Shown one piece after another: positions 1-64,000 of a stretch of 64,000 nt of DNA (positions are counted from its first letter, which is position 1; each line of letters opens with the position of its first letter). Position numbers and translations under genes: made by a program. Source of the stretch: Salegentibacter agarivorans (GTDB lineage Bacteria > Bacteroidota > Bacteroidia > Flavobacteriales > Flavobacteriaceae); contig NZ_FOOH01000020.1 in assembly GCF_900113135.1 (NCBI RefSeq), forward strand, positions 1 through 64,000, written 5' to 3'. The notes beneath the pieces are model-generated. The model saw only the letters and a list, made by a program, of their open reading frames with translations, was not told the DNA's origin and searched no databases.

Positions 1-254
1 AAACCAATACCACTGACTTCTAGCTGTACTCCATTGGGATATCGCAGGCGATACTGCGAATGAAAAATAGCTGCTTTATCAGGAGTGATATCCACAAATC
101 CATCTGGAGCTTCCGATTTCCTGTTCTTCCATTTTTTAATCCAGTAGTAAAAATTACTACGAGTTATCCCATGATGGTGACAAAAATCTTTTTTACTTAG
201 ACCGCTAACTTCCCATTTCTCGATTAACTCATACATATAGGCTTGCTTATCCAT
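1..254 (-). CDS. IS66-type insertion sequence accessory protein TnpA, partial
   Basis: The frame starts with ATG at 254-252 and runs off the left edge after 84 codons. The N-terminus has the helix-turn-helix pattern typical of IS66 TnpA: a basic helix, then GLSKKDFCHHHGITRSNFYYW (key residues F-C...H-G...F-Y-W), then a lysine-rich linker. TnpA is the small accessory protein encoded ahead of TnpB and the transposase in IS66 elements, and it probably contacts DNA. The C-terminal end lies outside the window. Family assignment is from the motif pattern only. An unrelated small helix-turn-helix protein of another transposon is the main alternative. Confidence 0.72.
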   Translation of the reverse strand, partial: MDKQAYMYELIEKWEVSGLSKKDFCHHHGITRSNFYYWIKKWKNRKSEAPDGFVDITPDKAAIFHSQYRLRYPNGVQLEVSGIG

Positions 255-294
255 TTCTTTTTTGTGGGCAAGCTAGAATTTATCTTAAGTTTAC
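1..294 (-). mobile_element. Right-hand end of an IS66-family element (partial)
   Basis: The reverse strand encodes the first protein of an IS66-type element and the window cuts through it. Reading on the minus strand, a GTAA tetranucleotide (plus-strand TTAC at 291-294) lies about 40 bp upstream of the start codon. IS66 elements commonly begin with GTAA, so I place the tip there. I cannot see the other end, so neither the terminal inverted repeat nor the 8-bp target duplication can be confirmed. The boundary is therefore inference, while the element type follows from the coding sequence. Confidence 0.45.
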
Positions 295-309
295 AAAAGA
301 TGTACTTAG

Positions 310-531
310 CCAACTGGATACGTTAATAAGGGTTCTTTAAGTACTGTTAATTTTATAAAAGAACTTTTCCACTTCTCTTTTCCACAAACCAATACTTCAA
401 GGCAAGGTGAATATCCTAGCCTGTCTGGCTCTTGTGGTAAAAGCCATTACATCCAGGCAACACGATTAAAAGTATCAATAGATAATTCGGCAGGTACATG
501 GATTTTAAGCGCCTACAAATCCACCTTATAA
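310..531 (+). pseudogene. C-terminal remnant of an unidentified protein next to the IS66 end
   Basis: An open frame of 73 codons has no start codon and ends at TAA 529-531. It follows an in-frame TAG at 307-309 and lies just right of the inferred insertion-sequence tip. Its composition is protein-like: Gly/Ser/Cys-rich in the middle (SLSGSCGK), then a beta-type stretch (QATRLKVSIDNSAGTWILSAYK). This looks like the tail of a gene cut by the insertion or by decay. I do not recognise the family. It could also be a chance open frame, although the codon use is more protein-like than the surrounding AT-rich DNA. Confidence 0.4.
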
Positions 532-1085
532 ATTAAAAAATATCAACTCTTACCACTTCTGGTAAATTCTCAAGGTACCATCCGCTATTGCCCAAGGGAC
601 TATGGTCCGCTTTAAAATCTCTTCAGGTATCATCATTCTTTATAATTAGTTACGATTAAGACCAATAAAAACCGGACATCCCCATTTCTAATTTCAAGAA
701 TTAGAAGCAGTACCGATGAATGATGTCCGGCCCTTTCTATTTAACCATCTTCCCTCTAATATAATTGGATTAAAAATACAGAATGATTAGTGTTGATTTT
801 AAATGTTTAACAGGTTATAACACAGGCTGGTATTTTTTATCTTAATAAAAAATAAAATTTTTAAAAAATATTTTTTAGAATAATTTTCGACCTTAAATAT
901 CATCTAATTTATTTTAAATCAATTTTAAAATAGTTTAGGGATTTGTATCTTGATATGTGTTTCATACTTATGTGAACACCATATAGAAAGCAGAATTAAA
1001 AGTACATATGGTAGAATTCTATGGCTTTTAAGATACCATAAAAAGTGTTTATGTACGTTATTTAAATGATTATAAATCATAATTG
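532..1085. other. Non-coding stretch with a compound hairpin at 672-730
   Basis: No convincing gene is present. A perfect 9-bp inverted repeat, CCGGACATC (672-680) and GATGTCCGG (722-730), encloses a second perfect 7-bp hairpin, TCTAATT (687-693) and AATTAGA (699-705), so the transcript could fold into a stem with a nested stem. A pyrimidine-rich tail follows. It may be a terminator for whatever lay to the left, or the end of a decayed mobile element. A 28-codon minus-strand frame at 550-636 is noted but not supported. The rest is very AT-rich and probably holds the promoter of the downstream gene. Confidence 0.4.
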
Positions 1086-2348
1086 ATGAGGCAGGTAATT
1101 ATTAAAATCCCAAAAGGAAACCAGGATAAAATTTTCCAAGCTATAGAAAAATTTGAAGGTAAAAACACCTTTCATTTTTCTTCTGATAAAAAGGAGGTTT
1201 ATTTTACGTATTTACCTAACGAAAAAGTAAATAATTTTTTAAAGGAAATAGATGAGCTGGAAGAACTAGAAATAGTTCTGATTCCCAGAGGGGTAGTTAC
1301 CTTATATCCTCCGGCTTCTGAGGCACCTCAACAGGCGACAGATGTTCAAACCAAAAGCTCTTTGGAAATTTACCTTGGTGGTATACAAAGTGTAGGATCT
1401 CTTTTCGGTTTAGTAGCCTATTCATTTGTTGCAGGGATAATTGTATGGATTGGTCTCTTCACTACAACTACTTATCTTTTAGTTGCGGCTATGCTCGTAG
1501 CTCCTTTTGCAGGACCGGCTATGAATGCCGCGCTGGGAACTGCAGCTGGTAAAATGGGGCTTTTAAAAAGTAGTTTGGGCAGATACGGTCTTGCCATAGG
1601 GACAGGAATTATAGCCAGTATTCTAATGAGTATATTTTTTCCTCTAAACGCACTTACTCCTTTAATGGAAGAAGTGAGCCAGGTTTCAAAATTTGCCATT
1701 TTCCTGCCTCTGGTTTCTGGATTTGCAGGAGCAATAAATATATGCCAGAGTGAAAGAGATAGTTTGGTTTCTGGTGCGGCTGTGGGTATTTTAGTAGCTG
1801 CTTCTTTAGCTCCTCCTGTGGGACTTATAGGAATAGGACTCTATATGGGCGATTGGCAAGTTGTATTTAGTAGTCTTTATAGAATCGTTCTTCAATTATT
1901 AGGAATTCATTTTGCTGCTACATTAGTATTTTATTTCTACGGCAAGGTAACACCTAACGGGGTGCGATTTGTAAACGGAAAAAAACGAGCAGGAATAATT
2001 ACTACCGCTATAATTTTATTGGCCATAGGTAGTATGATGTTCTGGCAATTTAAACAACCTCCCTTTTATCGAAAAGCAAGCCTTAATACTGAACTTACAG
2101 ATGAACTTAATTCTCAACTGAGAAAATTAGACTCTTCTATTGTGATTCTTAATAAAAGTGTCTCATTCACAAATACTAAATATAAAGATACGCCAGTAGC
2201 AATTTTTAAATCGACCGTATTAAAAAAAGATCCTAATATCTCAGACAATCAACTTAAAACACAAATCATAACTCACCTTAAGGAAAATATGAAATATGAA
2301 ATAAAAAATTTATATGAAGTGTACCAAATAGATGTAGTTAGTGAGTAA
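1086..2348 (+). CDS. DUF389 family integral membrane protein
   Basis: The protein has 420 residues with three regions. A soluble N-terminal domain of about 90 residues resembles the ferredoxin-like head of DUF389 proteins. A block of hydrophobic helices from roughly residue 95 to 325 contains the family hallmark LLVAAMLVAPFAGPAMNAALG. A charged C-terminal soluble tail follows the last helix near residue 325. The start is set at the ATG of 1086; the TTG immediately before it is in frame but less likely. The molecular function of DUF389 is unknown. The gene stands alone and converges on the hydrolase gene to its right. Confidence 0.85.
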   Translation: MRQVIIKIPKGNQDKIFQAIEKFEGKNTFHFSSDKKEVYFTYLPNEKVNNFLKEIDELEELEIVLIPRGVVTLYPPASEAPQQATDVQTKSSLEIYLGGIQSVGSLFGLVAYSFVAGIIVWIGLFTTTTYLLVAAMLVAPFAGPAMNAALGTAAGKMGLLKSSLGRYGLAIGTGIIASILMSIFFPLNALTPLMEEVSQVSKFAIFLPLVSGFAGAINICQSERDSLVSGAAVGILVAASLAPPVGLIGIGLYMGDWQVVFSSLYRIVLQLLGIHFAATLVFYFYGKVTPNGVRFVNGKKRAGIITTAIILLAIGSMMFWQFKQPPFYRKASLNTELTDELNSQLRKLDSSIVILNKSVSFTNTKYKDTPVAIFKSTVLKKDPNISDNQLKTQIITHLKENMKYEIKNLYEVYQIDVVSE

Positions 2349-2953
2349 AATTACCTGATTACACTCCTTTGAAGCTTTAAGCCTAAATATTTTCGCCACT
2401 ATTTATAGAGTTATTTTTTACATCTATTCATTAAGTTCGGTAATTAGATTAAAATTATTTGAAACCTGATTCTCCAGATGGCACATACCTGGTAAATTAG
2501 TTCAACTAAATCCATTCTTTCCTGCATTCCATGGGACTGCTCTATATCCAATGTTCCAAAAAATGAATAGAAAACCCATTTATTCTTTGTTCATATATTT
2601 TATCCTTAAATTAAATCCTGACATAAGATATAAACCCTTTATGATTGGTTGAGATAATAAATTTATAAGTTGTTCTAAACCTTAAAGGTGTGAGAAACAC
2701 CGATAATATCAAATTCATTTTCAGTAAATTCCTGAATATGAGCTTTACAAAATCTACTCCCTTTCCCGGTTTTAAAACCTTTTTAATTTTGGTTTTTTCT
2801 TATTTGATTAATAACAAACAGGTTATCCGGCAGAAATAAACTTAAAATTAGACGAAGGAAAAACAAATCTGCCGGAATACCTGATTTTTATGATCCGGAA
2901 AGAAATATGGTTAGTTAGAACTTCTGGTATTTGAATCTTCCCGGCTTGATTTT
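2349..2953. other. 600-bp gene-free stretch with short inverted repeats and a possible gene tail
   Basis: No intact gene is seen. An 8-bp inverted repeat (CCGGCAGA 2827-2834, TCTGCCGG 2868-2875) has a 33-base loop. On the minus strand, 2675-2782 gives a 35-codon frame ending in TAG, with a protein-like sequence that includes SRFCKAHIQEFTENEFDIIG. It has no start codon and may be the tail of a lost gene, but I cannot name it. The remainder looks like ordinary AT-rich spacer between convergent genes. Confidence 0.35.
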
Positions 2954-2975
2954 TTAACCAGAAGTCTTTTTATTT
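2920..2975. terminator. Hairpin at the 3' end of the MBL-fold gene
   Basis: ACTTCTGGT (2920-2928) and ACCAGAAGT (2957-2965) form a perfect 9-bp stem. The stem overlaps the stop codon of the minus-strand hydrolase gene. A T-rich tract follows on the plus-strand side, so it could stop transcripts coming from the DUF389 gene, or both convergent transcripts. No strong T-run follows on the minus side. Confidence 0.35.
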
Positions 2976-3811
2976 TCATTTCTTACGAATTTTCCGTGTG
3001 AAGGGATAGCTTCCTTTTCAAAGTTTCGAACTAGCTCCAACAAACCTTCTGTGAATTCTGCTCCTTCCATATATTCGCCGTGTCCTGTTATAACCTTCTC
3101 TGGTTCTAATTGCTGTAGTTTTTCTACCGATTCCTGGGCCATTTCCCAATTTGTAGTTAAGTAAACAGGCGGTCCATATATTCCTTTTTTCTGAGTTAAC
3201 ACGCTGTATAAAGAATCTTGTTTAACAGTAGTAAAAGTATCACCTGCAATTAAAAATCTATCTTTTTCTCTAAATAATGCAATTTGTCCAGGAGCATGAC
3301 CTGGGACATGATACCATTTCCATTCTGGAAGTTCCGGAATAGTTCCATCTTCAGGCAATTCATTTAGTCTACATGTTATATTAATAGGTTCAATAGGGTA
3401 GATAGAAGAAAATTTAGCAAGCATCCCTCCTTCTACACCATCATCTGGCTCGGGATATCTTTTTTCACCAGTTAAATAAAGAAATTCTAAAGGATGGGCA
3501 TAAACTGTGGTATTCCATACATCTAAGAGATGAATAATGCCTCCAACATGATCAAAGTGACCGTGGGTAAGAATAATAGCTTTTGGTGGGTTATTTTTTC
3601 CGAATCTTTTTTCCGCTGCATTTTGTATTTCCTGCCCAGAATTTGGCATACCTGCATCAATTAGTACCCAATCCTCACTATGCGGTTCTCCTACCATTAT
3701 TACATTCACAATCTTATTAGTATAGTAGAAAATATCACTACAAACTGCTTCTCCTTTTCCACTTCTAATAGAGGTAATTGGTATTGTATGTTGGTCTTTT
3801 CCTTCTTCCAT
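2954..3811 (-). CDS. MBL-fold (metallo-beta-lactamase superfamily) hydrolase
   Basis: This is a 285-residue soluble protein without a signal peptide. The metal-binding signature is HGHFDH at residues 83-88. A later GHAPGQIALF histidine and the aspartate of IAGDTF complete a binuclear metal site, and ITGHGE supplies the last histidine. This arrangement fits the glyoxalase II / lactonase-like branch that hydrolyses thioesters, lactones or similar esters. The substrate cannot be told from sequence. The gene follows the terminator of the manganese catalase transcript, so it probably has its own promoter. Confidence 0.82.
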   Translation of the reverse strand: MEEGKDQHTIPITSIRSGKGEAVCSDIFYYTNKIVNVIMVGEPHSEDWVLIDAGMPNSGQEIQNAAEKRFGKNNPPKAIILTHGHFDHVGGIIHLLDVWNTTVYAHPLEFLYLTGEKRYPEPDDGVEGGMLAKFSSIYPIEPINITCRLNELPEDGTIPELPEWKWYHVPGHAPGQIALFREKDRFLIAGDTFTTVKQDSLYSVLTQKKGIYGPPVYLTTNWEMAQESVEKLQQLEPEKVITGHGEYMEGAEFTEGLLELVRNFEKEAIPSHGKFVRNENKKTSG

Positions 3812-3872
3812 TTTGATTAGACTATATTTTCCTTCCTAAACCTTTCTAACATATTCGTTTTTTTACAATGTA

Positions 3873-3920
3873 TAAAAAGTCATTCCGATCCTTCCCCCCA
3901 ATCAGAATTCACGGAATGAC
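3873..3920 (-). terminator. Rho-independent terminator of the manganese catalase operon
   Basis: Read on the minus strand, GTCATTCCG and CGGAATGAC (plus-strand 3912-3920 and 3879-3887) form a perfect 9-bp stem directly followed by five T residues. It lies 17 bp beyond the catalase stop codon. The loop is long (24 bases) and rich in G on the transcribed strand. Confidence 0.65.
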
Positions 3921-3936
3921 ACAACACAAAACTTTT

Positions 3937-4806
3937 TTATTTCAGCTTATCGATGGTGTCTTCTGCCATAGAAGGGTTAGCCTTCATTTGTTCTTTTTGA
4001 GCAAAACCATGAGGATGCGGTTTTCCGAGATTAGGTTTTTTCCCTAAAGGTTTAGCTTTTTCAAATGTAAATGTTCCCTTACCATCTATGGATTGACCTT
4101 CACTCCACCTCCCTTTAGCCTTAGATTCTCCATCAATATGTGTAGAAATAAAGTTGTAGTTGAAATCAGGATTTTCTTCTGCTTGTGGGAAAATGTTAGG
4201 GATTGGATGGTTACCTTTTACGCCACCTAATTCTTCCAAAACTGCAAGCCACTGATTTTGGTGCATGGTATCTCTGGCAATTAGAAAAGCCAGCATGTCC
4301 TTCATTCCTTTATCATCAGTAGATTTCCATAAGCGTGTAGCTAGTATTCTTCCTGCTGACTCAGCGGTTACATTGGCATACATATCAGCTGCCAAATTTC
4401 CTGTAGCTACTACGTAGGCTCCGCTAAAAGGTACACCACTACTATCTACAGCCATAGCAGACATGCCACTGGATAAGATATGGCGAGGATTTGCTCCGCC
4501 CATTATTTGTTCCATAAAAGGGTCTTTAGCAACTTCATCTTTTAAATCGTTTGTTGCTCCCTCCAGGTTTAAAGCTACAGCGGTAGCTAGCAATTCTATG
4601 TGAGCCATTTCTTCAGTTCCGGTTTCCAAAAGCATATCCCTGTATTTTTCAGGACCGCGTGCTCCCCAGGCCTGGAACATATATTGCATACATACTTTCA
4701 TTTCCCCTTCAATACCTCCAATGGCTTGCTGTAACATCTTAGCAAATTGAGGGTTTGGTTTATCGACTTTTACATCGAATTGTAATTTTCCATCGTGATA
4801 AAACAT
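3937..4806 (-). CDS. Manganese catalase
   Basis: The protein has 289 residues, a normal length for non-haem dimanganese catalases, which turn hydrogen peroxide into water and oxygen in the cytosol. The metal ligands are all visible: E35 (in GIEGEMKVCMQY), E66 and H69 (in TEEMAHIE), E149 (in TAESAGR) and H182 (in RDTMHQNQW), at almost the same numbers as in the Lactiplantibacillus enzyme. It is the last gene of a likely three-gene minus-strand unit with the SPW-repeat protein and the YciE/YciF-like protein, and a clear terminator follows. The context is oxidative stress defence. Confidence 0.93.
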   Translation of the reverse strand: MFYHDGKLQFDVKVDKPNPQFAKMLQQAIGGIEGEMKVCMQYMFQAWGARGPEKYRDMLLETGTEEMAHIELLATAVALNLEGATNDLKDEVAKDPFMEQIMGGANPRHILSSGMSAMAVDSSGVPFSGAYVVATGNLAADMYANVTAESAGRILATRLWKSTDDKGMKDMLAFLIARDTMHQNQWLAVLEELGGVKGNHPIPNIFPQAEENPDFNYNFISTHIDGESKAKGRWSEGQSIDGKGTFTFEKAKPLGKKPNLGKPHPHGFAQKEQMKANPSMAEDTIDKLK

Positions 4807-4849
4807 ACATTAATTTTTGGTTAATAAATAATTCAATATATCATCTTCT

Positions 4850-5203
4850 TTATGCCTTTTCTGGATATCTGGGTTCTTTGGAGGTAATAAAACTGATAAT
4901 TATTTCTCCTATACCTATAATTAAAAATGGTAAATAAATTTCATCAACAAAGCCAAATAACCAGGGAGAAATTGCGAGTAATAATCCTGCCAAAATATCT
5001 ATAAAAAGGTGGATCTTAAAGGGGATTATCCCCACTAGTCCCATTTCATAATCGGTAATTGCACTATAAAAAATAGTACTAACGCCTAGGGATATTAACA
5101 ACCATTTAGCTGTAGGATTACTTATGACCAGGATAAATGGTATGATAATTAAGAATAATCCAACTAAATAATCGATATAGCCGTGAATCTTTGTTGGTAT
5201 CAT
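4850..5203 (-). CDS. SPW-repeat integral membrane protein (copy 1)
   Basis: This small protein (117 residues) has about four membrane helices. The SPW repeat shows as ISPWLFGF near residue 84, and the sequence starts MIPTKIHGYIDY. I chose the ATG at 5203 because the paralogue at 16423-16782 begins with the equivalent MIRPKVHGYLDY. A longer frame starting at 5272 would overlap the upstream gene by 44 bp and add an unmatched basic extension. The function of SPW proteins is unknown. Here it sits between a ferritin-like protein and manganese catalase in a stress-type unit. Confidence 0.8.
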   Translation of the reverse strand: MIPTKIHGYIDYLVGLFLIIIPFILVISNPTAKWLLISLGVSTIFYSAITDYEMGLVGIIPFKIHLFIDILAGLLLAISPWLFGFVDEIYLPFLIIGIGEIIISFITSKEPRYPEKA

Positions 5204-5228
5204 ATTTACTAGATTTGATAATTTGTAT

Positions 5229-5714
5229 TTAGGCTTCTGCTTTTTTATTGATTTTATCTTTCGCGAGATCATTTAGATCTTCATCTGCCCTATACTCTTC
5301 TTCTAGGCTTTGTACAAGTTTTTCTGCTTCCTTATCATATCCTAATTCTTTTGCATATCTTATAAGAGTGCCATATCCAGATATTTCATAATGTTCAATT
5401 CTTTGAGCTTCTGCAATTATACCTGCATCTTTCACATCATCTTCAGCATCTTCAGCCAGGAAACTCTCTGCTTCCTCTATCAGTCCCTTCATAGCTTTAC
5501 AATCTTCTCCAGATGGATCTATATTGAGGTTTTCGCATACTTCTTCTATACGTTTTTTTTGGAATCTAGTTTCTTCTAAATGATTTTTAAAAGAATTTTT
5601 AAGGTTTTCGTTTGTTGCTTGCTCGAGCATCTTTGGAAGTGCCTTAATTAATTGATCTTCTGCGCTATATAGATCCTTTATTCGGTGTTCAAACAAATCT
5701 TTTAAAGTTTTCAT
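5229..5714 (-). CDS. YciE/YciF (DUF892) ferritin-like protein
   Basis: This is a 161-residue helical protein beginning MKTLKDLFEHRIKDLYSAEDQ. That start and the later AQRIEHYEISGYGTLIRYAKELG segment are characteristic of the YciE/YciF group of four-helix, ferritin-like proteins. Conserved Glu and His residues (E19, and E/H in AQRIEHYE) probably bind a di-iron centre. Homologues are linked to general or osmotic stress, and peroxide-linked ferroxidase activity has been proposed. It is the first gene of the unit with the SPW protein (25 bp away) and manganese catalase. Confidence 0.88.
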   Translation of the reverse strand: MKTLKDLFEHRIKDLYSAEDQLIKALPKMLEQATNENLKNSFKNHLEETRFQKKRIEEVCENLNIDPSGEDCKAMKGLIEEAESFLAEDAEDDVKDAGIIAEAQRIEHYEISGYGTLIRYAKELGYDKEAEKLVQSLEEEYRADEDLNDLAKDKINKKAEA

Positions 5715-6173
5715 AGAATACTATTTAATGGTTAAACGATCAGAACTATTCTAAAATTAATAAGGAAATCGAGGATTCTATATTAATTAGACTTCAAACA
5801 TTTGTTAATATGAATAATACTTAGAAAATTATAAATTATCATTAATGACAGGCACTCCCAGGATTTTGAAATTAAAATGAACTGCATAAATGTTAAAACC
5901 ACGGGTGAGATAAAGTGATTTTTTATTAATGTTTTCCTATTGCTTTAATCATCTTCTTTAATCAAACTTATGATATTGAAATTTTGGCCACAAATGTCAA
6001 ATAGATCTTACAGGAGAAGATTAGGTACTACCAAACAGCATAATAACAAAAAAGGCTGTCCTATTAGACAACCCCTCTTATTTTTAAATAATAAGCAAGA
6101 TTTCAATTTCTTTCCTTAAAGGAGATACCTTCCTTGAAATATTCAGGTTGAAAATCAAGTTACAAGAAGGAAT
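5715..6173. other. Intergenic region between stress unit and Gfo/Idh/MocA gene
   Basis: No gene is seen. It holds the promoter side of the minus-strand YciE/YciF unit and the 3' side of the next minus-strand gene, including the hairpin at 6048-6073. The rest is AT-rich spacer without repeats that I can support. Confidence 0.4.
6048..6073 (-). terminator. Terminator of the Gfo/Idh/MocA-like gene
   Basis: On the minus strand GGTTGTC, a six-base loop and GACAGCC form a 7-bp stem with one mismatch, followed by six T residues (plus-strand A run 6048-6053). It lies about 100 bp past the stop codon of the gene at 6174-7187. Confidence 0.6.
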
Positions 6174-7187
6174 TTACGGTGAGGGTTGATTATAAATTTG
6201 ATGGACCACACCTGCAAGGGCTAACATTTCTTTGGCATTTTTTTTATCATATCCTTTTTCAGCTCTTAAACTCCAAATCCACTCTTGTATGGCTGCATCA
6301 ACAAATACATCTGGAGGGGAGCTTACTATACTTAAATATTCATTTTTATACTCCTCCACTATTAAATCATGTTCCGATTTATCGTGGTTTCTTAATCTAA
6401 GATCCCCCTTCTCTCCATGATAATCTGCTTCTATTGTCCGTTTTCTGGTTCGAGGAAGGTTTCTGGAACACCTAAGGTTTATTAATGTTCCGTTTGCAGT
6501 TATACAAGTCAGTAATAAATAATCTTCGCAGAATGGATTCTGTTTTTCAATTTTTTTCCCTCTTTTATAAGGGATAACGGTTAAATATTTAATTTCGGGA
6601 TAATTGAGAGATTTTAGAGCAATATCCAGCAAATGAACACCAGTATCCATAAATCCTCCAAAAAAGTTAGTGTGATTTTTACAAGAAGCCGTACCTTCAT
6701 CCGATTGATTCTTATAATAGGTAAGATCAATTTGGTGAATTTTTCCTAGTTTACCCTTTCTTACAATATCATTAAGCTCTAAAAAGCCTCGGGTAAACCG
6801 AAAAGGTAAATTAAAACAAACCAGGATATTCTTTGATTTGGCTATTTGAAGAAAATGTTCTAAACCCTCAAGCTGACTTAAAAAATTGGCATTACAAAAG
6901 AAGGATCTTGCTTTTTTAAATGATGGCTGATATTTTTTTAATTGTAGATCCACATAATCTGCCAATATTATTCCATTCGTTGCACTTTTAAAGAATTCTT
7001 TTTCACAACTTAAAAATTCAGCAGAAGGAATTTCGTTAATAATTTCCTTTGGGTTATTTAAATTCTTATCAAGTACTACAAAATCGATATTTAAATTTTG
7101 CTCATTCTTTAAACGAGAAATTTGATTTACACCCAAGCGACTAGCCCCTATAATACCAATCCTTAAAAATTTCCCTTCGTCCTCCAT
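6174..7187 (-). CDS. Divergent Gfo/Idh/MocA-family oxidoreductase-like protein
   Basis: The protein has 337 residues. The N-terminus is a Rossmann start (LRIGIIGASRLGVNQISRL), and the C-terminal part keeps the family pattern FMDTGVHLLDIALKSL near residues 170-190. The usual catalytic EKP motif after the second Rossmann strand is not evident; the matching position reads SFFCNANFLSQLE. Enzymes of this family oxidise or reduce sugars and inositols with NAD(P). Loss of the lysine suggests an altered reaction or a non-catalytic role. It is a single gene followed by its own terminator and preceded by two AraC-type regulators on the same strand. Confidence 0.72.
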   Translation of the reverse strand: MEDEGKFLRIGIIGASRLGVNQISRLKNEQNLNIDFVVLDKNLNNPKEIINEIPSAEFLSCEKEFFKSATNGIILADYVDLQLKKYQPSFKKARSFFCNANFLSQLEGLEHFLQIAKSKNILVCFNLPFRFTRGFLELNDIVRKGKLGKIHQIDLTYYKNQSDEGTASCKNHTNFFGGFMDTGVHLLDIALKSLNYPEIKYLTVIPYKRGKKIEKQNPFCEDYLLLTCITANGTLINLRCSRNLPRTRKRTIEADYHGEKGDLRLRNHDKSEHDLIVEEYKNEYLSIVSSPPDVFVDAAIQEWIWSLRAEKGYDKKNAKEMLALAGVVHQIYNQPSP

Positions 7188-7321
7188 TTATAAAAATTTA
7201 AAGATTCTAAACCTTTATTTCTCAAATTGAGGGATCAAAATTAGGTATGATTATAAAAAGGAAATGTAATTTTTGAATTAAAATATAACAAATTCAATTT
7301 TTTCAATCTATAGTCTCAAAA

Positions 7322-8344
7322 TTATTTTGCTAACTCAGCTTTTTTCTTAAATTCTTTAGGTGTTAAACCATATTTTTCTTTAAATACTTTTGAGAAATAA
7401 CTTCTACTATTTATTCCTACCCTATCGGATATTTCGTTAATCTGTAAATCTGTGTTTAATAGCAGGTCTCTGACAAGTTGAAGTCGATGTCTTTTTATAA
7501 ATTCGTGAACGGTAAGACCATATAAGGTTTTAAAACCATTTTGCAATTTGTTCTGGTTAATTCCCACTTCAATGGAAATCCCTCTAACCCCGAGGTTTTT
7601 AAAAATATTTTCTTCAATAAATTCAGCTGCATCTTTTACTGCCCCTAGTTCGTAACGCGTTAAAATTTCAGCATTTCCCTCTTCTCTCAGGGCATCTTCA
7701 TACTGCAAGATCTCCTCAGCTAACATTTGAATAGTAAAAGCTTCCAAAAAAAGTTTCCGTATAAAATTCTCTTTTTTATAACTATTCATATCCTCAAAAA
7801 GGTCGGCTATTTTTAGGGAATAATAACCATTATGGTAAAAGCTTTTTAATGCGCTTACATCATAGAAAACTTGTGATAAGCTTGAAGATACACCTAACAA
7901 CTTACATGCTAATTTTTGTTCAAATTCTATTCTATTTAGCTCTATGCTCGAAAAGCATGTTTCTTTCCCTTTTTCAAACTTTAAAATATGCCCATTATTT
8001 TTTTCGCTGGCCACAATTGCATGTTGGTATTGATCAATCTTATGGAGCTGATCACCATTTGAAAACCGATGTTTAAGTTGGCCTTCGGTTACATATATAA
8101 ATTTCAAAGGATGAACTTCACTCTTAATAAAATGAATTTCTGTATTTTTATGAAACTTACAATCATATTGTATAAAACCCAAACCGTTAGGGAATTGAAT
8201 TCCTGAGATCTTACCAGTACCTAAGGATGTAGGTAACTTTAATTTTAGTTCCTTACAGGTTTCTTCTACCTCTACCCCAAAAGCTTTCCCTAAATCCAGC
8301 ATCACATCATCGATTGGGATAGCATTTACTTTAAATACTTGCAT
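7322..8344 (-). CDS. AraC-family transcriptional regulator (tandem copy 1)
   Basis: The protein has 340 residues. The C-terminal 100 residues form the double helix-turn-helix AraC domain, with the signature INEISDRVGINSRSYFSKVFKEKYGLTPKEFKK spread over about residues 300-335. The N-terminal 230 residues form a cupin-like sensing region with HPLKFIYVTEG and a conserved LHKIDQYQHAIV segment. The same layout is found in the next gene, so the two are tandem duplicates separated by 46 bp. The target is unknown; candidates are the neighbouring stress genes or the Gfo/Idh/MocA gene downstream. Confidence 0.85.
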   Translation of the reverse strand: MQVFKVNAIPIDDVMLDLGKAFGVEVEETCKELKLKLPTSLGTGKISGIQFPNGLGFIQYDCKFHKNTEIHFIKSEVHPLKFIYVTEGQLKHRFSNGDQLHKIDQYQHAIVASEKNNGHILKFEKGKETCFSSIELNRIEFEQKLACKLLGVSSSLSQVFYDVSALKSFYHNGYYSLKIADLFEDMNSYKKENFIRKLFLEAFTIQMLAEEILQYEDALREEGNAEILTRYELGAVKDAAEFIEENIFKNLGVRGISIEVGINQNKLQNGFKTLYGLTVHEFIKRHRLQLVRDLLLNTDLQINEISDRVGINSRSYFSKVFKEKYGLTPKEFKKKAELAK

Positions 8345-8390
8345 TCCTATAATTTTTGGTTAGTGTAAAAGGTACGGTTAAAATATTAGA

Positions 8391-9410
8391 CTAATTGATC
8401 GTTCTATTCTTAATTCTAAACTGAGAAGGAGAGACCTTATACTTTTTTTTGAATAACCTCGAAAAATAACTATTACTATTCAAACCTATTTTGGAAACAA
8501 TTTGGCAAATTGTTTCTTCTGAATTTATTAAAAGCTCTTCAGCTTTAGACATTCTGGCATTTCTTATAAAACTATTTACACTTATATTAAATATTTGATT
8601 AAAACCTCGTTGTAATTTATTGCTATTTAAGCCTACATATCTAGCTACCTGCCCTACTGTTTTAATTTCGTCTATATGATTTTGTATAAACACTGCTGCC
8701 TCGTGGATAGCCTTTACTTCATAAGAGAATAAATTAGATGTATTGGCACTATTATCAATATCTCTTTTGTATTGTAAAAGATGTTGGTTAATTAATTCAT
8801 GGATTTTAGCTTCTAAGAATATACGATGCTCGAATGAAGAAAAATTTTCAAGATTTACCTGTTTAAGAATATTAGCTATCTCCAGATTATAACTCCCATT
8901 ATGAAAGTAAGCTGGAGTTTTATCCTTTTTTTCAAAAATAATTTTTAAATAAGCGGCAATAGTTTGGGTACAATAATTTCTATTATTAAGATATACAGCT
9001 TTTGATATGGAAATTATATAACTGTAATAACGCTTATTAGCTTTTAATTTTACCTGAATATTGGTGTTGGAAGAATTGGAAATAATCGCGTGTTGAAATT
9101 GGTCTAACTCCCGCCAGGCGTTCTTATTCCCATACTTGTAATTAAATGGGGTGTTACAATTGTAAATAAAATTAAGAGGATTCTCTACATTGGTTATAAG
9201 ATCCAATAGAAGATCATTTTTGAAGTGGCCACTAAATAAAATAACAGATATATCATCAAAAATATCAAGTGCCAAAATAGTTCCTTTACCTAATTTTTCT
9301 GATATTTCCAGAATAGGAAGTGGAGAATTGATAGTTCTATTTTCCAAATGATTGGCTAACCTATTAAAAGTTTGCAATGCCGGAGATGTAAAGATTTTTA
9401 TAGGCTTCAA
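8391..9410 (-). CDS. AraC-family transcriptional regulator (tandem copy 2)
   Basis: This 339-residue paralogue of the preceding gene has a C-terminal AraC domain (ICQIVSKIGLNSNSYFSRLF, then KKYKVSPSQF). The N-terminal domain keeps the NPLNFIYN and LDQFQHAII blocks that line up with HPLKFIYV and IDQYQHAIV of the neighbour. It is otherwise strongly diverged and asparagine-rich, which suggests a different ligand or relaxed selection. It probably shares a transcript with copy 1. Confidence 0.83.
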   Translation of the reverse strand: MKPIKIFTSPALQTFNRLANHLENRTINSPLPILEISEKLGKGTILALDIFDDISVILFSGHFKNDLLLDLITNVENPLNFIYNCNTPFNYKYGNKNAWRELDQFQHAIISNSSNTNIQVKLKANKRYYSYIISISKAVYLNNRNYCTQTIAAYLKIIFEKKDKTPAYFHNGSYNLEIANILKQVNLENFSSFEHRIFLEAKIHELINQHLLQYKRDIDNSANTSNLFSYEVKAIHEAAVFIQNHIDEIKTVGQVARYVGLNSNKLQRGFNQIFNISVNSFIRNARMSKAEELLINSEETICQIVSKIGLNSNSYFSRLFKKKYKVSPSQFRIKNRTIN

Positions 9411-9878
9411 TGAATATTTTTTAGCCGGCGAAATTATAAATTAAAATAGCTGTTTTACCTGCTGGTAAGGGAATATAAGCTGTTTTGTTAGTATTTATTG
9501 CTTTTTTACTATAACCCAATACCAACTTCAGTTGATGATTTTTAAAAAAGAGAACTATATCTTAAGGTTATAAAATATGGGGTCTAATAATATTCAGAGT
9601 TTCAGAATTTTAGCATAACCTTAAATTACATCGAAAATTAGAAGACCAGACTTTAAAGTTTTTTTAAACAAATGTTAATTATTTAATTAAAGGTTACTTC
9701 CCTTTATCAGACTACTTAAAAGCTTAAACCTTAATATGTTAAACTAAGCGGTGCTAAAACTGTATTAAAAGGTTAAGGTTATTAAAACGAAAAAATCATG
9801 AATTCAAATTGTTTTAATTTTATATGAAAAGGTTCATTCGCGATTATTAAAAAGAACAATTAATATTAATTTTTAAAA
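9411..9878. other. Divergent promoter region between AraC and DUF2267 genes
   Basis: No gene is seen. It separates a minus-strand regulator from a plus-strand gene, so it should hold both promoters. A 9-base direct repeat, AGCTGTTTT, occurs at 9448-9456 and 9478-9486, 30 bp apart and close to the AraC start, and could be an operator. A TTACC/GGTAA mini-hairpin lies between the copies. Nothing else stands out. Confidence 0.3.
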
Positions 9879-10349
9879 ATGAAAATAATGAATTCTAATC
9901 TAAATTTTGAGACATTCAAACAAGAGGCACATGAGTACATTAATAATCTGGCAGCCGAATTAGGACATCCCGAAGAAAAGGAAAGAGTATTAAGGATATG
10001 GAGGTCGGTAATGTTTACTATACGAGACAGAATTGATTTTAATGAAGCTTTTCTGTTAATGCAACCTTTACCCACAATTTTAAGAGGAATCTATACTGAA
10101 AGCTGGGAAATTTCCAAAAAACCGAAACTTGATTATTCTACTTTAGAAGAAATGAAATCGGAAGTAAAGCAGAATCAACAGAATAAAGGAGAAGAAGAAT
10201 TTCCCTGGAAATTACCTACTGAGGAAATTATTAGTATAACTATTAAATCTTTAAACAAATATGTGTCCCTTTTCCAAATAACAGATATCATAAATCAAAT
10301 GCCCGGGGAAATAAAAACCTATTTAAATCGAAAAATACAAGCTGAATAA
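9879..10349 (+). CDS. DUF2267 domain protein
   Basis: This 156-residue soluble helical protein resembles DUF2267 proteins: an N-terminal FETFKQEAHEYINNLAAELG segment, then ERVLRIWRSVMFTIRDRIDFNEAFLLMQPLPTILRGIYTESW, where the LP..LRG(I/V)Y..W pattern is the hallmark. Two such helical repeats are usual, and the C-terminal half is a weaker second copy. The function is unknown. Homologues commonly sit beside stress and putative detoxification genes, as here. The start could be ATG 9879 or the second ATG three codons later. Confidence 0.78.
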   Translation: MKIMNSNLNFETFKQEAHEYINNLAAELGHPEEKERVLRIWRSVMFTIRDRIDFNEAFLLMQPLPTILRGIYTESWEISKKPKLDYSTLEEMKSEVKQNQQNKGEEEFPWKLPTEEIISITIKSLNKYVSLFQITDIINQMPGEIKTYLNRKIQAE

Positions 10350-10726
10350 ACTTATTATTAAAAATTAAATAAATCTATGATGGAGTTAGGAATTCTGGTT
10401 ACAACGAAACCATTACTCCTATTTTTAAAAGTTCCGAGAGACTTATTTACTGTTCTTTACTTATTTTAACTAAAGGGTTGAAGTATTCTCTTCTGTTACA
10501 CGGGGAATTCCTAATCCATCCTTTGGGTTTAGAGGAGGAAAAGAGTGATTCTAATTTCTCAAAACTGTATAGGGAAGTACTAATCCTTAATTATTACATC
10601 AAGAAAGATTAGATTCTTTTAAGTATAATCAGACCTTAAACTTCTTATGTTGCTTGATGATTTTGTAATAAAATTAATATGAATTGATATATTTGGCACT
10701 ACCCTAATTTTAATGACCTACCAAAA
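10350..10726. other. Intergenic region upstream of the PAS/GAF protein
   Basis: It contains the promoter described separately. A 30-codon frame (10377-10469) starts with two ATG codons and has a hydrophobic end, but nothing supports it as a gene. The remainder is spacer. Confidence 0.3.
10662..10695 (+). promoter_or_regulatory. Bacteroidota-type promoter of the PAS/GAF gene
   Basis: TTTG at 10662-10665 and an exact TATATTTG (TAnnTTTG) at 10688-10695 are 22 bp apart, matching the -33 and -7 elements of Bacteroidota housekeeping promoters. The start codon follows 31 bp later, giving a short leader. Confidence 0.5.
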
Positions 10727-13700
10727 ATGTCAAATGATAATTTTTCAGTTGATTCCGTTTCTCAGAACTATATTTTTGATCTCGCTCCTTTTCCTATGTG
10801 GATTTATGATTTAGAAACCCTTCACTTTCTTGCAGTCAACCAAGAGGCTATTCGTCACTATGGCTTTTCAGAGAGAGAATTTTTAAATATGACAATTAAA
10901 GATATACGTCCTATTGAAGATGTACCGAAAGTAGAAAAAGCTGTCAAAGATGTACGGGTAAGAAAAGACAGATTTAAACAAAGTCTTTATAAACATCAAA
11001 CCAAAGATAAACGCATTATTTATGTACAAATCAAAGGTAATCTTATTAATTTTAATAATAAAAGGGCTGAAATAATCACGGCGATTGATCTGACAGACAG
11101 GTATAACCAAGCCAAGCGTGTAGAAAAACAAAGGTTATACTTAGAAGCAAATGGAGAGCTCAATGAGATATTATTAAAATCAGACTTCTGGTCTAATTCT
11201 TTAGAGGAATGTTTTAAGATTGTATCTAAATGTCTGATTGTCGACCGTGTATTCTTTTATGAAAATAATATCGATAAGAAAACTACATCTCATCGTTTTT
11301 CGTGGGAATCTAAAAATGCTACCTCAAAATTTAATAGTGCCGAAAAGCAAAATATTCCTTGGGCAAAATTTCCTTTATTTACCCTCCCATTATACCAAGG
11401 AAAACCCTTTGAAGCAAATATCTCTAACCTACCTAATTCTCCTACCAAAAACCGGTTAAAAACACAAAATGTAAAGTCTATATTAGTACTCCCAGTAGAA
11501 ATCAATAATAATTTCTCAGGGTTTATAGGGATAGAAGATTGCACCCGAGAAAGAAATTGGGAAGAAAATGATTTTCAACTATTAAAAACCCTTAACTCCA
11601 ATCTTGCCCATTTAATAATGAAAGAACAAGCCCAGGAAAAACTTATTTCCAGTGAAGCTAGATTTAAATCACTGGTTCAAAATGGAGCTGATCTTATTGC
11701 TATTATCAACCCTCTTGGAGATTTCACCTATGTAGCTCCTACAACAATTAAGGTGCTGGGAACCCCACCAGAAAAGTTTATCGGTAAAAATGCATTCGAC
11801 TTTATACATTATCAGGATGCTAAGGCACTTCAAGAATACCTTAAAAAAATTTTAACAACAAAATTTATCTCCAGTAAACCTTATCGCTTTGAGGATGCTC
11901 AGGGAAATTGGAGGTGGATTCAAACTGATTTCACGAATCATCTCTCGGATCCAGCTATAAAAGGGATCGTAGCAAATACAAGAGATGTTACGGAGCGCGT
12001 AGAGAAACAAATAAGCAAAAAATTATTAATTTCTATATCCAAAATAATAAATAAACCAGGATCGTTAACCTTCTGCCTTTCCCAGGCTTTAAACCAACTA
12101 GTAAAGCTTTATAAAATTTGTATTTGTGAAGTGTGGTTAATTTCTGAGGACGACACACGAATAGACTTAATTGCGAACTCCTCTAAAGGAGATAAATTTA
12201 AAGGTTTCATTCATTCAAGTAAAATAATAAATCACTTTGAAAAAGGAATTGGTCTTCCAGGTCAAGTGTGGAAAAATCAACATACTATTATTTGGGATAA
12301 ACTTTCACAAGATAATAGGTTTAAACGTTCAAAGGCTGCAGATTCTTTTAATTTGAAAACTGCTATAGGAGTACCAATTATTTTCAACGAAAAAATTTTA
12401 GGATGTCTAGTATGTCTTTGTCAGGCTGAAATGATAGAATTATTGGAGCAGGTTAAATTGCTTAAGGAAGTAGGCTTACAAATTGGCGTACTTATTAAAC
12501 AAAAAAACACAATAGAACAATACCAAAACTTTTTGAATATTTCTCCGGATCCTCATTGTATTATTGGATTCGATGGATTATTAAAAAAGTATAATAAGGC
12601 TTTTAGGAAATTATTAGGGTACAATACCACTGAATTGTTAAATGTTCCGATTTTTCGCTTTATTCACAGTGAAGATCGAGATTTAGCCGAAACAACCTTT
12701 AAAGATTCAATTAAAGGTGAAAATACAGATGCTATACAAGCCCGATTTATAACCAAATCAGGGAAGGTTAAATGGTTAGTCTGGAATAGATCTGTTTATC
12801 CAGAATCTAAAATAATTATGGCGGTAGCCAAAGATATTACCGAGGAAAAAGAAGCACAAAAGCAGTTAAAAATAACTTATGAGCGACTTAAAACCGCACA
12901 TAAAATTGCAAAAATTGGTTATTGGGTTCGAGATTTTGATTCCGAAATCTCTGAATGGAGTGAAGAAACCTATAAAATATATGGTTACACCCCAGATAAT
13001 TTTGAACCAACAATGCAAAATGTTACTAAGACTTTTCATCCCGAAGACCGGTATTTAATAGAAAGTAATCCTCTTTCCATGCTAGAACCAGGAAAGATAG
13101 AGAGTTTTGAACACCGAATTATAACTGCCCAGAATGAGATAAAGTGGGTTCATCAAGAGATCCGCCTTTTGGTAGATAATAAAAATAACCCATTAAGGGT
13201 AGAAGGAACAATTCAAGATATTACGGAAAAAAAAGAAATTGAAATCCAGATTAAAATTAGTAATGAACGGTTTCAATTAGCTACGCAGGCAAGTAATGAA
13301 ATGATATGGGATATAGACCATACCACTAATACAATTAATCGTAGTAAAAGTTATGAGAAAACTTTTAAGTACACTACCAAAGACCTTTTCTCCAAAGATA
13401 ATTCTTGGAATCAGAACATTCATCCCCAGGATGCTGATATTGTTTGGAATTCACTGCACCAAATACTTAATAATAAAAAAGAAAACTATTGGTACAGTGA
13501 ATATAGAATTTATACCGAAGATGGCTCATTAGCTTTTTTAGTTGATAGATGCTATATAGTTAGAAATGAGAATGGTGATCCTATTCGTAGTGTAGGCGCC
13601 GCTTTAGATGTTACTACTTCCAGAAAACAAATAAAAAAAATAAAAAAACAAAATAAAAAACTACGTGAAATAGCCTGGGTACAATCACACATTGTACGAG

Positions 13701-13870
13701 CTCCACTTTCCTCGATAATGGGTTTAATTGATCTAATTAAACAAACAGACAAAAATGAAAAATCATTTGAAGAAATCATTGATATGATTTTAACCGCTGC
13801 TGAAGAATTAGACAAAGTTATTCATGATATCGTAGATAGAACAGAAAAACTACAGAGTGAGAATAACTAG
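10727..13870 (+). CDS. Multi-PAS/GAF sensory protein with a kinase dimerisation segment but no ATPase domain
   Basis: The protein has 1047 residues and no membrane segment. Approximate order: PAS (10-125), GAF (145-300), PAS with PAC (305-425), GAF (430-590), and three more PAS domains (595-715, 735-845, 850-970). A lysine-rich helix follows, then a HisKA-like segment with WVQSHIVRAPLSSIMGL, the histidine near residue 988. The protein stops about 60 residues later, so the catalytic HATPase domain of a histidine kinase is absent. It may act as a sensor that partners another kinase or is phosphorylated in trans. The stop is followed by non-coding DNA and then an unrelated gene, so I see no frameshifted ATPase remnant. 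Confidence 0.85.
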   Translation: MSNDNFSVDSVSQNYIFDLAPFPMWIYDLETLHFLAVNQEAIRHYGFSEREFLNMTIKDIRPIEDVPKVEKAVKDVRVRKDRFKQSLYKHQTKDKRIIYVQIKGNLINFNNKRAEIITAIDLTDRYNQAKRVEKQRLYLEANGELNEILLKSDFWSNSLEECFKIVSKCLIVDRVFFYENNIDKKTTSHRFSWESKNATSKFNSAEKQNIPWAKFPLFTLPLYQGKPFEANISNLPNSPTKNRLKTQNVKSILVLPVEINNNFSGFIGIEDCTRERNWEENDFQLLKTLNSNLAHLIMKEQAQEKLISSEARFKSLVQNGADLIAIINPLGDFTYVAPTTIKVLGTPPEKFIGKNAFDFIHYQDAKALQEYLKKILTTKFISSKPYRFEDAQGNWRWIQTDFTNHLSDPAIKGIVANTRDVTERVEKQISKKLLISISKIINKPGSLTFCLSQALNQLVKLYKICICEVWLISEDDTRIDLIANSSKGDKFKGFIHSSKIINHFEKGIGLPGQVWKNQHTIIWDKLSQDNRFKRSKAADSFNLKTAIGVPIIFNEKILGCLVCLCQAEMIELLEQVKLLKEVGLQIGVLIKQKNTIEQYQNFLNISPDPHCIIGFDGLLKKYNKAFRKLLGYNTTELLNVPIFRFIHSEDRDLAETTFKDSIKGENTDAIQARFITKSGKVKWLVWNRSVYPESKIIMAVAKDITEEKEAQKQLKITYERLKTAHKIAKIGYWVRDFDSEISEWSEETYKIYGYTPDNFEPTMQNVTKTFHPEDRYLIESNPLSMLEPGKIESFEHRIITAQNEIKWVHQEIRLLVDNKNNPLRVEGTIQDITEKKEIEIQIKISNERFQLATQASNEMIWDIDHTTNTINRSKSYEKTFKYTTKDLFSKDNSWNQNIHPQDADIVWNSLHQILNNKKENYWYSEYRIYTEDGSLAFLVDRCYIVRNENGDPIRSVGAALDVTTSRKQIKKIKKQNKKLREIAWVQSHIVRAPLSSIMGLIDLIKQTDKNEKSFEEIIDMILTAAEELDKVIHDIVDRTEKLQSENN

Positions 13871-14072
13871 AAATTAATTTTTCTTATTTTTTGGTCTATT
13901 GTCTACCGTATCAATAATATTTTTAAGCCTTTATTAACTTATTTATTTTCGAATTTATTAAAATTTTGTTGTGCTATTATCCTTTATAACCCTCTAAAAT
14001 AAGGAAGATTTAAAAACAGGTTAATTAACTTTTTTACAAAGTTCAGATATCAATTTTCATTTAATTTTAGAA

Positions 14073-14534
14073 TTGTTAACCTCTAAATTATTTAAATTGA
14101 AAACCGTTGAACTTAAAGAACTGGAAAAAATTTATAAGCAAAATTATAAATGGGGCTTGTTTTATAAACAATGTATTCTTTCCTCCAAAAAGCCTTATGT
14201 GAAAGATCTCTATAAGAAGTTAGTCTGTCAAAAAATATCATTTCACAAGCTAATAATAAAAGAAATGCTGAAAAGAGTGGATCAGGAATACCTCCAAAAA
14301 CTGGATCGGGAATGCAAAAATGAACTCAGAGAACTACAGCAGAAATACCATCCGGACTTAAATAATAAACATAGTCTTATGTGCTGTAACATTGAGAAAA
14401 ATTTATATTCAGCATATTGTGAATCTTTAAGAAAGATTACTGACGGGAAAATTCGTGCCTTAATATTGAATCAAAAGTACCAAATAAAATTACTGCGAGA
14501 GGAAATGGTAAAAATTGAAAAGTATTTAATCTAA
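14073..14534 (+). CDS. Small helical protein, possibly DUF2383-like four-helix bundle
   Basis: This 153-residue, lysine-rich, entirely helical-looking protein has no signal peptide. No ATG is available near its beginning; TTG at 14073 is the best start, and the frame is closed by TAA further upstream at 14022-14024. The length and the helical pairs separated by a KYHPDLNNKHSLMCC turn recall PA2169/DUF2383 proteins that occur beside YciE/YciF and DUF2267 genes in stress islands, but the similarity is weak. A convergent hairpin follows its stop codon. Confidence 0.55.
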   Translation: MLTSKLFKLKTVELKELEKIYKQNYKWGLFYKQCILSSKKPYVKDLYKKLVCQKISFHKLIIKEMLKRVDQEYLQKLDRECKNELRELQQKYHPDLNNKHSLMCCNIEKNLYSAYCESLRKITDGKIRALILNQKYQIKLLREEMVKIEKYLI

Positions 14535-14543
14535 AATAGCAAA

Positions 14544-14578
14544 GCCACATATGGATAGAGACTAATCCTTTATGTGGC
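14544..14578. terminator. Hairpin between convergent genes
   Basis: GCCACATA (14544-14551) and TATGTGGC (14571-14578) form a perfect 8-bp stem with an inner GGAT/ATCC pair. It lies in the 87-bp gap between the plus-strand helical protein and the minus-strand lipoprotein. No long T-run follows on either side, so termination strength is uncertain. Confidence 0.5.
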
Positions 14579-14621
14579 CAAATGTTCGGAAATTTTTATA
14601 AATAAGAAATAGAAATAATGC

Positions 14622-15179
14622 TTAGTTGCCTTTTACATCCATATTTTGAAGTAATTCACCAGACTGTTTAAAGAAAATTCTGATGTTATCATTTGATGTT
14701 TCATCATTATTTATTCTTATTTCTTTCACAGTTTTTTCTAGCTCTTTCGTATCGATTTCTCCTTCAAATGAGCCGCTATTAGAGCTATCTTCAAAAGAAT
14801 TTAATATCGTAACGAAATCTGATTTATTAATATTATAATCCTTGGTTTCATTAATATTAGTTAGCTTCTGGAGTTCATTCCCAGAACTTATACCTGCTAC
14901 TTCATTCTTTTCAGATATAGCCGCAGCTAATAATTTTAGTGCTTTTTCTGGGTCTGGATAATCAGCAGAACGATCTTGAGATATATAGTCCAAATATTCT
15001 CCTACTGCATTTTCAGGATAGGCATCATCCCCCGCAGTTTGTTTCTGATGACCTTCAATACGAATATCCTGGTCTTCATCATCTTCAATATTTCCCTGCT
15101 GATTGTTGTTACAACTGGAGATTGATACGAATAAAAGAACGCCCGTCAAAAATTTAAATAATTCTTTCATAATATTCAT
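14622..15179 (-). CDS. Putative lipoprotein, acidic
   Basis: The protein has 185 residues and a lipoprotein signal: basic start, hydrophobic stretch FLTGVLLFVSISS, then lipobox cysteine C23 followed by NNNQQG. The mature part is acidic and contains no domain I recognise; a YPDPEKALKLLAAAISEKN helix is the clearest segment. Translation may begin at the first ATG or at the one three codons later. It lies 25 bp downstream of the aldolase gene and probably shares its transcript. Confidence 0.7.
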   Translation of the reverse strand: MNIMKELFKFLTGVLLFVSISSCNNNQQGNIEDDEDQDIRIEGHQKQTAGDDAYPENAVGEYLDYISQDRSADYPDPEKALKLLAAAISEKNEVAGISSGNELQKLTNINETKDYNINKSDFVTILNSFEDSSNSGSFEGEIDTKELEKTVKEIRINNDETSNDNIRIFFKQSGELLQNMDVKGN

Positions 15180-15204
15180 TTTAGTTAATTCTTAATTTTC
15201 AGTT

Positions 15205-16269
15205 TTAAGCTATGGTAATTTTTGGTTCGAGATAAATATCCTGAACCAGGTTCAAAACTTCAATTCCATCCTTCAAAGGTTTCTGAAATGCTTTTCTCCC
15301 CATAATTAATCCCGAACCTCCAGCACGTTTATTTATTATAGCTGCCGTGGCTGCATCCTTTAAATCAGATTCTCCCTTAGAAGCTCCTCCAGAATTAATA
15401 AGCCCAATTTGTCCCATATAACAATTGGCAACTTGCCACCTACATAAATCAATCGGGTGTTCAGTGCCAAGGGCATCATACATTTCATCATTATATTTAC
15501 CAGCATTAAGTTCACGGAAACTATAATTAAGAGTGGGTAGTTTTTGCTTTATGATATCCGCTTTAATAGTCGCTCCTATGTGATTAGCCTGGCCAGTGAG
15601 ATCGGCTGCAGTATGATAATCAGTATTATCTCTCTTAAATTGATTGTTTCGCGTATAACACCAAAGAATTGTGGCCATTCCTAATTCGTGTGCCTTTTCA
15701 AATGCCATTGCAATCTCCTGAATTTGCCGGTTACTTTGTTCAGACCCAAAGTAAATAGTAGCTCCAATTGCAGTTGCACCCATATTCCATGCTTCTATTA
15801 CAGAACTATATTTAATTTGATCATAAGTATTGGGATAAGTTAATAGCTCATTATGGTTGATTTTAACGATAAATGGAATTTTATCTGCATATTTCCTAGA
15901 ATGCAAGGCTAGAACACCTTTAGTACTGGCAACGGCATTGCATCCACCTTCTAAAGCTAATTTTATAATATTTTCTGGATTAAAATAATCCTGATTTTTA
16001 TAAAATGAGAAGGCTGCTGAATGTTCAATCCCCTGATCGATCGGAAGTATGCTTAAATATCCGCTTCCTTTCAATCTTCCGTTATTATATAATTGGGATA
16101 AGCTCTTAAGTACTGGTGTACTTCTATCAGAATTTCTAAAGTTATCTATAACGCTGGGTCCTGGCTTTGTCAATTTATCTAGCCCAATTTTTTTAGAACG
16201 GTGACTAAGGTAATAGTCCGCATTGTCACCCAATATTTTCTGTATTCTTTCAAATGTATCCATAATCAA
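15205..16269 (-). CDS. fbaB: Class I fructose-bisphosphate aldolase (FbaB/DhnA type)
   Basis: The protein has 354 residues, the usual length for the bacterial class I aldolase of the DhnA/FbaB family, which reversibly cleaves fructose 1,6-bisphosphate. Visible family blocks are LSILPIDQGIEHSAAFSF, FIVKINHNE, GATAIGATIYFGSE and GLINSGGASKGESDL. The Schiff-base lysine should be in the strand following the GATIKADIIKQ segment, though I cannot assign it with certainty. The usual leading block around LDKLTKPGPS is also present. The lipoprotein gene follows in the same direction. ATG at 16269 or 16263 are both possible starts. Confidence 0.9.
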   Translation of the reverse strand: MIMDTFERIQKILGDNADYYLSHRSKKIGLDKLTKPGPSVIDNFRNSDRSTPVLKSLSQLYNNGRLKGSGYLSILPIDQGIEHSAAFSFYKNQDYFNPENIIKLALEGGCNAVASTKGVLALHSRKYADKIPFIVKINHNELLTYPNTYDQIKYSSVIEAWNMGATAIGATIYFGSEQSNRQIQEIAMAFEKAHELGMATILWCYTRNNQFKRDNTDYHTAADLTGQANHIGATIKADIIKQKLPTLNYSFRELNAGKYNDEMYDALGTEHPIDLCRWQVANCYMGQIGLINSGGASKGESDLKDAATAAIINKRAGGSGLIMGRKAFQKPLKDGIEVLNLVQDIYLEPKITIA

Positions 16270-16422
16270 TTGGTGGATTAACTAAAGTATTGCCTGTTTA
16301 AAATTTTCAAATATTTACTCTATAAAGAATATTTTATTGTTTAATTACACTTGAAAATATTCCTTGATAAATTAACTATAAGAGGAAGTAACACTTAAAA
16401 TATACCAGGAAAAAATCCATAT

Positions 16423-16782
16423 TTAGAAAAGTAAGGCTTTAGCTTTATAAAATTTTCTCTCTGTAAATAAGCTAATTAGAACCTCCCCTATTCCTATAAT
16501 CAAAAATGGTAGATAGATTTCTTTTTGAAAACCAAAAAACCACGGAGAAAAGGCCAGGAATAGTCCAATAATTATATCTATAATTAAATGTAATTTAAAA
16601 CTAATTAGACCAGCAATACCCATTTCATAGTCTGTTAATATACTGTATAAAATAGTTCCTATTCCAAAACCTAATAATATCCATGCTGGTAAATAATAGT
16701 TGTCTAAAAATAATAAAGGGATTATTATTAATAAACTCCCGATGAGATAATCAAGGTAACCATGAACTTTGGGTCGTATCAT
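16423..16782 (-). CDS. SPW-repeat integral membrane protein (copy 2)
   Basis: This 119-residue paralogue of the protein at 4850-5203 has four predicted membrane helices and the repeat motif SPWFFGF near residue 82. The two copies share the block EIYLPFLIIGIGE exactly. The start MIRPKVHGYLDY sets the reading of copy 1. It stands just upstream of the aldolase gene on the same strand (153 bp gap). Function unknown. Confidence 0.82.
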   Translation of the reverse strand: MIRPKVHGYLDYLIGSLLIIIPLLFLDNYYLPAWILLGFGIGTILYSILTDYEMGIAGLISFKLHLIIDIIIGLFLAFSPWFFGFQKEIYLPFLIIGIGEVLISLFTERKFYKAKALLF

Positions 16783-17011
16783 ACCAAGAGGGATTTTAAT
16801 TATACTAAAGATTTACAACTTTCAACCGTTCTTTTAATTACGGTTTTCATTTACCTTAAATTTAAAAATGAACAACCAATTTTAGTATTAAAAAGAGGTC
16901 AAACCTTTATTAAAACTGATTGAATAATTCTCTCCTAAGAATGCCAATTAACGCCTAATGTACTCTTTACAATCATACCTGGAGAATGTTCCAGGTTGTT
17001 AAAAACAAAAT
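16783..17011. other. Upstream region of SPW copy 2 with a small hairpin
   Basis: ACCTGGA (16977-16983) and TCCAGGT (16990-16996) form a perfect 7-bp stem with a six-base loop. No T-run follows. The rest is AT-rich spacer that leads into the decayed region. Confidence 0.35.
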
Positions 17012-17227
17012 TTAATATGCGTTTTTTATTGTTAAAAAAACTTTAATCCTACATTTTTTATAGTAATACTCTTTTTTATTATATGCTCTTTGTTGAAATT
17101 TTGTCTTAGTTAGCAAACTGCGAAAATAAAACGCTCCAAGGGGAATTGGACTCAGTGACTTTCGAGTTATGAGAAGCCAGTCATTTTCGTGGAACTTAAT
17201 TTTTAGACCATCAACTAAACTTTGGGA
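17012..17227 (-). pseudogene. Probable C-terminal remnant of a phosphoglucomutase/phosphomannomutase-type gene
   Basis: A 71-codon minus-strand frame without start codon reads SLVDGLKIKFHENDWLLI near its beginning. This matches the C-terminal domain IV entry of alpha-D-phosphohexomutases, where a DG(I/V/L)K block and a tryptophan strand precede the phosphate-binding R-P-S-G/N-T-E-P loop. That loop is destroyed here (TRKSLSPIPLG), and the remainder looks like random translation. The call rests on a short motif only. The stretch immediately upstream is open in another frame, as expected for a decayed gene. Confidence 0.38.
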
Positions 17228-17272
17228 TTATTTTTATGATTTTCTTTTTATCGGAATAATATCATTCTAAAA

Positions 17273-17347
17273 GTTACCAAATGGAAAAGAAATTAAAGAA
17301 AGTGCTAATTTTACTGGTATTGGGAAAGGGTCTAAAAGCCCCGTCAT
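17273..17347. repeat. Diverged 75-bp element, copy 1 (other copy at 30214-30289)
   Basis: This stretch aligns along its whole length with 30214-30289 in the same orientation, with one or two single-base gaps. The best shared block is GGGTCTAAAAGCCC here against GGGTCTAATAGCCC there. By eye roughly three quarters of positions match. It begins exactly where recognisable moeA sequence stops. The identity of the element is unknown; a relic of a small mobile element is possible. Confidence 0.5.
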
Positions 17348-17473
17348 ATCAAAAGGGGCTAAGATTTCTTTAGAAAGTGAATACCCCAGGCAATCGCTCA
17401 ACAGCCTGTTCTCAGTTTTAAGTTGAATTTGTTGATCCCGGATAATTTTTAAAGCTTCTTTCATTGGTACCAT
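17345..17473 (-). pseudogene. moeA: Truncated moeA (N-terminal 43 codons only)
   Basis: The minus-strand frame begins MVPMKEALKII and continues TENRLLSDCLGYSLSKEI then LAPFDM, which is the opening of molybdopterin molybdenumtransferase MoeA (EALxII, the LG..L..DI block, then APFD(M/L)P). After residue 43 homology stops and the frame runs 25 more codons through an unrelated repeated element. Intact MoeA is about 390-400 residues and inserts molybdate into adenylylated molybdopterin. The fragment lies in the same direction as the molybdenum operon to its right, so a moeA gene once ended that operon. Confidence 0.62.
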
Positions 17474-17760
17474 TAGCCTCCTATTGAAATCATTATCATA
17501 TTTTTCACATAATGATCGCCGTCCATCTTTACATCCATCCCATTCCGGGAATATTTCTTGGATTGTATGGTGTTAATTATGAGGGTTCCATTGGTTACCC
17601 TTTTCGCATTGGAGTTAGCAAATCGGTATCAGAACTGGTAAAAAGGCAATTCATCATTTTTTTAATCCCTTAGTAGTTCACTTTAAATGAAGATTTTCCG
17701 CCTTTTTCCTGCTGAAGCTTTATGGTTCCTATCTCTATCTGCTTATCAATTGGTTTCAGC
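17474..17760. other. Decayed DNA between moeA and moaD fragments
   Basis: No intact frame is present. Short minus-strand pieces look protein-like, for example KPIDKQIEIGTIKLQQEKGG ending at TAA 17670-17672, but they belong to different frames and I cannot name them. The stretch probably represents the scar of a deletion that removed most of a molybdenum cofactor gene set. Confidence 0.4.
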
Positions 17761-17850
17761 CTATCTTAGATTCTCATGCACTTTCAGGATTTCTTCATTT
17801 TTGCCCGCGGCTTCGGCAATCATTCCAAAATATTTAATATTTAACTTTAT
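17761..17850 (-). pseudogene. moaD: Truncated moaD (N-terminal fragment)
   Basis: Directly overlapping the stop codon of the MocA-like gene is a 29-codon frame reading KLNIKYFGMIAEAAGKNEEI, which matches the first strand and helix of MoaD, the small sulfur-carrier subunit of molybdopterin synthase (strand, then F-G/A-x-(I/L)-A-E-x-x-G). It stops at TAG 17763-17761 long before the C-terminal Gly-Gly tail. No ATG is in frame. The arrangement suggests that moaD was translationally coupled to the preceding gene before decay. Confidence 0.55.
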
Positions 17851-18449
17851 TCCATCTGTTTTAATAGTTCCACATCTTCAGCGGTATCCACATCAAAAAT
17901 TCCTTCTTCAAATTTTATGGTTTCAAAGCTTATCTTTTCATCTAATATTAGTTTTTTAGCGCCCTGATCTTTTTTTAGCGTCATTAAATCTGAAAAAGTT
18001 TCCTTTGAAAAAATAGCAGGCACTCCGACCTCCCCCGCATATTCTGAGAATGTAGCAGGCATTTTATTTTCTAACTGTTCGCGAATTAATTCCTGAATTT
18101 TTTCTTTGGTAACAAAAGGTTGGTCTGAAAGTAATATTAAAATAAGCTCCAGATCACTTTTAACGTTTAGCGCAGCGGAAACCCCTTTGCTTATGCTCGT
18201 GCCCATTCCAAGTTCCCATTCTTCATTAATGATGATGGTAAAGTTCCCAATGTCCAGCCCCTTTTCAATCTTTTTTGCATTTGCACCCAACATTAAAATC
18301 CTGTAATCGAATTCAAGTAATTCCGCTACATCTATACTATGCTGTAGCAAAGATTTGCCTTTAAATTCAACGAGTTGTTTTGGAAAACCAAGCCTTCTAG
18401 AAGCTCCTGCTGCCAAAATAATAACTCCTATTTTTGCTCTTCCCATCAT
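17847..18449 (-). CDS. mocA: MocA/MobA-like molybdenum cofactor nucleotidyltransferase
   Basis: The protein has 200 residues and the nucleotidyltransferase start VIILAAGASRRLGFPKQLVEFKG, in which LAAGxSxRxGxxK is the nucleotide-binding loop. LLSDQPF holds the metal-binding aspartate, and the C-terminal FDVDTAEDVELL is also typical. MocA adds CMP to molybdopterin for xanthine-oxidase-type enzymes, which fits the adjacent molybdenum hydroxylase genes. The start ATG overlaps the stop of the XdhC gene by 4 bp. A role as a GTP-using MobA is the alternative but less likely in this context. Confidence 0.82.
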   Translation of the reverse strand: MMGRAKIGVIILAAGASRRLGFPKQLVEFKGKSLLQHSIDVAELLEFDYRILMLGANAKKIEKGLDIGNFTIIINEEWELGMGTSISKGVSAALNVKSDLELILILLSDQPFVTKEKIQELIREQLENKMPATFSEYAGEVGVPAIFSKETFSDLMTLKKDQGAKKLILDEKISFETIKFEEGIFDVDTAEDVELLKQME

Positions 18450-19600
18450 ATCGCAACCTTGGTAAAATGATTAAGCTTTTTGTCATGAATGGGCGTCACT
18501 TTCTCTCGTAACGGCTTAGCACTTTTACCGTTTAAAACCATTTGAATTTCAGCCAGAATAGAAAGCCCTATTTCTGCAGGTGTTTCCGCACCTATTTCCA
18601 ATCCTACCGGTGCATATATTTTATCCAAATTTTCATCTTCCCAATCATAATTTTCATCTTCTAAATCGTTGAGCATTCGCTGGTATTTTTTCAATGGCCC
18701 CAGGATGCCAATGTACGGGATAAGTTTTTCCTTAAAAAGCATCTTTAAAACCGCCAGATCATAATTATAGTTATGACTCATAAGTACAAAGAAGCTGCGA
18801 TGGTCTATTTCAATATTTTTCAAGGTTTCTTCCGGCTTAGAAACGATCACCTGGCAGGAGGAGGTAAACCGGTCTTTATTTGCGTGGGTTGGCCTTCCAT
18901 CGGTCACTATTACATCCCATCCCAATAAATCAGCTTGTTGTGCAAGAATTTGAGCATCATTTCCGGCACCAACAATAATAAGTTTCACCGGGGGCTGATA
19001 ATTCTGAATAAAAATATGAGTGGATTCTTTTTCCGTTGTAAATTCAGCAAAATGGGGATGATTATATTTTAGTGTAAGACTTGCTTGTTCTTCTATATAA
19101 TGAAATAACTCCTTTTCTGGTTTTTGTCCAAAAGTTTTCAAGTCCTTGGTAATTACCAATTTTGTTCCGCACTGCTCTTTCTGCTTGTTTAGGTTAAATT
19201 GCACCACAATGGCCAAAGGACTATTTTGTTTGGTAACTTTTTTCAAGAGTTCGCATGGGTTTAAAGCATCCAAATAATCAATGGGTTCAAATAACACCTG
19301 GATAATACCGTTACATCCCAATTGTGCACCGATAATAGCATCGTCTTCATCACTGGTGTCATACGATACCAATTTATTTTTTTGCCTGTGCAGGGCGTGA
19401 AGCGCTTTGCGCAAGGCATCGCCCTCCAGACAGCCGCCACTAATTGCCCCTGTGATATTTCCATATTCATCAACCAGCATTCGTGCACCGGCTTTTCTGT
19501 ATGAGGAACCCTGTACGTGAACCACTGTAGCCAGAACGCACCCAGTACTATTCTCCCGCAGAAATTCATATTTAGAAATTATGACATCCAGTTCTCTCAT
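18446..19600 (-). CDS. xdhC: XdhC/CoxI-family molybdenum enzyme maturation protein
   Basis: The protein has 384 residues. The N-terminal XdhC-CoxI domain contains CVLATVVHVQGSSYRKAGARML and GAISGGCLEGD (about residues 20-62). The C-terminal Rossmann domain begins VKLIIVGAGNDAQILAQQA near residue 204 and ends with IGAETPAEIGLSILAEI. XdhC proteins bind the molybdenum cofactor, help to exchange its oxo ligand for sulfur, and deliver it to xanthine-dehydrogenase-type enzymes. Four-base overlaps with both the cysteine desulfurase upstream and the MocA-like gene downstream point to one translationally coupled unit. Confidence 0.88.
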   Translation of the reverse strand: MRELDVIISKYEFLRENSTGCVLATVVHVQGSSYRKAGARMLVDEYGNITGAISGGCLEGDALRKALHALHRQKNKLVSYDTSDEDDAIIGAQLGCNGIIQVLFEPIDYLDALNPCELLKKVTKQNSPLAIVVQFNLNKQKEQCGTKLVITKDLKTFGQKPEKELFHYIEEQASLTLKYNHPHFAEFTTEKESTHIFIQNYQPPVKLIIVGAGNDAQILAQQADLLGWDVIVTDGRPTHANKDRFTSSCQVIVSKPEETLKNIEIDHRSFFVLMSHNYNYDLAVLKMLFKEKLIPYIGILGPLKKYQRMLNDLEDENYDWEDENLDKIYAPVGLEIGAETPAEIGLSILAEIQMVLNGKSAKPLREKVTPIHDKKLNHFTKVAI

Positions 19601-20754
19601 ACAGCTGCAGTTTTTAAACTATTTACCACTTTCTCGACCTCATTAACAGCAAATTCAATATCCTGATCACTTGTTTCCTTTCCCAGGCTGATCCTTATTG
19701 AAGATAAAGCCAATTCATCGCTTAAACCCATAGACATTAGCACATGAGAAGGCTTGACAAAATTGGAAGTACATGCCGAACCGCGTGAAACGGCTAAATG
19801 CTTTAGCTTCCTTAGCAATAAATTTCCGGTTATATCTTTAAAAGAAATATTGGTGGTATTAGGAAGACGGTTGGCATGCTTACAATTGATAATAGCTCCA
19901 TCTATTTTCCCTAGGGCGTTTTCTAATTTATTCTTTAATTTCATCATTCTTTCTGGTTCCACTGACATTTTGGAAGTTGCAATTTCAGCAGCCTTTCCAA
20001 AGCCTACAATTCCGGGAACATTTAAAGTTCCAGGTCGCAAACCTTTTTCCTGTCCGCCCCCAAAAACATAAGGATCAATTGCTACCTTATTCTTTTTATT
20101 TATATACAAGGCTCCAATACCTTTAGGTCCATAAATCTTATGGGAAGAGAAAATAGCCATATCTAAATTCAATTCTTCCAAATTCACCGGAATTTTACCT
20201 ACCGCCTGGGTAATATCGCTCATTAATATCGCTCCTTTTGAATGCACAATCTCCTCAATTTCAGCCATAGGATGGATGAGCCCGGTTTCATTATTTGCCA
20301 GCATCAGACAAACCAATATTGTTTCAGATGAAATAGCCTCTTCCAAATCTTCCAAATCAATATTCCCAGCTCGATCCACCTTAAGATACGTCACCTCAAA
20401 ACCCTTTTTCTCTAAAGCCTGCATAGGATCCAGCACCGCTTTATGTTCGGTTTCACAGGTAATAATATGCTTCCCTTTTACCTTATGCTTCTCGCAAAAC
20501 CCGAAAAGGGCAAGATTGGCAGCTTCAGTAGCCCCTGAAGTAAAGGTTAGTCCCGTGGGTTTACAGTTCAACAATCCGCTTATTTGTTCCCTGGCAAGTT
20601 CCACTGCTTCGCGGCTATCCCATCCAAAGACATGGTCACTACCGGCATTACCAAACTTTTCAGTAAAATACGGCAGCATTGTCTCGACGACTCCCTGGGC
20701 TACCGGAGTACTTGCGTTGTAATCGAGGTATATAGGCTTATCTTTTGACTTCAT
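19597..20754 (-). CDS. Cysteine desulfurase (NifS/IscS family), probably for cofactor sulfuration
   Basis: The protein has 385 residues. The PLP lysine is K206 in SSHKIYGPKG, with H104 in the ETEHKAV motif and TSGATEAANLAL for phosphate binding. The catalytic cysteine is C328 in SRGSACTS, and the short loop around it is of the IscS/NifS (group I) type. The position directly ahead of xdhC, with a 4-bp overlap, suggests it supplies the sulfur for the sulfurated molybdenum cofactor, as NifS4 does with XdhC in Rhodobacter. Its start codon lies inside a ModE-like palindrome (see 20753-20778). Confidence 0.88.
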   Translation of the reverse strand: MKSKDKPIYLDYNASTPVAQGVVETMLPYFTEKFGNAGSDHVFGWDSREAVELAREQISGLLNCKPTGLTFTSGATEAANLALFGFCEKHKVKGKHIITCETEHKAVLDPMQALEKKGFEVTYLKVDRAGNIDLEDLEEAISSETILVCLMLANNETGLIHPMAEIEEIVHSKGAILMSDITQAVGKIPVNLEELNLDMAIFSSHKIYGPKGIGALYINKKNKVAIDPYVFGGGQEKGLRPGTLNVPGIVGFGKAAEIATSKMSVEPERMMKLKNKLENALGKIDGAIINCKHANRLPNTTNISFKDITGNLLLRKLKHLAVSRGSACTSNFVKPSHVLMSMGLSDELALSSIRISLGKETSDQDIEFAVNEVEKVVNSLKTAAV

Positions 20755-20778
20755 CGTTATATATTGCTATATATATCG
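20753..20778. promoter_or_regulatory. Candidate ModE operator over the cysteine desulfurase start
   Basis: ATCGTTATATA (20753-20763), a four-base spacer and TATATATATCG (20768-20778) form an imperfect inverted repeat of TATATA with outer CG pairs. The left arm is the reverse complement of the TATATAACGAT half-site I recall for proteobacterial ModE. It overlaps the ATG of the desulfurase gene and is 43 bp downstream of a ModE-like regulator gene. The spacer is shorter than in E. coli sites, so the match is partial. Confidence 0.4.
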
Positions 20779-20820
20779 GTTTTTAAAATAAAGGGAATTT
20801 CACTGCTCCCCTATTTTCCG

Positions 20821-21159
20821 TTATTTTATAATTTTTAGCAGATCATTTTCCTGTTCCAGAAGCTCATTAACCTTTTGCTCCAATTTCTCATATTCCCGAA
20901 TAACCTTTAAGGCATAGGGGGTTATTTCCGCGCCACCACCATGGGATCCTCCTTTCTTTAAAATCACTAAAGGCTCGGCAGCATGCTTATTTAATCGCTG
21001 AACCAGATCCCAAGCTTTTTTATAGGACATATTCATCTGTGCAGCTGCCCTGGATAGGGATCCTTCTTTATGAATTCTTTTTACCAATTCATTGGGTCCT
21101 GGTCCATAGAATTTTTCACCTTCATTTTCTACCCAATATTTAAACTTAATTTTTTTCAT
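20821..21159 (-). CDS. ModE-like winged helix regulator (DNA-binding domain only)
   Basis: This 112-residue protein matches the N-terminal DNA-binding part of ModE: YGPGPNELVKRIHKEGSLSRAAAQMNMSYKKAWDLVQRLN is a LysR/ModE winged helix with the family-specific SYKKAW recognition segment. The usual C-terminal molybdate-binding domains are missing, so any molybdenum sensing would need another partner. Such short forms are common beside molybdenum genes. It is 16 bp downstream of the large hydroxylase subunit and 66 bp upstream of the desulfurase, where a candidate operator lies. Confidence 0.82.
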   Translation of the reverse strand: MKKIKFKYWVENEGEKFYGPGPNELVKRIHKEGSLSRAAAQMNMSYKKAWDLVQRLNKHAAEPLVILKKGGSHGGGAEITPYALKVIREYEKLEQKVNELLEQENDLLKIIK

Positions 21160-21175
21160 TGGGAGCCAGCTGTAA

Positions 21176-23452
21176 TTAAGTTTTTAATTCCCTGCTTTCC
21201 GCATTAATTTCCGGTAGAAAGGGTTGCTTGTAAATTCTTTTTCCTGTTGCTTTATAAAGGGCATTGGCTAATGCTCCCTGCACCGGTGGGAAAGGCGGCT
21301 CTCCTAGTCCTGTGGGATCAATACCGTTTTCTACAAAATGTACATCAATCTTTTTTGGAGCTTCACGATGCCGAATTAGACGATAGGAATCAAAATTATT
21401 TTGTTGAACGCCGCCATCTTTAAATGATAACTCACTGTATAAAGCATGTCCAATTCCATCGATAGTCCCACCTTCCACCATATTTTTGGCTGCATCAGGA
21501 TTTACCACAATACCACAGTCTACGGCACAGGTTACTCTATCGATGACCGGCTCGTTATCTTTTAAATCCATTTCTAAAATCTGTGCGACGTAGGAATTAT
21601 GGCAATAATAGGCAGCTACTCCTTTACTTGAAGTAGAATTACCATTATTCCAACCGGCTTTATCCCTAACAAGTTCCAGAACGCCAGCATATCGCGCGGG
21701 ATCATAATCATTTTCTTCCCCTACCGGGTCATTTTTCGCCCGCTTTAGCATATCCAAGCGGAACTGAATCGGATCTTTTCCAACTTCCTCAGCAAGTTCA
21801 TCTAAAAAAGATTGTTCGGCCCCGGCAATAAAATTAGAACGCGGTGCCCTGAAAGCTCCTGTGGAAATACTCGAATCTATCGTCCAACTCTCGGCAAGGT
21901 AATTATCAATTGCTCCTGCCGGAAAACGATTCGCAAAAAGGGGGCTTTCGGTAATCCCCCCGGCATTTACGTGAAATGCGGTAATATTATTATTCGCATC
22001 AATTGCTGCACGGTAAGACACCCTGTAAGCCGGACGATAAACCCCGTTGGTCATATCGTCTTCCCGGGTATATACTAATTTTATCGGCCTTTTCATTTTT
22101 TGTGAAATTACAGCGGCTTCCACAAGGAAATTCCCATACAGTCGGCGGCCAAATCCCCCTCCCATTCGGGTCATTTGGACATCGATTTTATCTAGCTCGA
22201 ACCCTAATCGTTTATTTACACTTTTTTCAGCAAATTCCGGGGTTTGAATAGGCCCTAATAATTCGGCCTTTTCATCAGTTACATTGGCATAAAAGTTCAT
22301 CGGCTCCATACAATTGTGGGCAAGGAATGGGCAGGAATACGAACGCTCAATAACCCTTGCTGCATTGCTAAAGGCTGATTCAGGATCACCATCTTTTCGA
22401 ACTACTTCTGATTTTGCGGGCCCGGCATCGCTCATCAGGGCTGTATGCATGTCGGAATTTTCCAGGCCACCTGTATCTTCCATACCCGGGGATTTTTCGA
22501 GAATTTGCATTTGATGCGTTAAATCAGGATTTAAATCCCATTCTACATTTAGGGCCTTTTTTGCCTGCATGACCTGCCAGGTGGATTCCCCAACGACAAC
22601 TACCAATTTGGAAAATGCAGCCACATCACTCCATTCCCGCTCCATATCTTCAGGATATGTATCTATGGTAAAAATATCTTTTATTCCGGGCATTTCTTTT
22701 GCTTTAGCTGCATCCATAGATTTAAACTCCATCCCAAAGGCCGGAGGTTGGACTATCATTGCAATAAGCATATCATCTTCATAAATATCCAACCCGTATA
22801 AGGGTTTTCCTGTTACTATTTTTTTAGCATCTACATTTTTTCGGGAAGTACCGATAATTTTAAAGTCACTATTATCTTTTAGTTCAATTTCATCAGGTAC
22901 TTCAATCTTTGTGGCCGCCTTAGCGATTTCACCATAACCTATAGACCTATCGCTAGCTTTATGACTAATAATTCCCTTGTCCACAGAAAGTTCAGTAACA
23001 GGTACCTCCCACTCTTTTGCCGCCGCACTAAGCAACATTTGTTTGGCGGTGGCCCCAGCCATTCTTAGCGGTTCCCATCCCTGGCGAATAGATTGACTAC
23101 CACCGGCAAGTTGACGAGTAAAAACATCAAGGTTAAGTGGTGCCTGTTCTACAATGACATTGTTCCAATCTACGTCAAGCTCTTCGGCTACAATCATAGG
23201 CATCGCTGTTTTCACATTTTGTCCTATCTCCGGATTGGGAGAGTAGATCGTTATAATACCATTATCCCCTATTTTCAAATATCCATTGAGTTCAAACCAC
23301 TCATCGGGCATTTGCATCGCTACTTCCTCCCCGTTTTCTTCAGCCGCACGCTTACAGGCCAACCAATTAAAACCGATTAATAATCCACCTCCGGCAAGCG
23401 ATACATTCTTGATGAATGATCTTCTGCCCATTCCTGTTTTTACTTTTTTCAT
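21176..23452 (-). CDS. Molybdenum hydroxylase large subunit (IorB-like, exported)
   Basis: The protein has 758 residues, with a twin-arginine signal (MGRRSFIKNVSLAGGGLLIGF) and a possible lipobox cysteine shortly after. It belongs to the xanthine oxidase family, in the isoquinoline 1-oxidoreductase beta type with two Mo-binding domains. Visible blocks are GQNVKTAMPMIVAEELDV, MTRMGGGFGRRLYGNF, TGAFRAPRSNFIAGAEQSF and GLGEPPFPPVQGALANA, whose glutamate is the expected base catalyst near residue 717. These enzymes hydroxylate N-heterocycles or oxidise aldehydes in the periplasm. The substrate is unknown. It is cotranscribed with the 2Fe-2S subunit 15 bp upstream. Confidence 0.88.
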   Translation of the reverse strand: MKKVKTGMGRRSFIKNVSLAGGGLLIGFNWLACKRAAEENGEEVAMQMPDEWFELNGYLKIGDNGIITIYSPNPEIGQNVKTAMPMIVAEELDVDWNNVIVEQAPLNLDVFTRQLAGGSQSIRQGWEPLRMAGATAKQMLLSAAAKEWEVPVTELSVDKGIISHKASDRSIGYGEIAKAATKIEVPDEIELKDNSDFKIIGTSRKNVDAKKIVTGKPLYGLDIYEDDMLIAMIVQPPAFGMEFKSMDAAKAKEMPGIKDIFTIDTYPEDMEREWSDVAAFSKLVVVVGESTWQVMQAKKALNVEWDLNPDLTHQMQILEKSPGMEDTGGLENSDMHTALMSDAGPAKSEVVRKDGDPESAFSNAARVIERSYSCPFLAHNCMEPMNFYANVTDEKAELLGPIQTPEFAEKSVNKRLGFELDKIDVQMTRMGGGFGRRLYGNFLVEAAVISQKMKRPIKLVYTREDDMTNGVYRPAYRVSYRAAIDANNNITAFHVNAGGITESPLFANRFPAGAIDNYLAESWTIDSSISTGAFRAPRSNFIAGAEQSFLDELAEEVGKDPIQFRLDMLKRAKNDPVGEENDYDPARYAGVLELVRDKAGWNNGNSTSSKGVAAYYCHNSYVAQILEMDLKDNEPVIDRVTCAVDCGIVVNPDAAKNMVEGGTIDGIGHALYSELSFKDGGVQQNNFDSYRLIRHREAPKKIDVHFVENGIDPTGLGEPPFPPVQGALANALYKATGKRIYKQPFLPEINAESRELKT

Positions 23453-23467
23453 TTTTTCAGGTTTTAA

Positions 23468-23926
23468 TTATACGGTTTGGGACGCTGATTTGATAGCGGC
23501 TTTAATTCGGTTATAAGTTCCGCAGCGGCAAATATTTCCGTTCATTACATCTTCTATTTCTGCATCACTGGGACTGGGATTATTCTTTAAAAGTGCCGTG
23601 GCTGCCATAATCTGCCCCGCCTGGCAATACCCGCATTGCGGGACATCGTGCTCCAACCAGGCCTTTTGAACAGGATGGTCTCCGTTCTCGGATAAACCTT
23701 CTATAGTAGTTATTTCATTTTCTTGGGCAGCAGAAATTGGAACCTGGCAGGATCTTACAGCAGAACCATTAAAGTGTACGGTACATGCGCCACATTGAGC
23801 AATTCCACAGCCATATTTTGTACCAACCAATTTTAAATTATCCCGTAGCACCCAAAGTAAGGGAGTTTCCGGGTCTACATCTACCGAGTGTTTCTTACCG
23901 TTAATATTTAAATCGAATTGCGCCAT
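23468..23926 (-). CDS. 2Fe-2S subunit of a molybdenum hydroxylase (IorA-like)
   Basis: This 152-residue protein carries two [2Fe-2S] clusters. The plant-ferredoxin type has ligands C40, C45, C48 and C60 (CGIAQCGAC...C). The helical type has C98, C101, C133 and C135 (CGYC...CRC). It passes electrons from the molybdenum subunit encoded just downstream. It lacks its own signal peptide, as is normal when the complex is exported on the Tat signal of its partner. It is the first gene of the molybdenum operon. Confidence 0.92.
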
Positions 23927-24064
23927 AGTTATGTATATTTAGTTGAAAGCCTATTAAAGTATAAAAAATAATCCTTCTAACTTGTAAAACTTAATAAATT
24001 GAGACTTAAGCTTAGAAATATTAAAGCATTTTATAAAAATTCACCTCTATTTAATTTTATTGCT

Positions 24065-25207
24065 CTAATTCTTATACTGAGAATCTGAAACCTCATCTTC
24101 CCATTCCGTTGGGCCATCAACTCTACTGGTAATGGCTATTTGCACAAAGTCGTCATTCGGACCAGCGCCGTGCCAGTGAGGCGTATCTGCCGGGCATTTT
24201 GCTACATCTCCTTTTTTCATTATTACTTTTTGACTCCCCTTTTCCTGGTAATAGCCTTCCCCTGAAAGCGCAAGTATAATCTGCCCGTTGGGATGCCGGT
24301 GCCAAAAAGTTCTGGCTCCGGGTTCAAAAGTTACTACACCTACAGAATTCTTATTTACCTCATCGGCTGTTACTAAAAAATTTACCCACGCATTCCCTGT
24401 AAAAACAGGGTTTTCTATTTTTTCCCCTCGTGGATATATTTTTTCACCGTCATCAGTTGCGGCTTTCGTTTCAGTACGCTCCCCGGAGATAAGTGCGGCA
24501 ACAACTTCCCTACTCTCAAGACCTGTTCCTTCATCTATTTCGGTTTCAATCATCTTCACAATCTGGAGTATCTGTGGTTCCGTCACACCGTGCCTCATAC
24601 TAATTTTAATATGACCTGTAGCCATAGGTGCAGCACCTCCCATACTTAAAAGAGCGGCTACCGTGGCAATTTCCCGCTCTTTGTAACTCAAGACTCTTCG
24701 TTTAAAAATATCTGCAAAGAGGTGTTCTTTTAAAAACACTTCAATGATTGGAACTGTTTTGGCATAACCAGCTTTTGGACGATTTTCCACTCCGGTTAGA
24801 TCAGCCAGAACTTCTTTTCCTATTTCATATTTATTCCCTTCTTTTAAGTCTTTAGGTTTTTCCCCCGCTTCGTCTTCAATTCCCTTTTCCTTTCTATCTT
24901 CCAATACATCGGTTAGCGTATTGATGGCCATAAGACTTCTGGGAAAACCTGTATATGCATACAGATGAACAAGTTCCTCTTTTATCTTATTAATGCTAAG
25001 TCCATTATCCAAACCTTCGTTCAAGGCATCTTCTAAAGTTTCAAGATCTCCTGTAGCAGTAGCAGCAGAAATTCTGGCAATACTATATTCAGTAGGACTT
25101 AACTTTTCATTTTCCGATTGTGCTGAAATAGTTAAAGGAACTACTATCAACAAACAAAAAAGTATACTTCTAAAATTATAGTTCATTTTTTTAATTTTAA
25201 GATTCAA
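24065..25207 (-). CDS. Exported carboxymuconolactone decarboxylase-like protein fused to a cupin
   Basis: The protein has 380 residues. A Sec signal peptide follows an internal ATG (MNYNFRSILFCLLIVVPLTISAQ), so the true start may be 25186 rather than 25207. Residues 40-245 hold two CMD/AhpD-like halves (EELVHLYAYTGFPRSLMAIN, and REIATVAALLSMGGAAPMATGHIKISMRHGVTEPQI), without a CxxC redox pair. Residues 265-370 form a cupin with HRHPNGQ and HWHGAG metal ligands. The fusion occurs in many Bacteroidota operons with flavodoxin and alpha/beta hydrolases. The function is not known. Confidence 0.8.
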   Translation of the reverse strand: MNLKIKKMNYNFRSILFCLLIVVPLTISAQSENEKLSPTEYSIARISAATATGDLETLEDALNEGLDNGLSINKIKEELVHLYAYTGFPRSLMAINTLTDVLEDRKEKGIEDEAGEKPKDLKEGNKYEIGKEVLADLTGVENRPKAGYAKTVPIIEVFLKEHLFADIFKRRVLSYKEREIATVAALLSMGGAAPMATGHIKISMRHGVTEPQILQIVKMIETEIDEGTGLESREVVAALISGERTETKAATDDGEKIYPRGEKIENPVFTGNAWVNFLVTADEVNKNSVGVVTFEPGARTFWHRHPNGQIILALSGEGYYQEKGSQKVIMKKGDVAKCPADTPHWHGAGPNDDFVQIAITSRVDGPTEWEDEVSDSQYKN

Positions 25208-25225
25208 TAGTTATCAGGACAGTTT

Positions 25226-25843
25226 TTATAGTAGTCCAATTTTTTGCAACCAGGTATCAACCTGATCTGAAACTTCTTCTTCACGTTCTCCTTCAATGGC
25301 TAAGAACACCCCTCTTTTTTCATAGCCTCCCTCTACCGAAAAACCTTCAAGAATATCACTTTCAGGACATAGCTTTCGCAATTGCTCAAAACCCTGGCCT
25401 ATTCCAAATCCGGCATTGGTGTTAAATGGAATTATGGTTTTTCCACTTATATCATTTTCAGTTAAAAAGGATTTCATTGGTGGTGGCATTTGCATATCCC
25501 AGGTAGGAAAGCCTATGAAGATCGTATCATATTTTTTAAGATCCTCAATTTTGGTTTTTAAGGGAGGTAGATATCCTTCTTCATTTTCACGATCTACCTG
25601 GTCCACGATTTTTTGATAATCCTCGGGGTAAGGGTTTTCTTTTTCAAGGGCTACCAGTTTACCACCCACCTTATTCTGAATTAACTCGGCTACCACTTTT
25701 GTATTATTGGTTCGGGACAGGTATACAATAAGGGTCTTCTCTGAACCTACAGATAATTTCTTCTGAGAATTAGCACAATTCATTTCTACTGCAAAAATTA
25801 GGAATGATAATATGACAACTAAACTCTTGTTCATTAATTTCAA
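25226..25843 (-). CDS. Flavodoxin-like lipoprotein
   Basis: The protein has 205 residues, starting with a lipoprotein signal (FLIFAVEMNC, cysteine C23 or C20 depending on which of two ATGs is used). The rest is a flavodoxin fold: the FMN phosphate loop reads LIVYLSRTNNTKVVAELI, and IFIGFPTWDMQMPPPMKSFL plus FNTNAGFGIGQGFEQL are the other FMN loops. An envelope-anchored flavodoxin is unusual for an electron carrier, yet this type is recurrent next to cupin/CMD proteins. It lies 18 bp upstream of the CMD-cupin gene in the same unit. Confidence 0.85.
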   Translation of the reverse strand: MKLMNKSLVVILSFLIFAVEMNCANSQKKLSVGSEKTLIVYLSRTNNTKVVAELIQNKVGGKLVALEKENPYPEDYQKIVDQVDRENEEGYLPPLKTKIEDLKKYDTIFIGFPTWDMQMPPPMKSFLTENDISGKTIIPFNTNAGFGIGQGFEQLRKLCPESDILEGFSVEGGYEKRGVFLAIEGEREEEVSDQVDTWLQKIGLL

Positions 25844-26026
25844 TAGTTAATTGAGACTAAAATTTTAATTAATAATAGTTTTTAATTTTATTAAAAATTA
25901 GAGGCATTGTTTATTTATCTAAAGCTTACATATCAATTAATTCGAGGGTATCAATCATACTTCTCGTTTTTTCTTTACAAGATTTAAAATGGGGGTGTTT
26001 CTAAATGTGACTGATAAGCCTTTTTA

Positions 26027-26134
26027 TTAGCGTAGATCGTCTTCAACATCCTGGTCCTCATTTTTTTCCTGGCCATAAGAACTAATACAGAATATTGCTA
26101 AAAATAATATCAACAATACTTTAGGGAGTTTCAT
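26027..26134 (-). CDS. 35-residue exported peptide
   Basis: This short frame starts 10 bp after the stop of the NTF2-like gene, with an ATG at 26134. It encodes a clean signal peptide (MKLPKVLLILFLAIFCISS, cut after YGQ) and a mature tail of only about 14 acidic residues (KNEDQDVEDDLR). The signal sequence and tight spacing support translation. Either it is a genuine micropeptide, or it is the head of a gene whose body has been deleted in the 180 bp that follow. Confidence 0.5.
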   Translation of the reverse strand: MKLPKVLLILFLAIFCISSYGQEKNEDQDVEDDLR

Positions 26135-26144
26135 CCCTGCTTTT

Positions 26145-26606
26145 TCAATCTTCATTAGGACTAGAAAGTTGCTTTACAAAAGAAAGGTTTGCTAATTTCC
26201 AATCTTTACCTTCTTTCACATACACTTCGGTGGCTATAAAAGGATTAGTTACTTCATTACCACCTACCACTGCCAATAAGGTAATTCGGCTGGATACAAT
26301 AGCTGTATTGCCAATAATATCAGCAGAAACTTCATGAATATCTGCTTTCTTATAGTGTATACCACCGCTACGAATAACCTCAACTTCACGGTCTTTTCCC
26401 CAGCTTCCGCCCATATGGACAAATTGAGATTTATCGTGAAATAAATCTTCAAGTTTATCGGCATCCTTATCAGCCATCCATTCCCATTTCTTCTCGGAAA
26501 GCTCGATCATTTTCTGTTCTTTGTCAGTATTTTGAGCAGTAGCTCCGATACCGTTCAGCAATAAAAATGCTCCAATAATTACTGTTTTGATATTAAATTT
26601 TGTCAT
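26145..26606 (-). CDS. Exported NTF2-like (DUF4440/SnoaL-type) protein
   Basis: This 153-residue protein has a Sec signal peptide (IIGAFLLLNGIGATAQ) and one NTF2-like domain starting ELSEKKWEWMADKDADKLEDLF, with FVHMGGSW and a C-terminal WKLANLSF strand. It is clearly a duplicate of the C-terminal half of the next gene upstream (ELSKKKWDWMADKDVEKLEKLF). NTF2-like domains bind or convert small hydrophobic ligands; no catalytic role can be assigned. It belongs to the hydrolase-cupin-flavodoxin operon. Confidence 0.82.
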   Translation of the reverse strand: MTKFNIKTVIIGAFLLLNGIGATAQNTDKEQKMIELSEKKWEWMADKDADKLEDLFHDKSQFVHMGGSWGKDREVEVIRSGGIHYKKADIHEVSADIIGNTAIVSSRITLLAVVGGNEVTNPFIATEVYVKEGKDWKLANLSFVKQLSSPNED

Positions 26607-26617
26607 AGCTAATAGTT

Positions 26618-27475
26618 TTATTTTTGAATTTCATGGTCATCCCGAACACTACTAAATGTGAGATCGAGTAACTTCCAATGGGCACTTTCTTTTTTATAAA
26701 ATTCTGTCACGGTAAATTCATTGGACACATCATTTCCCCGAACATGGGCGGTAAGTGTAATTCGGTTCCATAAAACTGCAGTATCATCTCCAAAGGTCTC
26801 CACGGCTACATCATGTACTTCAGCCTTTTTATACCAAATGCTCCCAGTTTCTATAATTTCCAGTTCCCGATCTTTCTTCCAGGAACCGCTCATATGTACA
26901 AATTTTGCTTTATCGTGAAATAGCTTTTCAAGTTTCTCAACATCCTTATCGGCCATCCAATCCCATTTCTTTTTGGAAAGTTCTTTGATTTCTTTTTCAG
27001 TATCCGAACTTGATAATTCCGGAGCCTTGATAGCATTATAGGTTTCCGCAGTAATGGTATCAGTCCATTTTGTTGGGGCATTTCCACTTATTGCAATATA
27101 GGTAACCGGGGTGTTGGGTGTAGCAGCGTGCCAATGTTCTATCTCAGGTTCACATTTTATCACATCCCCCTGTTTTACTACCTGGACTTCCTTTCCTTTT
27201 TCCTGATAGTAACCTACTCCGTCTGTGATATATAATTGTTGGCCTTTGGGGTGAAGGTGCCAATTCAGCTTTGAACCGGCTGCCATTGTTGCCTGTACGA
27301 CATTAAAATCAAAATTTTCATCAGCCTCAGCCAGGTGATTTAACCAAACATCACCGGTATGATGAACATTGGGTGCTTTTTCTCCCTTTGGAAAAATTTC
27401 AGGTTGGGCCATCAACCATTGTGAGGAAAATAAGGTTATCATAGTGATTAAATAAAATGTTTTTATGAGTTTCAT
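26618..27475 (-). CDS. Exported cupin fused to an NTF2-like domain
   Basis: This 285-residue protein has a Sec signal peptide (LITMITLFSSQWLMAQ). Residues 25-150 form a cupin with WHLHPKGQ and EHWHAA histidines. Residues 160-280 form an NTF2-like domain. The cupin resembles the C-terminal cupin of the gene at 24065-25207, and the NTF2 half resembles the single-domain protein 11 bp downstream, so this operon has shuffled the same modules into different fusions. It may bind a metal and a small ligand in the periplasm. Confidence 0.84.
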   Translation of the reverse strand: MKLIKTFYLITMITLFSSQWLMAQPEIFPKGEKAPNVHHTGDVWLNHLAEADENFDFNVVQATMAAGSKLNWHLHPKGQQLYITDGVGYYQEKGKEVQVVKQGDVIKCEPEIEHWHAATPNTPVTYIAISGNAPTKWTDTITAETYNAIKAPELSSSDTEKEIKELSKKKWDWMADKDVEKLEKLFHDKAKFVHMSGSWKKDRELEIIETGSIWYKKAEVHDVAVETFGDDTAVLWNRITLTAHVRGNDVSNEFTVTEFYKKESAHWKLLDLTFSSVRDDHEIQK

Positions 27476-27502
27476 AGTATATTTTTTAAGGTTTAATATT
27501 TT

Positions 27503-28621
27503 TTAATCCAGGCCTTTATCCTGCAGCCACTCGAATAAATGATCGGCCACTTCCTGATTATTTAAATCTGACATTGGGAAATGCGTATTTCCTTTCATCC
27601 CAATCTCAGGTAGAGGCACCAGCGTAACATCTCCACCGTGTTCATTTACTACATCTGTCCATTTTCTGGCCATAGCAAGGGCTACACGCCACTGTTCTTT
27701 ACCTGGGTTTTGTGTTTCTTCTTCAGGGATATAATCTCCAAAATAGATGATAATCGGAATTTCGGTAAGGCGTTCGAATTCCGACATTGGAACTCCCCTG
27801 GCACTTAATTCACCGCCTAAATAAGGCATAGGCTCAGGCACCTCTCCTTCCGGAAACACAAAATTGCTTCCGGGCTCATAAGACGCTATAGCCTTTATAT
27901 TCTCATTTTCCAAGGCTGTGAGCCAGCCCTGTCCACCGCTATGGGAATGGGTCACCAGCACACCAGGACCAATTTTATCGAATAAAGCAGAAACAGCATC
28001 AATATTTACTTCAATATCCAAGGGTCCGGTATCAGGCGTCATTTGTCTGAAGAACTGATCTAAAGCTTCGGGATCTTTTGAGAACTGTACATCTTCATAA
28101 AATTCCGTCCCCATTCCCAATCTGAAGATACCAAACCACAACTGGTCATCGGTACTTGCCGAAATTGTGGTAGGTTCTGTGCTCCTTCCGGCTAATCCTC
28201 TTCTGGGTTGATCGATAAGGTAAACCGGAAAGCGTTTCCGAAGGAAAATACTTTGGAATCCCTCCCTGCCATCGGGCGTAGTTTGCCAGGTTCTCATCGA
28301 TTGGCCGAACCCGTGCCAAAATATTAGTGGTAATTCGCGAGCGTTTACAGGTTTTTGATAAAAAACCGTAGCGTGGTCACCATGAATGGTTTGTCCTGCC
28401 GTACTTTGGTTACCCGGATTGAATGCTCCGTGCTCAACAGGATCAAAGCTTCCAGGACTCTTTTTTACCGTGCCTCCAGCGGCAAAACTTCCTTGCTCTG
28501 CAATAACTAATTCCCCATTAGGTTTAACCCCACAGGAAAAAATAATAAAACTTAGCAATACTAAAATCCTCTTAAAAGCAGAAGATAATGTCTTAGGTTT
28601 AATATGTGTTTTTAATGTCAT
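27503..28621 (-). CDS. Alpha/beta hydrolase lipoprotein
   Basis: This 372-residue protein has a lipoprotein signal (ILVLLSFIIFSCG, cysteine C30). The alpha/beta hydrolase fold shows an oxyanion block PLIFWHGFGQSMRTW, a nucleophile elbow THSHSGG (serine flanked by His and Gly rather than the classic GxSxG) and a C-terminal histidine in MKGNTHFPM. It probably cleaves an ester, but the substrate is unknown. It is the first gene of the unit running down to the flavodoxin and CMD-cupin genes, and it faces a divergent AraC regulator 197 bp away. Confidence 0.83.
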   Translation of the reverse strand: MTLKTHIKPKTLSSAFKRILVLLSFIIFSCGVKPNGELVIAEQGSFAAGGTVKKSPGSFDPVEHGAFNPGNQSTAGQTIHGDHATVFYQKPVNARELPLIFWHGFGQSMRTWQTTPDGREGFQSIFLRKRFPVYLIDQPRRGLAGRSTEPTTISASTDDQLWFGIFRLGMGTEFYEDVQFSKDPEALDQFFRQMTPDTGPLDIEVNIDAVSALFDKIGPGVLVTHSHSGGQGWLTALENENIKAIASYEPGSNFVFPEGEVPEPMPYLGGELSARGVPMSEFERLTEIPIIIYFGDYIPEEETQNPGKEQWRVALAMARKWTDVVNEHGGDVTLVPLPEIGMKGNTHFPMSDLNNQEVADHLFEWLQDKGLD

Positions 28622-28767
28622 TCTTCTTTATTTTTTGAATTGAACATATACCTGAATAAGGATAAATACTCATTTCTATACAAATATCGATTAATAAATA
28701 ACCATACTTTGTATATAAAATACTGATATCCTTACCATTTTTACTGATGTGTTCTGTTCTTCTAATT

Positions 28768-28793
28768 TACCAATAATCTGATTGGTATATTTG
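28768..28793 (+). promoter_or_regulatory. Promoter with overlapping operator of the AraC gene
   Basis: TACCAAT (28768-28774), a six-base spacer and ATTGGTA (28781-28787) form a perfect 7-bp inverted repeat. The right arm overlaps an exact TATATTTG -7 box (28786-28793), and the start codon lies 25 bp downstream. A protein bound here would block or reshape the promoter, so autoregulation is likely. A weaker -7 box (GATATTTG on the minus strand, 28681-28688) may serve the divergent hydrolase gene. Confidence 0.5.
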
Positions 28794-28818
28794 TTATGAA
28801 ATTATAGAAACTATAAAA

Positions 28819-29712
28819 ATGAAGGATTTAGTTAAAGTAGATACCATTTCTCAATACAATGAACTTAAGGAGATACCCACCAGGCATCCCTTAATAACGG
28901 CTTTTGACAGTTCAACCGCCAGGCCATTGCCTAGCGGTAATTTCAGTTTTGGTTTTTATGCCATATTCTTAAAGGGTGTCAACTGTGGTCAGCTCCAGTA
29001 CGGAAGAAATAATTATGATTATGAAGAAGGGACTTTAGTTTTTATGGGGCCCGGGCAGGTAGTGGGAATAAAAAGCCAAAAAGATTACAATCCGAAAGGT
29101 TTTGCCCTACTTTTTCATCCGGAATTCATCAAAGGCACCCCGCTTGCAGCAAACATTCACAGATATAACTTTTTTTCCTATGAGCTTAATGAAGCCTTAC
29201 ATGTCTCTAAAAAAGAAGAGCAAATAATAAAAGAACTGTTCTTAAAAATCGATTATGAACTCGATCAGAATATTGATAAGCACAGTAAAACCATCGTAGC
29301 CAACAATATTGAATTACTACTGAACTACTGTGAACGTTTCTACGACAGGCAGTTTATTACCAGGGAAAATTTAAATAAAGGTATTCTTTCCAATTTTGAG
29401 AAATTATTAAATGAATACTTCCATTCTGAAAATCCGACGAAATTAGGATTACCCTCAGTAGCTTATTTTGCTGATAAATTAAACCTTTCTTCAAATTATT
29501 TTGGAGATTTAATCAAAAAGGAAACCGGTAAATCGGCAATGGATCATATTCACCTTAAGCTAATAGATATCGCAAAAGAAAAGATATTCGAAGCAGATAA
29601 ATCAATAAGCCAAATCGCTTATGAACTGGGTTTTAAATACCCCCAGCATTTCAACCGAATGTTTAAAAAGGAAACTGGTATTACACCTAGTGAGTATCGT
29701 TCAATGAATTAA
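28819..29712 (+). CDS. AraC-family transcriptional regulator
   Basis: This 297-residue protein has an N-terminal cupin-like ligand domain (SFGFYAIFLKGVNCGQLQYG, EEGTLVFMGPGQV) and a C-terminal AraC double helix-turn-helix (LNLSSNYFGDLIKKETGKSA, then ISQIAYELGFKYPQHFNRMF). It is divergently transcribed from the hydrolase-cupin-flavodoxin operon and is the obvious candidate for its regulator. A strong hairpin follows its stop codon. Confidence 0.88.
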   Translation: MKDLVKVDTISQYNELKEIPTRHPLITAFDSSTARPLPSGNFSFGFYAIFLKGVNCGQLQYGRNNYDYEEGTLVFMGPGQVVGIKSQKDYNPKGFALLFHPEFIKGTPLAANIHRYNFFSYELNEALHVSKKEEQIIKELFLKIDYELDQNIDKHSKTIVANNIELLLNYCERFYDRQFITRENLNKGILSNFEKLLNEYFHSENPTKLGLPSVAYFADKLNLSSNYFGDLIKKETGKSAMDHIHLKLIDIAKEKIFEADKSISQIAYELGFKYPQHFNRMFKKETGITPSEYRSMN

Positions 29713-29731
29713 TGGTTAAATTCTAAATTAA

Positions 29732-29771
29732 AAATCCAAAATGCGGAGGATATTTGCCGCATTTTGGATTT
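29732..29771. terminator. Strong 15-bp hairpin between convergent units
   Basis: AAATCCAAAATGCGG (29732-29746) and CCGCATTTTGGATTT (29757-29771) pair perfectly around a ten-base loop. It lies 19 bp after the AraC stop codon and upstream of no plus-strand gene. The A/T-rich ends of the stem supply U-rich flanks in both directions, so it can act as a bidirectional terminator. Confidence 0.7.
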
Positions 29772-29802
29772 ATCAACAGTCTTTTTGATTTAAGGGAATG
29801 AA

Positions 29803-30075
29803 TTAATCCTTAAACTGACTTTCAATTTCAAGTGGGTTTATAGGTTTTACCCTATCCCAAAAAGATATCACGTTAATAATCTTCCACTGATCGTCTTCTT
29901 TTTGCATTAGTCTTGATTCACTACTTAAGTAATACTTATTTTTTTCATCCACAAGATTATATTGGTTCCATTTTGCATAGGCAGAACGATCGCTATTAAA
30001 TTTTATATCAAATTTCTTACGTTTAGGATTAGAGTATTTAGGTTTTTCATTTTCAACATAAAAACCTGTCATCAT
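29803..30075 (-). pseudogene. C-terminal remnant of an NTF2-like (DUF4440) protein
   Basis: The 90-codon frame starts at tandem ATG codons and covers only the last strands of an NTF2-like fold: RSAYAKWNQYNLVDEKNKYY, then SSESRLMQKEDDQWKIINVISFW, where the W-K-I...F-W end is characteristic. Full-length relatives have about 140-170 residues and a signal peptide, both missing here. In-frame stops lie directly upstream. It may still be translated as a half domain, but truncation is more likely. It is related to the NTF2 modules at 26.1-27.5 kb. Confidence 0.55.
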
Positions 30076-30383
30076 AATTTTCTAAGCAGTCACTAAAATT
30101 TTTCAACCGAGTAGGATTAACAAAACGATCCAATTTTTTTCAAATAAAATGTTTAAAAAACTTATTAATTTTCTTTACATTTGATTAATATTAACCTTAA
30201 AGTTACCTAATCGGTTACCTGAAGGAAAGAAAATTAAGAAAAGTACTGAATTTAAAGGTATACTGGGAAGGGTCTAATAGCCCTGTCATCCCGACTTTTT
30301 AAGATATCAAAATATCACAAAAATTATCAAAATCCTATATTTAATTTCTTTAATAGGTATATCGCTATTTAGTACGGGAAAAT
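30076..30383. other. Decayed or spacer DNA with repeat copy 2
   Basis: No gene is seen. The stretch holds the second copy of the 75-bp element (30214-30289). The terminator of the large minus-strand operon follows it. The DNA between the NTF2 remnant and the element is AT-rich and has stops in all frames. Confidence 0.4.
30214..30289. repeat. Diverged 75-bp element, copy 2
   Basis: Same orientation and end-to-end similarity as 17273-17347. In this copy nested GGGA/TCCC and AGGG/CCCT pairs (30265-30291) followed by a short T-run make a terminator-like hairpin; the T-run is absent in copy 1. Both copies lie next to truncated genes. Confidence 0.5.
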
Positions 30384-30422
30384 AAAAAAAAACGAGCATA
30401 CAGAAATTTCCATATGCTCGTT
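30384..30422 (-). terminator. Terminator of the SusCD/DUF1080 operon
   Basis: On the minus strand AACGAGCATA and TATGCTCGTT form a perfect 10-bp stem with a 12-base loop, followed by a run of T (plus-strand A run ending at 30392). It lies 23 bp past the stop codon of the last gene of the operon. Confidence 0.85.
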
Positions 30423-30445
30423 ATTAAAAATATATTTTGCAAATT

Positions 30446-31789
30446 TTAAATTATCTCTGTTTTACCTGGGGTTGGAATTGGATATAGTCCATCTTTACCC
30501 GGTACAGTTGGAGGAGTAGACTCCCAGGTTACCTCTTCTGGCATTAAAACTTTATCTGATTTTAAAGCTTCATCCCAGTTAATTATTTGACCTGAATAGG
30601 TAGCCATTCTTCCCATGATGGCAGTCATGGTACTTTTTGCTCCATTTTCCGCATCACTTATAACCTCCTTATTTCTTATGGAAGCAAAGAGTTTATCGTG
30701 CTCTACCTGATAGGGGTTTGGATCCCTTCGGTTTCTGTATTCAAAGATATTATTACCTTCTATATCTGTAATACTAGCAGCACCTGCATCATTCATATGA
30801 ACAGATCCTTTTGTACCCTGAAAATCCTCTCCCACCTTAGACCAGGTCCCAGGTTGATGACGACATTGACTTGAAATTACTGCACCCCCAGGATATTTAA
30901 ATTCTACAAAATGATGATCAAAAATCTCCCCATGTTCAGAACCTGTTCTTACAAGGCGTCCTCCCATACCCTGAGCAGAAACGGGATATTCTCCAATAAA
31001 CCAGTTTGCAACATCTATATTATGAATGTGCTGTTCAAGGATATGATCTCCACACAGCCAATTAAAATAATACCAATTCCGCATTTGGTACTCCATTTCG
31101 CTCTGGCCTGCTCTTCTGGGATTTACCCATACTCCGCCGCTGTTCCAATATACCTGGCCCGAAATTATTTTTCCAATCGCATTTTGATTAATTTTTTCTT
31201 CCATTGCGATGTAATTGTTTTGGTAATGCCGCTGAAGACCAACAACCACATTTAGTTTATTCGCTTTCGCAACTTTGGCCATTTCGAGTACTTTTCTTAT
31301 TCCAGGTACATCGGTAGCCACGGGTTTTTCCATAAACACATGCTTGCCTGCATTTATAGCATACTCAAAATGATAGGGCCTGAAGCCCGGCGGAGTTGCC
31401 AGGATAACCACATCTGCCTGGTCTATGGCTTTTTTATAAGCATCAAAACCAACAAATTTATTTTTCTCCTTAACATTTACTTTTTTTGTTCCTTCAAATT
31501 CTTTTTGAAGGCTTTGTAGGCTTCCGTTCAACCTATCTTCAAAGGCATCAGCCATTGCTACTAATTCCACATTTTCATCAGCCTTCAATGCCTGGTTTGC
31601 TGCTCCTGTACCTCTACCTCCACAGCCTACCACTGCTATCTTTAAGGTTTTATCATTAAAAACATTTGCCATAGCCCCCATTTCCATAGCGGGTAGCATC
31701 ATTCCGGCTGTGAAAAGAGCTGTATTCTTGCAAAAAGTTCTTCTTGAAGATTGCAAATCAGGTTTCTGGTTCTTTTTAGAGTTATTCAT
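30446..31789 (-). CDS. Gfo/Idh/MocA-family oxidoreductase, exported (Tat)
   Basis: The protein has 447 residues. A twin-arginine leader (SSRRTFCKNTALFTAGMML) is followed by a Rossmann fold (LKIAVVGCGGRGTGAANQAL), the catalytic block HVFMEKPVATDVPGIR with its lysine, and the C-terminal DHILEQHIHNIDVANWF. Relatives act in the periplasm with tightly held NAD and oxidise a sugar hydroxyl to a ketone. With two DUF1080 proteins in the operon, a 3-keto-glycoside pathway is the natural reading, but the substrate is not visible. It is the last gene before a strong terminator. Confidence 0.87.
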   Translation of the reverse strand: MNNSKKNQKPDLQSSRRTFCKNTALFTAGMMLPAMEMGAMANVFNDKTLKIAVVGCGGRGTGAANQALKADENVELVAMADAFEDRLNGSLQSLQKEFEGTKKVNVKEKNKFVGFDAYKKAIDQADVVILATPPGFRPYHFEYAINAGKHVFMEKPVATDVPGIRKVLEMAKVAKANKLNVVVGLQRHYQNNYIAMEEKINQNAIGKIISGQVYWNSGGVWVNPRRAGQSEMEYQMRNWYYFNWLCGDHILEQHIHNIDVANWFIGEYPVSAQGMGGRLVRTGSEHGEIFDHHFVEFKYPGGAVISSQCRHQPGTWSKVGEDFQGTKGSVHMNDAGAASITDIEGNNIFEYRNRRDPNPYQVEHDKLFASIRNKEVISDAENGAKSTMTAIMGRMATYSGQIINWDEALKSDKVLMPEEVTWESTPPTVPGKDGLYPIPTPGKTEII

Positions 31790-31807
31790 TATTCTATTGT
31801 TTTAAAG

Positions 31808-32791
31808 TTACGGGGTTTGTGAACCCCAATATTTTTCATAATCGGTTTCTGATGGTGGATTTGGAGTCCTTACAATTCTAAATCCTACAAATGGGGCATC
31901 TGTATTCCACCATCTACTTTTAGGAAATTGCGGATCCCGCATTTTCCAATTTTCTAGTGAGCCCAATCGGGCGGCACTTCTTAAATACTCGGCATCATCA
32001 TAATAAGAGCCTCCTCTAACCGAGCGTGGATATTCAGTTTCAGGAAATTCTATAGGGTTTATTGTTACAGATTTCCTGGTTCTATAAACTTCTGGCAGGT
32101 ATTGATCTAGTGTCCATTCTGCTACATTTCCATACATATCATAAAGCCCCCAGGGATTCGGCTTTTTTTGACCTACTCTATGATAAGAATTTTCGCTATT
32201 GCCATAAAACCAGGCATATTCGTCCAAATCTTCTATATTATCTCCAAAATGAAACGCTGTAGTAGTACCCGCACGAGCTGCATATTCCCATTCGGCTTCT
32301 GTAGGCAACCGATAAAAATGGCCTGTTTTGGCAGATAACCATTCGCAAAATTTAGAAGCCGCATGATGGGTTACATTTCCTACCGGTAAACCTTCACCGG
32401 TACCCATCCCCAGGCTCATATCTACATAAGGAATAGTAGCTCCCGAGACTGCATCTACTACTATATCTACCTCCCCCGCTTTGGCAGTTGGTGGAACTCC
32501 ATCTATTGCCCTGTTCACAAACAAATTATATAACTCCCAGGTAATTTCATGTTTGGCCATCCAGAAAGCGTCTACTTTCACTTCATGTACAGGACCTTCG
32601 TCCATATAGCGGTTTTCTTCACCTTCCGGACTTCCCATTGTAAAGGTTCCGGCAGGGATTGCTACCATTTCAATTACCAAATCTGATCCTGCTATTTGCT
32701 GAGTATAATCTTCAAGTTGCTTTTCCTGGGAAGAAGCTATTGTAACAACTAAAAGAAACAGTAAAATAAACAGGTTTTGTCTACTTTTCAT
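31808..32791 (-). CDS. SUMF1-domain (formylglycine-generating-enzyme-like) exported protein lacking the active cysteines
   Basis: This 327-residue protein has a Sec signal peptide (LFILLFLLVVTIASSQ) and one SUMF1/FGE-sulfatase-modifying domain: MVAIPAGTFTMGSPEGEENRYMDEGPVHEV, YRLPTEAEWEYAARAG, YDMYGNVAEW and RSVRGGSYYDDAEYLRSAAR. In true formylglycine-generating enzymes the segment after GGSY holds the catalytic cysteine pair; here it has none. No sulfatase gene is nearby. The domain is therefore probably a binding or structural module, or belongs to the wider group with other chemistry. It sits between DUF1080 and Gfo/Idh/MocA genes. Confidence 0.82.
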   Translation of the reverse strand: MKSRQNLFILLFLLVVTIASSQEKQLEDYTQQIAGSDLVIEMVAIPAGTFTMGSPEGEENRYMDEGPVHEVKVDAFWMAKHEITWELYNLFVNRAIDGVPPTAKAGEVDIVVDAVSGATIPYVDMSLGMGTGEGLPVGNVTHHAASKFCEWLSAKTGHFYRLPTEAEWEYAARAGTTTAFHFGDNIEDLDEYAWFYGNSENSYHRVGQKKPNPWGLYDMYGNVAEWTLDQYLPEVYRTRKSVTINPIEFPETEYPRSVRGGSYYDDAEYLRSAARLGSLENWKMRDPQFPKSRWWNTDAPFVGFRIVRTPNPPSETDYEKYWGSQTP

Positions 32792-32845
32792 CTTTATAAA
32801 TTTTCTGACTTCTTAAATAAATACTGGTTGAAAATGGGATTGAGT

Positions 32846-33532
32846 TTATAAATGAGTAAGTTCTACTTTGCTAAATTCTACTTCGGCACCTTCAGCCTGT
32901 AAGGCGATATGTCCTTTTTTTGCTGTAGAATTAAATCCTTCATTTACCAGATCGCCATTCACCCATACTTTAATAGTATCTGCACGGCTTTCAATTACCA
33001 TATTATTCCATTCTCCCAAAGCATTCTCAGAATCGTCGGTTAAATTTTTAATCCTGCGTTCTTTTCCTTCTGTTATACCCCAGTTTTCCTTGGGCCCTCT
33101 ACGCTCTTCCATGTTAGGAACTTCAACATTTTCTACTATACACCAAAAATCACCTGCATTTTCGTGCATCATTTGCACTTCTATTGATTTTGGAAACATA
33201 CCATACAAAGCACGCGGGGTAGATGCATGTACTAACACTCCACAATTTCCTGGTTCTCCCGGAAAGCGATAATCCACGTCCAGTTTATAGTTTTGATATA
33301 CTGAATCTGTAATTAGATGCCCCTGCGGTTCACCCAAACTAACCAATAAGCCGTCCCTAATTATAAATGGACTTTTAGCACCAGGATCTTCATCCATTTT
33401 AGGTACATCCACATGCCATCCTGAAAGATCTTTCCCATTAAATAGATTGATTGTGTCACTCCGTTTTGTTTCGTGGCTTTTACAGGAGAATATTAAAAAG
33501 GATAATATATAAATTGCTATATAATTTTTCAT
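32846..33532 (-). CDS. DUF1080 (3-keto-disaccharide hydrolase-like) lipoprotein
   Basis: This 228-residue protein has a lipoprotein signal (IYILSFLIFSC, cysteine C17). The DUF1080 concanavalin-like fold begins INLFNGKDLSGWHV and continues with YRFPGEPGNCGVLVHAS and a terminal strand GHIALQAEGAEVEFSKVEL. Members of this family have been linked to cleavage of 3-keto-glycosides produced by Gfo/Idh/MocA dehydrogenases. It lies between the SusD-like and SUMF1 genes. A second DUF1080 gene opens the operon at 42475. Confidence 0.85.
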   Translation of the reverse strand: MKNYIAIYILSFLIFSCKSHETKRSDTINLFNGKDLSGWHVDVPKMDEDPGAKSPFIIRDGLLVSLGEPQGHLITDSVYQNYKLDVDYRFPGEPGNCGVLVHASTPRALYGMFPKSIEVQMMHENAGDFWCIVENVEVPNMEERRGPKENWGITEGKERRIKNLTDDSENALGEWNNMVIESRADTIKVWVNGDLVNEGFNSTAKKGHIALQAEGAEVEFSKVELTHL

Positions 33533-33620
33533 CTAAATCTTTTAAAATTAAATATGTTTAAATAAAACGCCAGGAAAAGATTTTATCATCTTAAATTCCC
33601 GACGTTTATTTTCACTTAGT

Positions 33621-35492
33621 TTAATATCCAGGGTTTTGAATCAATTGATCATTTCTATTCATCTCATCCCTTGGTATTGCAATGAAATACATCTTATCGA
33701 GCCATTCACGGTTTTCTATTCCCGGTGAGAGATCTCTGACTTCATATTCGTAATTATAACTGGAAGGGTCATATCTATATATCTGGATATTGGCTCCCGG
33801 TTTAAGAAACCCTTCTACGTCAATAATACGAACCTGTTGCCCAAGGGTTTGGGGTGCTATCATCCATCTCCGGGCATCATGAAAACGATGTTCCTCATAA
33901 ACCAACTCCACCAGACGTTCTTGTCTATATTGCTCCATCAAATCCTGTCCAGATGCTGTAATAGCTGGCATACCAGCTCTATAACGAATTTTATTAAGCC
34001 ATTCTTTAGCCATATCTTCTTCCCCTAGTTCTATAGAAGCTTCAACATAGTTAAGTACGGCTTCTGTATATTTAAGAAAGGGAAAAGGAATCTGCTGACG
34101 AACATTCTGATCCACGATAGCAGGATCTGGATCGGTAAATTTTCTTACATAATATCCAGTATGAGTTCCATTCCAGTCTTCTATGGCACTACTACGTGTA
34201 TCTAAACCATTATGTGTTATGGTTTCTCCGGTACCAGATTTTACTTCATAAGTTCCCGTCTGGATTTGGTCAAATGGATCACTACCAGCCACATCTGCGG
34301 TTCGGGGTTTCCAGTCTGCACCATCGTATAAAATAGTAGCATAAAATCGTGGATCCCGATTATCATATGGATTATTAGCATGTTCAGAATTATTCCAGTT
34401 AAACTCATTTCCATCTATGAGCTCATAATGGTCTACTAAATTTTGGGTAGGAGCATTCCCCGCCCAATTATGATAACCATTTGGACCATTATAAAGTCCT
34501 ATCTGTTGTCCCGATTCATTTTTTGCAGCTACGAAATACCTTGCAAAAAGTAGTTCGGTAGCTGCTGCAGGATCTGCCATAACACTGCCACCTCCAAGGG
34601 AAAGGGCCATATAGTTTTCTTTGCCTTCTTCTGCAGAAATAGGTTCAATTAGATCCATTTTATATCCTCTATTTAAATCTACAACCTCTTTGGCTGCAGC
34701 TTGTGCTCTTCTCCAACGGTCTTGTTGATTTCCACTTACATAACCAAGATATTCGGGATTAGAATAACCGGCAATATCAGACGAGTTAGCCGAGGCTGTT
34801 GGAATATCGTGAAGATCACTCGCTGCGTATAATAATACCCTTGCTTTAAGAGCAAGCGCAGCTTCCATACTAGCCCTCCCATCTACATTTAAGCCTTCCA
34901 ATAAAGGTTTGGCACTATCTAAGTCTGAAACAATAAATTCTACAGTTTCTTCAAATGTATTTCTAGGAATCTCCAGGTCTTCGGAATCTAACGTATAAAC
35001 CTTGTCAACGATAGGTACTCCTCCATGCATCCTTAAAAGGTTATGGTAGTAATACGCTCGTAAAAACAATGCTTCTCCTCTAAGCTGATTAACCATATCT
35101 GGATCATCAAAACCAGGCTCTTCCAAATTCTCTAAAGCGATATTAGCCGCACGAATTCGACCATATAGGTCTCCCCAGTTATACGTATAATTTATAAATC
35201 CTCTTTCCGCAGGTCCAGATCGCGATTCGGTGATGGTATTAATCCCTCTACCAGGGTGCGTAAACAAAGCTTCATCTGATAGTGAAGCCATCATTTGTTC
35301 ATCAAATCCTCCCTGTCCTAAACCATTGTATATTTCGAGTACAAAGGCCTCTGCCAGGGCTGCATCCACCCAAACATCTGATTGCGAGAATTCATCTAAA
35401 GGTTGGGTATCTACAAAATCGTCATTACAACCTACTACTGCAAAAAGTAAGAGCAGGAAATATCCTATATTTTTCATTCTATAATTTTTCAT
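33621..35492 (-). CDS. SusD/RagB-family nutrient-binding lipoprotein
   Basis: The protein has 623 residues. The lipoprotein signal is FLLLLFAVVGC (C22), and the SusD-like N-terminal region follows with DVWVDAALAEAFVLEIYNGL, RGEALFLRAYYYHNLLRMHG and VPIVDK. The C-terminal RagB/SusD domain contains FPFLKYTEAVLNYVEASIEL and YEEHRFHDARRWM and ends IPRDEMNRNDQLIQNPGY. It is the surface partner of the SusC-like channel encoded 13 bp upstream. The ligand is unknown; the absence of glycoside hydrolases in the locus argues for a small sugar derivative or glycoside rather than a polysaccharide. Confidence 0.95.
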   Translation of the reverse strand: MKNYRMKNIGYFLLLLFAVVGCNDDFVDTQPLDEFSQSDVWVDAALAEAFVLEIYNGLGQGGFDEQMMASLSDEALFTHPGRGINTITESRSGPAERGFINYTYNWGDLYGRIRAANIALENLEEPGFDDPDMVNQLRGEALFLRAYYYHNLLRMHGGVPIVDKVYTLDSEDLEIPRNTFEETVEFIVSDLDSAKPLLEGLNVDGRASMEAALALKARVLLYAASDLHDIPTASANSSDIAGYSNPEYLGYVSGNQQDRWRRAQAAAKEVVDLNRGYKMDLIEPISAEEGKENYMALSLGGGSVMADPAAATELLFARYFVAAKNESGQQIGLYNGPNGYHNWAGNAPTQNLVDHYELIDGNEFNWNNSEHANNPYDNRDPRFYATILYDGADWKPRTADVAGSDPFDQIQTGTYEVKSGTGETITHNGLDTRSSAIEDWNGTHTGYYVRKFTDPDPAIVDQNVRQQIPFPFLKYTEAVLNYVEASIELGEEDMAKEWLNKIRYRAGMPAITASGQDLMEQYRQERLVELVYEEHRFHDARRWMIAPQTLGQQVRIIDVEGFLKPGANIQIYRYDPSSYNYEYEVRDLSPGIENREWLDKMYFIAIPRDEMNRNDQLIQNPGY

Positions 35493-35505
35493 ATTTCGAG
35501 AATAT

Positions 35506-38500
35506 TTAAAAAGTTACTGCTACTCCCAAATTCAAAATTCGAGATTGTGGATAATAATGTCCAATGGAGTTGGTCACTTCGGGGTCATAGGCAGTCATGC
35601 CACTCCAGGTAATAAGATTAAAACCGCTTGTGTAAACCCTTAGACTACTCATTCCAATCTTTTCCCCTATTTCAACTGGAAGTGTATATCCTAATTCCAC
35701 ATTTTTTAAACGGATATAGTCTGTACTCTGAAGCCAATAGGTATTATTATAAGAATAATATTGATTACCACGATCGGTGATACGAGGATGAACCGAACTG
35801 GGATTCTCTACGGTCCAACGATTATCGTAATGTTCCTCCAGGTAATTTCCAATAGATCCGGCCTCATCAGTACCAACTCTTATTTCTCCTCCGGCTGCAC
35901 CCTGAAAAAGGACAGAAAGATCAAAGCCTTTATATTGGGCTCCAAAGTTAAGCCCGCCCTGGAAGGTAGGGGTGGTGTTTTTATCCCGACGTACTCTGTC
36001 ATCTGGTGTAATATAACCATCTCCATCATAATCCCGGTACTTCATATCCCCAGGCCGGATGGTATTAGTAATATCACTATAATCAAGAGTATTACTGGCT
36101 ATATCTTCTTCATCTACAAAAACTCCATCATAGATATAATACAAACCGGAATTTATTGTTCTTCCTGTAGTTCGTTGCCATTCTGGCGCACCCGGCGCCT
36201 CGTCCCAGAAAATAATTTTGTTCTTGGCATATCCTCCATTAACATTTACATTGTAAGTAACTTCGCCAGCCTTGCCGCTGTGCCCAATATTAAAGTCAAA
36301 TCCTCTGTTTTCAATTTCACCAATATTTTCAGCCGGAAGTGTCATCCCCGCTGATTGCGGTATAGAAGCGTTTCTTCTCCAGAGAATATTAGAACGTTTG
36401 TTTAAGAATACATCAAATTCAAAATTAATCGCTCCCTCAAACATCTGTCCATCCAATCCTATATTATAGTTATTTGCAACCTCCCAAGTAATTAGTGGAT
36501 TTGGGACTCTACTTTCGAAGAGAGTTTGGTTTACAGCCCCGCCGGCAACGTATGAACCAAGTCCATAGGTAGCAAAGTACTGGTATTCCTGAAGCACATC
36601 ATCGTAATATACATTATCATTACCCATTTGCCCCCAGGAAGCTCTTAATTTCAAGAAGTTAACTACAGAAACATTCTCTTTCCAAAAATTTTCTTCAGAG
36701 ATACGCCATCCAAGCATAAAACCTGGAAAGAAGCCGTAGCGGTTCTCTGATGGAAACATATAAGAACCATCATATCTCCACAAGAATTCAGCTAGATATT
36801 TTTGTTTGTAATTATATCCAACTCTGCCAAAATAATTTAACCTTGCTCGCTCCCAGGCGCTTCCTGAGTTGTTGAGTTCTTCTCTACCACCCGCGAACAT
36901 TTGATCTACTGTAGTTGACAGGAAATACCTTCGAAAAGCTCCAAAAGTTTCATTGTTGATGGTTTCACGATTTACCCCTGCGAGCAAGTTAATCTCATGA
37001 TCTCCAAAATCTCTATCATAGCTCAATACGCCACCCAAGAGAATATTCAATTGATCTTCATTTCCCTGATTTAAGTTTGGCTCAGCCGGCCCTCTTTGAC
37101 CTCTTATGAGTGCAGGAGTTTCCCCATCATCTTCATAATCCCCCTGCCACGTGTATAAATACCAGGGCGTTTGCCAGGTTTTAGTTTGCCTAACATATTT
37201 ATCTACAGCAGCGGTACCTGTAAATTTCAGCCCTTCTACCCAGGGTGCTTCAATTACTACCTTCCCGTTGGTCTGAAAATAATATCTTTTATCCCGGTTA
37301 TATCCGGTTTGGTCTGTTGTGATTACCACAGGGTTTTGACCATTCTCAATATCAGGACCTGGCATACCATTTGGCCAATAGGCATTGGAAACGGGACTAC
37401 CTCTCATTAACATCCGGAAAATATCTGAAGCGGCCTGGGTGGGAAAATTTCTGTCTTCTTCTCTTCCCAATACTCCAATTTGTGTGCTTATATAATCACT
37501 AATTTCCGCATCCATATTAACACGAATTCCATATTGCTGATAATTTGTCGCCGAATTTTTGTAAAAGGCATCTTGATCCTGATAATCAATGGAGGCTATT
37601 AGGTTAACGTCTTCACTTCCCCCACTAATTTGTAAATTATGTTTTTGCTGGGTAGACCAATCTTTTAGAGTTTCTCCAAACCAGTCGGTATTGGGATAAT
37701 TCCAGGGATCTTCTCCACTTCGAAAGAGTGCAAATTCCTCTGGCGTAAATGGCGCCAATACTTCATTTCCATCAGGTCGGGTATAGACACCTGTGGACTG
37801 AAAGGCACTATTTGCAGGTTCCCATTCATTAACAGGAAGTTTATAAACTTCCAGGTCATTTCTCATCTCAGCGTATTGAACGGCATCAGCCAGATCTGGA
37901 ATTACTGTAGGCTGCGTGAATCCCATATTATAATTATATGATAATTGGGCCTTTCCTTCCCTTCCTCTTTTGGTGGTAACCAAAATAACTCCGTTTGCTG
38001 CTCGAGCTCCATAAATAGCTCCAGAAGCATCTTTAAGAACAGAAATATCTGCAATATCTGCTGGGTTTAATCGTTCAAAACCCCCAGCTCTGGCAGGAAT
38101 ACCGTCAATTACAACTAAGGGACTACTATCTCCTAAAGTATTGGTTCCCCTAATTCTAATATTAGAGCCATCATAGCCTGGCTCACCACTTCCCTGGGTA
38201 GCAACAACTCCCGGAATTCTACCTGTTAATGCGTTAGATACATTTAGGTTCGCAGATTTTTGAATTTCTTCCCCACCGACCGTAGCAACTGATCCAACTA
38301 TATTCTCTCGTTTTTGAGTACCATAGCCCACTACAACAACCTCATCCAATTGAGCCTGATCTTCCTGAAGTACTATCTCCAAAGTAGCTTGTCCATCTAC
38401 ACTCACTTCCTGAGTCAAAAAACCTAAATAGGAAAAAAGTAATACCGCATCCGATCCTACGGTTATTTCATAATTTCCATCAAAGTCTGTGACTACTCCA

Positions 38501-38784
38501 TTAGTAGTTCCTTTTTCTATTACATTCGCACCCGGTATAGGCATCCCGGTGGGATCTGTTACGACACCCCTTACGGTCTGTTGGGTTTCCGAAGTTGATT
38601 TTTTAGGGGAATATCCCAGTGATATTAATTCATTTTTATCTGGAAGTTTTAAGTCCGGAACGAATTCTTCCGAAAATAGCGTTTCTTCACCTGGACTATT
38701 TCCTGTGGCGGAAACTACCATCGGACAGATAATAAATGGTAAGTAAAAAAATATTAATTTATTCATATTAAATTTAAATTTCAA
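35506..38784 (-). CDS. SusC/RagA-family TonB-dependent outer membrane transporter
   Basis: The protein has 1092 residues: signal peptide (FFYLPFIICPMVVSA), a carboxypeptidase-D-like domain (VRGVVTDPTGMPIPGANVIEKGT) at about 68-150, the TonB-box-like DEVVVVGYGTQ, a plug with VSNALTGRIPGVVATQGSGEPG and VLKDASGAIYGARAANGVILVTTK, and a 22-strand barrel ending in an aromatic residue (NLGVAVTF). It imports the substrate captured by the SusD-like protein. The initiator may be the first ATG or the second one six codons on. A 273-bp gap upstream may contain an internal promoter. Confidence 0.95.
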   Translation of the reverse strand: MKFKFNMNKLIFFYLPFIICPMVVSATGNSPGEETLFSEEFVPDLKLPDKNELISLGYSPKKSTSETQQTVRGVVTDPTGMPIPGANVIEKGTTNGVVTDFDGNYEITVGSDAVLLFSYLGFLTQEVSVDGQATLEIVLQEDQAQLDEVVVVGYGTQKRENIVGSVATVGGEEIQKSANLNVSNALTGRIPGVVATQGSGEPGYDGSNIRIRGTNTLGDSSPLVVIDGIPARAGGFERLNPADIADISVLKDASGAIYGARAANGVILVTTKRGREGKAQLSYNYNMGFTQPTVIPDLADAVQYAEMRNDLEVYKLPVNEWEPANSAFQSTGVYTRPDGNEVLAPFTPEEFALFRSGEDPWNYPNTDWFGETLKDWSTQQKHNLQISGGSEDVNLIASIDYQDQDAFYKNSATNYQQYGIRVNMDAEISDYISTQIGVLGREEDRNFPTQAASDIFRMLMRGSPVSNAYWPNGMPGPDIENGQNPVVITTDQTGYNRDKRYYFQTNGKVVIEAPWVEGLKFTGTAAVDKYVRQTKTWQTPWYLYTWQGDYEDDGETPALIRGQRGPAEPNLNQGNEDQLNILLGGVLSYDRDFGDHEINLLAGVNRETINNETFGAFRRYFLSTTVDQMFAGGREELNNSGSAWERARLNYFGRVGYNYKQKYLAEFLWRYDGSYMFPSENRYGFFPGFMLGWRISEENFWKENVSVVNFLKLRASWGQMGNDNVYYDDVLQEYQYFATYGLGSYVAGGAVNQTLFESRVPNPLITWEVANNYNIGLDGQMFEGAINFEFDVFLNKRSNILWRRNASIPQSAGMTLPAENIGEIENRGFDFNIGHSGKAGEVTYNVNVNGGYAKNKIIFWDEAPGAPEWQRTTGRTINSGLYYIYDGVFVDEEDIASNTLDYSDITNTIRPGDMKYRDYDGDGYITPDDRVRRDKNTTPTFQGGLNFGAQYKGFDLSVLFQGAAGGEIRVGTDEAGSIGNYLEEHYDNRWTVENPSSVHPRITDRGNQYYSYNNTYWLQSTDYIRLKNVELGYTLPVEIGEKIGMSSLRVYTSGFNLITWSGMTAYDPEVTNSIGHYYPQSRILNLGVAVTF

Positions 38785-38975
38785 AACGCATCCAGTGTTC
38801 TATAAGACCACGTTTCTGGTTAATTAAATGAATGAATTTTCTCTTTTCATAAGCTTTTTTTGTTTTGTGCATTCTGTTTAAATTGGTTTATTTCATTGGC
38901 GGGGCAGATTTAATTAATACTTATTTTAGAATGTGGTCATTTATGTTTAAATCCATCTATAAGGAAGAATTTTAA

Positions 38976-38987
38976 TTAAACGTTTTA
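38976..38987. promoter_or_regulatory. Near-palindrome upstream of susC-like gene
   Basis: TTAAACGTTTTA has a perfect 8-bp core (AAACGTTT) and lies about 190 bp upstream of the SusC-like start in the only sizeable gap within the operon. It resembles sites bound by LacI-type or similar dimeric regulators. No such regulator is encoded nearby, so this is a weak call. Confidence 0.25.
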
Positions 38988-39057
38988 GTAAATACGTAAT
39001 ATGCATCCATAATTTATTAGGTCTTAATTCTATCACGATATATTAAATTCGTGCTTC

Positions 39058-42000
39058 TTAATTGTATTTATATATACTGGCCTTATCGTTATTGCGGGAA
39101 ATGACTAACCTTTTTGCTCCATTATAGAAGCGCATAAGATTAGCATCTCGAATATCTCCGGATAACCATAAACTCGAAAATTGGTTATTAGTGGTAACTT
39201 CTTTATCAATTACATTCAAAAGAACTCCCTTTGATGCATCAGATTTTCCTAAATTCACTCTATAAGGGAAAAAATTTCCAAGAGCTACGATATCATTCTT
39301 CCCATTACCAGTAAAATCATCAAAGGCAAAAGCATTGATCATTGATAATTGAGACATCTCTGGCAGGGAGGTTAAATTAAACTTACCATTACCAAGATTA
39401 TCTACATACTTCGAGCTTAGTTCATTAATCTCAAGGATTGAAGTAGATGTTACATTTGCTGCTTTTAGCAAATCCTTCATAGTTGCACTGGCATAGTCAT
39501 CATAAGAAGTATATTTCTTTCGTAGTGAAGCTACCTGCCCAAGCATTTCATCTCTTCCTGGGAGAGGGTAACTCTCCCCGTCTATATAGTATGACAATAC
39601 CGGATCAAAATTCCCGTCTTTATTTATATCCTGAACATAGTATACCATTGGTTCTGTCGCGGAAGCATAAAATTGAGTATTGAGCCCCGCATTTCCAAGA
39701 AGAAAATCTATATCTCCATCAAGATCATAATCCTGTGCATCTATGCTACTCCACCAACCCTTCGTCTTATCCAGGTTCAATTCTGTGGTCTTATCTGTAA
39801 GAATACCATTGTTGTTTTTAAGTACCGTTAAGGGCATCCACTCCCCAACTATAAAGAGATCTGGCCAGGAATCATTGTCAATATCTGTCCAAACGGCATC
39901 TGTTACCATTCCTAGTTTTTCCAAAGCTATTTCTTTGGTATTTGTGAATTTCACAATACTATCCCGGCTGTCATTTCTTAACAATATACTCTGCGAGGCG
40001 AAAGGATAATTCTTTGCTTTATGGCGTCCTCCTACGAAGAGGTCAAGATCTCCGTCCTTATCATAGTCTGTAGAAACCACCACTCCCCCACTGAAAGAAG
40101 TATTAGGTAGGGAGTTTACTGCTTTTTCAAAGTTCCCAGCTCCATCATTAATATAAAGCCTATCCTCATAAAAAGAAGATCCTACAGGTTTTTCATTTCC
40201 CCCACTCAATACATACATATCAAGATCACCGTCAGTATCAGCATCAAAAAAGTGTATTCCTACATCCTCACTGTAAACATCTTCTGGTGCCGTCCAGGGC
40301 TGCCCTTTTGGCCCTTTCTCTAAAGTTCCATTATCTTTTCCCAAATACATCTGCCCTGACTGACCGGAAGCTCCTCCAAAAAAAACATCATCATTACCAT
40401 CTCCATTAACGTCTCCAACAGCCATTCTACCTCCTAAACGGGATAATTGATATGGTACTAATCCCTGATGAAGAAAATCTACATAATCGTTTTCCTTATG
40501 CTCAAAATCTAATCCTGATGATTTTGTCACCTCTTTAAATAAAGGTGTTTCGATGTCTATTGGTGATTGGTACTTATTGACCGCATCAGTTTGATTAATA
40601 GTCAAAACTTGATTAGAATCTATATTTTCAAGAATAGATACTCTTCCATCTGGCCAAACCACCTCCAACTTTTTTAAGTTTTTTTCTTTACCTATCCCTA
40701 TTGTCAATTGAGGTTCAACAGAAGATAAATATCCTCGCGTATAATAGGCTTCATGATAAAGCTTCTTTTGATCTCCTAGTGTTGTGATGACTTTTGCTCC
40801 CAGACCAAATGTATTATGGCCTTCCCCCTTCAGCTTTATTTTAATATAATTATTCTTATGAGACTCCTGCTGGTTGTTTTGATATATGGTAACAGGATCA
40901 TTTAAATTACTAACTACAAGATCAAGGTCTCCATCATTATCCAGGTCTGCATAGGCCGCGCCAGTAGAAACAGAGGGTTTATCCAGGCCCCATTTTGTAG
41001 CGTGGTTTTCAAATTTTATTCCATTAGTGTTTCGAAAGGAGTAATTTGAAATTTTAGTAGAAGGCATTTTACTAATTAACGGTAATAAATCAACTGTTTG
41101 ATTCCTGGCATTAGCTTCGGATATTTCCTTACTTGTAGTGAAGTTCACAAAATCGAGATTGGTCACGTCCCGTAGATAGCCATTGGTTATAAAAAGATCT
41201 TTTAAACCATCATTATCAAAATCGGCAAACAGTGTGGCCCAGCTCCAATCTGTATTAGAAATCCCCGAAAATTGGGCAATTTCGCTAAAACGCGGAATTG
41301 AATCTTCGGCAAGCCCACGATTAAGCTGAAATGTATTTCTCATATATTGATGGTGATAGCCGCTATCTACCGCTTTGGAGAATTTATTGTATTCATCGGG
41401 TCCTTTCAGAATTTTTTGTCTGTAATTATCTTCAGGAAGCATATCAGCCACAAAAATATCAGGGAGACCATCATTATTAACATCAGCAATATCTGATCCC
41501 ATACCGTATTTTGAAAGCTGTCCCATGGCGAGATGAGAAATTTCCTTAAAAGTCCCATCTCTATTATTCAAATAGCAAAAATCCTGCTCTTCGTAATCGT
41601 TAGTTACATATATATCTGGCCAGCCATCTTTGTTAATATCTGAAATTGATGCACTTAATCCAAAATTAAGCCCGCTGCCATGTATCCCGGTTGTTTCGGT
41701 TACTTCCGTGAATTTATTATTGTCATTTCTGTATAATTTATTACCGAAGTAGGGATGTCTTAAACTCCTTAATTTTTGCACATTAAAAAATGCCGAATAA
41801 AACATATTCGCGTGGTTCAATAAAAACATATCAAGATCTCCATCCAGATCGTAGTCAAAAAAATAGGCTTGAGAAGTAAAGGTACCCCGAGCATCGACTC
41901 CATATTCACGAGCACTTTCCGTAAAAGTAGGAGTTCCACCTTTTTTTCCTCCGTCATTAATAAAGAGTTGGTTTGATCTGGAAGAGTACTCCTTTACAAT

Positions 42001-42444
42001 GGCCTTGTTGTATCCTTCAGAAGGGGAATTTCCAGAATAGGAAACGTAAATATCCAACCAGCCATCTCCATTTATATCCACCAGGCTTACCCCTGTGTTC
42101 CAGTCATTTCTACCCTGAAGACCTGCTTGAAGAGTAACCTCCTCAAATTTCCAGTCTCCAAGATTAAGGAATAATTTATTTGGCACCTGGTTACCTATAA
42201 AATAAATATCAGTCAAGCCGTCATTATTTAGATCTCCAACTGCTACCCCCGCTCCATTATAGGTATATTCATAAGTCATTATATTATTATGTCCATCTTC
42301 TGTAATATCATTAGAAAACACTATTCCTGTTTCATCAGAAGACATTTCTGTAAACATACCAGGTTTCTCACATCCCTGGATTATAATGATTAATCCCAGA
42401 GTAAGACCCGACGCTATATTTCGTAAAAACTTTTCTAATTTCAT
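39058..42444 (-). CDS. Large FG-GAP/VCBS-repeat lipoprotein with ASPIC/UnbV domain
   Basis: The protein has 1128 residues with a lipoprotein signal (LIIIIQGCEKPG, C25). Many FG-GAP/VCBS repeats carry calcium-binding loops such as DLNNDGLTDIYFIGN, DLDNDGDLDLVVSN and DYDKDGDLDLFVGG, giving one or two beta-propellers. An ASPIC/UnbV domain lies at about 545-625 (GHNTFGLGAKVITTLGDQ, YTRGYLSSVEPQLTIGIG, VVWPDGR). It is probably a surface adhesin or carbohydrate-binding protein. The gene sits between a DUF1080 gene and the SusC-like gene, an arrangement recurrent in flavobacterial loci of unknown substrate. Confidence 0.9.
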   Translation of the reverse strand: MKLEKFLRNIASGLTLGLIIIIQGCEKPGMFTEMSSDETGIVFSNDITEDGHNNIMTYEYTYNGAGVAVGDLNNDGLTDIYFIGNQVPNKLFLNLGDWKFEEVTLQAGLQGRNDWNTGVSLVDINGDGWLDIYVSYSGNSPSEGYNKAIVKEYSSRSNQLFINDGGKKGGTPTFTESAREYGVDARGTFTSQAYFFDYDLDGDLDMFLLNHANMFYSAFFNVQKLRSLRHPYFGNKLYRNDNNKFTEVTETTGIHGSGLNFGLSASISDINKDGWPDIYVTNDYEEQDFCYLNNRDGTFKEISHLAMGQLSKYGMGSDIADVNNDGLPDIFVADMLPEDNYRQKILKGPDEYNKFSKAVDSGYHHQYMRNTFQLNRGLAEDSIPRFSEIAQFSGISNTDWSWATLFADFDNDGLKDLFITNGYLRDVTNLDFVNFTTSKEISEANARNQTVDLLPLISKMPSTKISNYSFRNTNGIKFENHATKWGLDKPSVSTGAAYADLDNDGDLDLVVSNLNDPVTIYQNNQQESHKNNYIKIKLKGEGHNTFGLGAKVITTLGDQKKLYHEAYYTRGYLSSVEPQLTIGIGKEKNLKKLEVVWPDGRVSILENIDSNQVLTINQTDAVNKYQSPIDIETPLFKEVTKSSGLDFEHKENDYVDFLHQGLVPYQLSRLGGRMAVGDVNGDGNDDVFFGGASGQSGQMYLGKDNGTLEKGPKGQPWTAPEDVYSEDVGIHFFDADTDGDLDMYVLSGGNEKPVGSSFYEDRLYINDGAGNFEKAVNSLPNTSFSGGVVVSTDYDKDGDLDLFVGGRHKAKNYPFASQSILLRNDSRDSIVKFTNTKEIALEKLGMVTDAVWTDIDNDSWPDLFIVGEWMPLTVLKNNNGILTDKTTELNLDKTKGWWSSIDAQDYDLDGDIDFLLGNAGLNTQFYASATEPMVYYVQDINKDGNFDPVLSYYIDGESYPLPGRDEMLGQVASLRKKYTSYDDYASATMKDLLKAANVTSTSILEINELSSKYVDNLGNGKFNLTSLPEMSQLSMINAFAFDDFTGNGKNDIVALGNFFPYRVNLGKSDASKGVLLNVIDKEVTTNNQFSSLWLSGDIRDANLMRFYNGAKRLVISRNNDKASIYKYN

Positions 42445-42474
42445 AAACTTAGAGGAACACTATAACGGTTACTA

Positions 42475-43293
42475 CTACTTACCTGCTACTCGCTTTTCAC
42501 TGATAAGTGTTTTTACCACTTTTTGAAGTTTATCTGGCTTATTTTCATACTCACTTAAGTCAATAATTTCTACTTTTCGGAAGTCAGTAGGATGACTTTC
42601 ACTTTGTAACGAAATGGTACCTTCTTTTAAAAGCTCCCCATCATCTCTTTGTGGCTTACTATAACGCATTACCTCTTCCCCGTTTACATAGTGAACCATT
42701 AATGAATCTCTTAGCACCAGCACTTCTACCCGAACCCACTGATCTCCATGATAGGTATGAGAAGAAGATTCTTTGCAATGAGTTTTTATGAGTTTGTCTT
42801 TCATTATATATTGGGTTCCAGGAGTACAAAGATTAGCAGTAGATCGTTCATTTTCTCCGTTACCCCCAAGTAATTGGACTTCTATTGAATTAGGAAAGTC
42901 CTGATCTTTGCCCATAGTTGTCGGCTCCTGTCCATGTAACATAATTCCATTATTTCTATAGGCCCAACCACCTGGATTGTTAGTAACCTGGTCGCCTATA
43001 AAGCGATATTCCACTCCTATGAGATAAGAGGAGAAAGACTCCTTATAAAATATATGTCCGAACTTATTATCAAACCCCCCGTCATATTGATCGTATCTAA
43101 TTTGTAAGTTCCCATCTTCTACTCTGAAAGTATTACCGAAGTTCTCACCAAGATCATATCCGCGAATTTTAACTTCCCAATTATCTAAGTTCTCTCCATT
43201 AAAGAGGGGTTGCCATTGACGTGATTTTTGTGAAGTACATATAAAACTTCCTAAAATAATTCCAAATGCTACGTTTATGAGGGGCTTAAACAT
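42475..43293 (-). CDS. DUF1080 (3-keto-disaccharide hydrolase-like) exported protein
   Basis: This 272-residue protein has an N-terminal hydrophobic leader with a possible lipobox cysteine (GSFICTSQ, C19). The DUF1080 fold starts WQPLFNGENLDNWEVKIRGY and continues NNGIMLHGQEPTTMG, FPNSIEVQLLGG and GTISLQSESHPTDFRKVEII. It differs clearly from the second DUF1080 protein of the operon (32846-33532), so the two may act on different bonds. It is the first gene of the minus-strand operon, and about 0.8 kb of gene-free DNA lies upstream. Confidence 0.85.
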   Translation of the reverse strand: MFKPLINVAFGIILGSFICTSQKSRQWQPLFNGENLDNWEVKIRGYDLGENFGNTFRVEDGNLQIRYDQYDGGFDNKFGHIFYKESFSSYLIGVEYRFIGDQVTNNPGGWAYRNNGIMLHGQEPTTMGKDQDFPNSIEVQLLGGNGENERSTANLCTPGTQYIMKDKLIKTHCKESSSHTYHGDQWVRVEVLVLRDSLMVHYVNGEEVMRYSKPQRDDGELLKEGTISLQSESHPTDFRKVEIIDLSEYENKPDKLQKVVKTLISEKRVAGK

Positions 43294-43956
43294 ATATATT
43301 TATTTAGTTGAAAACGATAACCAGAATTCTCCAATCCGATTCCTCCTATTACATTCAAGTCTAGCTTACTTGTAGGTAAAAGAAGAATGAAATAGTTATT
43401 AAAAAATTAGTTTTATAGCTTGTGATCTTTTATTGGATAAGCTAAATTTTGTAAAAAATTTAGCTTAGATAAACAGTGGGAAATCACATTAAACAATATT
43501 TAATATTAAGTTAACAGATTTATTAGGAAATGAATATATAAATATTATTTCTAAATAAATGTACCTCATACATTTTTTTTCATTTTTTTAGAAAATTCTT
43601 ACTATAATCAAATTTCACCTAAAAAATTTTTAATAAAAAAAACAGGATAGCTTTACCGAAATTTCATTCTGTTGTCAGGGAATAAAGAGAAATTTATAAA
43701 ACTCAAGTTTTGGAAGAAAAACGAAAATTAGTTCTGGTAATAATATAAAGCGATAGATTGTTTTCCAACCTAATTCTAACCGCTTTTAATGTGAATTACA
43801 AAATTTGCTTGTAGGTTCAAATCAGATTTAGCGCTGTTCACTGCTCCAAACTTAAAAAATTTGACAATTGAGGAAGGCTATTAGTTAGTCAAAAAAAAGG
43901 GTTTTTTGATTCACCATCTTCTGGTAATATTAAATTCATAAAGTATATGAAAAATA
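43294..43956. other. Gene-free upstream region of the SusCD/DUF1080 operon
   Basis: No gene is seen in about 660 bp of very AT-rich DNA. It includes the perfect 12-bp inverted repeat at 43438-43467, described separately, and an A-run/T-run hairpin (TCAAAAAA ... TTTTTTGA) near 43890. I did not find an exact TAnnTTTG box on the minus strand near the operon start. Confidence 0.4.
43438..43467. promoter_or_regulatory. Perfect 12-bp inverted repeat upstream of the operon
   Basis: TAAGCTAAATTT (43438-43449) and AAATTTAGCTTA (43456-43467) are exact reverse complements around a six-base spacer. The site lies 145 bp upstream of the first gene of the SusCD operon. No T-run follows, so an operator or an mRNA leader stem is more likely than a terminator. 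Confidence 0.45.
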
Positions 43957-43984
43957 AAAACCTTTCCGCGAACGGAAAGGTTTT
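43957..43984. terminator. Strong tetraloop hairpin terminator
   Basis: AAAACCTTTCCG (43957-43968), loop CGAA and CGGAAAGGTTTT (43973-43984) form a perfect 12-bp stem whose ends supply A and U tracts in both directions. On the minus strand it ends the candidate transcript that starts near 44427 and carries the 49-codon ORF. No plus-strand gene precedes it. Confidence 0.75.
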
Positions 43985-44111
43985 AAAATTAATCCGAAAA
44001 CATATTCTTTATGCTTAACACCTAAGTATTCCTATCCCCAAATAAAAATACTTAAAAAACATGCATCGAATTAATCCCCAAATTATATCGTCAAAAAGTT
44101 TCTAGCTCTAT

Positions 44112-44261
44112 CTACTTAATTATGCTACTAAACTTATCTTTTAGTGATTTTTCATATTTGTTATAATTAATTAAATATACCTGCTCCTCTAAAAGAGCCT
44201 TCTCTCTCCATGTGAGAGAATTTGGTAATTCGTTAGTTCGCCCCATTTTTTTAAGATTCAT
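44112..44261 (-). CDS. 49-residue small protein of a candidate LytTR-controlled transcript
   Basis: An ATG at 44261 opens 49 codons to TAG 44114-44112. The product is hydrophilic and charged, starts MNLKKMGRTNELPNSLTWRE, and continues with a helix-prone EKALLEEQVYLINYNKYEKS part; it has no signal peptide or membrane segment. I do not recognise it. It lies between an exact TAnnTTTG box (44434-44441, minus strand) fed by three LytTR-type sites and a strong terminator at 43957-43984, so it is positioned as the only ORF of a short transcript. The untranslated leader would be long (about 165 nt), so an RNA product is an alternative. Confidence 0.45.
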   Translation of the reverse strand: MNLKKMGRTNELPNSLTWREKALLEEQVYLINYNKYEKSLKDKFSSIIK

Positions 44262-44433
44262 TATTAATTAGAGAATATCTTCTCTATACATTCAATAGAT
44301 GTGAAGTCTTCGCTCTACATCTTCTAATTTAATCCTAAACAATGTTCATAATAATTTGAGTAACTTTTCGAATATCCCAGGTATTACTTATTTTATCAAT
44401 GACTATTTTTAGTTGAATATTTACGCTTCCCGT

Positions 44434-44441
44434 CAAAAGTA
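44434..44441 (-). promoter_or_regulatory. Minus-strand -7 box downstream of the LytTR-type sites
   Basis: The minus strand reads TACTTTTG, an exact TAnnTTTG. Transcription would start near 44427 and run left into the 49-codon ORF. No good -33 TTTG is present at the expected distance; instead the nearest LytTR-type site ends 31 bp upstream, as expected for an activator-dependent promoter. Confidence 0.45.
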
Positions 44442-44472
44442 GAAAAGATGCAGAAAGGATTAAAAAAAATGT

Positions 44473-44525
44473 CGTGAACGGCCACTTTTTTGTCGTGAAC
44501 GAGTTTTTTAAGCATAATGAACGTA
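44473..44525 (-). promoter_or_regulatory. Three direct-repeat LytTR-type binding sites
   Basis: The 11-mer TGTCGTGAACG occurs at 44470-44480 and 44491-44501, exactly 21 bp apart, with a partial third copy (TGAACG at 44518-44523) 22 bp further. Read on the minus strand, the three sites (44473-44482, 44494-44503, 44516-44525) are GCCGTTCACG, CTCGTTCACG and TACGTTCATT. They match 9, 8 and 9 of 10 positions of the LytTR consensus [TA][AC][CA]GTTN[AG][TC]G. A spacing of two helical turns is typical of LytTR regulators. Their centres would be near -50, -71 and -93 of the leftward start. A LytTR regulator gene lies 3.2 kb to the right. Confidence 0.6.
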
Positions 44526-44653
44526 TTTTTTACATCTTTAAAACAGGTAAGTTCTTCACAAATAATTTTAATTGATTTAATATTGAAGTGTTATAGCTGT
44601 TATAGCTTTTTTAAATAATTATATATTTTACTTAAAAAACTATAATGCTTCTT

Positions 44654-44661
44654 TACATTTG
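44654..44661 (+). promoter_or_regulatory. -7 box of the sensor kinase gene
   Basis: TACATTTG matches TAnnTTTG exactly and ends 24 bp before the TTG start codon. No -33 TTTG is seen at the usual distance. Confidence 0.45.
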
Positions 44662-44685
44662 ATCTAATATTCTTTAAATCAAAAT

Positions 44686-47600
44686 TTGAAAAACTTATTT
44701 GCTGTATTCATTTTCCTTTTTTCAGTTGCACTTTGGTGTCAAGAAGATAATTCTCTATTAGTTAGTAAAAATACCTTTTCATTTAGAGATGGTTATTTAA
44801 TCTCCAATTCCTTCCACTCTATCTACGATACTAACGGATGGCTATGGATTTTAGGCGAGAATAAACTTTCAAACGAATATATTTTAGGAGAGCAGGAAAT
44901 TATTATTCAACGTTTTGATGGGGCTAATTTCTTCACCTTGAAATTACCTGATACTTTTAATAAAAAGATTAAAGAAGGTCATTTCTTTAAAAGTCAGGAC
45001 CACGGACTTTATCTAAAATTATCTTACGAGGTTGCTCGAGCTGAATTATTTTATATCAACACAGAAACCTTAACGCTTAAAGCTGTCAAAGAATATAATA
45101 AGCTTAACGCAAACTTTTTAATTTCAAAAGCCTACACTGCTCAAGATTCAAGCCCTATTGTTCTTACGTCAAACAATAAATTTTATAGTGCCAAACTTGA
45201 TAAGTTAAAATTAAGGTTTATTGATTCTATTCCTTTTGAAAAACCGGTTGCTCAACCGGTGCTGGATGATCCAATCACAATGGATGACTTTACCCTGATA
45301 AAATTACAAACCGAAAAAGAGGGCGTTTTTCTGAATAAGGAGGGAAAGTTCATAAAAAAAATAGCCGAAAGTGATTTTGAAGCCACAAATGGAATTAATT
45401 TTTATCCAACGATAATACAGCCCCCATTTAAAGTCAGTGATGCCTTTTACACCTATATTGATAACTATAAGAATGCTTTCAAATTCAATAAAGAATTTAA
45501 AAAATTCTTAGAAATACCTCATACTGATAGTGTTCTAGGCGGAAATAAAAAACTGCAGTTTACTTCAGGTTTCAACTATGCCTTTTCCACTGAAATTGAT
45601 GGAGACTTCACAGCAATGGAGTTATATCGCCTTAAAGATTTTCAAAAGGAGTTATTTACTACAATTAAAGTAAAAAATATATCAGGAATTGCTTACAAGG
45701 ATTTTGGAAAAGACCTGGTAATACTCGACGGAAACACCTTAGATTCCTATTCTTTTATTAAAAGTAAAATCAAAACTTTTTTAAAAGATAAAAGCATCCG
45801 TTCAATTAAAAAGTTAAAGGAAAACAAGTATATCATAGCAACAGATACAGAGGGGCTTTACAAGATCGACGTAAAAAAAAATACAGAAGAACGAATAAAA
45901 ATTCTATCCGATGCTACCAAGCTGAACATTAATTACTCCCGGGGTATTTTCAATGGAACAGACAACAATCTTATAATTGCAAACTCTGATTATCTATATA
46001 CCCTGGATTCAAATTATGAGGTAATTCAGGACAAAACGATAAAAATACATAGTGGAATAATTATAAAACTAAAAGACAGCCTATTTACGGCAGATCCAGG
46101 AAGTGGAATTTATAAATACAGTCTTAATGAAAATAGCTATACTAAAATTGCAAATACCGAGGTTGTACAAGTAAAGGAATTTGCTACAGATGGCACCACC
46201 CTCTTTGCAAACACTGGCCAGGGAATTTTTGAATACAAAAACGGCAACTTTAATACCTATACATTTGAAAATGTAGAAACAGATCACTTGCTATCTATAA
46301 ACTATCTGCAAGATTATGGCATTCTGGTTTCCACAAAGTTCGGGGAAATTTATACATTCGATACCACAACTAAAAAATTAAATCTGCTTTATAAAGATGC
46401 ATTAAATGCATCCATTGTTGGGATGGTTGAAGATCACAATGGTATTTTATGGTTAAATACCTATGCCGGGATTGTATCCTTAAACCCATCTTCAAAAAAA
46501 ATTATTAGATATACTACAAAAGATGGCGTTTATGAGCTAGAAGGCAATAGGTTTAGCACCTATAAAGATGAACAGGATGGCAGTATTTTAATGGGAAGTA
46601 ATAAAGGTCTTAGCTATTTTAAGCCAGATGAATTAGTTGAAAATAATTTAAAAGCACAACCTCAATTTACTTCTATCTCATTTTTTAATTCAGAAAACGA
46701 TCGCTGGGAAGTTAACACTTCTCCAGACTTTTTAAATAATACTCGCAAGATTGATTTGCCTTCAGAATACAGAAGATTTTCTGCAACACTCTCTGTTTTT
46801 GGACAGCTAAACCCTCAGGATATTAAGTACCGGTATCGTTTATTAAATATCGGAAGTAACTCAGACTGGTTTACTACCTACGCTGGTAAAGAAATTTTAT
46901 TCGCAAATCTGGCAGCAGGAGTTTATAATTTAGAAGTTGAAGCCTACAGTGCTTCTAAAGAAAAGATAGGAGAAACGATTGTACTAAAAGTAATTTCTAA
47001 AGAAGTTTTTTATAAAACCTGGTGGTTTATTTTATTGATTCTATTTTTTGTTGTCATTTCTGTTCTGTTTCTATTTTATCAATATAAAGTAAAACAGAAA
47101 TTATTTGCAAAAAATAAAATTGCATTGAACGAAGCGCAAATTAAAAATACTATGATGTTAGAAATTCATCATAGAATTAAGAATAATCTTCAAATTGTTT
47201 CCGGGCTATTAGGTTTGCAAATGGCAAACAGTAAAAATGAAGAATTAAAAGTAAAATTACAGGATAGCCAAAGCAGGATCGAGTCTATCGCCGGTATTCA
47301 TGACCTGTTATATAATTCAAGCAACCAGGATCTTATTTCTGTTAAAGAAAATATAGAAAGCTGTGTTGCTTATTACAAAAAGCTTTTTCCTACTAATATT
47401 ACGTATCATCTAAATATTGACAGTTCCATTTTAAGCGTCACTCAAGCCACCCCTTTTTCACTTTTATTAAATGAACTAATAAATAACTCAAATAAACACG
47501 CTTTTCATCAAACCAAGAATCCCGAAATATTTATAAATTTTCAGCAGCGGGATAAAAAGTATGTATTTATTTATTTTGACAATGGTAATTTTACCCAACA

Positions 47601-47727
47601 GGCAACCCAGAAACAAACTATGGGTATGAAAATTATAGGAATGATGAACAAGCAATTGAAAGGAGAATTAAAGATTGAAAACACTACTAATTTTAAATTA
47701 ACCTTACTTTTTTCGAAAAATGAATAG
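44686..47727 (+). CDS. LytS-like sensor histidine kinase with a large extracytoplasmic domain
   Basis: The protein has 1013 residues. TTG at 44686 is chosen because the signal peptide (KNLFAVFIFLFSVALWCQ) starts right there and no ATG is available. Residues 20-660 look like a periplasmic two-component propeller (repeated strands such as GIFEYKNGNF, GILWLNTYAGIVSLNP). A Y_Y_Y domain follows at about 690-765 (KYRYRLLNIGSNSDWF, LAAGVYNLEVEA), then one membrane helix (779-801). The HisKA_2 domain has H828/H829 in EIHHRIKNNLQ, and the HATPase domain has N-box LLNELINNSNKHAF and FDNG; the ATP lid is short. The regulator gene overlaps its end by 8 bp. Confidence 0.88.
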   Translation: MKNLFAVFIFLFSVALWCQEDNSLLVSKNTFSFRDGYLISNSFHSIYDTNGWLWILGENKLSNEYILGEQEIIIQRFDGANFFTLKLPDTFNKKIKEGHFFKSQDHGLYLKLSYEVARAELFYINTETLTLKAVKEYNKLNANFLISKAYTAQDSSPIVLTSNNKFYSAKLDKLKLRFIDSIPFEKPVAQPVLDDPITMDDFTLIKLQTEKEGVFLNKEGKFIKKIAESDFEATNGINFYPTIIQPPFKVSDAFYTYIDNYKNAFKFNKEFKKFLEIPHTDSVLGGNKKLQFTSGFNYAFSTEIDGDFTAMELYRLKDFQKELFTTIKVKNISGIAYKDFGKDLVILDGNTLDSYSFIKSKIKTFLKDKSIRSIKKLKENKYIIATDTEGLYKIDVKKNTEERIKILSDATKLNINYSRGIFNGTDNNLIIANSDYLYTLDSNYEVIQDKTIKIHSGIIIKLKDSLFTADPGSGIYKYSLNENSYTKIANTEVVQVKEFATDGTTLFANTGQGIFEYKNGNFNTYTFENVETDHLLSINYLQDYGILVSTKFGEIYTFDTTTKKLNLLYKDALNASIVGMVEDHNGILWLNTYAGIVSLNPSSKKIIRYTTKDGVYELEGNRFSTYKDEQDGSILMGSNKGLSYFKPDELVENNLKAQPQFTSISFFNSENDRWEVNTSPDFLNNTRKIDLPSEYRRFSATLSVFGQLNPQDIKYRYRLLNIGSNSDWFTTYAGKEILFANLAAGVYNLEVEAYSASKEKIGETIVLKVISKEVFYKTWWFILLILFFVVISVLFLFYQYKVKQKLFAKNKIALNEAQIKNTMMLEIHHRIKNNLQIVSGLLGLQMANSKNEELKVKLQDSQSRIESIAGIHDLLYNSSNQDLISVKENIESCVAYYKKLFPTNITYHLNIDSSILSVTQATPFSLLLNELINNSNKHAFHQTKNPEIFINFQQRDKKYVFIYFDNGNFTQQATQKQTMGMKIIGMMNKQLKGELKIENTTNFKLTLLFSKNE

Positions 47728-48388
47728 CATAAAAATCTATATTTTAGAAGATGAAATAATAACCCAGGAGCTTCTAAAACAGACGTTGGAGGATTTAGGT
47801 TTTAAAATTTGTGGGATGGCAACAAATGCAGAAACCGCACTCGCCGAGATTGCCCTTTTAAAACCAGATATTGCTATTTTAGATATTAGAGTAGAAGGCC
47901 CGCAGACAGGGATATGGTTAGGGAACCAGTTAGATATTCCTCTCATCTATTTAACAGCTTTTAATGATGTAGAGACCATAAAAAAAGCAATTGCTACAAC
48001 ACCAACAAGTTACCTGGTAAAACCCCTTAATAATAAGGATTTATATATTGCTGTTGAATTAGCTGTAAGTAAAATAAAAAATAAGGCGCAAATAATAGTA
48101 AAGGATAAAGACAAAAAAATCATCCTTTCTGAAGATCAGATTTTATATGCAAAGAAAGAAGATCAATATCTAATATTACATTTAAAAGATTCTGAAAAAT
48201 TAATAAGGTCCAGTATTAAAGATTTTTTAGAACAAATGAATTCTCCATCATTTTTGCAAGTGCATCGTTCTTATGTAATCAATAAAGACTGTGTTACTGC
48301 ATTTAATAGCAAAGAAATAATTATTAATAACAGCCGCATTCCCATATCAAAAAGCTATGCTAAAGAAATTTTAGAAGAAATTTCTTAA
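47720..48388 (+). CDS. LytTR-type response regulator
   Basis: This 222-residue protein has an N-terminal receiver domain with acidic E10/D11 and phosphoacceptor D55 (IAILDIRVEG), conserved T/A in LIYLTAFND and K in YLVKPL. A C-terminal LytTR DNA-binding domain covers about residues 120-222 (EDQILYAKKEDQYLILHL, FLQVHRSYVINKDCVTAF, IPISKSYAKEIL). It is the partner of the kinase whose end it overlaps. LytTR regulators bind direct repeats two helical turns apart, exactly what is seen at 44473-44525. Confidence 0.92.
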   Translation: MNSIKIYILEDEIITQELLKQTLEDLGFKICGMATNAETALAEIALLKPDIAILDIRVEGPQTGIWLGNQLDIPLIYLTAFNDVETIKKAIATTPTSYLVKPLNNKDLYIAVELAVSKIKNKAQIIVKDKDKKIILSEDQILYAKKEDQYLILHLKDSEKLIRSSIKDFLEQMNSPSFLQVHRSYVINKDCVTAFNSKEIIINNSRIPISKSYAKEILEEIS

Positions 48389-48590
48389 TTATTTTCCAGC
48401 CCTTGTTTTCACTTATCATTTATCTATAGATTTTATTGATTCTCATGTAATAACTTAGTTTTACTCCAATACTGATTTTTATAAGGGCACATAGATCATT
48501 ACATTTTAAATACTTACGTTTCCAAAATCTCATAAAATTTAAATAGAATGTTATTTTTTCCTTAGATGACGTTAAAACATTTAGTCATTT

Positions 48591-48614
48591 CTTACAATAA
48601 ATATAAATTGTAAG
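48591..48614 (+). promoter_or_regulatory. Inverted repeat abutting the permease start codon
   Basis: CTTACAAT (48591-48598) and ATTGTAAG (48607-48614) pair perfectly around eight A/T bases and end one base before the ATG at 48616. It could be an operator, or a leader stem that hides the start codon. Confidence 0.35.
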
Positions 48615-48615
48615 T

Positions 48616-49854
48616 ATGGGAAAAAAGAAACTAAAAAGGTCCCTGGGATTATGGGACATATTAATGTTCGGGATTGGTGGTATTGTAGGTGCCGGTATTT
48701 ATGCAATTATAGGAGAAGCAGCAGCACTTGGCGGCAATATGCTTTGGCTAAGTTTTATTATAGCTGCAACAGTAGCTCTTTTAACGGGATTGTCTTACGC
48801 CGAATTTGTTAGTCGGTTTCCAGATTCCGGTGGGAGTTTTGAATATATTAAACAAAGCCTGGGTAAAAAGCCGGCTTTTTTTATGTCTATTTTTATGGTA
48901 TTTACCGGTGTGGTAGCCGCTGCTGCTATAGCTATTAGCTTTGCCAGTTACTTAAATAGATTATGGGATTTCCCGGCATGGATAATTGTAATAGGCATAG
49001 TTGCGTTAATGGCTCTCTTCAATATTTTTGGCGCTAAATACAGTTCTTATTATAATTCGGTTGCTACTGTGATAACCCTGGCGGGACTTGCCGCCGTTAT
49101 TGCAGTTTGTATTCCCGAGTTTGGCTCTACAGATCTCACCAAGCTTAATGATTCAGGCTGGAATGGAATTATAGCTGGTAGTGCTTTAATTTTTTTTAGT
49201 TATATAGGTTTCGAAGATCTGGTAAAAATGGCCGAAGAAACTAAAAATCCCGAAAAGAATATGCCCAAAGGGGTACTTCTAAGTGGATTGGCTGTACTTA
49301 TTTTGTATGTTCTAATTGCAATAAGCGCCGTAAGTGTATTAGATTGGCAGAAACTTGCAGAATCTGAAGGACCGCTGGCTGCAGTAATAGAAACTAAATG
49401 GGGCAGGATTGGCGCTACAGGGCTGGTTGTAGTGGCTCTTTTTGCCACGAGCAAAACCATTTTAAGTAATATATTGGGAACTTCCAGATTACTTTATGAT
49501 GTTGCCCGCGATAGCGGGGTAACCTGGTTAAAAAAGTTTACAACCATATCAGGTATAGGAAATGCTCCCAATTACGCCATTATTGCCATCGCAATTTTAG
49601 CTATTGCCTTCGGACTGTTAGGAGATTTAAAAATGGTGGCCAGCATCAGTAATATTTTTATTTTTATTGTTTTTGGAATGGTCAATTTTTCATTATTAAT
49701 GTTTCGTTATAAAAACAGAAAAAATAAGAAAAAAGCGCCTTTTCATATTCCTTTAAATGTACATAATATTCCCATTCCTACTGTTATTGCATTGCTTACC
49801 ATCCTTATTTTATTCGGCTACAACCTATATAATCTCACCCAGGGAAATATGTGA
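48616..49854 (+). CDS. APC-superfamily amino acid permease
   Basis: This 412-residue membrane protein has about 12 hydrophobic helices. The first helix holds the APC signature GIGGIVGAGIYAIIG, followed by SYAEFVSRFPDSGGSFEYI in helix 2-3 and FFSYIGFEDLVKMAEETKNPEKNMPKG in helix 6, which are typical of amino acid/polyamine/organocation transporters (proton symport or exchange). The substrate is not evident. The gene is transcribed alone toward the nadB-nadA pair. Confidence 0.88.
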   Translation: MGKKKLKRSLGLWDILMFGIGGIVGAGIYAIIGEAAALGGNMLWLSFIIAATVALLTGLSYAEFVSRFPDSGGSFEYIKQSLGKKPAFFMSIFMVFTGVVAAAAIAISFASYLNRLWDFPAWIIVIGIVALMALFNIFGAKYSSYYNSVATVITLAGLAAVIAVCIPEFGSTDLTKLNDSGWNGIIAGSALIFFSYIGFEDLVKMAEETKNPEKNMPKGVLLSGLAVLILYVLIAISAVSVLDWQKLAESEGPLAAVIETKWGRIGATGLVVVALFATSKTILSNILGTSRLLYDVARDSGVTWLKKFTTISGIGNAPNYAIIAIAILAIAFGLLGDLKMVASISNIFIFIVFGMVNFSLLMFRYKNRKNKKKAPFHIPLNVHNIPIPTVIALLTILILFGYNLYNLTQGNM

Positions 49855-49889
49855 GTTGAAATTTTATAAAAATTAAAAATAGCTCGACA

Positions 49890-51422
49890 TCAATTAGAAA
49901 ATTTATGGGTTTCCTTTTTATTCAAAAACTTGCTTTTAATTGCATGTTCAAGTACAATCATGGCTGTTTGAATCATATTTTTTAGCTCAAAAAATTCCGG
50001 GTTACTATTCTTACATAGTTTTTCAATTTTTTCATCTAAAAATTTCAATTTCGATAATACTCTCTGCTTTTCATTTTCTTCGGAAGTATAAAGCAAATTA
50101 TAGCTCATGAGGCGATTTAGCTCTTTTTCGAAATTATTTAGAATATCACTTTCTTCTTTGCTTACATCAATTTGAAAAATCACTTCCTGCTCACATTCCT
50201 CTAACGGGATTGAATCCAACTTTTCTACCACATTACCTGCGGCCTGGTGAGAGAATACAAGAGCTTCCAGCAAAGAATTTGAAGCCAACCTGTTGGCGCC
50301 ATGCAAACCGGTGTGTGCACATTCTCCCGAAGCATAAAGTTTATTAATGCTGGTTCTGGCAAATTTATCTACCTGAATTCCACCGCACTGGTAATGAGCG
50401 GCCGGCACAATAGGGAGAAGATCTTTTTTAAAATCTATCCCTTCGTCCAGGCAATATTGTACAATGGTTGGAAAATGACTTTTGAAAGCTTCTGCTTCAA
50501 GGTGGCGGCAATCAAGAAATACCGATTCTTTACCCGATTGTTGCAGCTCTTTCATAATCGCTTCAGAAACTATATCGCGGGTTGCCAGTTCTCCGTTAGC
50601 ATCATATTTAAAAAGGAATCTATTTCCGGCACTGTCAATTACATATGCTCCAAAACCTCTAACCGCTTCAGAAATAAGGAACAAAGAATGCTGGTTTTTA
50701 GTATAAAGGGCTGTGGGATGAAATTGAATAAAATTCATGTTTAATATTTCTGCGCCAGCTCTGTACGCCATTGCAATTCCATCTCCTGTTGCAACTGAAG
50801 GATTTGTAGTATTTTGAAATATTCTTCCACTTCCGCCGGTGGCCAAAAATGTAACGCGAGAGCTGATGCTTACCACTTCAGCCTTTTGCCTGTCTATCGC
50901 CCTTACTCCTATGCAGGTTGTAGTAGATTCTTCTTTTTTCAAAATTAAATCGGTCACAAAATAATGATCGCAAAAAATAATATTTGAATAAGATGCTGCT
51001 TTTTGAAGCAATTTAGTCTCCATTTCCTTCCCGGTAAGATCCTGGTGATGAACAATTCGTTTTTGTGAATGTCCGCCTTCCAGTCCCAGTTCAAGTTCTC
51101 CCAGTTCATTTGCGTCAAAGCTGGTCCCCCAGTTAATAAGTTCGTACAATCTCTCCGGGGCCTGAGAAATTACCAATTTTACGACTTCGGGATCATTTAT
51201 GCCTTTGCCGGCTTTCATGGTGTCCTCTATATGTTGTTCAAAACTATCCCTTATTTTATCGAGAACTACCGCAATCCCACCTTGCGCCTTAGTAGTATTC
51301 CCAACGTCATTATTACTTTTTGTTAGCACGTGAATAATGGCATCTGGTTTTGCTGCAGCTACCTTAATTGCAAATGATAACCCGGCAATTCCTGAACCTA
51401 TAACTAAAACATCTGTTTTCAT
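49890..51422 (-). CDS. nadB: L-aspartate oxidase
   Basis: The protein has 510 residues, the usual length. It oxidises L-aspartate to iminoaspartate, the first step of NAD synthesis. The FAD-binding start is TDVLVIGSGIAGLSFAI, and the family blocks TKAQGGIAVVL, EGGHSQKRIVHHQD, FLATGGSGRIFQNTTNP, MNFIQFHPTALY, PAAHYQCGGIQVD and ASGECAHTGLHGANRLASNSLLE are all present. The helical C-terminal domain is normal. It follows nadA by only 3 bp and is clearly cotranscribed. Confidence 0.96.
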   Translation of the reverse strand: MKTDVLVIGSGIAGLSFAIKVAAAKPDAIIHVLTKSNNDVGNTTKAQGGIAVVLDKIRDSFEQHIEDTMKAGKGINDPEVVKLVISQAPERLYELINWGTSFDANELGELELGLEGGHSQKRIVHHQDLTGKEMETKLLQKAASYSNIIFCDHYFVTDLILKKEESTTTCIGVRAIDRQKAEVVSISSRVTFLATGGSGRIFQNTTNPSVATGDGIAMAYRAGAEILNMNFIQFHPTALYTKNQHSLFLISEAVRGFGAYVIDSAGNRFLFKYDANGELATRDIVSEAIMKELQQSGKESVFLDCRHLEAEAFKSHFPTIVQYCLDEGIDFKKDLLPIVPAAHYQCGGIQVDKFARTSINKLYASGECAHTGLHGANRLASNSLLEALVFSHQAAGNVVEKLDSIPLEECEQEVIFQIDVSKEESDILNNFEKELNRLMSYNLLYTSEENEKQRVLSKLKFLDEKIEKLCKNSNPEFFELKNMIQTAMIVLEHAIKSKFLNKKETHKFSN

Positions 51423-51425
51423 AAT

Positions 51426-52370
51426 TTACAGTTCCATCATACGTTTTATTGGCCTGTGAGCAGCTTTCATCAGGCTTTCTGCCAGTACTATTTCGGGCGA
51501 TTCATCCTTTAAACAGTTGTATAATTTTTGTAGCGTGTTCATTTTCATAAAAGCACATTCACTGCAGGCACAGCTATTATCTTCTTTTGCCGGTGCCGGA
51601 ATCAAGGTTTTATCAGGTACATCCATTTGCATTTGATGTAGAATTCCTGCTTCGGTAGCTACAATAAAAGTATCCTGATCACTGGATTTTACGAAATTGA
51701 GCATTCCCGAAGTTGACCCTATGTAATTTGCAATTTTAAGAATATGTTCTTCTGATTCCGGATGAGCTATAATTTTAGCCGAAGGATACTTTGCGTACAA
51801 TTCCAGCAATTTATCTATAGAAAAAGCTTCATGAACAATACACGCGCCATCCCAGAGTAACATTTTCCTGCCGGTTTTTTCTATTAAATACCGGCCAAGA
51901 TTCTTATCGGGTGCAAAAATGATTGGTTTATCTAAAGGAATGGAATTTATCACTCTTTCGGCATTAGAGGAGGTACAAACCACATCACTCATTGCCTTAA
52001 TTTCAGCAGAACAATTAATATAAGTGACCACCACGTGATCGGGATACTTATCTTTTAATTGCTGAAAAGCTTCAGGAGGACAACTTTCGGCTAAAGAACA
52101 ACCCGCGTTAAGATCGGGTAAAAGAACTTTTTTAGACGGATTCAGGATTTTGGCAGTTTCAGCCATAAAATGTACGCCGGCAAAAACAATAATATCAGCA
52201 TTTGTGGTAGCAGCTTTTTTGGCCAGCTCCAGACTATCTCCGACAAAATCAGCGATCTCCTGGATTTCCGGTTCCTGATAATAATGAGCCAGGATAACGG
52301 CATTTTTCGTGTTTTTTAATATTGAAATTTCTTCTTGTGGTGATAATTTATTTTCCGTTAACACACTCAT
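51426..52370 (-). CDS. nadA: Quinolinate synthase
   Basis: The protein has 314 residues and condenses iminoaspartate with dihydroxyacetone phosphate to quinolinate, using a [4Fe-4S] cluster. Cluster ligands are expected at C91 (NAGCSLAES), C177 (DGACIVHE) and one of C267, C269 or C272 ([10 protein letters not shown]). The substrate blocks [20 protein letters not shown] and [14 protein letters not shown] are conserved. It is the first gene of the nadA-nadB pair. No nadC is in the window. Confidence 0.96.
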
Positions 52371-52500
52371 TATGATGACTTTTAGAGAAAAAAGAATTCA
52401 GAATCTTTTGAAAATCTATTCTTCTGAAACTATCAGATGAATATAATTGAATTAAGCTACCTCACAGCAAACTTAGGCACTCACCGTAAACGGTTAATAA

Positions 52501-52614
52501 ATTTGCAAAGTAAACCCCGATGCATTTAATCTCGATTATAGAGTAAAATTAATAGGATTTTATTCTGCGATTTATGACCCTAATCAGAAAAAAGGAATTT
52601 CTTATCGTTTCTGA
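52501..52614 (+). pseudogene. C-terminal remnant of an outer membrane beta-barrel protein
   Basis: A 37-codon frame without start codon reads KVNPDAFNLDYRVKLIGFYS and ends KKGISYRF before TGA. Alternating hydrophobic residues and a terminal phenylalanine are the hallmark of the last strands of an outer membrane porin or receptor. It is preceded by an in-frame TAA and unrelated DNA. The parent could have been a porin of the nearby nitrate or NAD genes, but I cannot name it. Confidence 0.5.
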
Positions 52615-52711
52615 ATTTTTCTATTGTGAAAAATTCAGTTATTACAGCTATTTATACAAATTTCTGCAATGTGATTGCGATCATAAATTTGTGTATGCCT
52701 TAAAATCTTTC

Positions 52712-52735
52712 TTTGTAAAAATTAAATTTTACAAA
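52712..52735 (+). promoter_or_regulatory. Inverted repeat over the translation start region of the DUF438-PAS gene
   Basis: TTTGTAAAA (52712-52720) and TTTTACAAA (52727-52735) are perfect reverse complements with a six-base spacer, and the start codon follows one base later. An operator for a dimeric regulator or a leader stem is possible. Confidence 0.35.
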
Positions 52736-52736
52736 A

Positions 52737-53702
52737 ATGAATGATACGATTGATACTTCTAAACTAGCTGCAGGACACCCGGTAAGTGTATATTTTCAGG
52801 AACAAGAATTGATAAAATTACTTACTGAAGAACTAAAAAATACAGATCCCACGGCTGAATATCAAAAGTTCTATAATATTTTCAATCAGTTGCAATCTAT
52901 AGAAAGACGTTTTGAGAGAAAAGAGAACCAACTATTTCCTTTCCTGGAACAAAAAGGATGGAACGGCCCGTCACAGGGAATGTGGTCTTTTCACGACACT
53001 TTAAGAGAGCAATTTAGATTATTGAGGAAAAAAATTGAAGCAAGGGAAATAGAAGAAATAGACCAGGACGTACAATATCTTATCAGCGGAATTTTTAGAT
53101 TGTTATTAATTGAAGAAACAACATTATTTCCAAACGCTCTAAAAATACTAACAGAAGAAGATTGGACCAAAGTACGTGTGGGAGAAGAAGAAATAGGTTG
53201 GATGCTACCGCAGGTTCCACCAGCCTTTCCTAATAAGGAATATATACATCCCAGCCGGGATTTCACCAAAAGAGAGCTTTCATTTTCGTTAGAGAATACC
53301 GCCCATTACGATGAGGGTTATATGACGGTTGACCAGGTAAACCTGCTTCTTAAAACTATGCCGTTAGACCTTACTTATGTAGATGAAAATGACAAAGTGA
53401 TATTTTACAATCGTGGAGAAGAACGCGTATTTCCTAGAAGTGCGGGTATTATTGGCCGGGAAGTAAAATTTTGTCATCCTCCAAAAAGTGTAGGTACTGT
53501 TTTAAAAATTCTGGAAGAATTTAGAAAAGGAACAAAAAGTGAATCATCTTTTTGGATCAATTTTAAAGGTCGGCTTATCTACATTAGGTACTTTGCTGTT
53601 CGTGATGCACAGAAAAACTATAAAGGTGTAATTGAAATGTCTCAGGATATTACTGATATTAAAAATATAGAAGGGGAAAAACGCCTATTGGATTGGGATT
53701 AA
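52737..53702 (+). CDS. DUF438/hemerythrin-like plus PAS domain protein
   Basis: The protein has 321 residues. The N-terminal half (about 1-150) is of the DUF438 and hemerythrin type: GHPVSVYFQEQELI, ERRFERKENQLFPFLEQKG, MWSFHDTLREQF and LLLIEETTLFP carry the His/Glu residues expected of a di-iron or haem site. Residues 200-315 are a PAS domain (MPLDLTYVDENDKVIFYNRGEERVFPR, FCHPPKSV). Relatives have been connected to nitric oxide or oxygen sensing. Its position between nadA and the nitrate assimilation genes is compatible with that, though not proof. Confidence 0.85.
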   Translation: MNDTIDTSKLAAGHPVSVYFQEQELIKLLTEELKNTDPTAEYQKFYNIFNQLQSIERRFERKENQLFPFLEQKGWNGPSQGMWSFHDTLREQFRLLRKKIEAREIEEIDQDVQYLISGIFRLLLIEETTLFPNALKILTEEDWTKVRVGEEEIGWMLPQVPPAFPNKEYIHPSRDFTKRELSFSLENTAHYDEGYMTVDQVNLLLKTMPLDLTYVDENDKVIFYNRGEERVFPRSAGIIGREVKFCHPPKSVGTVLKILEEFRKGTKSESSFWINFKGRLIYIRYFAVRDAQKNYKGVIEMSQDITDIKNIEGEKRLLDWD

Positions 53703-53775
53703 AAATTAGGTAATCACTAAGTAATTAAAAGAATACCCAGAAAGAAACTAGGAAACAAGATAGCAGCCGCTTTTT

Positions 53776-53803
53776 TTTGATAATTTTAAAAACCTTTACT
53801 TTG
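53776..53803 (+). promoter_or_regulatory. Promoter of the NIPSNAP gene
   Basis: TTTG (53776-53779) and TTACTTTG (53796-53803, seven of eight positions of TAnnTTTG) are 16 bp apart and end 33 bp before the start codon. Confidence 0.4.
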
Positions 53804-53836
53804 CTAAAATCGATTTCCTGACCTTTTAAATATATC

Positions 53837-54616
53837 ATGATGAAATATGCTCCCAATTTTAAGACTTTACTTCCCCTGTTCCTTTTAATTATCGCTCCTT
53901 TGGTGAACCAGGCTCAAGAACAGGAATATTATGAACTCAAGGTTTATGAATTCGAAAACCACGATCAGGTAGAAAAGACCGAAAATTACCTTCAAAACGC
54001 ACTACTCCCCGGCTTAAAGGATTTAGGAGTGAAAAATATTGGTGTTTTCAAACCCAAGGCCGACAGCCTAAATAAACTGTATGTGTTGATTCCTTATACT
54101 TCTTTAGAGGAATTTGCGTCAAAAAATAAAGCCTTTCAGAATTCAGAAGTTTTTCAGCAAAAAGATGGTGATTATATATCGGGTTCAAATGATAATCCAC
54201 CTTATAAAAGGATGAGTACCATTTTGCTAAAAGCATTTAAAGATATGCCGGTAATGAAACCTTCAGCAATTGAGGGGCCTAAAAAAGACCGGGTTTATGA
54301 ACTAAGAAGTTATCAATCCTCAACCGAAGCTTTGCTGAAGAATAAGATAAAAATGTTTAATGAAGGAGGGGAAATAAAGCTTTTTGATGAATTGGATTTT
54401 AATGCTGTTTTTTATGGTGAAGTGATAGCGGGGCCCCATATGCCAAATCTTATGTACCTCACAACATTTAGCGACCAGGAATCAAGAGATGAGCACTGGG
54501 AAAGCTTTGGCAACTCACCCGTATGGAAGAAAATGGAAGCTATTCCCGAATACCAAGGCAATGTTTCTAAAATAGATATTCACTATTTATATCCTACCGA
54601 TTATTCTGATTATTAG
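53837..54616 (+). CDS. Exported NIPSNAP-family protein
   Basis: This 259-residue protein has a Sec signal peptide (LLPLFLLIIAPLVNQAQ) and two NIPSNAP ferredoxin-like repeats: YYELKVYEFENHDQVEKTENYL at about 30-130, and RVYELRSYQSSTEALLKNKIKMFNEGGEIKLF at about 150-255, with VIAGPHMPNLMYLTTFSDQ. The role of bacterial NIPSNAP proteins is unknown. They are often exported and lie near oxidoreductase or sugar dehydrogenase loci. A clear terminator follows the gene. Start at the first or second ATG of the MM pair. Confidence 0.86.
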   Translation: MMKYAPNFKTLLPLFLLIIAPLVNQAQEQEYYELKVYEFENHDQVEKTENYLQNALLPGLKDLGVKNIGVFKPKADSLNKLYVLIPYTSLEEFASKNKAFQNSEVFQQKDGDYISGSNDNPPYKRMSTILLKAFKDMPVMKPSAIEGPKKDRVYELRSYQSSTEALLKNKIKMFNEGGEIKLFDELDFNAVFYGEVIAGPHMPNLMYLTTFSDQESRDEHWESFGNSPVWKKMEAIPEYQGNVSKIDIHYLYPTDYSDY

Positions 54617-54676
54617 TAAAAAATTATAGTCCAGAAAGTAACACATAAACTCTGGATAATTTGAAATATTTTTTAA

Positions 54677-54710
54677 ATGAGCCCGGTAACTTATCAGGCT
54701 CATTTTTTTT
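54677..54710 (+). terminator. Terminator of the NIPSNAP gene
   Basis: ATGAGCC (54677-54683) and GGCTCAT (54697-54703) form a perfect 7-bp stem followed by eight T residues. It lies about 60 bp past the stop codon. Confidence 0.85.
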
Positions 54711-54996
54711 GTAGCTTTTTCTCTATCAAAAATAAACTACCTCGAACCAAGCTCCCGAAGCTCTTATAGGGAAACATTGATTAAATTTCGAGATAAAGCC
54801 TAGAACATTTAAATCTCGACTCTTAATTAAACTTTTAACAAATTCTAAAAATAATCGGTAATAATAAAAATACTAAGCCACCCTTCAAATTATTAGATTT
54901 CACTAAAAATCATTATAAACTTCAAATAATACCGATTTTTTATTTATAAGCGGCTATTTTTCTTAATTCCGTTTTTCTACGCAGAAAATTCAATTC
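54711..54996. other. Spacer upstream of the nitrate assimilation operon
   Basis: No gene is seen. TCGAGAT and ATCTCGA (near 54788 and 54813) form a 7-bp inverted repeat with a long loop. The rest is AT-rich. Confidence 0.3.
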
Positions 54997-55030
54997 AATA
55001 CGTATTAATACGTATTTTTACTTAAATTTG
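54997..55030 (+). promoter_or_regulatory. nirB promoter with a perfect 20-bp palindrome in 7-2-7 layout
   Basis: AATACGTATTAATACGTATT (54997-55016) is a perfect palindrome. It contains TACGTAT, two bases, and ATACGTA, the 7-2-7 arrangement known for NarL-type sites. An exact -7 box TAAATTTG follows at 55023-55030, so the palindrome centre falls near -30 and takes the place of the -33 element. A further half-site TACGTAG lies at 55040-55046, just before the start codon. Confidence 0.55.
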
Positions 55031-55048
55031 AATTAAACTTACGTAGTT

Positions 55049-57559
55049 ATGAAGAAAATAGTTGTAGTAGGAAACGGGATGGTTGGTTATAAATTTTGTG
55101 AAAAACTGGTAACCAGACCTGATAGAGAAAACTATCAAATAGAGGTGTTTGGGGAAGAACCGAGTCCGGCTTACGATCGTGTTCACCTTAGCGAATATTT
55201 TTCTGAGAAAGGAAAAGATGAATTACTTCTGGCGTCCAAAAGCTGGTATAAAGATCATGAAATTAAACTACGTACTTCTTCGCTTATTTCAGAAATTAAT
55301 ACCAAAGAAAAAGAAGTTATCACCTATAAAGGTGAAAAAATAAGCTACGATTACCTTGTACTGGCAACGGGTTCTTCCCCATTTATTCCACCTATAAAAG
55401 GTTCAGAAAAAGCCGGGGTTTTTGTGTATCGTACTACAGAAGATCTAGATGCAATAAAAACCTATGCAAAAAAACTTCAGAAGAGCAATAAATCTAAAGC
55501 CACTGTATTAGGCGGCGGACTTTTAGGCCTGGAAGCGGCAAACGCAGCCAAAGAACTTGGTCTTGAAACCAGCGTGGTAGAATTTGCGCCCCGGTTAATG
55601 CCAAGACAATTAGACGAAGCTGCTAGTAATACCCTTATTCGTAAAATAGAAAATTTAGGTATTAAAATTTTAATCAATAAAGCTACTTCAGAAATTAGCG
55701 GTAAAGAGGAAATTGATGCGCTTACGTTTTCCGATGGCTCCAGGCACGAGACCAATATGCTTATTATTTCTGCCGGAATTAGGCCCCGGGATGAACTTGC
55801 AAAATCTGGAGGACTTAAAACTGGCGAGCGCGGTGGCATATTTGTTAATAATAAGATGGAAACTTCAGCAACAAACGTTTATGCCATTGGGGAGGCTGCG
55901 CTTTATAATAACGCTATCTACGGTCTTGTTGCGCCGGGATATAATATGGCTGAGGTTGCCGTTTCTCAAATTTGTGGGGGCGATAAAACTATGGCCGCTC
56001 ATATAGATATGTCTACCCAGCTAAAATTAATTGGCACCGATGTAGCCAGTTTTGGCGATCCGTTTATTGAAAATGAAGAAGTTTCTGCCATTACCTACGA
56101 AAACAAGCAAAGCGGAATTTATAAACGAATCAACGTATCCCGCGATGGCAAAAAACTTCTCGGTGGAATTTTAGTTGGCGATGCTTCAGAATATCAGAAT
56201 TTATTCCAGATATATATCAATGGGATGAAACTCCCAGAGAATCCTGAAGATCTTATTTTGGGAAGCCGCGGGGGCGAAAACTCAAGCCTTGGTTCGGTAA
56301 CCGAGTTACTAGATTCTGCACAAATTTGCTCCTGCGAAGCTATTTCAAAAGGAGATATCTGTAAACCACTGGAAGCTGGAGAATGCTGCTCTATGGAAGA
56401 TGTGGTGGCCAAAACTAAAGCCTCTACAGGTTGTGGCGGTTGTAAACCTATGGTAACAGATCTCTTTAATGCTACCATGAAATCTCTCGGAAAAGAAGTA
56501 AAAGAGGTGATTTGTGAACATTTTGATTTTAACCGCCAAGAACTTTTTGATTTGGTAAAGATTAATAAAGTAAAAGATTTTGATGAAGCATTAAATCTTT
56601 TCGGAAAAGGACATGGATGCGAAAAATGTAAGCCGGTTCTGGCTTCAATTTTTGCGAGTACTACTATGGAAACTGCCAATAAACAGGTGACTATCCAGGA
56701 TAGTAATGATAAATTTTTAGCCAATATTCAGCGAAATGGAACTTATTCTATAGTTCCACGCATTCCGGGCGGAGAAATTACCCCAGATAAATTAATGACT
56801 ATAGGCGCCGTAGCCAAGAAATTTGACCTTTACACAAAAATTACCGGTGGGCAACGTATAGATCTTTTTGGCGCCGAATTGCATCAACTGCCCGAAATAT
56901 GGAAAGAATTAATTGATGCCGGTTTTGAGAGCGGCCACGCCTACGGAAAATCGCTAAGAACCGTTAAAAGCTGTGTAGGTTCTACCTGGTGTCGCTTTGG
57001 GATGCATGAAAGCGTAAGTTTTGCCATTCAAATTGAAGAACGCTATCGCGGTCTGCGTTCTCCTCATAAATTAAAAGGTGGTGTTTCGGGCTGTATTAGG
57101 GAATGTGCTGAAGCACGCGGAAAAGATTTTGGAATTATTGCTGTAGAATCTGGTTGGAATTTATACGTATGCGGAAATGGAGGCGCAACCCCAAAACACG
57201 CAATTTTACTCGCTGAAGGCTTAGACGATGAAACCACTATAAAATACCTTGATAGATTTTTGATGTATTACATACGTACCGCCGCGCCACTTATGCGAAC
57301 TGCGCCCTGGTTGGAGAAATTAGACGGTGGAATTGCACATCTAAAAAAAGTAGTAGTTGAAGATTCTTTAGGAATTGCCGAAGATCTTGAAAAAGAAATG
57401 CAGAGTCTAATAACCAATTACGAATGCGAATGGAAGCAGGCAATTGAAGATCCTGAAATGATGAAGCGTTTTAAACACTTTGTCAATTCAGATGAAGGTG
57501 ATGATAATATTAGTTATGTCCCGCTTCGAGACCAAAAAATGCCTAAGGCCTGGACTTAA
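55049..57559 (+). CDS. nirB: Assimilatory nitrite reductase large subunit
   Basis: The protein has 836 residues and reduces nitrite to ammonium in the cytosol with NAD(P)H. In order it contains an FAD/NAD(P) domain (VVVGNGMVGYKFCEKL, LGGGLLGLEAANAAKELG, residues 1-390) and BFD-like [2Fe-2S] regions (QICSCEAISKGDI, STGCGGCKP and a second GCEKCKP copy). The sirohaem/[4Fe-4S] domain has SCVGSTWCRFG and GVSGCIRECAEARG cysteines. It heads the cluster nirB-nirD-DUF4202-sensor-regulator. Confidence 0.95.
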   Translation: MKKIVVVGNGMVGYKFCEKLVTRPDRENYQIEVFGEEPSPAYDRVHLSEYFSEKGKDELLLASKSWYKDHEIKLRTSSLISEINTKEKEVITYKGEKISYDYLVLATGSSPFIPPIKGSEKAGVFVYRTTEDLDAIKTYAKKLQKSNKSKATVLGGGLLGLEAANAAKELGLETSVVEFAPRLMPRQLDEAASNTLIRKIENLGIKILINKATSEISGKEEIDALTFSDGSRHETNMLIISAGIRPRDELAKSGGLKTGERGGIFVNNKMETSATNVYAIGEAALYNNAIYGLVAPGYNMAEVAVSQICGGDKTMAAHIDMSTQLKLIGTDVASFGDPFIENEEVSAITYENKQSGIYKRINVSRDGKKLLGGILVGDASEYQNLFQIYINGMKLPENPEDLILGSRGGENSSLGSVTELLDSAQICSCEAISKGDICKPLEAGECCSMEDVVAKTKASTGCGGCKPMVTDLFNATMKSLGKEVKEVICEHFDFNRQELFDLVKINKVKDFDEALNLFGKGHGCEKCKPVLASIFASTTMETANKQVTIQDSNDKFLANIQRNGTYSIVPRIPGGEITPDKLMTIGAVAKKFDLYTKITGGQRIDLFGAELHQLPEIWKELIDAGFESGHAYGKSLRTVKSCVGSTWCRFGMHESVSFAIQIEERYRGLRSPHKLKGGVSGCIRECAEARGKDFGIIAVESGWNLYVCGNGGATPKHAILLAEGLDDETTIKYLDRFLMYYIRTAAPLMRTAPWLEKLDGGIAHLKKVVVEDSLGIAEDLEKEMQSLITNYECEWKQAIEDPEMMKRFKHFVNSDEGDDNISYVPLRDQKMPKAWT

Positions 57560-57604
57560 ATTTTCCTTTTTCAAATCAACTTCTAATTTCAAACTTTAAA
57601 AGCC

Positions 57605-57982
57605 ATGCAAGAATTATTAGCTCAGTATCAAAGTGTAACTGCACCAGAAGTGCTCAAATGGGTGAATGTGGGGAAAGCCAAAGATTTTCCCGAAAATGGC
57701 GGTGCCTGTATAAAATATAAAAACAAGCAAATTGCGGTGTTTAATTTTGCCCGGGAATCCACATGGTATGCCTGCCAAAATCTTTGTCCGCATAAATTGG
57801 AAATGGTTCTTTCCCGCGGAATGATTGGCGATAAAGAGGGAATTCCCAAAGTGGCCTGCCCTATGCACAAAAAAACATTTTCCTTAAAAGACGGGAATAA
57901 TCTTAATGGTGAAGATTACAAAATTGCAGTCTATCCGGTAAAAATTGAAGCAGAAAATGTCTATATTGGTTTTATAGATTAA
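57605..57982 (+). CDS. nirD: Nitrite reductase small subunit (Rieske-type)
   Basis: This 125-residue protein has a Rieske-like fold; the cluster motif reads CPH in LCPHKLEMVLSRG and CPMH in VACPMHKKTF, so the two Cys and two His of a Rieske site are present (some NirD proteins lack them). It is the partner of NirB, encoded 45 bp upstream, and passes electrons or stabilises the complex. It is followed after 11 bp by the DUF4202 gene. Confidence 0.9.
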   Translation: MQELLAQYQSVTAPEVLKWVNVGKAKDFPENGGACIKYKNKQIAVFNFARESTWYACQNLCPHKLEMVLSRGMIGDKEGIPKVACPMHKKTFSLKDGNNLNGEDYKIAVYPVKIEAENVYIGFID

Positions 57983-57993
57983 GATACCTCCCA

Positions 57994-58572
57994 ATGAGTA
58001 AATTCCAGGAAGCCATACAACGTATTGACAATAAAAATGCTCAAGATCCTAATTTGGAAATAGCAAACGGAAAAGAATTTCCGAAAGAATTATTGTATTC
58101 ACAACGAATGACAGATAAGTTACTGGATTTTCATCCGCAGGCTTCCGAAGAATTACAAATTGCAGTACGTGCGCAGCATATTTGTCGGTGGACAGTTCCT
58201 CGAGACACCTATCCAAAAAATAGAATTGGATATTTAAAATGGCGCGAAGGTCTCAAAAAAACCCACGCTAAAATTACAGATGAAATTTTGGAAGAAGTGG
58301 GTTATGATAAAGATTTTCGGGATCGGGTTTCATTTTTAATTAAGAAAAAGCAGATTAAAAAAGACGAAGGTTCTCAAATTATGGAAGATGTGGTGTGCCT
58401 GGTTTTTCTTGAACATTATTTTGAAAATTTTGCGGCAAAACATAATGATGATAAAATAATAGACATTGTAAAGAAAACCTGGGCTAAAATGTCTCCTGAA
58501 GGGCATAAAGCCGCCCTAAAACTTCCTCTTTCCGCACATAGTGAAACTTTAATACAAGAAGCTTTAAAATAA
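57994..58572 (+). CDS. DUF4202 domain protein
   Basis: This 192-residue soluble, helical protein shows FQEAIQRIDNKNAQDP at its start, the central block VRAQHICRWTVPRDTYPKNRIGYLKWR, then VVCLVFLEHYFENFA and WAKMSPEGHKAALKL. These are the conserved parts of DUF4202. His and Glu residues in AQHICRW and LEHY suggest a metal site. The function is unknown, but the family recurs between nitrite reductase and regulatory genes in nitrate assimilation clusters, as here, so a role in nitrogen metabolism or in cofactor handling is plausible. The next gene starts 3 bp after its stop. Confidence 0.8.
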   Translation: MSKFQEAIQRIDNKNAQDPNLEIANGKEFPKELLYSQRMTDKLLDFHPQASEELQIAVRAQHICRWTVPRDTYPKNRIGYLKWREGLKKTHAKITDEILEEVGYDKDFRDRVSFLIKKKQIKKDEGSQIMEDVVCLVFLEHYFENFAAKHNDDKIIDIVKKTWAKMSPEGHKAALKLPLSAHSETLIQEALK

Positions 58573-58575
58573 ATA

Positions 58576-60393
58576 ATGGCGTCACATAGCTCTCTAGACC
58601 AACATACCTTTATAAAACTTAGAAAGCTATATATTCTGGCCCTAACAGCCATTGCGCTTTCGGTAATTATAAGTCAGTTATTTATCGGTAAATTCCTTGA
58701 AGAACAGGAAGGAGATTCTAAACTTATCAATATCTCGGGTCGCCAAAGAATGTTGAGTCAAAAGCTTACCAAAGAGAGCCTTTTACTCCTTGAAACCGAA
58801 AGCATAAACGAGCGCAAAAAAATTGCACAAAACCTCGAAGAAAGCCTTACTCGTTGGACGCATTCTCATGAAGTTCTACAAAATGGGAGCGACAGTTTAA
58901 ATATCGCTTCAGCACAGAGTGATGAAATTGAAGAAAAATTCAGTAAAATTCAGCCTTATTATGAGAGAATTAGGGCAGCATCGCAAAGTTTACTGCTGAA
59001 AATAGATGAAAATTCGGGACGTCCTGTAGAAGATTTTTCAGCTGAAATTACTGAAATCAAAGAAAATGAGGACAATTTTCTTGGTCTTATGGATGCTATA
59101 GTAAACCAATATGATGAAGAAGCACATACCCGGGTGGAACAATTGCAAAACCTGGAATTATTTTTAACAATTTTCACGCTTTCAATTTTATTACTTGAAT
59201 TTTTCTTCATCTTCTTACCAACAGCTAAAGGGGTTAAAAACAATATTAAAAACCTGATGCACGCAGAATCCCGGGCCGTAAAAATGGCGCGTGATGCAGA
59301 TGCCATAAGCGAAGCTCGTGAAAAATCGGTAAAAGAATTACGTGCACTTGGCCAGGCAATGGATCAAATTTTACTTTTTGCCCGAATTACCCCAAATGGC
59401 GATGTTTTGCATATAGGCGATCGGTTTTCGAAGCTATTTCAGTATAAAAAATTTAATATGGAGACTAAATTCTCTGAAATTTTATCACCTAAAGAAAATG
59501 AACAACTCAATATTGAAAAACTCATTTCAGCCCATAAAAGATCGGGCTGGCAGGGGGAAGTAAAAGCTACTACCAAAGACAAAAAAGATATCTGGCTTGA
59601 ATTATCTATCGTTCCTTTTCAGCCCGAAAAAGATAAAACCGAACTTACTATTATTGGCGTAGATATCACCAAGAATAAAGAAGCCCAGCTAAAAATTGAA
59701 GAACTTACAAGAAAGAGTTACGAAGAAAAAATGCGGCAACAGGGTTTAATTGCTAAAAAAATCATTGAAAACCAGGAAAACGAGCAGAACCGAATTGCAA
59801 AAGATATTCACGACGGAATTGGCCAAATGCTAACCGGACTTAAATATAACCTTGAAAGCATAGATTTTAAATATCCCGAAAAAGCCGAAAACAAAATTGA
59901 AAATTTAAAAGAATTAAGTACAAGAATTATTCAGGGAGTTCGCGCTGCTACTTTCAACCTCACCCCACCGGAACTCACAGACCATGGAATTGTTCCGGCG
60001 CTTCAAAAACTCACCGAAGAACTTTCAAAACTCACCGGGAAAAATATTATTTTATTCAATAAAACAGGGTTTTCAAAGCGCCTGGGAAATATTACTGAAA
60101 TTAATCTTTATCGCATTACCCAGGAAGCCGTAAATAATGCCATAAAATATGCCGAATCTACCCATATTATTGTAAGTGTAAGCCATAGCAAAGAAATTTT
60201 AAGTATTAGTATTGAAGATAATGGTAAAGGTTTTGACCAGGAAAGTATTGCTTCAGAAAAAAGCGGCAATCGTGGGATGGGACTTACTTTTATGAAAGAA
60301 CGTGTAAAATTTATAGACAGTAGATTGTTTATTAATTCTTCTCCCGGGGAAGGCACACGGGTAACGCTGAATCTTCCCCTAAAACAAGATTAG
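58576..60393 (+). CDS. NarX-like sensor histidine kinase
   Basis: The protein has 605 residues. Membrane helices lie at about 17-37 and 193-213. Between them is a helical sensing domain with the GRQRMLSQKLTKESLLL motif of the PilJ/NarX type, in which the basic residues of the first helix bind nitrate in NarX. A PAS domain (about 255-370) and a coiled coil follow, then HisKA_3 with H412 in RIAKDIHDGIGQML and a HATPase domain (EAVNNAIKYA, DNGKGF, GNRGMGLTFMKERV). It pairs with the NarL-like regulator 48 bp downstream and probably reports nitrate or nitrite. Confidence 0.88.
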   Translation: MASHSSLDQHTFIKLRKLYILALTAIALSVIISQLFIGKFLEEQEGDSKLINISGRQRMLSQKLTKESLLLLETESINERKKIAQNLEESLTRWTHSHEVLQNGSDSLNIASAQSDEIEEKFSKIQPYYERIRAASQSLLLKIDENSGRPVEDFSAEITEIKENEDNFLGLMDAIVNQYDEEAHTRVEQLQNLELFLTIFTLSILLLEFFFIFLPTAKGVKNNIKNLMHAESRAVKMARDADAISEAREKSVKELRALGQAMDQILLFARITPNGDVLHIGDRFSKLFQYKKFNMETKFSEILSPKENEQLNIEKLISAHKRSGWQGEVKATTKDKKDIWLELSIVPFQPEKDKTELTIIGVDITKNKEAQLKIEELTRKSYEEKMRQQGLIAKKIIENQENEQNRIAKDIHDGIGQMLTGLKYNLESIDFKYPEKAENKIENLKELSTRIIQGVRAATFNLTPPELTDHGIVPALQKLTEELSKLTGKNIILFNKTGFSKRLGNITEINLYRITQEAVNNAIKYAESTHIIVSVSHSKEILSISIEDNGKGFDQESIASEKSGNRGMGLTFMKERVKFIDSRLFINSSPGEGTRVTLNLPLKQD

Positions 60394-60408
60394 ACTTCTA
60401 TTAAAAAA

Positions 60409-60427
60409 TGCGTATTTTCGTACGTAT
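60409..60427 (+). promoter_or_regulatory. Two NarL-like half-sites upstream of the regulator gene
   Basis: TGCGTAT (60409-60415) and TACGTAT (60421-60427) form a direct repeat with a 12-bp period, 14 bp before the regulator start codon. They share the half-site seen in the nirB palindrome. The order differs from the 7-2-7 layout, so this is a weaker call. Confidence 0.3.
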
Positions 60428-60441
60428 AAAACACAAATATT

Positions 60442-61110
60442 ATGGGGCAAACCAAAATTCTTTTAGCCGATGATCACGAACTGGTGCGCGATGGCATTAT
60501 TGCCTTACTGGAAAATGAAGAAAATCTAACTGTGGTGAATGAAGCAGCGAATGGTAAAAAAGCCCTTGAAATCATTGAAAAAGAGGCTCCTGATTTACTA
60601 ATCGTTGATATTAGAATGCCCGAGCTAAACGGGATTGAAGTAGTTAAAAGAGTAAAAAAAGATTTTCCTGAAGTAAAAACATTGGTTCTTTCCATGCACG
60701 ATTCTACCGAATACGTAGTACAATGCGTAGAAGCCGGCGCAGATGGTTATTTACTTAAAGGATCGAGCAAAGAAGAATTTCTTAAAGCCATTAATAAGAT
60801 TGCCGACGGTGGAAAATATTTTAGTGGCGATATTTCTGCAATTATCGTAAACAATTTTGTGAATGGCAATTCTGGAAAACGCTTAGAGACAAGCTCCCCG
60901 GAGCAAGACCCGGCCCTTAATATTCTTACCAAAAGAGAGAAACAAATTCTTGAACTTATTTTAAAGGGAAAAAACAACCAGGAAATTGGCGATGAGCTTA
61001 AAATAAGTAAACGAACTGCAGAAGCTCACCGCTTTAATTTGATGAAAAAATTAGAAGTAAAAAACCTTATGGAACTTACTCATAAATCCAGGGAGCTAAA
61101 ATTAATTTAA
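60442..61110 (+). CDS. NarL/FixJ-family response regulator
   Basis: This 222-residue protein has a receiver domain with D10/D11, phosphoacceptor D56 (LLIVDIRMPELNG), T/S in VLSMHD and K in YLLKGSSKEEF, then a LuxR-type helix-turn-helix at about 155-215 (LTKREKQILELILKGKNNQEI, LKISKRTAEAHRFNLMKKL). It forms a two-component pair with the NarX-like kinase. Likely targets are the 7-2-7 repeats before nirB and the nitrate transporter. Confidence 0.92.
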   Translation: MGQTKILLADDHELVRDGIIALLENEENLTVVNEAANGKKALEIIEKEAPDLLIVDIRMPELNGIEVVKRVKKDFPEVKTLVLSMHDSTEYVVQCVEAGADGYLLKGSSKEEFLKAINKIADGGKYFSGDISAIIVNNFVNGNSGKRLETSSPEQDPALNILTKREKQILELILKGKNNQEIGDELKISKRTAEAHRFNLMKKLEVKNLMELTHKSRELKLI

Positions 61111-61286
61111 GGAAATTCCCCTCTCCAAATAATTATCCCGAAATTTAAACTTCTTTACTGTTCGCACCTCCAGGAACACTTCTATTACCTGAAGATTAAT
61201 ATTTTGAATATCTTATTTTTAGAAATTTATAATTCTAAAGGCTCAATTTTCTAATTTTCGCATTAATTCATTTTTACTTATTTTTT
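61111..61286. other. Spacer before the nitrate transporter
   Basis: No gene and no convincing terminator are seen in this stretch. It leads into the inverted repeat at 61287-61304. Confidence 0.3.
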
Positions 61287-61327
61287 TTAAGTATTTATAC
61301 TTAATTTTAGATCATAAAACTAAGTAT
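61287..61327 (+). promoter_or_regulatory. 7-2-7 inverted repeat and extra half-site before the nitrate transporter
   Basis: TAAGTAT (61288-61294), TT, ATACTTA (61297-61303) give a 7-2-7 inverted repeat with one more matching pair outside. A third TAAGTAT lies at 61321-61327, directly before the start codon, at about the same place as the extra half-site before nirB. A seven-of-eight -7 box (TAATTTTA, 61302-61309) overlaps the right arm. Confidence 0.5.
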
Positions 61328-61328
61328 T

Positions 61329-62729
61329 ATGAAGGATGTGATCACTGGTAAAGCAACAAAATTAGATTTAAGAAATTTAAAAAGTATTCCAATAAGGACT
61401 TTTTGGATTTCGGCATTTGCCTTTTTTATCTGTTTTTTTTCCTGGTTTGGAATAGTGCCTTTTATGCCCCAGGTAGAAAAAGATTTAGGCCTTAGCCCCT
61501 CCCAAAAATGGAACGCTATTATCCTCGCGGTATCAGGTACAGTCTTTGCCCGCCTGTTAATTGGTAAGTTATGTGATAAATACGGTCCCAGGCTCTGCTA
61601 TACCTGGTTATTAATTTTAGGAGCCATTCCCACCATACTCTGCGGCCTGGTACAAACGCCATTTCAATTTCAACTTTGTCGCTTATGTATGGGGTTCATA
61701 GGAGCTTCGTTTGTAATTACGCAAGTACATACTTCTTTAATGTTTGCTTCTAACGTAGTAGGCACGGCCAATGCAACCTCAGCCGGTTGGGGCAACCTGG
61801 GTGGAGGCGCAAACAGGTTAGGAATGCCTTTAATTGCTACTGGTCTTGTTGCTTTTGGAGTTGCAGAAACCGAAGTTTGGCGTTATGCAATGATTGTGGC
61901 AGGACTTGTATGCTTCAGTATGGGCTTTATCTATTATTTCTTCACACAAGACACCCCGGAAGGAAATTTTTCAGACCTAAAAAAATCGGGAAAAAGAATT
62001 CCGGTTAAGAAAGATCAAAATGGATTTTTAACCGCTATCAAGGATTATCGCGTCTGGATACTCTTTGTAGTTTACGGTGTGTGTTTTGGTATAGAGCTTA
62101 CGGTTTACGGTACCATGGACAGCTATTTACAAGATACTTTTAACCTGGAGCGCGTAACAGCAGGAAACATTATTTTAGGCTTTGCCCTTATGAATCTTTT
62201 TGCCAGGACCCTGGGTGGATATTTTGGCGATAAATCGGGAGAAAAAGGCGGATTAAAAGGCCGGGTATTCTTTCTCACCCTAATTCTAATTGCTGAAGGT
62301 ATTATACTTTCGCTATTCTCCATGGCCGGCAGTCTTATTATAGCCATTCTTCTTCTTACTGCATTCAGTTTAGCGGTGCAAATGGCTGAGGGCGCTACTT
62401 TCGCCGTGGTGCCTTTTATCAATAAAAAAGCTATAGGCTCTATCTCGGGAATCGTAGGTGCCGGCGGAAATGTAGGAGCATTTTTCGCAGCTTTATTCCT
62501 AAAAATTAAATCGGTTGCAGCCGAAGAAGCAGCAATTGCGGCAAACGAAGGCCGAAATAATGAAATTGTAGAAGCAGCAAGGGCTTCGGCATCTTCAGCA
62601 GCCATTTCAGACGCATTTCTTTGGATTGGCTTTAGTATTCTGGCCGCAGGTCTTATTAGTTTAGCCATTCGGTTTTCTAAGGAAGATGAAAAAGAAGCTG
62701 CATTAGAATTAAGGCACCAAAACGCTTAA
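61329..62729 (+). CDS. narK: NarK-type nitrate/nitrite transporter (major facilitator)
   Basis: This 466-residue protein has 12 membrane helices. Family signatures are FSWFGIVPFMPQVEKDLGLS in helix 1-2, RLLIGKLCDKYGPRLCY, and the two glycine-rich nitrate signatures ATSAGWGNLGGGANRLGMPL and SGIVGAGGNVGAFFAALFL, with the conserved arginines of helices 2 and 8. It imports nitrate for the reductase encoded next. A weak 7-bp hairpin with no T-run (62730-62766) follows the stop. Confidence 0.92.
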   Translation: MKDVITGKATKLDLRNLKSIPIRTFWISAFAFFICFFSWFGIVPFMPQVEKDLGLSPSQKWNAIILAVSGTVFARLLIGKLCDKYGPRLCYTWLLILGAIPTILCGLVQTPFQFQLCRLCMGFIGASFVITQVHTSLMFASNVVGTANATSAGWGNLGGGANRLGMPLIATGLVAFGVAETEVWRYAMIVAGLVCFSMGFIYYFFTQDTPEGNFSDLKKSGKRIPVKKDQNGFLTAIKDYRVWILFVVYGVCFGIELTVYGTMDSYLQDTFNLERVTAGNIILGFALMNLFARTLGGYFGDKSGEKGGLKGRVFFLTLILIAEGIILSLFSMAGSLIIAILLLTAFSLAVQMAEGATFAVVPFINKKAIGSISGIVGAGGNVGAFFAALFLKIKSVAAEEAAIAANEGRNNEIVEAARASASSAAISDAFLWIGFSILAAGLISLAIRFSKEDEKEAALELRHQNA

Positions 62730-62819
62730 AAATCCTATAATAATCACCTCTGTTTTATAAGGATTTAGCAGAAATAATCCATTCTTTTAATAAATTATAA
62801 GCGCTTAATAACCAGCGTT

Positions 62820-62826
62820 TAAGTAT
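62820..62826 (+). promoter_or_regulatory. Possible NarL-like half-site before the nitrate reductase gene
   Basis: TAAGTAT lies 17 bp before the reductase start codon. A TAAGCGCTTA palindrome lies about 20 bp further upstream. A single 7-mer of this kind is expected by chance many times in such AT-rich DNA, so it gains weight only from the sites at nirB and narK. Confidence 0.22.
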
Positions 62827-62843
62827 ATTTTGTCGCTGAGTTT

Positions 62844-64000
62844 ATGAAAAAAATACAACAAGAAGAATTTAAAACCACCTGCTCTTATTGCGGCGTAGGC
62901 TGTGGTATTATAGCCAAAAAAAACTTCGATAATAAAATTACGGTTAAAGGTGATAAAAACCATCCCGTAAACCGCGGAATGCTTTGTTCTAAAGGGATGA
63001 ACCTTGATTATGTTGCGAACAATGTTTCTGACAGGATTATGCATCCCGAAATGCGTTGGAGCAAATCTCATCCACGTGAACGGGTAAGCTGGGACACGGG
63101 ACTTGATCGCGCTGCCCGCGTTTTCAAAACTCTTATTAAAAAATATGGACCTGATAGTGTGGGATTCTACGTTTCGGGACAATGCCTTACAGAGGAATAT
63201 TACATTGCGAATAAACTCACTAAAGGTTTTCTGGGTACAAATAATATTGATACCAATTCCCGCTTATGTATGAGCTCGGCGGTAGTGGCTTATAAAAAAA
63301 CTTTCGGGGACGATTCAGTGCCGGTTTCTTATGATGATATTGAACTGGCCGATTGTTTTTTAATCGCCGGTGCAAACCCTGCCTGGTGCCATCCTATTCT
63401 CTTTAGAAGACTTGAAAAGCATAAAGAAGAAAACCCCGATGAAGTAAAAGTGATTGTGGTAGACCCACGTAGAACCGATTCTGCACGTTTCGCCGACCTT
63501 CACCTGCAACTTATACCCGGCACCGATATTATTCTGTTTAATGCCATTGGCCGTCGCTTAATTGAAAGAGGTTATATCGATAAAAAATTTATAAAAGCGC
63601 ATACTGAGAATTTCCCGGATTATAAAAAACAGGCCTATTCCCTTTCTCTTAAAAAAGCAGCTAAAGAATGTGGTGTTCCTGTAGAAGAAATTAAAGAAGC
63701 AGCTGAAATGATAGGTCGCTCTAAAGGCTTTATTAGTATGTGGGCTATGGGGCTTAATCAAAGTTCTGTGGGAACCGATAAAAATTTTGCACTGCTTAAC
63801 CTTTCTCTAATAACCGGAAAAGTTGGAAAACCCGGTAATGGCCCTTTTTCTCTTACAGGGCAACCAAATGCCATGGGTGGCCGGGAAGTTGGCGGAATGG
63901 CGAGTTTATTAGCAGTTCATAAAAATTTAAATAATCCTGATCACAGGCAGGAAGTGGCTGAATTTTGGGGAGTTGATGAAATTTCAGAAAAACCGGGATA
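62844..64000 (+). CDS. nasA: Assimilatory nitrate reductase catalytic subunit, partial (N-terminal 385 codons)
   Basis: The frame opens at ATG 62844 and stays open to the window edge. The [4Fe-4S] ligands are C13, C16, C20 and C48 (CSYCGVGCGI ... LCSKG). The molybdenum ligand is expected at C142 in DTNSRLCMSSAV, as in Nap/Nas reductases. Further blocks are FLIAGANPAWCHPILFRR, VIVVDPRRTDSARFADLHL, MWAMGLNQSS and PNAMGGREVGGM, the last typical of NasA. It uses bis-molybdopterin guanine dinucleotide to reduce nitrate to nitrite for NirBD. The C-terminal half is outside the window. Confidence 0.93.
   Translation, partial: MKKIQQEEFKTTCSYCGVGCGIIAKKNFDNKITVKGDKNHPVNRGMLCSKGMNLDYVANNVSDRIMHPEMRWSKSHPRERVSWDTGLDRAARVFKTLIKKYGPDSVGFYVSGQCLTEEYYIANKLTKGFLGTNNIDTNSRLCMSSAVVAYKKTFGDDSVPVSYDDIELADCFLIAGANPAWCHPILFRRLEKHKEENPDEVKVIVVDPRRTDSARFADLHLQLIPGTDIILFNAIGRRLIERGYIDKKFIKAHTENFPDYKKQAYSLSLKKAAKECGVPVEEIKEAAEMIGRSKGFISMWAMGLNQSSVGTDKNFALLNLSLITGKVGKPGNGPFSLTGQPNAMGGREVGGMASLLAVHKNLNNPDHRQEVAEFWGVDEISEKPG

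Follow-up and report, generated by a model that had tools for sequence, protein, structure and literature searches.

Regulatory RNAs switched by LytTR-type response regulators are well known in Firmicutes pathogens, where RgaR is one regulator with a LytTR domain and where the targets of VirR are located elsewhere in the genome. The AgrA-RNAIII system of Staphylococcus aureus combines a LytTR regulator, two direct repeats and a divergent promoter beside the two-component genes with a short RNA, RNAIII, which also encodes the small protein delta-hemolysin, and the AgrA repeats nearest the promoter have their centre at about -60 (PMC4227749). In Clostridioides difficile, the 528-nt RNA SpoZ is directly activated by RgaS/RgaR via VirR-like direct repeats and, in the VirS/VirR system of Clostridium perfringens, VirR activates the small regulatory RNAs VR-RNA, VirT and VirU (PMC10602386). 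Equally, conserved structured regulatory RNAs occur in the Flavobacteriaceae, as exemplified by Rfp18 and other sRNAs of Flavobacterium psychrophilum, although the term 'LytTR' does not appear in the main text of that report (PMC9723704). A LytTR-switched RNA unit of the Bacteroidota was not seen among the papers listed by searches of the open-access literature, which does not prove its absence.

A candidate for such a unit lies in Salegentibacter agarivorans, in a stretch of 64,000 nucleotides called the window in the following, where a 1392-bp intergenic gap is flanked by a 3-keto-disaccharide hydrolase-family gene (43293-42475) and a kinase gene (44686, plus strand). On the minus strand of this gap two GTTCACGAC repeats, a TACTTTTG box, a small ORF and a terminator follow each other (44500-43957; Table 1), so that, as far as can be read from sequence, a short terminated transcription unit stands directly behind LytTR-type sites. 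The original prediction had named repeats, box, ORF and a 12-bp tetraloop terminator at 43984-43957, all of which were recovered in place, the terminator with a TTCG loop; a conserved folded element between ORF and terminator had been missed. We consider it likely that the gap harbours a LytTR-switched transcript of about 480 nt, which probably has a dual function as messenger and regulatory RNA. Where a 49-residue protein or, alternatively, an RNA had been proposed as the product, both together now appear probable because the folded 3' element is conserved too, with the protein shortened to 44 aa.

Table 1. Features of the predicted unit and its surroundings; positions refer to the window unless another stretch (L number) is named
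Feature	Position	Strand	Remark
LytTR-type site 1 (distal), GTTCACGAC	44492..44500	-	G at about -71
LytTR-type site 2 (proximal), GTTCACGAC	44471..44479	-	G at about -50; period 21
Third repeat, GTTCATTAT	44514..44522	-	present in window; period 22 to site 1
-7 promoter box, TACTTTTG	44434..44441	-	predicted +1 at 44429
Predicted short transcript, about 480 nt	43950..44429	-	from box and terminator; limits inferred
Small ORF, 44 aa from ATG 44246	44112..44246	-	one long helix predicted
3' RNA element: basal stem, inner stems, UUGGGGA hairpin (44041-44035)	43985..44079	-	
Intrinsic terminator: 12 bp, TTCG loop, T-rich tail	43957..43984	-	
Divergent sensor histidine kinase, 1013 aa, TTG start	44686..47727	+	HisKA_2, Y_Y_Y-like part
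Response regulator, 222 aa, LytTR DNA-binding domain	47720..48388	+	PF00072, PF04397
-7-like box before kinase gene, TACATTTG	44654..44661	+	
Module before giant-protein genes	L026 7107-6519; L027 11557-13595; L029 7163-7071	-; +; -	

The two-component genes that face the unit differ in part from what had been expected. The kinase matches HisKA_2 (8.9e-22) and, with 26.3 bits just below the cut-off of 26.6, Y_Y_Y, and is therefore not of the LytS type assigned to it by the original prediction; PF06580 (His_kinase), which we take to be the LytS kinase domain, is absent among its Pfam matches up to E 0.1, and the LytS label was rejected on these domain matches. The gene beside it does encode a LytTR regulator, as claimed, with PF00072 (1.2e-13) and PF04397 (5e-17) both present, and the same two domains were identified in four regulators of the related genomes G014, G011 and G009.

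Divergent from the same kinase gene, the unit was found in five further copies, in G009 (twice), G011, G014 and a Gillisia MAG, which together with the window gives a set of six copies from five genomes. Kinase, divergent array, TA(C/T)TTT box at 29 bp and small ORF are united in all six loci, and the LytTR regulator gene is seen in five, the contig of the sixth, the MAG, ending inside the kinase. Conservation of the repeats in relatives with the kinase/regulator pair, on which the original prediction had made itself dependent, is thus borne out, except that two repeats and not three are conserved. In a kinase search which covered 60 genomes, 15 of them from the genus of the window (its own included), four of the genus genomes (own, G009, G011 and G014) carry the kinase (E <= 1e-50). 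The same four carry the small ORF (E <= 1.3e-14; two copies in G009), weak matches in four of the kinase-less genus genomes (E 0.15 to 0.57) being taken for chance, and equally the exact array pattern with a single box, which was found in none of the 11 genus genomes that lack the kinase; the exact matches in G011 are those of a giant-gene array and not of its small-unit array. The Gillisia MAG (L008; Gillisia belongs to the Flavobacteriaceae, Bacteroidota) was the only relative to emerge from one scan of named genomes, with 52% identity to the 49-residue ORF and with array, box, ORF, foldable 3' end, terminator and divergent kinase all present. A profile of the small protein matched once among 397 sampled genomes of the family, in the own genome, and once among 16 genomes from the genus closest to the MAG, in G445, which is probably the same record as L008; viral contigs searched with one protein gave no match. 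Across these genomes the distribution is narrow and patchy, like that of a cassette, and the co-occurrence of kinase and unit is explicable by one linked cassette without regulation.

The two loci of G009 have been affected by mobile elements. Four identical Mutator-family transposase genes are present (L028 11573-12811 and 14013-15251; L029 7265-8503 and 11559-12797), of which one sits within the 3' RNA element of G009b, another within the other copy's kinase and a third between the small unit and a giant gene. In the copy other than G009b, the kinase is interrupted by a transposase and the small unit is whole, whereas in G009b the kinase is whole and the 3' RNA element is split by insertion of the same element, an arrangement which fits action in trans without proving anything.

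Expressed as mean pairwise identity in an alignment of the six copies, conservation is 0.84 from array to box, 0.80 in the ORF and 0.70 in the 3' element, with 0.50 in the stretch upstream of the array, 0.37 and 45% gaps in the 5' leader and 0.53 and 36% gaps in the terminator, the last figure being depressed in part by the split copy and by pieces that end in this stretch. Promoter and ORF are hence conserved islands, separated by a 5' leader that is not conserved. All nine arrays consist of direct repeats with a spacing of about two helical turns, placed upstream of a promoter box, six of small units and three before giant genes, each with a period of 21 and 29 bp from site 2 to TA(C/T)TTT when single-base variants were allowed in each site of the search pattern. 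Both GTTCACGAC sites are exact in five of the six small-unit loci, the small-unit array of G011 having three mismatches, and the full TAHHTTTG box is present in five of nine arrays, whereas the boxes of G009b and of all three promoters ahead of giant genes are one base off. All of the three LytTR-type repeats originally described, with periods of 22 and 21, exist in the window, but the distal one is retained in none of the other five copies in the alignment and, without such conservation, was rejected as a component of the unit. Equally, a minus-strand box does follow the nearest site, but at 29 bp from the 9-mer, the 31 bp given earlier counting from a shorter site. The consensus of the box and its span of -12 to -5 are taken from the -7 element reported for Flavobacterium johnsoniae (PMC6847099), and this placement yields the predicted start and the positions of the G bases in Table 1.

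The gap contains exactly repeated 9-mers that have four or more G/C and are spaced 19-23 bp apart, as do 3 of 2000 dinucleotide shuffles. LytTR consensus pairs with up to two mismatches occur 65 times on the minus and 70 times on the plus strand of the window and with up to one mismatch not at all, and the loose consensus was consequently rejected as proof, lacking specificity in a window as AT-rich as the present one; GTTCACGAC with up to one mismatch is also near background (5 found versus 3.54 expected, 26 of 100 shuffles having as many). The case for the unit rests on conservation, as the consensus by itself is without power here. That the unit might be a remnant or a product of chance, degenerate intergenic DNA with coincidental motifs, would agree with the abundance of loose matches and with the split of G009b by an insertion, but is contradicted by the conservation of six copies with their islands in the genus and in the Gillisia MAG, and is scarcely credible. 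Further targets elsewhere in the genomes do not stand out: with up to three mismatches, 20 arrays were counted in the 15 genomes, eight of them at these loci, versus 51 for a reversed control. Among 397 family genomes, the array pattern matched in two, the own genome and G138 from another genus, in which TTCACGACATTTTTTTGATTTCACGACATTT repeats precede a subtilase gene (L024 1494-1531); with a period of 19 and no box seen at 29 bp, this array was treated as unrelated.

As the array and the kinase start, 186 bp apart, share one divergent gap, the repeats might conceivably be autoregulatory sites of the kinase operon with the minus-strand transcript being incidental. Such an origin of the unit is very improbable, since in all six loci the orientation of the repeats and the 29-bp spacing point away from the kinase and since the kinase has its own TACATTTG box, situated 32-35 bases before the listed kinase start in five of six loci and 76 bases before it in the Gillisia MAG; in addition, three loci have the same module ahead of giant genes on the far side of the unit.

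The open frame of the transcript, 44-52 codons long, is found in all six copies. The 49-codon ORF described for 44261-44112 is indeed open in the window, but the ATG at 44261 is matched only in G014, whereas the ATG at 44246, 15 bases later, is present in six of six copies, each time with A at -3, and probably is the start, which gives 44 aa. In a core of 27 codons (SL(S/T)W to EKSLK) compared over all six copies with the ends dropped, the synonymous share of the codon differences is 0.44 against a shuffle mean of 0.25, with 23 of 2000 shuffles as high when variable columns were permuted among columns sharing the same window base. Also, dN/dS is below 1 in all 14 defined pairs out of 15, the third codon position is biased, stops do not occur in the core and indels between ATG and core comprise whole codons (9 bases in G011, 3 bases in the MAG). 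The evidence that the core changes like a protein is moderate, because G009b and the MAG show no synonymous difference in it and the frame of G009b is shifted after the core by a one-base deletion. If the locus gave rise solely to a LytTR-controlled regulatory RNA, with the ORF open by chance or as a conserved RNA segment, one might expect the ORF region to be conserved in nucleotides, the C-terminal ends to vary in length among the copies, and in frame in G009b, and the protein to match no family, all of which is the case; third-position bias, synonymous excess (23/2000), stop-free core, whole-codon indels and the conserved ATG with its A at -3 nevertheless make an RNA without protein decidedly unlikely. 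For the predicted 44-aa protein, AlphaFold2 with the six-row alignment proposes one helix over residues 13-43 (mean pLDDT 85, pTM 0.48). No family of Pfam or NCBIfam matches it up to E 0.1, and two matches in a PDB profile search (E 0.09 and 0.35) were taken as noise. An amphipathic nature of the helix was unsupported, with 2622 of 5000 shuffles as high.

The fold of the 3' element that follows the ORF comprises a basal stem of about 13 pairs, inner stems and a hairpin with UUGGGG in the loop, the folding z-scores of all five unsplit elements being -5.0 to -8.0 with the terminator included. Two GGGG runs are kept in six of six copies, the second one as UUGGGGA in five and as UUGGGGU in the MAG. 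Because the insertion splits its 3' element, G009b was excluded from the RNA fold, the model and the pair counts, which are based on five of the six copies. Standard pairs make up 93.9% of the pair cells on the alignment and five cells have both sides changed, each value being reached by 0 of 500 shuffles, while the three pairs with double changes were reached by 98 of 500 shuffles and the further pair types amount to 14 versus 14.1 in shuffles; these covariation counts refer to a structure derived from the same alignment that was used for the test. Energy and retained pairing support the fold, covariation does so only weakly, and the terminator shows one A-U to C-G double change versus the relatives. 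A covariance model recovered this locus in the same four genus genomes (E < 1e-22) and, at E 3.9e-6, part of the G009b copy that is split; with 150 of about 900-2,900 candidates per genome scored, the remaining matches in all 15 genomes have E >= 0.0036 and were treated as background. A search of the whole window against Rfam at gathering scores gave no match, homology to RNAIII included.

On the other hand, the transcript might be nothing but a LytTR-controlled gene for a small protein, with the 3' fold as an elaborate terminator or stabiliser. The coding-type substitutions, the A at -3, the position of the terminator at the very end and the weak covariation would be in line with such a gene, but the fold and both GGGG runs of the 95-nt element persist as far as the MAG although a plain terminator needs neither, and a protein without regulatory RNA is accordingly regarded as possible but improbable. 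The dual-function transcript, which would make use of both conserved parts, remains the preferred explanation.

In three of the six loci, those of G014, G011 and the first copy of G009, the promoter module occurs a second time beyond the small unit, and the gene behind it encodes a giant protein whose repeat domains are HYR, lectin, MBG or others (Table 1), the proteins having at least 1802 to 2357 residues as their genes run past the end of the stretch. From site 2 to the listed start of the giant gene there are 72 bases in G009 and about 570 in G014, an AraC-type gene stands between second module and giant gene in G011, and G014 and G011 have about 60 nt in common after the box and differ beyond. 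Adjoining the unit, a giant gene was not seen in the window, in the second copy of G009 and in the MAG. Since the same module precedes a giant adhesin-type protein in some relatives, the system most likely controls the cell surface. Pairing of the transcript with the leader of the giant gene was considered and dropped as inconsistent over the three genomes, since with the whole transcript G011 was the one genome in which most shuffles were beaten (1 of 200 as low), and with its last 150 nt this was G014 (4 of 200). In the Gillisia MAG, a 121-aa ORF beyond the small unit (L008 3372-3737) has, judged by eye, a cysteine-rich part and a C-terminal hydrophobic stretch.

Distant relatives of the kinase, with 25-29% identity, were detected in 11 genomes besides the own among 397 (L052-L062). 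The regulators next to them are of the LuxR type (GerE) in 11 of 11 cases, and the neighbouring gene has a HYR domain in six; four other stretches have neighbours that look secreted by eye and have no Pfam match, and L061 has neither a secreted-looking nor a HYR neighbour. GTTCA-type pairs occur in none of these 11 stretches, and TACGTA-type repeats occur in four (L055, L056, L061 and L062). The kinase lineage may thus be one that regulates surface adhesins; within the present genus, control would have passed to a regulator of LytTR type, which has sites of its own and for which the small transcript would be the target always present. Kinase and target may have been retained while regulator class and binding site were exchanged.

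From the arrangement and conservation of the parts we infer the following course of events. The kinase would phosphorylate its LytTR partner, which would then bind the two direct repeats 21 bp apart on the minus strand, at about -71 and -50, and recruit RNA polymerase to the TACTTTTG promoter. Transcription from around 44429 to the terminator at 43957 would yield an RNA of about 480 nt, encoding the 44-aa helical protein and ending in the folded element with its UUGGGG loop, with protein and RNA each having a function of its own. In some relatives, the same module would also switch on the adjacent giant adhesin-type repeat protein, the small transcript being the constant, dedicated output of the system.

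Set against the described systems, the unit has its own characteristics. Unlike AgrA-RNAIII, it belongs to another phylum, has a HisKA_2/Y_Y_Y-like kinase and an array facing one promoter only, and finds no match in Rfam; AgrB and AgrD were not recognised by eye among the ORFs of at least 40 aa between 38 and 50 kb. Phylum and kinase equally differ from VirS/VirR. The key G bases of spoZ at -72 and -51 are close to the -71 and -50 predicted here, whereas RgaS and RgaR are orphans and a 58-aa ORF lies antisense and downstream of spoZ, not inside it (PMC10602386). A conserved counterpart in the Bacteroidota, if true, would imply that circuits so designed emerged, or have spread, far outside the Firmicutes, and would add new families of a small protein and of an RNA as well as a LytTR regulon in which site, spacing and promoter are defined for its one or two targets, while the geometry of period 21 followed by 29 bp might serve as a search rule for dedicated LytTR targets in unannotated DNA. 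More tentatively, and with doubts prevailing, the unit may represent the first RNAIII-like dual-function RNA of the Bacteroidota, of which the 44-aa helical protein and the UUGGGG-hairpin tail would both act, one of them tuning a co-switched giant surface adhesin, in a kinase lineage that would have kept its adhesin target and changed its partner from LuxR-type to LytTR-type, with the sites changing to match. With a protein and an RNA that match no family searched and with a kinase of a different type, the unit resembles in its predicted design RNAIII, VR-RNA and SpoZ, all of the Firmicutes.
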